Under the pieces are notes generated by a model that saw only the letters and a list, made by a program, of their open reading frames with translations, did not search any database and was not told the origin of the DNA. A DNA stretch of 22,993 nucleotides from a virus. Made by a program: the position numbers and the translations under genes. The stretch lies in IMG/VR virus record IMGVR_UViG_3300030090_000019, positions 7,005 to 29,997 of that record. One strand, 5' to 3'. Below are positions 1 to 22,993 of the stretch, one piece after another (the first letter of the stretch is position 1; every line of letters starts with the position of its first letter).

Positions 1-2
1 TA

Positions 3-416
3 CTTCTTCTTGGCTTTGTTATATCTGCTCCTTGTTACGCTGTGCCAGTTATACCTAATTTCACACAGGGTAGTTCCACAAGTCGAACAGAAACTACCAC
101 AAATATTACAGAGACTTTACGAACAACAGAATATAATAGTGGGTTTTTGTACTCGGTTACAGGATCAGGAATACAGCATGACGGATCTTCTATTACTCCA
201 GCAGCTACCTCAGTTAGTGAAACAATAAACGGAACTACGCATACATGGCAGGGATTAAATTTAGATCAAAGACCAAACTGGACTCAATCAAATCAAGGAG
301 ATGCCTTTCAATTTACAGAAGTTTATCAAGCACCTGGAATGACATCTGTAACCGATATAACTCGCACGATTCAAAGCACAAGCGTAACAGATACCACAAC
401 TATCTTCTCGCAATAA
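3..416 (+). CDS. Secreted hypothetical protein (5' end outside window)
   Basis: The reading frame is open from the left edge to a TAA at 414-416, so the true start lies upstream. The first visible residues, LLLGFVISAPCYA, look like the hydrophobic core and c-region of a signal peptide with cleavage after CYA, followed by VPVIPNFTQG. The mature part, about 124 residues, is very rich in Thr, Ser and Gln (runs such as TETTTNITETLRTTEY and SVTDTTTIFSQ) and has no Cys after the leader. A GTG at 42 is the first start-type codon in view but lies after the signal peptide and is unlikely to be used. I recall similar Thr-rich secreted proteins in marine cyanophages but know no function. It lies on the opposite strand to the structural genes and overlaps the next plus-strand frame. 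Confidence 0.6.
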   Translation, partial: LLLGFVISAPCYAVPVIPNFTQGSSTSRTETTTNITETLRTTEYNSGFLYSVTGSGIQHDGSSITPAATSVSETINGTTHTWQGLNLDQRPNWTQSNQGDAFQFTEVYQAPGMTSVTDITRTIQSTSVTDTTTIFSQ

Positions 417-1021
417 GTCTGCTAGGTAATCCAGTACTGGCAAACACCAGTAATACAGCAGCCCCAAGTGCCTCTGCATCAGGAAGCGTATCAAACTTTG
501 CTACGCAGGTTCTAGGTGGACCGATGGTAGAAAATACATACGGAAATAATATCAAATGTTCTGGACCACAAATGACAGTAAGTCCATTTGTCACTACCAG
601 TTTCAACCAAAAGCGACCTCAAGATTACATTTACCATACGCCAGTGTACGACCCAACAGACGCAAATGACGATGGTGTGCCAGATAATCCAGGAAATGTC
701 CTCTACTATCAAGAGAACTATAGTGGCAACAAGGATTCTCTAGGACTCAACTTTGGATTTGCACTTACGTTTAATATCCCACTAGATAACAGATTTCAAG
801 ATTCTTGTTTAGATGCAGCAAATACACAAATAAATTTACAGAAACAAGAATTAAATGCAAAAATGCTTAATTATGAAATAGCAAGATTAAAAAATTGCGG
901 AGAGCTAAAATTGGCTGGTATATATTTCGATCCTAAGAGTAGGTTTGCAAAATTATGCGAAGGGGTCATGGTTTCACCGCCTCCAAATCAAGTTATACCG
1001 CACAGTCACAAATTAAAATAG
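245..1021 (+). CDS. Secreted hypothetical protein with Asp-rich loop; start uncertain
   Basis: The frame runs to a TAG at 1019-1021. The only in-frame ATG before the body is at 245, but the stretch encoded up to about 380 overlaps the previous gene and has a composition unlike a real protein. A basic then hydrophobic segment (KHKRNRYHNYLLAISLLG, then NPVLA) at about 380-445 reads as a signal peptide with cleavage after VLA, so the mature protein probably begins at NTSNTAAPSAS. No ATG, GTG or TTG sits just before that peptide; the next in-frame ATG, at 524, would remove it. The body carries DPTDANDDGVPDN, which resembles a calcium-binding Asp loop, plus four Cys and a helical C-terminal third. 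I know no function. The real coding part is secure; its 5' end is not. Confidence 0.55.
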   Translation: MAGIKFRSKTKLDSIKSRRCLSIYRSLSSTWNDICNRYNSHDSKHKRNRYHNYLLAISLLGNPVLANTSNTAAPSASASGSVSNFATQVLGGPMVENTYGNNIKCSGPQMTVSPFVTTSFNQKRPQDYIYHTPVYDPTDANDDGVPDNPGNVLYYQENYSGNKDSLGLNFGFALTFNIPLDNRFQDSCLDAANTQINLQKQELNAKMLNYEIARLKNCGELKLAGIYFDPKSRFAKLCEGVMVSPPPNQVIPHSHKLK

Positions 1022-1047
1022 ACAAGCTACGGGTATCCACTTGTCTA
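1010..1047 (-). terminator. Intrinsic terminator for the minus-strand late unit
   Basis: A perfect 8-bp inverted repeat (TAGACAAG at 1019-1026 and CTTGTCTA at 1040-1047) encloses a 13-base loop. Read on the minus strand it is followed by TTTTAATT, the shape of a rho-independent terminator. It lies about 85 bases beyond the last minus-strand gene and its left arm contains the stop codon of the converging plus-strand gene. The stem has modest GC content, so efficiency is uncertain. The rest of the stretch between the convergent genes (1048-1131) shows no gene. Confidence 0.55.
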
Positions 1048-1131
1048 AAGAAACAACTGCCGACATCTAAATTAATAGATACACGCTCTAATTTTCAACA
1101 GGTCACTATGCCTGTAACAGTTGCTTATGTA

Positions 1132-1779
1132 TTATTTTACATCTTTTTTGTTCTTTGTCAGCTTCTTTATTATATTTTTTACTAAGGGTTTGACAATGTT
1201 AAGCAGTAATGGAGTAGAGGCAGCAACAGTAGCAATAACAGCAGTGCTAACAAGCTGTGGAGGATTAGGTATGTATTGCTCGATGAATTTAACGTCCTCA
1301 TAGAGAGTTATACATTCACTACCATCTTCGCTTCTTTCATGCCCTATAACACGTTCCAGTTTAAATTCGTTACGATAATCTCCTACTCTTTGATCTTTCT
1401 CGCCAGGACAGGCAACAAAAAGCGAATCATCTTTTTTCTTTTTTGGCTCGTATTTAGGAGGTTCTACTGTGGGCTGTACAAATTCCTGCTGCTGATTTTG
1501 GGGGGTTTCTGATTGCGTATATACAAATTCATTGGGGTTGTACTGTAAAGGTTCAAAACTAGGAATACTAAAATTGCCACATTCTGTATATGTGCCGTAT
1601 TCATCTTTATCACTATCAATAAGACTTGTTAGGTTATTTCTATGTACTCTTACACAACCAGGGATATCAACTATAGGTTTACTTATATTATTTAATGTTT
1701 GTATATCAGTTTTCCATATAGGTATGTCGTGTATTTCAACCTTATTTATTTCAAAACGAGGTATATCAATCGTAGGCAT
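1132..1779 (-). CDS. Cys- and Pro-containing protein with C-terminal hydrophobic segment
   Basis: A 215-residue protein. The N-terminal part is rich in Ile and Pro (MPTIDIPRFEINKVEI) and contains IPGCV at 39-43. The middle is Gln/Pro-rich (about 90-112) and ends in KKKK. A second conserved-looking block has CPGEK at 124-128 and ECITLYED at 155-162. Residues about 176-195 are hydrophobic and the tail is strongly basic (KKLTKNKKDVK), as in a C-terminally anchored membrane protein. Four Cys (42, 67, 124, 156) could form disulphides. I recall this architecture in marine cyanophage genomes, where it is annotated hypothetical or as a virion protein; its role is unknown. The ATG overlaps the end of the zinc-ribbon gene by 14 bases, which suggests coupling. 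Confidence 0.72.
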   Translation of the reverse strand: MPTIDIPRFEINKVEIHDIPIWKTDIQTLNNISKPIVDIPGCVRVHRNNLTSLIDSDKDEYGTYTECGNFSIPSFEPLQYNPNEFVYTQSETPQNQQQEFVQPTVEPPKYEPKKKKDDSLFVACPGEKDQRVGDYRNEFKLERVIGHERSEDGSECITLYEDVKFIEQYIPNPPQLVSTAVIATVAASTPLLLNIVKPLVKNIIKKLTKNKKDVK

Positions 1780-1933
1780 TTCTAGGAAGATAGACCTCTA
1801 CAAAAGAATGACATTTTGGACAAGTAAGATTAGTTATCATGCTGTATTCTCCAGATTTTAGTGGATAATCTTCTTCATCTAAACTATGATCTCCACCCCA
1901 GATGAGTTCAGTTTTGCAGTGCCAGCAGTTCAC
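1766..1933 (-). CDS. Small zinc-ribbon protein, GTG start
   Basis: A 55-residue frame. It begins MNCWHCKTELIWGGDH and carries two CxxC knuckles: Cys3/Cys6 and Cys38/Cys41 (LTCPKC), about 31 residues apart, the spacing of a zinc ribbon. The GTG start overlaps the TGA of the upstream gene as GTGA, a typical coupled stop-start, which supports the start. The stop is a TGA at 1768-1766, inside the next gene. I recall near-identical small proteins (CWHC...ELIWGGDH...CP.C...VEVY) in many cyanophages, so this is a good lineage marker. The function is unknown; binding of Zn is inferred from the cysteines. Confidence 0.8.
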   Translation of the reverse strand: MNCWHCKTELIWGGDHSLDEEDYPLKSGEYSMITNLTCPKCHSFVEVYLPRNAYD

Positions 1934-2154
1934 AGTTTTGGTATTCCAGGTATAGACGGTCCTGTTGTTTCGGGCAGTACATTGTCTAGTACTTTAGGCA
2001 TCATACCCTGTACATTTCCTAAGATTTCGTTCATTACTTTTGACTTGAACTGTTCCGAGGTTACATACTTGTAACCTATTACTCCTGTGGCAGTCATGGA
2101 AGCTACCATTAGAAATGAGATGATACTCAACGTATTTGCTATTTTTTGAAACAT
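1930..2154 (-). CDS. Small membrane-anchored protein
   Basis: A 74-residue protein with a single N-terminal hydrophobic helix at about residues 8-28 (LSIISFLMVASM then TATGVIGYKY) and a soluble tail with amphipathic character ending in PETTGPSIPGIPKL. The stop overlaps the GTG of the zinc-ribbon gene. The ribosome binding site is weak. Together with the coiled-coil protein upstream and the hydrophobic-tailed protein downstream it forms a small block placed after the fibres, where many phages keep lysis or envelope-interaction genes. No catalytic motif is visible, and I do not assign holin or spanin function. Confidence 0.68.
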   Translation of the reverse strand: MFQKIANTLSIISFLMVASMTATGVIGYKYVTSEQFKSKVMNEILGNVQGMMPKVLDNVLPETTGPSIPGIPKL

Positions 2155-2186
2155 GATAAAAGAAGCATTAATTAAGGCTTTAGCAC

Positions 2187-2420
2187 CTATTTCTTTGATG
2201 GTGCTTTTTCTGATTCTTGGGTTAGCTCCACTGTACCTGTTGGCTGGTCTTGTGACTCGATCTTTTTCAACAACATCTCCTGTGCCTGTATCCCGCCCTC
2301 AACCATAGCAACAAATTTTGTCTCTTGTTCAGTAACAGCTTTAGCCTGTTCTAATCTTTCTTTGTGAACTTTAAGTTCTTCTTTCCATTCAAGAATTTGT
2401 TTTTCAATAATAGTTTTCAT
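2187..2420 (-). CDS. Small coiled-coil protein
   Basis: A 77-residue protein, highly charged. Residues about 4-55 form a predicted long amphipathic helix or coiled coil (EKQILEWKEELKVHKERLEQ and onwards), followed by a Gln/Ser/Lys-rich disordered tail. There is no signal peptide or membrane segment. It starts 3 bases after the large tail fibre ends, so it is probably translated as part of the same unit. Short coiled-coil proteins of this kind occur after tail fibre genes in cyanophages; a fibre assembly or trimerisation helper is possible but unproven. Confidence 0.68.
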   Translation of the reverse strand: MKTIIEKQILEWKEELKVHKERLEQAKAVTEQETKFVAMVEGGIQAQEMLLKKIESQDQPTGTVELTQESEKAPSKK

Positions 2421-2422
2421 AA

Positions 2423-5400
2423 TTAAACGATAGTAAGAGTTTCTCCTGACCCTACAGTAACAGTGACACCACTGTTTATTGTTATAGGACCAGCAGCCAT
2501 AGCGTTCTTGCCATTAGTTATAGTATAGTTTGAAGTTACAGTTTGGTCATTCTCGTAGAATACTTCATCAGATCCACCGCCTGTAGCACCAGCAGATATG
2601 CCTGTAAGGTTCGATCCATCTCCGTATAAAGTGTCAGCATAAAGATTTCTCCATCTTGTACCAGATAAACCTAAATCGTAAGTGCTGTCTGTTGCAGGGC
2701 GAAAATGACCATTATCGTCAATTCTTGATCTGTCTGTACCACTTTCTCTAAATATGATTCCACCAGAACCGCCAACAATGTATAAAGTACTTGAATGTTG
2801 TTGAATTTTACAGTGATTTCCTGTCCAATTTCCACTATGAAAAGCAATATCACTGTTAGCTTCTATGTGAGCAGCATAAGCTCCACCATTAAAACCAACA
2901 TCACCATTAAAAGTAATAGCTCCCGAAGCAGTATCAGTTGTATCTGACCTTAAGAAACTAGATCCATGTACACCATCAACTGTATCGGAATCTAATCCAC
3001 TTCCAGAGCCGTCATTATTTTGATGCCAAATTCTATATTTATTAGCACCCATTGACCAACCGCCAACCGCTATGTCGTTAATGTCCGCATCTAATCCAAA
3101 ATAAAGAGCAAAATCACTTCCAGAATGAAATGCCATAAACGCATCATTTCCAGCACCTGAGTTATATATTTCTATACCACCCTGAGAGCCAGTAGATGAG
3201 GCTATGGTATCTTCGTTGTCTGTAGCATTATTTTGAAATTGAATCCTATGTGTAGCAACATCATCAGCATTAGACCTTAATAATGAACTGTAATCAGAAG
3301 CCGTAGACAACGCTTTAACATAATTACCATCACCATTTATAGACATAGTGCCATCTACATTAAAACCACCATCTGCTCTCATTACTAACGGAGTATAAAC
3401 ACCATTAGAAAATTCTGAAGAGTTATTTAGTCTTAAATATCCATCATTGTAATCTGCTGATAATGCTGTTCTGCTATTAAACGATATACCTCTATTATCG
3501 CTTGTCGAGTTAGCAGAAAGATTGATTACATCAGTACTATTGGCACTAAATGTATATGTTCCAGACAATGTATCTGCTGCATCTGACCTTACAAAGCTAC
3601 CAGAACTTACTCCATCTAAAGTATCAGCGTCTAAACCTGACCCTGCACCATCAACAGTTTTTATAAGTGTTAGTATTTCAGATGCACTTTGGTCGGCTGT
3701 AGCTCCATTTTCTACATTTAACAAGGCTCTTGCAGCAGCAGCAGAATATGAACGGCCATAGGTGTCTGAGCCATTAGTACCTGTAAAATTAGCCATGCCA
3801 CTCGTGTTAGGAGAGTTTGAAAAAGTACCTGACATATTTAGGAAATTTCCAAATATGTAGCCATTACCCTGTCTAGCTACAATAGTGTTAGTGCTTGAAG
3901 ATGTTGATACGTTATAACCATCTACAGTATCTGCATCTAGTCCAGAACCAGAGCCGTCTACAGTTTTTAGTAATGTTAATATCTCACTTGCGGATTGGTC
4001 AGCAGTAGCCCCAGATTCTATACCTGAGAGTTTACTATTCATTGAAGCTACGTCAGCACCGTCTACTGTTCCTGATACTGTGATATTTCCTGTAATATCT
4101 ACATTTCCAAGTGATTTTATACCACCAGAACCTGCTTGTATTCCTTGATTATTTGAAAAAGCATAAGTATCTAAACTTTCTAATGCTGAACCTTGAACTG
4201 AATATCCAGAAATAGAAGCCTGGACAACAGGTGTTACAACAGTATGACTTGTCCAATTAGATTGATTTTGTATCTGTTTTATAGCAACTCTGTAAGTAGA
4301 GCTAACTGTTACATATACCTGTAATTTTTTATTTCCATAAGTAATATCACTATCTCTTAAAACTCTTACTCCTGTAATTCTATTTTGATGACCACCACAA
4401 TTTATAACAGTAAAAACACTATCATTATAAGATCGCAGCCAATCAATTCTTATAAAAGCGTGATCTCCACTATCTGAGTCACTAACAAAAATTTCACCAT
4501 GCCTTCTACCGCTTGTATTTTCTGCAACTGTAACCCAACCAGGACCAACTGTTGCTGACGCATTAGAAACTTCTCTATAAAAATCCGCAGAACTTGTACC
4601 ATCTAACAAATCAGCATCTAGGCCACTTCCAGTACCATCAACTGTTTTTATTAATGTAAGTAATGTAGAAGCCGATAATCTTGCTTGTGGAACTGTTCCA
4701 GAGTTTAAGTTTGAGGCGTTACCAGCAGTAAAACCACCAGATGTTCCTGTAGTATTTTGGTTAAGTGTTGGAACTTTTGATGCAACTATATTTCCATTGC
4801 CATCAATAACATAAGCTCCATCTACATTTACTCCACCATCTGCTCTTAAAACTCCAGCAGTATAAAGCTGACTTGGTGTATAAACTCCGTTAGAAAATTC
4901 ATTTCCATTATTAAGTCTTAACCAACCATCGTTATAATCTGCGGAGACTGCTGTTCTTCCGTTAAAAGCTATACCCCTATTATCATTAGTAGAGTTAGCA
5001 GAAAAGTTAATAACGTCAGTTCCATCTTGAGATAAAGTTATACTTCCACTCGTTGTATCGTTTGCGTCTGACCGCATAAAACTTGCTGAAGAAATGCCAT
5101 CTAGAGTGTCTGCATCAAGTCCACTACCTGCTCCATCTACAGTTTTGAGTAATGTGAGAATTTCTGAGGCTGTTTGGTCTGCAGTAGCATTGCTTTCTAT
5201 TCCGTCTAATTTTGTACCATCAGTAGCCAAGTCTCTGCCATCAACAGTTCCATCAACAGTTATATTTCCCGAAGCAAAAATATTTCTATATTTAAGACTT
5301 GAAGAACCAATATCAATATTTGTAACTCCGCTTGGAGGGGTCATGCTTCTAGTTGTTATATCTCCTGTAAAAGCTCCACCAGCCAAAGGCATTTTTGTAG

Positions 5401-6223
5401 CTATTGAGTTAGTAACTGTTGTTGAGAAGTTAGCATCATCTCCAAGTGCTGCTGCAAGTTCATTGAGTGTATTTAATGTGCTAGGGCTAGAGTCAACTAG
5501 GTTTGATATTGCTGTTGAGACAAATGCGGTTGTTGCAACTCTTGTTGTGTTATTTCCAGCCGATTGGGTCGTTGCTGTTACTCCGTTTGTCAATACACCA
5601 GAGCTAGAAGTTAAACCACCGAATAATGTATTTCTTGCAGCAATATCAACTCCATCAACTGTTCCTGATATTGTCATATTTCCTGTTGCTGTGATATTTC
5701 CATTATTCATATCTACTAAAAATCTATTAGCAGCATTAGTTATATCTCTAATCGCAAAAGAACCTTGACGATTTTGAAGTATAAAATCAGGGTTTGCATT
5801 AGTGTCACTAAAAATTATTCCAGGTTGTGAGTTTTCAATAGTAATTCCTGTGGTTGTGGTTAAATATCCATCAGTCGCAAATGTTGCATTACCACCAAAT
5901 GTTGCAGTACCAGTTGTAGCTATATTTTGCGATCCAAAGTCAGGACTAATCTTTGTACCAGCTATCGCTGCATCTGAAGCTACTTTTGCATTATTAATAA
6001 CCCCATTATCAATAGTCCATGTATCGCCACTATTGCTGACTGTTATATCTCCCTTGTCTCCATCATCAATACCGCCACCACCTGATATTTCTGCTACGTT
6101 TCCATTATCTTTTTTGGTAAATATTTTTCCTAAATCTGTTCTTATCGCTAATTCACCGACACTTAAATCACTAGCACTTGGATCGCTACCGCTTCCTCTC
6201 TTAAGTTTAATTGTGTTAGACAT
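2423..6223 (-). CDS. Large modular tail fibre
   Basis: A 1266-residue fibre. The N-terminus MSNTIKLKRGSGSDPSASDL followed by VGELA is a typical virion-attachment start in marine phage fibres and is shared in outline with the adjacent 493-residue fibre. The body is Ser/Thr/Gly/Asp/Asn-rich beta-repeat material with recurring KTVDGxGSGLDADxLDG units at about residues 350, 520, 742 and 845, plus a divergent one near 1071. Residues about 545-680 form a non-repetitive insert richer in Trp, His and Arg, a candidate receptor-binding domain. Near the C-terminus comes a STYDLGLSGTRWRNLYAD segment, then a tip ending TVGSGETLTIV that is shared with the fibre at 10412-11170. A consensus-like Shine-Dalgarno precedes the ATG. 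I see no S74 peptidase chaperone motif. The role is adsorption to the host surface. Confidence 0.85.
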   Translation of the reverse strand: MSNTIKLKRGSGSDPSASDLSVGELAIRTDLGKIFTKKDNGNVAEISGGGGIDDGDKGDITVSNSGDTWTIDNGVINNAKVASDAAIAGTKISPDFGSQNIATTGTATFGGNATFATDGYLTTTTGITIENSQPGIIFSDTNANPDFILQNRQGSFAIRDITNAANRFLVDMNNGNITATGNMTISGTVDGVDIAARNTLFGGLTSSSGVLTNGVTATTQSAGNNTTRVATTAFVSTAISNLVDSSPSTLNTLNELAAALGDDANFSTTVTNSIATKMPLAGGAFTGDITTRSMTPPSGVTNIDIGSSSLKYRNIFASGNITVDGTVDGRDLATDGTKLDGIESNATADQTASEILTLLKTVDGAGSGLDADTLDGISSASFMRSDANDTTSGSITLSQDGTDVINFSANSTNDNRGIAFNGRTAVSADYNDGWLRLNNGNEFSNGVYTPSQLYTAGVLRADGGVNVDGAYVIDGNGNIVASKVPTLNQNTTGTSGGFTAGNASNLNSGTVPQARLSASTLLTLIKTVDGTGSGLDADLLDGTSSADFYREVSNASATVGPGWVTVAENTSGRRHGEIFVSDSDSGDHAFIRIDWLRSYNDSVFTVINCGGHQNRITGVRVLRDSDITYGNKKLQVYVTVSSTYRVAIKQIQNQSNWTSHTVVTPVVQASISGYSVQGSALESLDTYAFSNNQGIQAGSGGIKSLGNVDITGNITVSGTVDGADVASMNSKLSGIESGATADQSASEILTLLKTVDGSGSGLDADTVDGYNVSTSSSTNTIVARQGNGYIFGNFLNMSGTFSNSPNTSGMANFTGTNGSDTYGRSYSAAAARALLNVENGATADQSASEILTLIKTVDGAGSGLDADTLDGVSSGSFVRSDAADTLSGTYTFSANSTDVINLSANSTSDNRGISFNSRTALSADYNDGYLRLNNSSEFSNGVYTPLVMRADGGFNVDGTMSINGDGNYVKALSTASDYSSLLRSNADDVATHRIQFQNNATDNEDTIASSTGSQGGIEIYNSGAGNDAFMAFHSGSDFALYFGLDADINDIAVGGWSMGANKYRIWHQNNDGSGSGLDSDTVDGVHGSSFLRSDTTDTASGAITFNGDVGFNGGAYAAHIEANSDIAFHSGNWTGNHCKIQQHSSTLYIVGGSGGIIFRESGTDRSRIDDNGHFRPATDSTYDLGLSGTRWRNLYADTLYGDGSNLTGISAGATGGGSDEVFYENDQTVTSNYTITNGKNAMAAGPITINSGVTVTVGSGETLTIV
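2965..5180 (-). repeat. Internal protein-level repeats of the large fibre
   Basis: The unit ILTLxKTVDGxGSGLDAD followed by xLDG occurs at about 5096-5175, 4600-4665, 3919-4000 and 3610-3690, with a shortened version near 2975-3012. Around the first and fourth copies the similarity extends over about 120 residues, including DNRGI, SADYNDG, LRLNN, EFSNGVYTP and RADGG. The DNA of these long copies is visibly similar but has many substitutions, so the duplication is old or is homogenised only slowly. Confidence 0.8.
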
Positions 6224-6227
6224 TGGC

Positions 6228-6237
6228 TCACCTCCTT
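6228..6237 (-). promoter_or_regulatory. Near-perfect Shine-Dalgarno before the large fibre
   Basis: On the minus strand AAGGAGGTGA ends four bases before the ATG at 6223. It complements the 3' end of bacterial 16S rRNA over its full length, whereas most genes in this block have weak or embedded sites. It fixes the fibre start and suggests high translation of a virion part needed in several copies. Confidence 0.75.
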
Positions 6238-6248
6238 ATGATTTGATT

Positions 6249-7730
6249 TTAGTAAGTACCTCCGTCTATGTCGAACCCACTTGTTGATTCATCTTCTAAA
6301 AATGTAACCAGGTCGGACAACGCAACTTGTTTCATCGTTCCATTGTCATTAATTACCATGCGGTCTGCTGTGGCAAGAGTTGTTGAAGTTGCAGATGTAT
6401 TACCATCTATTATGTTCAATTCAGTAGTAGTTATAGTTGCACCATCAAGAATTGAAACCTCTGTTCCTGTTAGATCAGCAAGTGCTGAAGCTGTACCACT
6501 AGACATGGTTGCAAGTTCTGTTAGCTCAGAATCAAGTGGTTGCTTATTATTTAACTGTGTTTGTATCGCAGAGGTAACACCATCTACATAATTTAATTCA
6601 GTTGTAGTTAAAGTTGCACCGTCTAATATTTGTACTTCAGTTGCACTAAGGTCAGCTAGAGCGTTAGCCGTTGTTTGGCCCATAGTGGCAAGCTCTGTTA
6701 ATTTATCCGAATGTGGCTCTACATCTGTGCCAATTACAAGACCGAGATTTGTCCTCGCACCTGACGCACTGGTGCTGCCTGTACCACCATCACCTACGGC
6801 TAAAGTTCCTGTTATAGAACTAGCAGCAAGGTCAACAGCAATTTCAGTAGATTCAATAACAAGTCCACCATTAGCTTTAAGGTCAATAGAAAGTGTGTTG
6901 CCTGACTTATCTAAACCATCGCCAGGTGTTATTTGACCAGCACCAGAAAATTGTGCAAATGTAAGGTTATTACTTCCTACAACAGCAGATCCCTTGTTAC
7001 TCGTACAAACAAAGCCGTTATCAGCATTTACAGTACCTTGTTCAACAAAGGTAAACATACCTGCCGCATCAGAACCAGCAGCTAAATCATCTGCTCTAGC
7101 TGGTGACGATCCAACAATATAAATACCATTTTGAGATGCAGTAGACTGATCTTTTACAAGGACCCTATCGTTAGTTGAAAGAGTAACACCGTCTAATGTG
7201 TCTCCATTATTAAGTGCAGTAGATATTGTAATGTTTCCTGTAGTAGCTGCCACACAAGAATCTTTAACATCTAATCCTTGAGAAGTGGCCTCCACAAAAC
7301 CTTTAGTTGCGGCATCTTGAGCATTAACAGGATCAGCTACGTTGGTTATTGTTTGGCTATTTAATGAAACTGAACCTGTTGGTGCAGCCATCTGATCTAA
7401 TCTATTTGTTCTTACACCTGTATCGAAGTCTGAGATTTTCGTATGCTGTAGCGAAGGAACGTCTGCGGCTACCATTGCCCTAAATGTTGCAGCACCATTA
7501 CTACCATTTGGTGCAGCTAGAAATGTATTTTGTGTTCTACTTGTAAACAAATCAGCAAAACTACCAGAACCACCAATAGGCTCAATAGTCGTAGCGGAAC
7601 CCCCCGACCCCCCTGTGCCCACTCCCACAAAGAGTTTCTTGCTGCCTTCAGCGAAAGCTAACTCAGCATTTTCTAAGCTACCTGGTGCTGATGATCCTGT
7701 GGATCGTTTAATTCTAATTGTGTTAGCCAT
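6249..7730 (-). CDS. Tail fibre protein, 493 residues
   Basis: The protein starts MANTIRIKRSTGSSAPGSLE, close in pattern to the start of the large fibre, so both probably dock to the same virion site. A Gly-rich linker (about 36-56) leads to a segment with VAADVPSLQHTKISDFDTGV and NRLDQMAAPTGSVSLNSQTI, typical of phage fibre shafts. A domain at about 145-270 has the pattern DVKDSCVAATTGNITI ... NDRVLVKDQSTASQNGIYIV, also widespread in fibres. The C-terminal third repeats ELTEL-ATM ... ALADLxxTEVxILDGATxTTTELN twice. It ends SGFDIDGGTY. This is a receptor-binding or structural fibre; which host structure it binds cannot be read from the sequence. Confidence 0.85.
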   Translation of the reverse strand: MANTIRIKRSTGSSAPGSLENAELAFAEGSKKLFVGVGTGGSGGSATTIEPIGGSGSFADLFTSRTQNTFLAAPNGSNGAATFRAMVAADVPSLQHTKISDFDTGVRTNRLDQMAAPTGSVSLNSQTITNVADPVNAQDAATKGFVEATSQGLDVKDSCVAATTGNITISTALNNGDTLDGVTLSTNDRVLVKDQSTASQNGIYIVGSSPARADDLAAGSDAAGMFTFVEQGTVNADNGFVCTSNKGSAVVGSNNLTFAQFSGAGQITPGDGLDKSGNTLSIDLKANGGLVIESTEIAVDLAASSITGTLAVGDGGTGSTSASGARTNLGLVIGTDVEPHSDKLTELATMGQTTANALADLSATEVQILDGATLTTTELNYVDGVTSAIQTQLNNKQPLDSELTELATMSSGTASALADLTGTEVSILDGATITTTELNIIDGNTSATSTTLATADRMVINDNGTMKQVALSDLVTFLEDESTSGFDIDGGTY

Positions 7731-7732
7731 TG

Positions 7733-7960
7733 TTAAAAGTTGCCCCCATCGACAAGTGTAAGTTTGGTAGTAGTTGCATCTGCTTTAAATTTAGCAGAAC
7801 TTGAGTCATAGTAAACAACAGAGCCATCAACTTTGGCTGTTTCATCTAACTCGATACCCTTCGGTCCAGCAGGTCCACGGGTTGCTACTGTTACAACAGT
7901 ACTATCACCTTCATTTACTGTAACAGTATTTTTAGTGGTGGTGATGTTTACTGAAGTCAT
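7733..7960 (-). CDS. Short fibre-like protein with collagen-type motif
   Basis: A 75-residue protein. Residues 1-28 are Thr/Val-rich and beta-prone (MTSVNITTTKNTVTVNEGDS), followed by RGPAGPKG, a two-triplet collagen-like Gly-X-Y motif, then a short domain ending TKLTLVDGGNF. The GGNF end resembles the GGTY end of the neighbouring fibre. Such small Gly-X-Y proteins sit between fibre genes in many marine phages and may be trimeric adaptors. It overlaps the upstream gene by four bases (ATGA) and lies 2 bases before the 493-residue fibre. Confidence 0.68.
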   Translation of the reverse strand: MTSVNITTTKNTVTVNEGDSTVVTVATRGPAGPKGIELDETAKVDGSVVYYDSSSAKFKADATTTKLTLVDGGNF

Positions 7961-8298
7961 GCAGTGTAGCCCTCACTCATAAATATATTACCCTCTAAAT
8001 AGTATTCTTTTAACCCATTCGTATCTGTAAGTAATACATCATATTTTAAAAGATTTGGAGAAAAAGTAGCAGTCTGCGTATCTGTAAGTGCTAAATCAAT
8101 TATTCCAGTAGCCCTATTTGTATATGTAACCCCAAAATCAGCATATTTTGTGGTACGAGTTTCTTCCCAAACCTGTGCTTCCACAGTATATCCTGTTAAA
8201 TCTATTGCAGCATTATTTGAATCTTTAAAGACAAGCTGGAAATTATGATCTGACCTTCTTTGAACGGTCATATTGTACGTTCCAGGGGTGATTGCCAT
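7957..8298 (-). CDS. BppU-like tail/baseplate accessory protein
   Basis: A 113-residue all-beta-looking protein: TYNMTVQRRSDHNFQLVFKD, then AAIDLTGYTVEAQVWEE, then a C-terminal half with DLALTDTQTATF and YDVLLTDTNGLKEYYLEG. The pattern of a basic/aromatic strand, a D-L-T-G-Y turn and a closing strand recalls the N-terminal domain of phage baseplate upper proteins (BppU family) that link receptor-binding proteins to the tail. The start codon overlaps the previous stop by one base (TAATG). The family call rests on pattern memory only. Confidence 0.62.
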   Translation of the reverse strand: MAITPGTYNMTVQRRSDHNFQLVFKDSNNAAIDLTGYTVEAQVWEETRTTKYADFGVTYTNRATGIIDLALTDTQTATFSPNLLKYDVLLTDTNGLKEYYLEGNIFMSEGYTA

Positions 8299-8558
8299 TA
8301 GCTGTATGGAGATGTGCCTAGTATATCAGTTTTCCATTGTGCTTTAAGAGTATCTGCATCACTAGCAGCAGCAATTCCAGAATCAGCAGGGGCATCTCTT
8401 AATGCCTGTTTTTTAGTAACAATATCTGTTGTTGATGTACCAGTTTCTTGTGCTTTTTGAAATTCAATGTCAAGAGCTTCAAGCAAAGGCTTTCTTGCAA
8501 CTCTAATTTTATTTTTGTGAATTTCTCTGGCTTTCGCCATGTCTATACCGAATCCCAT
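8298..8558 (-). CDS. Small helical protein, probable fibre-assembly helper
   Basis: An 86-residue helical protein with AKAREIHKNKIRVARKPLLE, then ALDIEFQKAQETG, KKQALRDAPADSGI and a C-terminal LKAQWKTDILG. From memory this pattern (alanine/arginine helices plus KQALRDxPAD) is common in phage proteins next to fibre genes and in DUF4376-type fibre assembly helpers. No enzymatic residues are visible. A second ATG at residue 7 (8540) is a possible alternative start. Its position between two small beta-rich fibre-related proteins fits a chaperone role, which is inference. Confidence 0.65.
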   Translation of the reverse strand: MGFGIDMAKAREIHKNKIRVARKPLLEALDIEFQKAQETGTSTTDIVTKKQALRDAPADSGIAAASDADTLKAQWKTDILGTSPYS

Positions 8559-8562
8559 AATT

Positions 8563-8763
8563 TTAAGGTGTGTAAGTCCAAGCGTTCCTAAACGATGTAT
8601 CTGTAGGAAGAGCAGTTTTCTCTATAATATAAGATGTTTTACCCGATGGCACATCTTTAGCTTGTATTTGCTCAACAGTTAAAGGACAATTATCTGCTGG
8701 ACATACAATACACAAATTTCCTTCATCATCTGTGTATACAATTCTTTTATCTGAATTAGCCAT
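8563..8763 (-). CDS. Small fibre-region protein of unknown function
   Basis: A 66-residue protein: KRIVYTDDEGNLCIVCPADN, then PLTVEQIQAKDVPSGKTSYI and LPTDTSFRNAWTY. Variants of this protein (an N-terminal xRIxYTxxxG strand, an IxAKDVP segment and a terminal FRNAW motif) recur next to tail fibre genes in unrelated phages, as far as I recall, without a known function. Here it has three Cys (CIVCPADNC), more than I expect for the family. It sits 4 bases upstream of the probable assembly helper. Confidence 0.65.
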   Translation of the reverse strand: MANSDKRIVYTDDEGNLCIVCPADNCPLTVEQIQAKDVPSGKTSYIIEKTALPTDTSFRNAWTYTP

Positions 8764-8785
8764 AAGTTTTTCTTTTTATTGTACC

Positions 8786-9181
8786 TTAAGGTCTAAATAC
8801 GACAACACACACCCTAGGTTGGTCGTCCGCTTGACCATCGTCCATATCTGCTGTTCCGACATAAACATAGGCAACATTTTTATTTAGAATAAAAGGAGTG
8901 TTATCAATATCGTCTAATCCGTCTGAATAGGTATCTCTGTTAATACCTGACGTTCCAACTGAAATGTAATTTGTGTCAGCAAAAGAAGTAGAAAAGCTAA
9001 CTGTGTAATTTCCATTTGACCTATGAGTAACACTGCTGACGTTATAGCTAGTAACGATACTCGTAGAACCTGCTGCTGTAAATTCAACGGCAGCTTTAGC
9101 TATGCCATCTGATAATTGCGATGGGGTAATGCTATTACCTCCGCTTGTATCTTGGATTGTACCGACTTTAATTGTTGACAT
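8786..9181 (-). CDS. Small fibre-like protein, MSTIKVGTI type
   Basis: A 131-residue beta-rich protein that begins MSTIKVGTIQDTSGGNSIT, an N-terminal tag common in marine phage tail proteins. The C-terminal domain (about 30-131) has NGNYTVSFSTSFADTNYISV and ends DDQPRVCVVVFRP. It is paralogous in layout to the next gene upstream: both have the MST[IL]xVGTI tag, a (N/T)GxYTxxFxxxxxDxNY core and a C-terminus ending VxxFR. A short receptor-recognition or tail-surface protein is likely. The next gene in the operon starts after an AT-rich 22-base gap containing a CCTTAAGG palindrome. Confidence 0.72.
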   Translation of the reverse strand: MSTIKVGTIQDTSGGNSITPSQLSDGIAKAAVEFTAAGSTSIVTSYNVSSVTHRSNGNYTVSFSTSFADTNYISVGTSGINRDTYSDGLDDIDNTPFILNKNVAYVYVGTADMDDGQADDQPRVCVVVFRP

Positions 9182-9183
9182 AG

Positions 9184-9564
9184 TTATCTAAAAACAGCAA
9201 AGTAACCGCCACCACAATCTCTGTGGTCATTACTATAATACTTAGTTTCTATGGTATAACCTGATGTTGCTAAAGTATTTGAAAAACTAGCTACTGTCCT
9301 ATTTGAATCATTAATATCTCCAACTCCCATGATAAGAGCATAATTACCATCTGGCATACTATTTGTAAAAGCCATAGTATATTTTCCAGTTTGAACGTCA
9401 GTAATGCTTGAAAAGTTGAAACTTGCTCTAATAGAAGCTGTACCTTCTCCGTTTACATTTGCCCAAGCAAGGGCTATCATTCCTTTTTCAACACCCGAAC
9501 TGTTTTGAAATACTGGTGCTGCGGAAGATGTACTTTTAATTGTACCGACTTGTAAAGTACTCAT
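9184..9564 (-). CDS. Small fibre-like protein, MSTLQVGTI type
   Basis: A 126-residue protein. The tag MSTLQVGTIKSTSSAAPVFQ is followed by a globular beta domain with WANVNGEGTASIRASFNFSS, QTGKYTMAFTNSMPDGNYAL and a terminal DCGGGYFAVFR. The core (W-x-N... tGxYt..F ... DxNY) is a fold I recall from small tail proteins of marine and enteric phages. It is the nearest relative in the window of the following gene, from which it is 2 bases apart, so this looks like a tandem duplication. Its start overlaps the upstream stop as ATGA. Confidence 0.72.
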   Translation of the reverse strand: MSTLQVGTIKSTSSAAPVFQNSSGVEKGMIALAWANVNGEGTASIRASFNFSSITDVQTGKYTMAFTNSMPDGNYALIMGVGDINDSNRTVASFSNTLATSGYTIETKYYSNDHRDCGGGYFAVFR

Positions 9565-9884
9565 GGTTTGGGATTTGCGTCTTTAACTGCTTTTATGTGG
9601 GTTGCCCACGTTCCAGTTGTATCTAGTTTACCAGCAAGCATATCGTCATACAACATACTTAACTGCTCCCTCCAATCTGCATATTTAGGTTCACCGTAAT
9701 ATTGTCTTTTTTGTTGGTATTCTAAATTATCTAATGCAGCCCTAGCTGCATCAACCTTTGTTTGGTCAATAGTTACAGAGTTACCTGTTGAATCAAAAAC
9801 ACCAGAATCATCATCAATTTTTGCACCAGATTTGGCAAAAACGTCTGGGTAAGCTTTTCTTATAGCTGCGTGGTCGTAACCCAT
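9561..9884 (-). CDS. Probable tail fibre assembly chaperone-like protein
   Basis: I choose the ATG at 9884, giving 107 residues (MGYDHAAIRKAYPDVFAKSG onwards), rather than an upstream ATG at 9914: the 9884 ATG overlaps the previous TAA as TAATG and has a GGAGG 10 bases before it. The N-terminus carries AIRKAYPDV. The C-terminus has ADWREQLSMLYDDMLAGKLD and HIKAVKDANPKP, like the 'YxxQLDxLYxD...IKxVKxxYPK' tail seen in many phage fibre-region helper proteins. The middle resembles short predicted helices. A fibre chaperone or cap role is inferred from this motif and from its position between two fibre-like genes. Confidence 0.68.
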   Translation of the reverse strand: MGYDHAAIRKAYPDVFAKSGAKIDDDSGVFDSTGNSVTIDQTKVDAARAALDNLEYQQKRQYYGEPKYADWREQLSMLYDDMLAGKLDTTGTWATHIKAVKDANPKP

Positions 9885-10408
9885 TACGTTGAAACCTCCA
9901 TAACTGTGCAACAAGAGGCGTACCTACCTAAGTGGCTTGAATTACTGTCACCGTCAGTTCTGTTTAAGTATGCAGTAAGCGTTCCATTTTCATTATGGCC
10001 TATTGTAAAACCATAAGTTAAAGTTGACGTTGTATTTGGTGAGTCTAAAAATGTCATTACTACAGGGGTAGGAGAAGAACTATTCGTTGATGAACCACCG
10101 CTTGTTCTTCTACTTCTACTACCATCAGCATCACCAATACAGATTGACGTACTGCCCCTTTTCATAGTGAAATTTCTACCATGTGTTGTATTTAAACCCA
10201 TTTCTGCCGTAACCATAAAAAGTATTTTGCTGCTAGAACTTTGTGGAGTTATTGTTACAGGCACAAGTATGTCGGACTCTACACCTTGACCAAGTGACTG
10301 TGAAAATACGCTTGTCCTTATTGCTTGTTTTATTTGAATAATTCCACCACTAGCACCAGAAGGTAGACCGCCTCTTGGAATTATACTGTCAACTTTTAAT
10401 TGGCTCAT
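9884..10408 (-). CDS. Fibre-like tail protein, MSQLKVDSI type
   Basis: A 174-residue protein. It begins MSQLKVDSIIPRGGLPSGAS, a variant of the MSxxxVxxI tag of the two downstream genes, followed by a Gly-rich hinge. The domain that follows (about 25-174) is beta-rich with VPVTITPQSSSSKILFMVTA, GRNFTMKRGSTSICIG, PVVMTFLDSP and a C-terminal TVMEVST. This SSSKILxxV...xxxxRxxTxxxxG core is very common in marine phage tail proteins; the usual annotation is hypothetical or tail fibre. It ends YASCCTVMEVST with two adjacent Cys. A role at the tail surface is likely, with an unknown ligand. Confidence 0.72.
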   Translation of the reverse strand: MSQLKVDSIIPRGGLPSGASGGIIQIKQAIRTSVFSQSLGQGVESDILVPVTITPQSSSSKILFMVTAEMGLNTTHGRNFTMKRGSTSICIGDADGSRSRRTSGGSSTNSSSPTPVVMTFLDSPNTTSTLTYGFTIGHNENGTLTAYLNRTDGDSNSSHLGRYASCCTVMEVST

Positions 10409-10411
10409 AAT

Positions 10412-11170
10412 TTAAACAACTGTCCAAGTTTCACCAGATCCAACGGTAACTGTTACTCCTGATTGTATAGTAATTGGACCAAAGCTGCCAGCATTTTTAC
10501 CATTTGTGATTGTATAGTTACTTGTGACTGTTTGATTATTTTCCCAAAATATTCCTTGACTAGCACCACCAGCTACACCCCAACTTAATGTTCCCGATCC
10601 ATTAGAAACTAAAGCGTACCCTGCAACTGGTGTATCTGTGGCAGGTAAGGTCAAGGTAAAACTACTAGAAATAGTACCTGGTGCCGATAAACCTATGTAA
10701 TGTGAGCTATCAGCATCAGCAAATCTAAGATTATTTTGTAGTTGCAGAGTGATGCCATCAGAATCAAAAAACATTTGCTCTGCACCACCCGTACTTAAAC
10801 CAATTTTATTAGCAGCTTTTCTAAATAATCCTGTGTCTGGATCTGTGTCAAAACTTAATGCAGGAGTAGAGGCACTATTGGAGTCATCAATCTTTAAAAC
10901 TCCTGTCATTGTGCCGCCTGCTCTAGGCAACAGACCTAAATTATCACTATTTATACTTCCTATTTCTGTAAAACCATTGTTTGAACTATTCCTAACTTTT
11001 AATATGTTTGATGTGGTATTTAAAAAAGTCATACCAGCTACACATTGACTTGCGGCTAGATCAGAAGATTTAGAATTATTGGATTGGATCGCAGCAAAAA
11101 CATTATTAAGGTCGATTCTTACATTCGCCCCAGAAGCATTTTCGATTGTGTAGTTTGTAACGTCAGCCAC
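10412..11170 (-). CDS. Tail fibre protein, 252 residues, GTG start
   Basis: The protein starts VADVTNYTIENASGANVRID (GTG read as Met), a well-known start for cyanophage and other marine phage fibres. After that come AAIQSNNSKSS, LPRAGGTMTGVLKIDDS, DPDTGLFRKAANKIGL and TLPATDTPVAGYALVSN, the usual order for this fibre family. The last 45 residues (NQTVTSNYTITNGKNA ... ITIQSGVTVTVGSGETWTVV) repeat the C-terminal tip of the 1266-residue fibre. It is the first gene after J, the position of lambda side-fibre genes. The GTG has a GGAGG about 16 bases upstream, further than ideal. Confidence 0.82.
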   Translation of the reverse strand: MADVTNYTIENASGANVRIDLNNVFAAIQSNNSKSSDLAASQCVAGMTFLNTTSNILKVRNSSNNGFTEIGSINSDNLGLLPRAGGTMTGVLKIDDSNSASTPALSFDTDPDTGLFRKAANKIGLSTGGAEQMFFDSDGITLQLQNNLRFADADSSHYIGLSAPGTISSSFTLTLPATDTPVAGYALVSNGSGTLSWGVAGGASQGIFWENNQTVTSNYTITNGKNAGSFGPITIQSGVTVTVGSGETWTVV

Positions 11171-11194
11171 AGTTAAATACTATTTTCCTCCATG

Positions 11195-14100
11195 TTACCC
11201 TCCTTTGCCGAAACCAACAGCACTGTAGGTAAAGTTCCTATCAATACTAGCATCACTTGAGTTTTTAAAGTGAACTGTAAAGCCAGTTCCAGATATACTA
11301 CTGAGTTCAAAATAATCTCCTGTTGCCATGTTTTGTGGAGAGATATTAACAGAAGGTAAGAAGTTATTTAGATTGCCTAGTGCAGACGTTCCAACAAAGA
11401 ATGGTGCTGTAAATGTTACTGCTTTAGCTCCTGCTCCTGATGCAATAACAGTAGATTGTTCTGTTCTAGACGGCATAGATGCTGTATATCCTGCTTGCTG
11501 TAAATTCATATTTTGTGCAACGTCATTTGTATTGAGAGTAATTCTGAATTGAAATCCTCTGCCTTTAAATGTTCCGTTAGCGAAGTCATTGAAATCTGTA
11601 TATGAACTCATATCAGTAGAAGTTCGTACAGCTATTTTTGCGTTTGCATCATTAGCAGTTGCTCCATCAAAGTCTGTCCATGTATCTATCAACTCAGTTC
11701 TGTTATCGAATAAGTCACTTGTATAAAAACCTTCTCCACTAAAATGTCTCTTTAAGACAAGTGAGAATGTACCTCCAAGATCAAGAGTATCTACAAAGTC
11801 ATACGTTCCAGTAGCATTTGCACTTGGATTGGTAAGGATTAGGCCACCTTTGGAACCGTCATACTGTACGTTAGATTTGGTTCCGTTGAAGGGTGTTCCA
11901 TCTGTATCTTCTCTATCAGTTTTTACAGTTATAGAGTCAAGAATATCAACAAGAGATAAAGATACTTTTGCTTCTGTTGGACTAAATCTACCTCCGTCAT
12001 CTTGGAACTTTAAGAGATATGTGCCAGGTAGAGCAGGAGCTATAACATCAGTTGAGTTACCAGCTACAGCCTCAATTACATCTTGTGAAGCCTGAAAATT
12101 TGCAGAACCTAGTGCAAGATTTGAGTGTCTGACATAAACTCGACCACCGTGTAAAACGTCTATTGCAAGTGCTTGATTAAAACTAAGTCTGACAAACTGT
12201 TCATTTATAGGCTCTATTGTTAGGTTGGTAACATTCTCTGGTAAGGCAGTTTTACCTTCTGCAACAAAAGTCGTGCTTGTAAATTGAGAAGATAATTCTA
12301 AACTTGCATTATAAGAAAATACTTGAATCTCATAAGTACCTTTGACTGTATCTAAAATCTCAAAGTCACTACTAAATACAATTTGGGAAACATAGTTACC
12401 ATTTTCTATTTTGTAGTTAACAAGATATTGAGTAACTCCTTGTACTGGCTGCCAATCAATAATTAATTTACTTCTAGCAATATTATTTATAACAACTGTT
12501 TTTTCTGTAACTGTTAGAGCACTTGGAGGACTAGCTGGTTGGTTTAGTATGGATATAGTTCTTACAGGTAAAGCAGTTCCATTTTCAATAAAATTATATT
12601 TACCTTCAACGTAAGACAGACCTGAAATTATGTAGTTTATATCGTCTTGCTCTTCTACCTGTATAACTCTAAATAGCTGAGTCTGTAATGTAGTGCTTGA
12701 TATAAGATAGGGGGAGTTTGCGAGTGGTGCTGATGAAAACGCAGAAGCGGTTGTTCCATCTGGTTTTGTAACACTATTAACAGTAATAACTGGACTCGTC
12801 ATATTAGAAATAACGCCTACCTCAACTGTTCCGTCACCTAAAATAACGCTGATAGTTGGATTGTCATTTGGGTCAGGTAAAGTTGTTTGTGCAGCAGCAT
12901 CAATAGTTATTTCAGTGGTTGTTGCAGATAAAATACGACCACCCCTTCTAGCACCTGCTCTTACTGGATCGTTTATTGCTATTACAGAGCCAGGTCGTAC
13001 AACAATTCCTGCGTCTATTGAAGTTGAGAATGTAACTGTTTCAGACTCATTTTGTTCAGCGAAGAGGATTGCACGGCCCAATCTCGCAGCCTGGTTACGG
13101 GAGGTACACGCAAATGCTTTTACTTGCTTAATAATTGTGCCTAGCTTACTTATGGCGGTGCTATCTTCCACGACTTCAAAATCCACTTCCTTTGAATCCA
13201 TGTTGAAATAACTGACAGAGACAACGCTATGTCTAGTTTTTAAGCTGCTTCCTGAGTACGCAAAACCTCCTTCGCCTACGTTGGCTAAATTAAATAAATA
13301 ACTTGCTGATGTTTCTTTATCTTGAGCTATTGTAATTGAACCAGCAGACCAAATAGGCATACATCTCATCACACCAGATAATTCATTTATTGCTGCAAAT
13401 GCTTCTTTAGGACTCTGAATATTTACATTACAACTGAATCTAGCTTCTTTAGTTCCTGATCCTGTACCGTCATCTACTAATTCGTTTGCATATTTACTGG
13501 CAGCTACAAAACTAAATAAATCTAAATTACTATCAGTAACGTGATCCCCCAGACCGTACCTTGTGTTTGTGAGAAGGTCGAGTAAGCACATTGAAGGGCA
13601 GTTGGTGTAAACAGCAGCACCCATTACTCCATTAAATATATAACCACTTGGATAAATAATTCTGCCAGTTTGTATATCAACAGTAGGTGTACCAGAGCTA
13701 TTAGCCCCTGCTCCTGGGATTCTTACTTTTACTCCTCTAATTCGGTATTTTCTTGTAGGAATACGACTAAATTGTTTACTATCTAAACGAAGAGCAACGT
13801 AAGCACTGTTGGCGTATGTTGAACTGTTATCTATAACTTCTTGAAGGCTAGTAAATTGAAAAGCATTTACTCTTTGTTCACTGGAACTGTCTATTGTATT
13901 GCGAATTACTCTTATTTTTGCTGTTGTAAAACCACTTGTTAATTCGATTCTGTGATCTCTTGCATAAGCATCTCCAGTTCTACCACTAACGGAGCTTTCA
14001 ATTTTAGTTACAAAACCACCTGTATCATGTTCGACCTGTATTTTATAGGAAACTGTATCTCCTCTAATATCTCCATCATCTTCTAATACTTGTATTTGAG

Positions 14101-14587
14101 GCCAAGTTAAAGTAACAATGACAGCATCTACATCTGTATTTGATATTTCTCTAGTGACTGAGCCTGTAATTCCTCCACTATTTGTTCCATCAGAATTTTC
14201 AACTGTGACTCCAACAGAAGTAGGTGACCTGCTTTCAGCAGGAATACCACTCATTGCAGTTTGATTTGACGTTCCAAACTTAGATTTGAAGGTTACATCT
14301 CTAAAATTAAAATCTTCATCTGAAGGGTTGGTACTATCAGCATCAGAAGCAAGTATCGAAGTATCATCGAGAAACACATCTTTTAAACTTGCATTTTGAT
14401 ACGCTGTACTGCCTTTACTACGTTCTTCTTTTGAAGCACTAGCAAAGCCTTCTATTTCTCCTTCCGAAATTAAATCTTGAACAGTAGCGAAGCTCCTACT
14501 ATGTAAAGTATCAGGAGCACGATAAGGAGGTGGGGGTGGTTTTGGTGGGCCTCCTGCTCCTCTAATAATTTTAGTTTCGTCTGTCAT
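11195..14587 (-). CDS. J: Central tail hub / host specificity protein (lambda gpJ-like)
   Basis: A 1130-residue protein. The N-terminus has a Pro-rich patch (PPKPPPPPYRAPDTLHSRS) followed by ATVQDLISEGEIEGF at about 35-48, a hallmark of the gpJ family. The tail-hub region continues to about 670, with SVSGRTGDAYARDHRIELTS and GRIIYPSGYIFNGV. At about 680-870 there are two fibronectin type III-like modules (PASPPSALTV ..., ALPENVTNLTIEPINEQFVR ...). The C-terminal third is beta-rich and probably projects from the tip. gpJ-type proteins form the trimeric hub at the tail tip, contact the receptor and open the path for DNA. It overlaps gpI by four bases. I cannot map the receptor-binding part precisely. 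Confidence 0.9.
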   Translation of the reverse strand: MTDETKIIRGAGGPPKPPPPPYRAPDTLHSRSFATVQDLISEGEIEGFASASKEERSKGSTAYQNASLKDVFLDDTSILASDADSTNPSDEDFNFRDVTFKSKFGTSNQTAMSGIPAESRSPTSVGVTVENSDGTNSGGITGSVTREISNTDVDAVIVTLTWPQIQVLEDDGDIRGDTVSYKIQVEHDTGGFVTKIESSVSGRTGDAYARDHRIELTSGFTTAKIRVIRNTIDSSSEQRVNAFQFTSLQEVIDNSSTYANSAYVALRLDSKQFSRIPTRKYRIRGVKVRIPGAGANSSGTPTVDIQTGRIIYPSGYIFNGVMGAAVYTNCPSMCLLDLLTNTRYGLGDHVTDSNLDLFSFVAASKYANELVDDGTGSGTKEARFSCNVNIQSPKEAFAAINELSGVMRCMPIWSAGSITIAQDKETSASYLFNLANVGEGGFAYSGSSLKTRHSVVSVSYFNMDSKEVDFEVVEDSTAISKLGTIIKQVKAFACTSRNQAARLGRAILFAEQNESETVTFSTSIDAGIVVRPGSVIAINDPVRAGARRGGRILSATTTEITIDAAAQTTLPDPNDNPTISVILGDGTVEVGVISNMTSPVITVNSVTKPDGTTASAFSSAPLANSPYLISSTTLQTQLFRVIQVEEQDDINYIISGLSYVEGKYNFIENGTALPVRTISILNQPASPPSALTVTEKTVVINNIARSKLIIDWQPVQGVTQYLVNYKIENGNYVSQIVFSSDFEILDTVKGTYEIQVFSYNASLELSSQFTSTTFVAEGKTALPENVTNLTIEPINEQFVRLSFNQALAIDVLHGGRVYVRHSNLALGSANFQASQDVIEAVAGNSTDVIAPALPGTYLLKFQDDGGRFSPTEAKVSLSLVDILDSITVKTDREDTDGTPFNGTKSNVQYDGSKGGLILTNPSANATGTYDFVDTLDLGGTFSLVLKRHFSGEGFYTSDLFDNRTELIDTWTDFDGATANDANAKIAVRTSTDMSSYTDFNDFANGTFKGRGFQFRITLNTNDVAQNMNLQQAGYTASMPSRTEQSTVIASGAGAKAVTFTAPFFVGTSALGNLNNFLPSVNISPQNMATGDYFELSSISGTGFTVHFKNSSDASIDRNFTYSAVGFGKGG

Positions 14588-15210
14588 GCTTCAACCTGAT
14601 TAGTGTCAATCGCTGCACTTATTACAACACTTCCTGTAATTATTTCACCGTAAACTATTGGAACGGGAGTACCTGCTCTTGATGTATTTTGTACTCCACT
14701 AAAATTAAAAGATAACTGCGGATCTTCTTCCGAACTAAATTTTTGTGGTTCTGGTAGCGGAAACAGAATTTCACTTACACCCATTATTGTTAGACCTACC
14801 CCTAAATTCATCGCCATACTCCCCAAAACAGCACCAAACTTACCTCCTGCAAAAACTAGACCTTCTCCTCCAAACATTTTCAAAGCACCAAATCCTCCTC
14901 CTGCCATTACTGCTCCTGTTATTAAAAGTGCTCCTAGTAATATTTTGCCAAAACCACCTCTACCTGCACCAGCTATAACTGGAATAAAATGAATATCTTG
15001 TTGACCTACAGGATAGTCTAACTCATCTGTACCAATGTTTTCATTACCTACTTTTACCTGATAATATTTTGGACTCATATAAGCTTCTAGTCCTTCAAAG
15101 TTATGGATTAAAAAACTAACAGCTTGAGCTACATTACTAACCTGCACCTCGAACTCTTTGTGTCCGACAAAATTAGCTAACTCTCCATATAGCTTTACTT
15201 TACGAAGCAT
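14584..15210 (-). CDS. I: Tail tip assembly protein (lambda gpI-like)
   Basis: A 208-residue protein. Residues 1-80 have the ubiquitin-like beta-grasp pattern of the family (MLRKVKLYGELANFVGHKEF ... VGQQDIHFIPVIAGAGRGG). A long Gly/Ala/Met hydrophobic stretch follows (about 87-150), then a C-terminal segment PVPIVYGEIITGSVVISAAI. The position between K and J and the 4-base overlap with J fit lambda order. gpI is needed for tip assembly and is processed or lost in the mature lambda tail; its precise chemistry is unknown. Confidence 0.85.
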   Translation of the reverse strand: MLRKVKLYGELANFVGHKEFEVQVSNVAQAVSFLIHNFEGLEAYMSPKYYQVKVGNENIGTDELDYPVGQQDIHFIPVIAGAGRGGFGKILLGALLITGAVMAGGGFGALKMFGGEGLVFAGGKFGAVLGSMAMNLGVGLTIMGVSEILFPLPEPQKFSSEEDPQLSFNFSGVQNTSRAGTPVPIVYGEIITGSVVISAAIDTNQVEA

Positions 15211-15901
15211 AGCGATACCTCTTTCCTGTACATTTTAACAGCCATTCAGAGTAAGGCTCTCTACAAGATAGTCTATCGGTTAAATGGTGAATAACATCTC
15301 CTTCAAAAAATAATGCTACATGATTTAAAGTCGGGTGCAAAATGCTCATAAGCAGTACATCTCCATCTTTTAGTTTTTCTTCTGGCCTAAGTTCTCTAAA
15401 ATTAGTTCGCCAAGCACAGTCCTCAAACAGAGGTTTGTTATTAAATTCTTCAAGTGTTGTAGGTCTTTCCCAATCTCTAAGTTCAATATTCTTTTCCTGC
15501 TTATACCAATCTCTTATTAAACTCCAGCAGTCTGTTATACCCCAAACCCATTGACGACCCAGTAATGGTGGTTTATATCCACATGGTTCTAGATACGCCC
15601 ACTTCTCTGTTTTTGGGTTAACAATGTACCAAGGTAAATTGCTATCTTCGCAGCTAATTTTATCTGCCTGACTAGGATCAGGTGGGGTGATGGGGTGACT
15701 ATGAACTACACCTACTATCTCTCCTGTGTTGTCTGCCTTTACATAATCTTCTGGATCAATAATGAAACATTGATGTTCTGTCATAGAAAGATTACGGCAA
15801 GGATAATAACGCTCTTTACCTTTTATATTTAACAGTAGGCCACAAGATTCCTTCGGATCTTCTCGTTGTGCATGAAGTAATGCTTTATATTTCCAAGTCA
15901 T
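15200..15901 (-). CDS. K: Tail tip peptidase, JAMM plus NlpC/P60 (lambda gpK-like)
   Basis: A 233-residue two-domain protein. The N-terminal JAMM/MPN+ metalloprotease signature is complete: Glu18 (ESCGL), H67-S-H69-P70, Ser77 and Asp80 (HSHPITPPDPSQAD), which would bind Zn. The C-terminal NlpC/P60 domain has the nucleophile Cys125 in TDCWSLIRDWY and the His194 in LNHVALFF, with a following H205-H206. In lambda-like phages this tail tip protein may cut peptidoglycan during DNA entry. It overlaps I by 11 bases and L by four (ATGA). The catalytic residues look intact, so it is probably active. Confidence 0.92.
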   Translation of the reverse strand: MTWKYKALLHAQREDPKESCGLLLNIKGKERYYPCRNLSMTEHQCFIIDPEDYVKADNTGEIVGVVHSHPITPPDPSQADKISCEDSNLPWYIVNPKTEKWAYLEPCGYKPPLLGRQWVWGITDCWSLIRDWYKQEKNIELRDWERPTTLEEFNNKPLFEDCAWRTNFRELRPEEKLKDGDVLLMSILHPTLNHVALFFEGDVIHHLTDRLSCREPYSEWLLKCTGKRYRYAS

Positions 15902-16479
15902 TGAATAAACGTGCCAATAGAAGGAAATAAAGCTCTAGTACATTGACGCTTGGGTATTCTTACACCTGCTAAATCTGTGGGAGCAGCTAATTCAAATTCA
16001 ACGACCTCTCTTGTTTCTGTTGCTTTACGATCTATTGCATATATTTCTTTAGGGAACTCTGCACTTGAATCAGGAGTTCCGAGTGGATTTGTATTTCCTG
16101 GAAAATTTACAGCATCAATAAATTTAGCTAGTGTTCTTATTCTTGTAACCGTAGCTCCTGTTAAGTCGTTACCAGTTGTTGTCTCATTAACCGACAAAAG
16201 TATTGATGAAATTAATCCTGTAGCATTGCTTATAATTATTTTTGGTCTTGGCAACTGTCCTTTTTGAAAAGCGAAACCTGATGCCTGTATTGGAAATCTG
16301 AGATACTCATTACCAGCCCATACTATTTTGCCGTTGGCGTTTAAATTACTACCAGCATGAAATCTGTAAATTGTATTAGCACCATGTAACGCAGTATTTA
16401 ACTGAAGAGTGAATAACTCAATAATTGACGATGGGTTTATTGACTGTAAATCACTAAATACTTTTGAATTTACTGACAT
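15898..16479 (-). CDS. L: Minor tail protein (lambda gpL-like), short C-terminus
   Basis: A 193-residue protein. Its N-terminal part (SDLQSINPSSIIELFTLQL, YRFHAGSN, IVWAGNEYLRFPIQASGFAF, GQLPRPKIIISNATGLIS) and its position between M and K match gpL. The end, VRIPKRQCTRALFPSIGTFI, stops where lambda gpL continues into its four-Cys iron-sulphur region. Only one Cys (in RQC) is present in the whole protein. In lambda, gpL binds a 4Fe-4S cluster; that is not possible here with intact ligands from this chain alone. The stop overlaps the K start (ATGA), so there is no room for a lost C-terminal exon or frame. Confidence 0.85.
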   Translation of the reverse strand: MSVNSKVFSDLQSINPSSIIELFTLQLNTALHGANTIYRFHAGSNLNANGKIVWAGNEYLRFPIQASGFAFQKGQLPRPKIIISNATGLISSILLSVNETTTGNDLTGATVTRIRTLAKFIDAVNFPGNTNPLGTPDSSAEFPKEIYAIDRKATETREVVEFELAAPTDLAGVRIPKRQCTRALFPSIGTFIQ

Positions 16480-16841
16480 TATGCTGGCTCAAATACTTGT
16501 CTAAAAGTTGCTTGAATTGTAGCTCTATTTTTAAATGGTATCGACTTGCTCCATGACTCGCAAACAAATTTAAACTTAGTAGAATCTTCCCCAGGTAAGT
16601 AATCAATAGGAAGATCAAAACTATCATTATCGTTTGCTCTAGCATCTAGAAATGTTTCAATTTGATCTGCTTCTGTTTCCGATACGTTGTAAGTAAAGTT
16701 AAAAAGTTTTGGATTCTGATGCTGTGCAAGACCAAATAGTATGCGATGTTCATAACCATCAGCAAAGCGAATTGTTTTAGTTAATGGTGCAGATCTTTTT
16801 TGTTGTCCGTATGTGGGTTTTATTGAGGGAAACGTAGCCAT
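16479..16841 (-). CDS. M: Minor tail protein (lambda gpM-like)
   Basis: A 120-residue protein with the classical gpM pattern: SIKPTYGQQKRSAPLTKTIR, FADGYEHRILFGLAQHQNPK, FNFTYNVSETEADQIETFLD, then FDLPIDYLPGEDSTKFKFVC and a terminal RATIQATFRQVFEPA. gpM lies at the tail tip below the tape measure. It overlaps the tape measure stop by one base (TAATG) and L by one base. No unusual features. Confidence 0.88.
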   Translation of the reverse strand: MATFPSIKPTYGQQKRSAPLTKTIRFADGYEHRILFGLAQHQNPKLFNFTYNVSETEADQIETFLDARANDNDSFDLPIDYLPGEDSTKFKFVCESWSKSIPFKNRATIQATFRQVFEPA

Positions 16842-19309
16842 TATGCAAGTAATCCTCCTGGTCTTTTCTGTTGTAATATTTCAGATTGTACTGCAACTGA
16901 GATAAGACGGCCAAGTTCCCTACCCTGATCTTCGTCACCTTCTACATTTGTTCCAGAGGCATCTACATTTACCACGATATTTGTAGCACCTCCACCAATA
17001 CCAGCTAGATCATGGTTAGGAATTATGTTTCCTGATTGATTTGGAACAAAAAGTTCTGGTCCACGTTCTCCTACAATATACGGTCTTTTTCTTCCTACAG
17101 GACCACCATTAGCTGCGTACATAACAGTGCCTTGTATATCATTCATAGGTGTGGTACTGAAATTAAACATATTCCCAAACAGACCCAAAATACTTCTTTG
17201 GAGTTGTGTAGCTGCTAGTTGTGCAGCAGTGTCTATAAAGAAATCAGCTATCTTGTTAAGCATATTTCTGAACGCATCTTGCACAGTCATTGTTCCTCTT
17301 ACTACTCCCTTAAATGATTCAGCAAACGAATCTCCCATCACTTTTGATAGCTTGACTGACTGTTCTGTTATATCGTTAAGCTCTCTCATTTTCTTATTCA
17401 ATTCATTCATACGGCTGATTGCTGGATCAGCAGCGTTTAATCTGTTTAGTGTTATCTGTTCTTCTAAATCTTTCTGTAAATATAAGTTTTGTAAAGTTTG
17501 CTCTGCTCTTTCTAGTTCCGCTTTACTTCCTTTTTCTCTTACAGCTTCTACTTCAGCTATCTGTTTTTCTATTGCAAAGTCTAATTTTTTAAGTTTAGCT
17601 TTTTGCTCTAACACTATTAGTTCCTCTTCAGAACCCTCAAACCTGGCTTTTTCTAGTTCTATCTGTGCTCTGAGATCCATCTCAGTTTCCTTAAGTATTT
17701 TCTGCTGCAACTCAGCTAATTTGACAGTTGCATCAAAATTCTTTACCTGATCTTTTAATACTCCTAAATCTAACTCTCCTGCTGATATTTCTCCACCTAA
17801 TCTTCTAAATTCACTCATTATCGTTCCTAATTCTCCACTTGCTGCAAGCTCTCGTTGTTCCTCTTTAGTATCAAATCTTGCTCTTAATTCATTTCTCTTT
17901 CTTAGATTTTCCTGTAAGGAAGTTTCTAGATCGGTTATTTTCGCTATGGCATTTTCACGTTCAGTTATAGTCCTATCTATAGTGTCTGCTAAACTTTCAC
18001 CTTCTGCTGCTGTACCTCCTCCACCTAGTACAAAATTAAGCATTTTCATAAATCCAGTTAAAGGACCTGATGCTAATATTGCAAGTTCTGTTCCCAACTT
18101 AGTTGTTACTTTGGCAAACTCCTTAAATGCCTTGTTCATTTCTTCAAGACTATTTGCACCACCAGCACCAAACTGCGTACCAAATCTGGCTCTTGCAAAC
18201 TGTCCTGCTGACGCTGTAAGTCCTGCTGATTGAAGTATTTGTACAGAAGTAATAATATTTTTATCGAATTTAGATAGCGATTCAGTTAATTTATCTATGT
18301 TGTTCGCTGGATCGGCCAACGCACCACCTAATTCATTAATACCGTTAACTACGTTAGTTATAGTTTGAACGATAGCTGTACCGACAATACCTCCTGCAAA
18401 TCCACCCATCTGTCCACCTACAGCAGCACCGATTCCGCCGCCTAACGCACCACCGACAGCGGTTACTGGTCCTTGTCCAAATAGTAAAGGAAAACCACCA
18501 CTTATCAGTGCACTCTGGAAGATAGCACCGCCTCCACCTCTTCCACCTGTAGTAGGAGCATTGGCAGCAGCTATAGCTCTTGATCTTCTTCTATTTATTC
18601 TTTCCTGTTCTCGTAATATTGCTAATTTATTGTTTTCTTTTTTGATGCCGTTTGTAAGTTCTCGGTTTAATCTTTTTACTATTCCAAATTCTCTCCTTCT
18701 TTGTGCGTCTGTGAGTTTACCTAATTTATTCCTTAACTTTGAAATATCTACTCCTTTCAACTCCAGCATATTTAGGTCATGTGCAATTTTTAAACGAGTT
18801 GTCTGTTGTATAAATTTAGTATCGACATTCATAGCAACCTGACCAGCACCCTTTGTAGCTTGGTGAGGCCCCATTAAACCAGGGTGTGAAACCACAGTAG
18901 GACTAGCTATTCTAGATTTAACAGCTTGTTTATTTAAGGAGACTACTTTTTGCAGTCCTTTTATTTCATCGGCAACTAACTTATTTGAGGCTCTTGCGGT
19001 TTCTAATCTTCCTTTAGCTGTGTGTCTGGCTGCATTAGATAACTGTAATTTTTCTTTATCTACGTTTAAACCTTCTTTCTCTAATTTTCTTAACTGTTCG
19101 CCCAACCTTCTGGTTATTTTCATTGTGGCGAACTTTCTATCGTCTAAAGCAAGTTGCTGTTTTTTAAGCATTACTGCTTTAGATTCAATTCTTAATGGAG
19201 TATTGAGCTTTTTTCTAAGAACATTTACACGTTTTTCCAGCTTTCCAAGCTGATCTATCGCTGGTTTAGTATTTAGCTTTATATTTACGCTGTAATTCGA
19301 GGCAGCCAC
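16841..19309 (-). CDS. H: Tape measure protein (lambda gpH-like)
   Basis: An 822-residue protein with a GTG start, almost the same length as lambda gpH (853), so the tail is probably of similar length. Residues about 15-250 are basic and helical. Residues about 253-320 are a Gly/Ala-rich hydrophobic stretch (GGFPLLFGQGPVTAVGGALG and on), the usual membrane-inserting part. Coiled coils occupy about 450-640. Residues about 741-757 carry the VGERGPELFVPN motif diagnostic for the C-terminal domain of lambda-type tape measures, and the protein ends QQKRPGGLLA. It sets tail length and is ejected ahead of DNA. It lies 28 bases after the T-frame chaperone. Confidence 0.92.
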   Translation of the reverse strand: MAASNYSVNIKLNTKPAIDQLGKLEKRVNVLRKKLNTPLRIESKAVMLKKQQLALDDRKFATMKITRRLGEQLRKLEKEGLNVDKEKLQLSNAARHTAKGRLETARASNKLVADEIKGLQKVVSLNKQAVKSRIASPTVVSHPGLMGPHQATKGAGQVAMNVDTKFIQQTTRLKIAHDLNMLELKGVDISKLRNKLGKLTDAQRRREFGIVKRLNRELTNGIKKENNKLAILREQERINRRRSRAIAAANAPTTGGRGGGGAIFQSALISGGFPLLFGQGPVTAVGGALGGGIGAAVGGQMGGFAGGIVGTAIVQTITNVVNGINELGGALADPANNIDKLTESLSKFDKNIITSVQILQSAGLTASAGQFARARFGTQFGAGGANSLEEMNKAFKEFAKVTTKLGTELAILASGPLTGFMKMLNFVLGGGGTAAEGESLADTIDRTITERENAIAKITDLETSLQENLRKRNELRARFDTKEEQRELAASGELGTIMSEFRRLGGEISAGELDLGVLKDQVKNFDATVKLAELQQKILKETEMDLRAQIELEKARFEGSEEELIVLEQKAKLKKLDFAIEKQIAEVEAVREKGSKAELERAEQTLQNLYLQKDLEEQITLNRLNAADPAISRMNELNKKMRELNDITEQSVKLSKVMGDSFAESFKGVVRGTMTVQDAFRNMLNKIADFFIDTAAQLAATQLQRSILGLFGNMFNFSTTPMNDIQGTVMYAANGGPVGRKRPYIVGERGPELFVPNQSGNIIPNHDLAGIGGGATNIVVNVDASGTNVEGDEDQGRELGRLISVAVQSEILQQKRPGGLLA

Positions 19310-19337
19310 TTACTAAAAATTACTAGATAACACAAGT

Positions 19338-19514
19338 TTAGCGTATCTTACGATTCTGAGCTTGTCTTTTTGCTTTTTCGTGAGCCTTTTCTTCTCTTTC
19401 TGCCTGTATTCTGAAGTAAGCGTTCCAAGCAAACAGTTCTTGGGTAGATATTTTTTGTCGGAGTTCTTTATGGGTATATCCCAGTTTCTCAGCGATAAAA
19501 AACTGAAGAAACAT
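19338..19514 (-). CDS. Second tail assembly chaperone frame (gpT-like), likely reached by +1 frameshift
   Basis: A 58-residue frame with an ATG at 19514; it ends ELFAWNAYFRIQAEREEKAH and KAKRQAQNRKIR. The pattern of a Trp-x2-Tyr followed by a basic-acidic helix is typical of the T part of lambda-type G-GT chaperones. The frame is open upstream of its ATG to within the last codons of the G frame (AKLEKDNF joins it), and the ATG has only a weak Shine-Dalgarno, so it is probably made mainly as a G-T fusion. In lambda the GT protein links the tape measure to the tube subunit. Its position between G and the tape measure is exactly that of T. Confidence 0.75.
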   Translation of the reverse strand: MFLQFFIAEKLGYTHKELRQKISTQELFAWNAYFRIQAEREEKAHEKAKRQAQNRKIR

Positions 19515-19533
19515 AAAGTTATCTTTTTCTAGT

Positions 19534-19545
19534 TTAGCTTTTTAC
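19534..19545 (-). other. Candidate +1 frameshift site joining G and T frames
   Basis: On the minus strand the G frame ends GTA AAA AGC TAA (Val-Lys-Ser-stop). The T frame is +1 to it and opens only after a TAA that overlaps GTA, so any shift must occur on these few codons. The run of five A lets a lysine tRNA on AAA re-pair with AAA one base downstream, giving V-K then AKLEK. A -1 shift would hit a stop within four codons. Transcriptional slippage on the A5 run, or -2, would also connect the frames; +1 fits base pairing best. Confidence 0.6.
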
Positions 19546-19899
19546 GGCATCAGGGCTGACCTCCTCGCCCATGCTTTGCATCTTAGTCATTAGATCAAGT
19601 AAGACAGATAACGGAATCTCTCTTCTTAAAATTGGTATGTCTCCTGCGGTAAATAGTTTTGTGCCTGACTCATCTTCTGCTTTTGTAATGATAACCTGTA
19701 AAGCAAAGTCAAGGTTTCCTTCTTCCTGACCTTTGTTCATAGCCAATAGTGTATTGTTTATTGTGTCTCTGTCAGCTATCGTAAGGGGTGACCAAAACAC
19801 TTTTAAAATAAGTTCTTTTCCCTTAAAAATAGAGTAACTACTACGTTCTTCGATACTAAAGGCTTGCTTTAGTTTGTCGATTGCTCTTGTTGTTGGCAT
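19534..19899 (-). CDS. Tail assembly chaperone (gpG-like)
   Basis: A 121-residue protein: IDKLKQAFSIEERSSYSIFK, VFWSPLTIADRDTINNTLLA, NLDFALQVIITKAEDESGTK, LFTAGDIPILRREIPLSVLL, DLMTKMQSMG. The arrangement (WxPLTxxDRD, a helical core, a KAEDESGxKLF segment) and the place just before the tape measure identify it as the first of the two tail chaperones that hold the tape measure soluble during tail assembly. The last codons carry the candidate frameshift to the T frame, so an extended G-T form is expected. The leader is AT-rich with no clear Shine-Dalgarno. Confidence 0.82.
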   Translation of the reverse strand: MPTTRAIDKLKQAFSIEERSSYSIFKGKELILKVFWSPLTIADRDTINNTLLAMNKGQEEGNLDFALQVIITKAEDESGTKLFTAGDIPILRREIPLSVLLDLMTKMQSMGEEVSPDAVKS

Positions 19900-19935
19900 A
19901 AAAAATTATATCTATTCTTGTAGTATAGCTTATTA

Positions 19936-20532
19936 CTAATAATCAGCATCAAAACTTATATTCTTAGCTTTAAATGTTTCAGCCAGTGCTAATGCAATAG
20001 CATCATTATACTGCTGATTTCCCATATAAATTTTGTACCAATCAGGATTTTTACTTGGTGGGGTTATTTCATCAACTATCTGTTCATGCTCAGAATAAGT
20101 TACTCCATTTGGCTCCCCCACTGGTGCAGTAGCCCCTGGATTGTTTACAGCAAAACCAGCATATTCAGCTTCGTTACCTACATACATATCTTTTTCTAGT
20201 GGAATTTTTTTCGGTCTTTTTCTTTTCGGAAGTTTACGATTTTTTCTTATCTGATCGTACACACTACCTGAATATTCGGGATCAGCCATTACTTCAAGCA
20301 ATGAAGCATCGTACCCTTCTATTTTACCTTCATCTATTTTTTGTCTTTTCTTAGATTTTACTACTGGTTCTACTGGAGTTTCACTTATTTTCCAACTTGT
20401 AGCAAAATGTCCTGTCCACCACGGACCAGCAGCCTGTAAATCCTGTACCATTGCCGAAGCAACTTTACCTCTAAGTCTTATCATGTCCTGCTCTAGATCT
20501 TTAGAAAGCTGTGAAATGTCTTTATTAGGCAT
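19936..20532 (-). CDS. Neck/minor tail protein, HK97 gp10 / lambda gpZ-like
   Basis: A 198-residue protein: SKDLEQDMIRLRGKVASAMV, AAGPWWTGHFATSWKIS (the WTGxxxxSW box of the gp10/Z type), a Lys/Arg-rich loop at about 75-115 (RKNRKLPKRKRPKK), then NEAEYAGFAVNNPG and a C-terminal helix. Such proteins join tail and head. It overlaps the previous gene by 8 bases. The position between the tail terminator-like gene and G is where the major tail tube gene would usually follow, but the next gene, 36 bases on, is the chaperone. Confidence 0.78.
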   Translation of the reverse strand: MPNKDISQLSKDLEQDMIRLRGKVASAMVQDLQAAGPWWTGHFATSWKISETPVEPVVKSKKRQKIDEGKIEGYDASLLEVMADPEYSGSVYDQIRKNRKLPKRKRPKKIPLEKDMYVGNEAEYAGFAVNNPGATAPVGEPNGVTYSEHEQIVDEITPPSKNPDWYKIYMGNQQYNDAIALALAETFKAKNISFDADY

Positions 20533-20953
20533 TGGCGGTAAAACTGCAACTGACTACAGACATGAAATGACTTTCCCTTTCCGTGCTAACAGATGTAGGA
20601 CCAGCTATCTGTGAAACACGGGGAGCTACCGAAAAAGTATCGGTATATGTTGAAGAATTTACTGAGGTCAATCCATCAATTATTGATTCTGCTATTTTAG
20701 CTGCTGCTCCTGTTCCTTTATTCTTTGGTGTCATAACACCGCAAGTAATTGTTCCTGCATAATAATCTTGGGCTGCTCCCTGAGTTTGGTTAGTTGATTG
20801 CGTAAAATCCAGACTAACCATTACATATTTCTTTCGTACTCCTGGTTGATTAAAAGGAGTATTATCGAACACTACAATAACTGTAGGATCAACTTCATTA
20901 ACTTTGTCCTGTATTGCAGTTTCAAAAGCTGCTCGTGTGTTTACTAAGCTCAT
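20525..20953 (-). CDS. Tail terminator-like protein (lambda gpU type)
   Basis: A 142-residue protein: TRAAFETAIQDKVNEVDPTV, IVVFDNTPFNQPG, KYVMVSLDFTQSTNQTQGAA, then YAGTITCGVMTPKNKGTGAA, and a C-terminal beta strand SHFMSVVSCSFTANA. The order of helix, 'FDNxPFxxP', strand, 'G.ITxxVxTPxxxGxGAA' helix and closing strand is that of phage tail terminators. These form the ring that stops tube growth and joins head and tail. It overlaps its neighbours by one base and by 8 bases. Confidence 0.75.
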   Translation of the reverse strand: MSLVNTRAAFETAIQDKVNEVDPTVIVVFDNTPFNQPGVRKKYVMVSLDFTQSTNQTQGAAQDYYAGTITCGVMTPKNKGTGAAAKIAESIIDGLTSVNSSTYTDTFSVAPRVSQIAGPTSVSTERESHFMSVVSCSFTANA

Positions 20954-21336
20954 TAGAAAATTACATCAATACGGAACAGGTATTCCTGTCCACCTTTTAA
21001 TGTGCGTATATCTGTTATCTTAGCTCCTCTTGTTGATCCAGAAAATGTAAGAGTTATCTCATCTTGAAGTAGAGGTTGATTGTCACCTATCAAGTCTGGA
21101 GTTATGTAGAGTCTCGCAACATTCTCCTGAAACCCAGATTCTTCAGTAGATTGTACAAACTCGATAGGTACTTTAATTGTATAGTTTGTGTCTACTGTTA
21201 TATACTCTCCCTTTTTAGCGTTATAGCTGGATACACCTTTGCGTGTGTAAACAATGGAGGTGTCTAATGAGATCCCAAGTTGAGACACTACTTGTTTTGC
21301 GATCTTTTTAAATGCTGCGTCTAACTGTCCTGCCAT
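20953..21336 (-). CDS. Head closure / head-tail adaptor protein
   Basis: A 127-residue protein: AAFKKIAKQVVSQLGISLDT, SIVYTRKGVSSYNAKKGEYI, then IKVPIEFVQSTEESGFQENV and a beta-rich end GQEYLFRIDVIF. An N-terminal helix followed by a small beta barrel with a loop is the layout of SPP1 gp16 / lambda gpFII-type head closure proteins. The start overlaps the stop of the connector gene by one base. Assignment rests on pattern and position. Confidence 0.65.
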   Translation of the reverse strand: MAGQLDAAFKKIAKQVVSQLGISLDTSIVYTRKGVSSYNAKKGEYITVDTNYTIKVPIEFVQSTEESGFQENVARLYITPDLIGDNQPLLQDEITLTFSGSTRGAKITDIRTLKGGQEYLFRIDVIF

Positions 21337-21866
21337 CAGCCTCTAACTACCCTCATTTGGAAAGACCCTGCTCCCCCAAGTATATATGCACCCAGATAAC
21401 TTTGTAGCCAAGGGTAAACATCTAAAATATTATTTATTGATCCTGTTCCCTGGCTATCAGTATTGTATTTAACTTCAATATCTCCTAGTTTTACTTCAGA
21501 AAAGTTGCCATCTGTTCCAGTAGTACCTGTGATAGCACCAGTATCATTTGCTAAAGCCCTAGCTAATTCATATTGTGCATATTTGATATTTAAAGGAATT
21601 GTACTGCAAGCTAGTTCTACACCGTCTACTTGATAATTATTTCTAGGAAACTTGAGTGCCTGACCGTCATCGCATCTATCTCCGTAGAATACGAAACTGT
21701 CGATCCATCTAGTAGCAGATATTAATGCTCTGTTCTTTTGATCGTCTGTTTTATTTGTCCAGGTTGAAGAGTCTGGTACTGTCTCGAAATAAGTGTTGGC
21801 TTCTGTAAGCGTGACATAGCTGTTAGCGTTAGCGTCTTTTACAGTTGCATTTATGGTGGCTGCCAC
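21336..21866 (-). CDS. Head-tail connector protein, DnaT-like family
   Basis: A 176-residue protein: NSYVTLTEANTYFETVPDSS, TWTNKTDDQKNRALISATRW, IDSFVFYGDRCDDG, LKFPRNNYQVDGVE, IPLNIKYAQYELARALAND. The W..K..D.K..ALI.ATR.ID core followed by PRN and a helix is widespread in phage head-tail connector proteins, which databases often call 'DnaT-like ssDNA binding'. That name is probably misleading: the place after the capsid gene indicates the first connector ring. It is the first gene after the capsid terminator and may have its own promoter. Confidence 0.75.
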   Translation of the reverse strand: MAATINATVKDANANSYVTLTEANTYFETVPDSSTWTNKTDDQKNRALISATRWIDSFVFYGDRCDDGQALKFPRNNYQVDGVELACSTIPLNIKYAQYELARALANDTGAITGTTGTDGNFSEVKLGDIEVKYNTDSQGTGSINNILDVYPWLQSYLGAYILGGAGSFQMRVVRG

Positions 21867-21889
21867 GGCTATAAAGTAATTTTAGTTTT

Positions 21890-21918
21890 ATTGTAGCGTA
21901 AAGAAAAAACCCCACCAA
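21890..21918 (-). promoter_or_regulatory. Possible promoter overlapping the capsid terminator
   Basis: On the minus strand TTGGTG and TACAAT (five of six to TATAAT) are separated by 17 bases, located between the capsid terminator and the connector gene. The -35 match is weak (four of six) and lies inside the terminator stem. It would restart transcription of the neck and tail genes. AT-rich intergenic DNA can give such matches by chance. Confidence 0.3.
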
Positions 21919-21933
21919 TAATTGATGAGGTTT
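21904..21933 (-). terminator. Strong intrinsic terminator after the capsid gene
   Basis: Read on the minus strand, AAACCTCATCAA and TTGGTGGGGTTT pair over 12 bp (two G-U) across a 3-base loop and run directly into T6 (TTTTTTC). It lies 25 bases after the capsid stop codon. It would lower transcription of the downstream connector and tail genes relative to the capsid gene, in line with the higher copy number of the capsid protein. Confidence 0.85.
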
Positions 21934-21958
21934 AATGACCACCTACAGTTATATTCTA

Positions 21959-22993
21959 TTAAGAAATGTTAGATGTATCAAGTGGTGAGTTAACAATGAT
22001 CTCAACCATAGGAATTAGGTCTGGATCGTATGTAATACCCCAGTTATTAGAGTTACCTAACTGAGCGTTTGTTGGGTTGTCAGTAGCAGATGTCCACTTA
22101 GTTCCCATAACGTGATAAGCACTATGGTAGTCAACAGACATAACATCTTGCTTAGATAAGATGTTTCTATCTGATTCAATGCTTAGAGGAGATTGCTCAC
22201 CTTCAAGAATTGTTCCTGACTTTATTAAGAAGCAACGGAACTCAGTCTGATGACCAGAAGAACCAGGAGCAACTGTATTAACTTGAGAGTCAATAACAAC
22301 ATTCATACCAGCAAATTGGCCGATACTTCTATCTGTGATGCCGACTCCACCGCCACCCCATTGGATACCAGTTCCAGTAGATAGTGCAGATGTTGAGAAT
22401 GTAAGCATACCAACCTGGTATAGGTAGTAAGCAACAGATGGGTGAATTACTAGAGTATCTAGCTCTTCGCCTCTTTCTCCAAGAAGTGATCTACCTCTTG
22501 CAACAGCAGATGCAGTTAAGAAGTTAGCTTCAGCAGCACTTGTGCCAGCTTTAGCAATATCAAGTACGTTTGCACCTAAAGGACCAGTACCAGAAGCAAA
22601 TAAACCATCTAATAGACTGAATAGTCTTGCAGAGTTTAGTTTGTTGATTGCATCTGCAATTTGGTTTCTGATGTGACCCATTGGATCTTCACCAGCAGCC
22701 AATACAGCAATGTCGTCAACAGCATACGCAAAACCTCTGTGACAGATAGTTGCGATCTGTGTTCCTGTACCAATCTTTTGTGGTGTCAAATAACCATTGT
22801 TACTTGTACCCCATGATGCTGTACCATCTAAGATTTCCTCAGTTGGAGCGATTGGGTTAAATTCTGGAACTTGGATTCTTGTTCCACCCTCTGATGCGTC
22901 AAGAAGTGAGTTTCTTACAACAGCACCAGATTTGATAAATGCACTACGCTCTTTGATTGCTTCGGAAACGTATGTGCTGAGATTATTTCTCTT
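21959..22993 (-). CDS. Major capsid protein (5' end outside window)
   Basis: The frame is open from the right edge (first visible residues KRNNLSTYVSEAIKERSAFI) through 344 residues to a stop at 21961-21959, so the start lies beyond the window; a TTG at 22789 is internal. Recognisable features: SGAVVRNSLLDASEGGTRIQ, then YLTPQKIGTGTQIATICHRG, DIAVLAAGEDPMGHIRNQIA, LDTLVIHPSVAYYLYQVGML and SDRNILSKQDVMSVDYHSAYH. This order is that of the HK97-fold 'coat protein' group of phages (gp13-like), which assemble the icosahedral shell. It is followed by a terminator of its own. Confidence 0.88.
   Translation of the reverse strand, partial: KRNNLSTYVSEAIKERSAFIKSGAVVRNSLLDASEGGTRIQVPEFNPIAPTEEILDGTASWGTSNNGYLTPQKIGTGTQIATICHRGFAYAVDDIAVLAAGEDPMGHIRNQIADAINKLNSARLFSLLDGLFASGTGPLGANVLDIAKAGTSAAEANFLTASAVARGRSLLGERGEELDTLVIHPSVAYYLYQVGMLTFSTSALSTGTGIQWGGGGVGITDRSIGQFAGMNVVIDSQVNTVAPGSSGHQTEFRCFLIKSGTILEGEQSPLSIESDRNILSKQDVMSVDYHSAYHVMGTKWTSATDNPTNAQLGNSNNWGITYDPDLIPMVEIIVNSPLDTSNIS

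Follow-up and report, generated by a model that had tools for sequence, protein, structure and literature searches.

Tail module and overlapping frames

The window analyzed here (the whole stretch of 22,993 nucleotides) is part of a 29,997-base record of an uncultured aquatic virus, and on its minus strand PHROG searches identify a tail module comprising an adaptor, a terminator, G, T, a tape measure gene and lambda-like L and K proteins (Table 1). G and T occupy two overlapping frames immediately upstream of the tape measure gene, which is the layout of a G/GT cassette. G matches PHROG 344 (tail assembly chaperone, E 8.5e-4) and PHROG 20784 (E 1.4e-12), and the best PDB match of its AlphaFold model (pLDDT 79) is the HK97 tail assembly chaperone 2OB9 (probability 1.00, E 6e-3, with a moderate TM score of about 0.5). 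The PHROG profiles matched by T are those of tail protein or tail assembly chaperone, and over 43 aa it shares 42% identity with T of cyanophage KBS-S-2A. A Pfam search with window G and T gave nothing above the cut-off, and Rfam and tRNA scans across the window gave no matches. The assignment of the pair as G and GT, proposed in a preliminary description, is supported by this comparison. Elsewhere in the window, positions 2423-6223 (minus strand) encode a protein of 1266 aa, probably a tail fibre, which contains degenerate repeats of the ILTLLKTVDGAGSGLDADTLDG type.

Table 1. Features of the tail chaperone locus, in window coordinates
Feature	Position	Strand	Basis or remark
Head-tail adaptor	21336-21866	-	PHROG profile search
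Tail terminator	20525-20953	-	PHROG profile search
G, tail assembly chaperone, 121 aa	19534..19899	-	ORF; PHROG; fold; stop TAA 19536-19534
Upstream element GGCGAGGAGGTCAGCCCTGATGCC	19546..19569	-	Potential hairpin ending one codon before the P site; synonymously frozen codons
Shine-Dalgarno-like stretch GAGGAGGT	19559..19566	-	Inside the hairpin; ends 17 nt before the P-site codon
GTA, E-site codon at the shift	19543..19545	-	Invariant in clade A, also at synonymous positions; replaced by others in clade D
Shift site AAA AGC	19537..19542	-	P-site AAA 19542-19540 to AAA 19541-19539; AGC to GCT
T, +1-frame extension of G	19338..19541	-	Open from TAA 19544-19542; PHROG; variation pattern
Tape measure protein	16841..19309	-	PHROG 1538 tail length tape measure protein, E 1.7e-14; directly downstream of T

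The 3' end of G reads GAT GCC GTA AAA AGC TAA. Relative to G the T frame is +1, or equivalently -2, and begins AAA GCT AAA CTA GAA...; because it is bounded on the left by a TAA that overlaps the GTA and AAA codons of G, the frame change must fall at AAA, or at AGC just before the stop. The earlier placement of the shift within GTA AAA AGC, after that TAA, is therefore borne out by the reading frames of the window, as is the early stop predicted for a -1 shift: the -1 frame at the junction, AAG CTA AAC TAG, is closed 5 nt past the G stop. No canonical -1 arrangement of the type X_XXY_YYZ accounts for T, the -1 frame closing after the G stop and A_AAA_AAN being found in none of 262 +1 loci. The predicted G-T fusion is 186 aa long, with 66 residues added after K120 of G and a junction ...DAVK-AKLEKDN...; trypsin is expected to cleave on either side of the predicted junction V-K-A-K-L.

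Conservation of the site and of its upstream context

Homologous loci were collected from viral contigs scanned with seven G proteins, from phage records and from one genome collection. This gave 461 loci with a readable G, then 80 more from the last scan, and de-duplication left 265 distinct +1 sites, which are related within clades, so that counts of them are not independent. Phage S-2L, in whose GC-rich gene both frames are open, was excluded from the counts. The 80 contigs closest to the window all have the same +1 relation, with the end of T in a fixed relation to the site, and T lies in the +1 frame at all 265 distinct sites; the relation is thus neither chance nor a sequencing indel, and the original reading of T as +1 (or -2) to G, not -1, holds throughout.

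The sequence AAA AGN is present at every one of the 265 sites (AGC in 245, AGT in 17, AGG in 2 and AGA in 1). The lysine codon is AAA and never AAG, though lysine codons vary elsewhere, and the AG that opens the waiting codon is no less invariant than AAA. Four clades are distinguished by what precedes this core: GTA AAA AGY in clade A, the group of the window; TTR AAA AGN in clade B, which contains Marine virus AG-345-A17 and a contig of the Prochlorococcus single cell AG-418-M08; ATG AAA AGY in clade C, relatives of KBS-S-2A at about 70%; and many different codons before AAA AGN in the more distant clade D. In its capsid and K proteins the window shares 74-77% identity with AG-345-A17, so that A and B represent close kinds of phage. 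NTR was considered as a required E-site codon and rejected, as many members of clade D lack it; a T-frame stop immediately ahead of AAA, considered as part of the signal, holds in clades A-C and is likewise missing in many members of clade D.

The invariant core is AAA AGN and not a run of five As, since other clades often have four As only. AAA_A, which allows the P-site tRNA to re-pair one base forward, is found in all distinct +1 sites; the slip from AAA to AAA needs only four As, with perfect pairing in every sequence. The proposal of a +1 slip by a lysine tRNA on an A5 run consequently stands as to the slip on AAA, which the comparison supports, and falls as to the A5 run, A4 being sufficient. 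Across the +1 homologues the G stop lies 0-7 codons beyond the site (1-7 codons in clades C and D, where the intervening codons vary and AAA AGN remains constant). The codon after AGN is a sense codon in 152 of 265 sites and a stop in the other 113, and a stop codon is therefore not required.

Some loci deserve mention for their setting. The clade D chaperones (loci L467-L546) lie on contigs of up to 98 kb, the cultured relatives having genomes of 30-40 kb. Two small contigs binned to a Maricaulis MAG (L247, L248) encode G proteins 94-97% identical to window G and may be misbinned virus contigs. The record of cyanophage MED4-117 (L085, L253) contains G twice, in slightly different versions that lie close to its two ends.

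Upstream of the site the clades differ. In clade A the codons GGC GAG GAG GNN AGC CCY GAT GCC, and in clade B the codons GAG GCT AAA GCC, are almost frozen at synonymous positions; in clade C synonymous freezing is restricted to AAA AGC. In clades A and B an upstream hairpin exceeds all of 100 synonymous shuffles in stability, with no excess over such shuffles in clade C. Pairing with the anti-Shine-Dalgarno sequence averages -12.0 in clade A (synonymous shuffles, -7.5 ± 0.3), at the same place in 53 of 53 sequences, and -11.1 in clade B (synonymous null, -7.2 ± 0.2), where the stretch survives amino-acid changes (AAG GAG, AGA GGA, AGG GGG) and lies 23 nt from the site, compared with 17 nt in clade A; no such pairing above the synonymous null is seen in clades C and D or in the -1 groups. 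No upstream element beyond expectation is thus found in the freshwater clades C and D, and the stimulator is not universal. The hairpin and the Shine-Dalgarno-like stretch of clade A overlap, so that their roles are inseparable from sequence. On 70S ribosomes, duplexes with Shine-Dalgarno sequences, or hairpins, adjacent to the E site promote +1 shifting and weaken -1 shifting (PMC6321510), and by analogy the clade A hairpin, the Shine-Dalgarno-like duplex or both probably raise the shift rate. No consensus structure was found 3' of the site in clades A, B and C; a downstream fold appears in clade D in a set of 5 sequences only and is not used here. At window positions 19542-19565 (minus strand) AGGAGG is followed after nine bases by AUG CCG UAA in the T frame, an arrangement that resembles the start signal of a two-codon ORF whose end lies immediately ahead of the slip. 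Its codons are nearly invariant in clade A (77 sequences) and absent from clades B-D, and it was rejected as a shared signal.

Readings of the frame change

Taken together, the gene pair is very probably a G/GT tail-chaperone cassette that belongs to a siphovirus tail of the lambda type and depends on +1 programmed ribosomal frameshifting for its expression. In the proposed mechanism most ribosomes would terminate after AGC and yield G. With AAA in the P site and AGC, the rarer serine codon, waiting in the A site, peptidyl-tRNA-Lys would occasionally move forward by one base to the overlapping AAA triplet; GCT, a common alanine codon, would then occupy the A site, and reading would continue into T to give the fusion, presumably at low frequency. 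Codon use in the window genes is 9 per 1000 for AGC, 26 for AGT and 41 for GCT, and the clade A site prefers AGC over AGT by 71 to 6, AGC being three times rarer in window genes; AGC may be the slow waiting codon. If the parallel with lambda holds, G would be the partner of the tape measure protein, and the major tail protein would be recruited by the T portion of the fusion, the two products acting in tail assembly.

A -2 shift at the same place, in which tRNA-Lys moves back two bases and an extra lysine is inserted (VKKAK), has a frame relation identical to that of +1, so that sequence alone cannot separate the two; such a shift is known for Mu (PMC5009743), and Shine-Dalgarno-like stretches as far upstream as these would be expected to pull backward. 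A two-base backward move, however, would leave tRNA-Lys paired to UAA or UGA in clades A-C and to assorted unrelated triplets in clade D, positions that show no conservation; the AAA reached by a +1 slip, by contrast, is perfect in all sequences. The -2 shift is for this reason considered unlikely, and the direction is taken to be +1. The Glu-C junction peptide predicted for -2 is VSPDAVKKAKLE, and that for +1 is VSPDAVKAKLE.

More doubtful still is a stop-dependent +1 shift on AGC UAA, of the type found in prfB and in the tube genes of SPP1 and Listeria phages, with tRNA-Ser slipping to GCU while UAA waits. The G stop does follow AGC directly in the window, as it does in the 113 sites noted above, but GCU offers tRNA-Ser only poor pairing, this reading gives no account of the invariant AAA, and the sense codon found after AGN at the majority of sites rules out such a slip as the general mechanism.

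Separate synthesis of T from a start of its own is highly improbable. T is under coding constraint in its frame: heterozygosity at T codon positions 1, 2 and 3 in clade A is 0.18, 0.10 and 0.38, and in all four clades T varies mostly at T-frame third codon positions. An in-frame ATG does occur in the window at 19514, 9 codons into T, but just 16 of the 77 clade A sequences share it, and the conservation of T extends upstream of this ATG as far as the shift site. No conserved start codon for T was found across the four clades, and a possible start usually does not occur until far into T (in clade A mostly at codon 30-31, the first ATG, GTG or TTG falling at codon 30 in 51 of 77 sequences); the strong independent start that would have argued against a shift is thus nowhere conserved. 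RNA polymerase slippage or a sequencing indel, to which the A5 run at the junction might point, can practically be dismissed, as the relation recurs in hundreds of independently assembled contigs and as many sites have A4 only, under the An, n > 7, cited for transcriptional realignment (PMC3711429).

T is without annotation in S-2L, P-HS2, KBS-S-2A, HTVC202P and HTVC026P (loci L083, L084, L250-L252), and the sole annotation at its position in S-H1 (L082) is a short hypothetical protein. T therefore goes unannotated in these aquatic phages, and tools restricted to -1 heptamers will keep missing it.

Sister genes in the -1 frame and known systems

Homologues with a -1 heptamer, which the preliminary description had named as potential counter-evidence, do exist. 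T lies in the -1 frame in Synechococcus phage S-H1, cyanophage KBS-S-2A, pelagiphages HTVC202P and HTVC026P and Roseobacter phage CRP-823, and A_AAA_AAC or A_AAA_AAA is present in 186 of 190 such loci, AAA_AGN in none of the 190. These genes do not refute the +1 reading, because their T is in the -1 frame too; the lineages have switched. In KBS-S-2A the site is GAC GTA AAA AAC TAA and the direction -1; in clade C it is GAC ATG AAA AGC and the direction +1, with G about 72% identical. A tree of 69 G proteins, from which the last eight residues were removed, has few columns and several long branches; on it the direction has to change at least four times, and well-supported branches require two of these changes, with number and order uncertain. 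As read from these sequences, a switch of direction goes with a switch of site, and this has happened at least twice on the G tree. The -1 site itself also changes within the family, since a relative of KBS-S-2A (L286) has T in the -1 frame at G_GGA_AAG, a heptamer of the lambda type. Nearly identical sites with opposite directions in sister genes offer a natural experiment on what sets the direction of a slip.

To our knowledge few natural +1 sites are known in bacteria and phages, and the best-described ones depend on a stop codon; the minimal +1 site kept in 265 distinct sequences adds to these few. No report of the AAA AGC or AAA_AGN shift site, of its stop independence or of the matched switch with A_AAA_AAC turned up in the literature searched, which lay outside most subscription journals and the 2004 survey, and their novelty is accordingly provisional.

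The kind of system is already known, since a review reports -1, -2 or +1 shifts for the G/T pair in different tailed phages (PMC5009743). Lambda G/GT and the cassettes of S-H1, KBS-S-2A, HTVC202P, HTVC026P and CRP-823 comprise the same pair, placed before the tape measure gene and fused near the end of G, and in the latter five G is homologous to window G or to G of its +1 relatives; in all of these T is in the -1 frame, nearly always at A_AAA_AAC, whereas the window uses +1 at AAA_AGC. In the Mu tail chaperone T is reached in the +1 frame as in the window, but by a -2 shift (PMC5009743), and the haloarchaeal virus HSTV-2 is likely +1, like the window (PMC5009743). The tsh genes of Listeria phages PSA, A118 and A500 and SPP1 gp17.1 (CCC_UGA, CCC_UAA) likewise show +1 shifts in phage tail genes; unlike the window, they involve the tail tube gene, a proline codon and an A site occupied by a stop codon, and in SPP1 it is the tube protein gp17.1 that is +1, the chaperone gp17.5 being a putative -1 case. 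The +1 motif 'four' of PRFect (PMC10885494) is a generic search pattern rather than a described site; the window fits it, with AAA_A and with a +1 codon, GCT, more frequent than the zero-frame AGC.

In prfB (CUU_UGA) the P-site tRNA also slips one base forward and a Shine-Dalgarno-like sequence lies upstream, at a short spacing unlike that in clades A and B. Yeast Ty1 and Ty3 (Ty3: GCG_AGU_U) share with the window a slow AGN sense codon in the A site; they differ in the eukaryotic ribosome and in their P-site codons, and Ty3 shifts without re-pairing. On balance, and by a modest margin over the contrary view, AAA_AGN would be a general bacterial +1 site acting on a waiting sense codon and free of a stop, the counterpart of the yeast Ty AGN, which has replaced the -1 site A_AAA_AAC, or been replaced by it, at least twice, and to which some clades have added a forward-biasing upstream hairpin or Shine-Dalgarno duplex.
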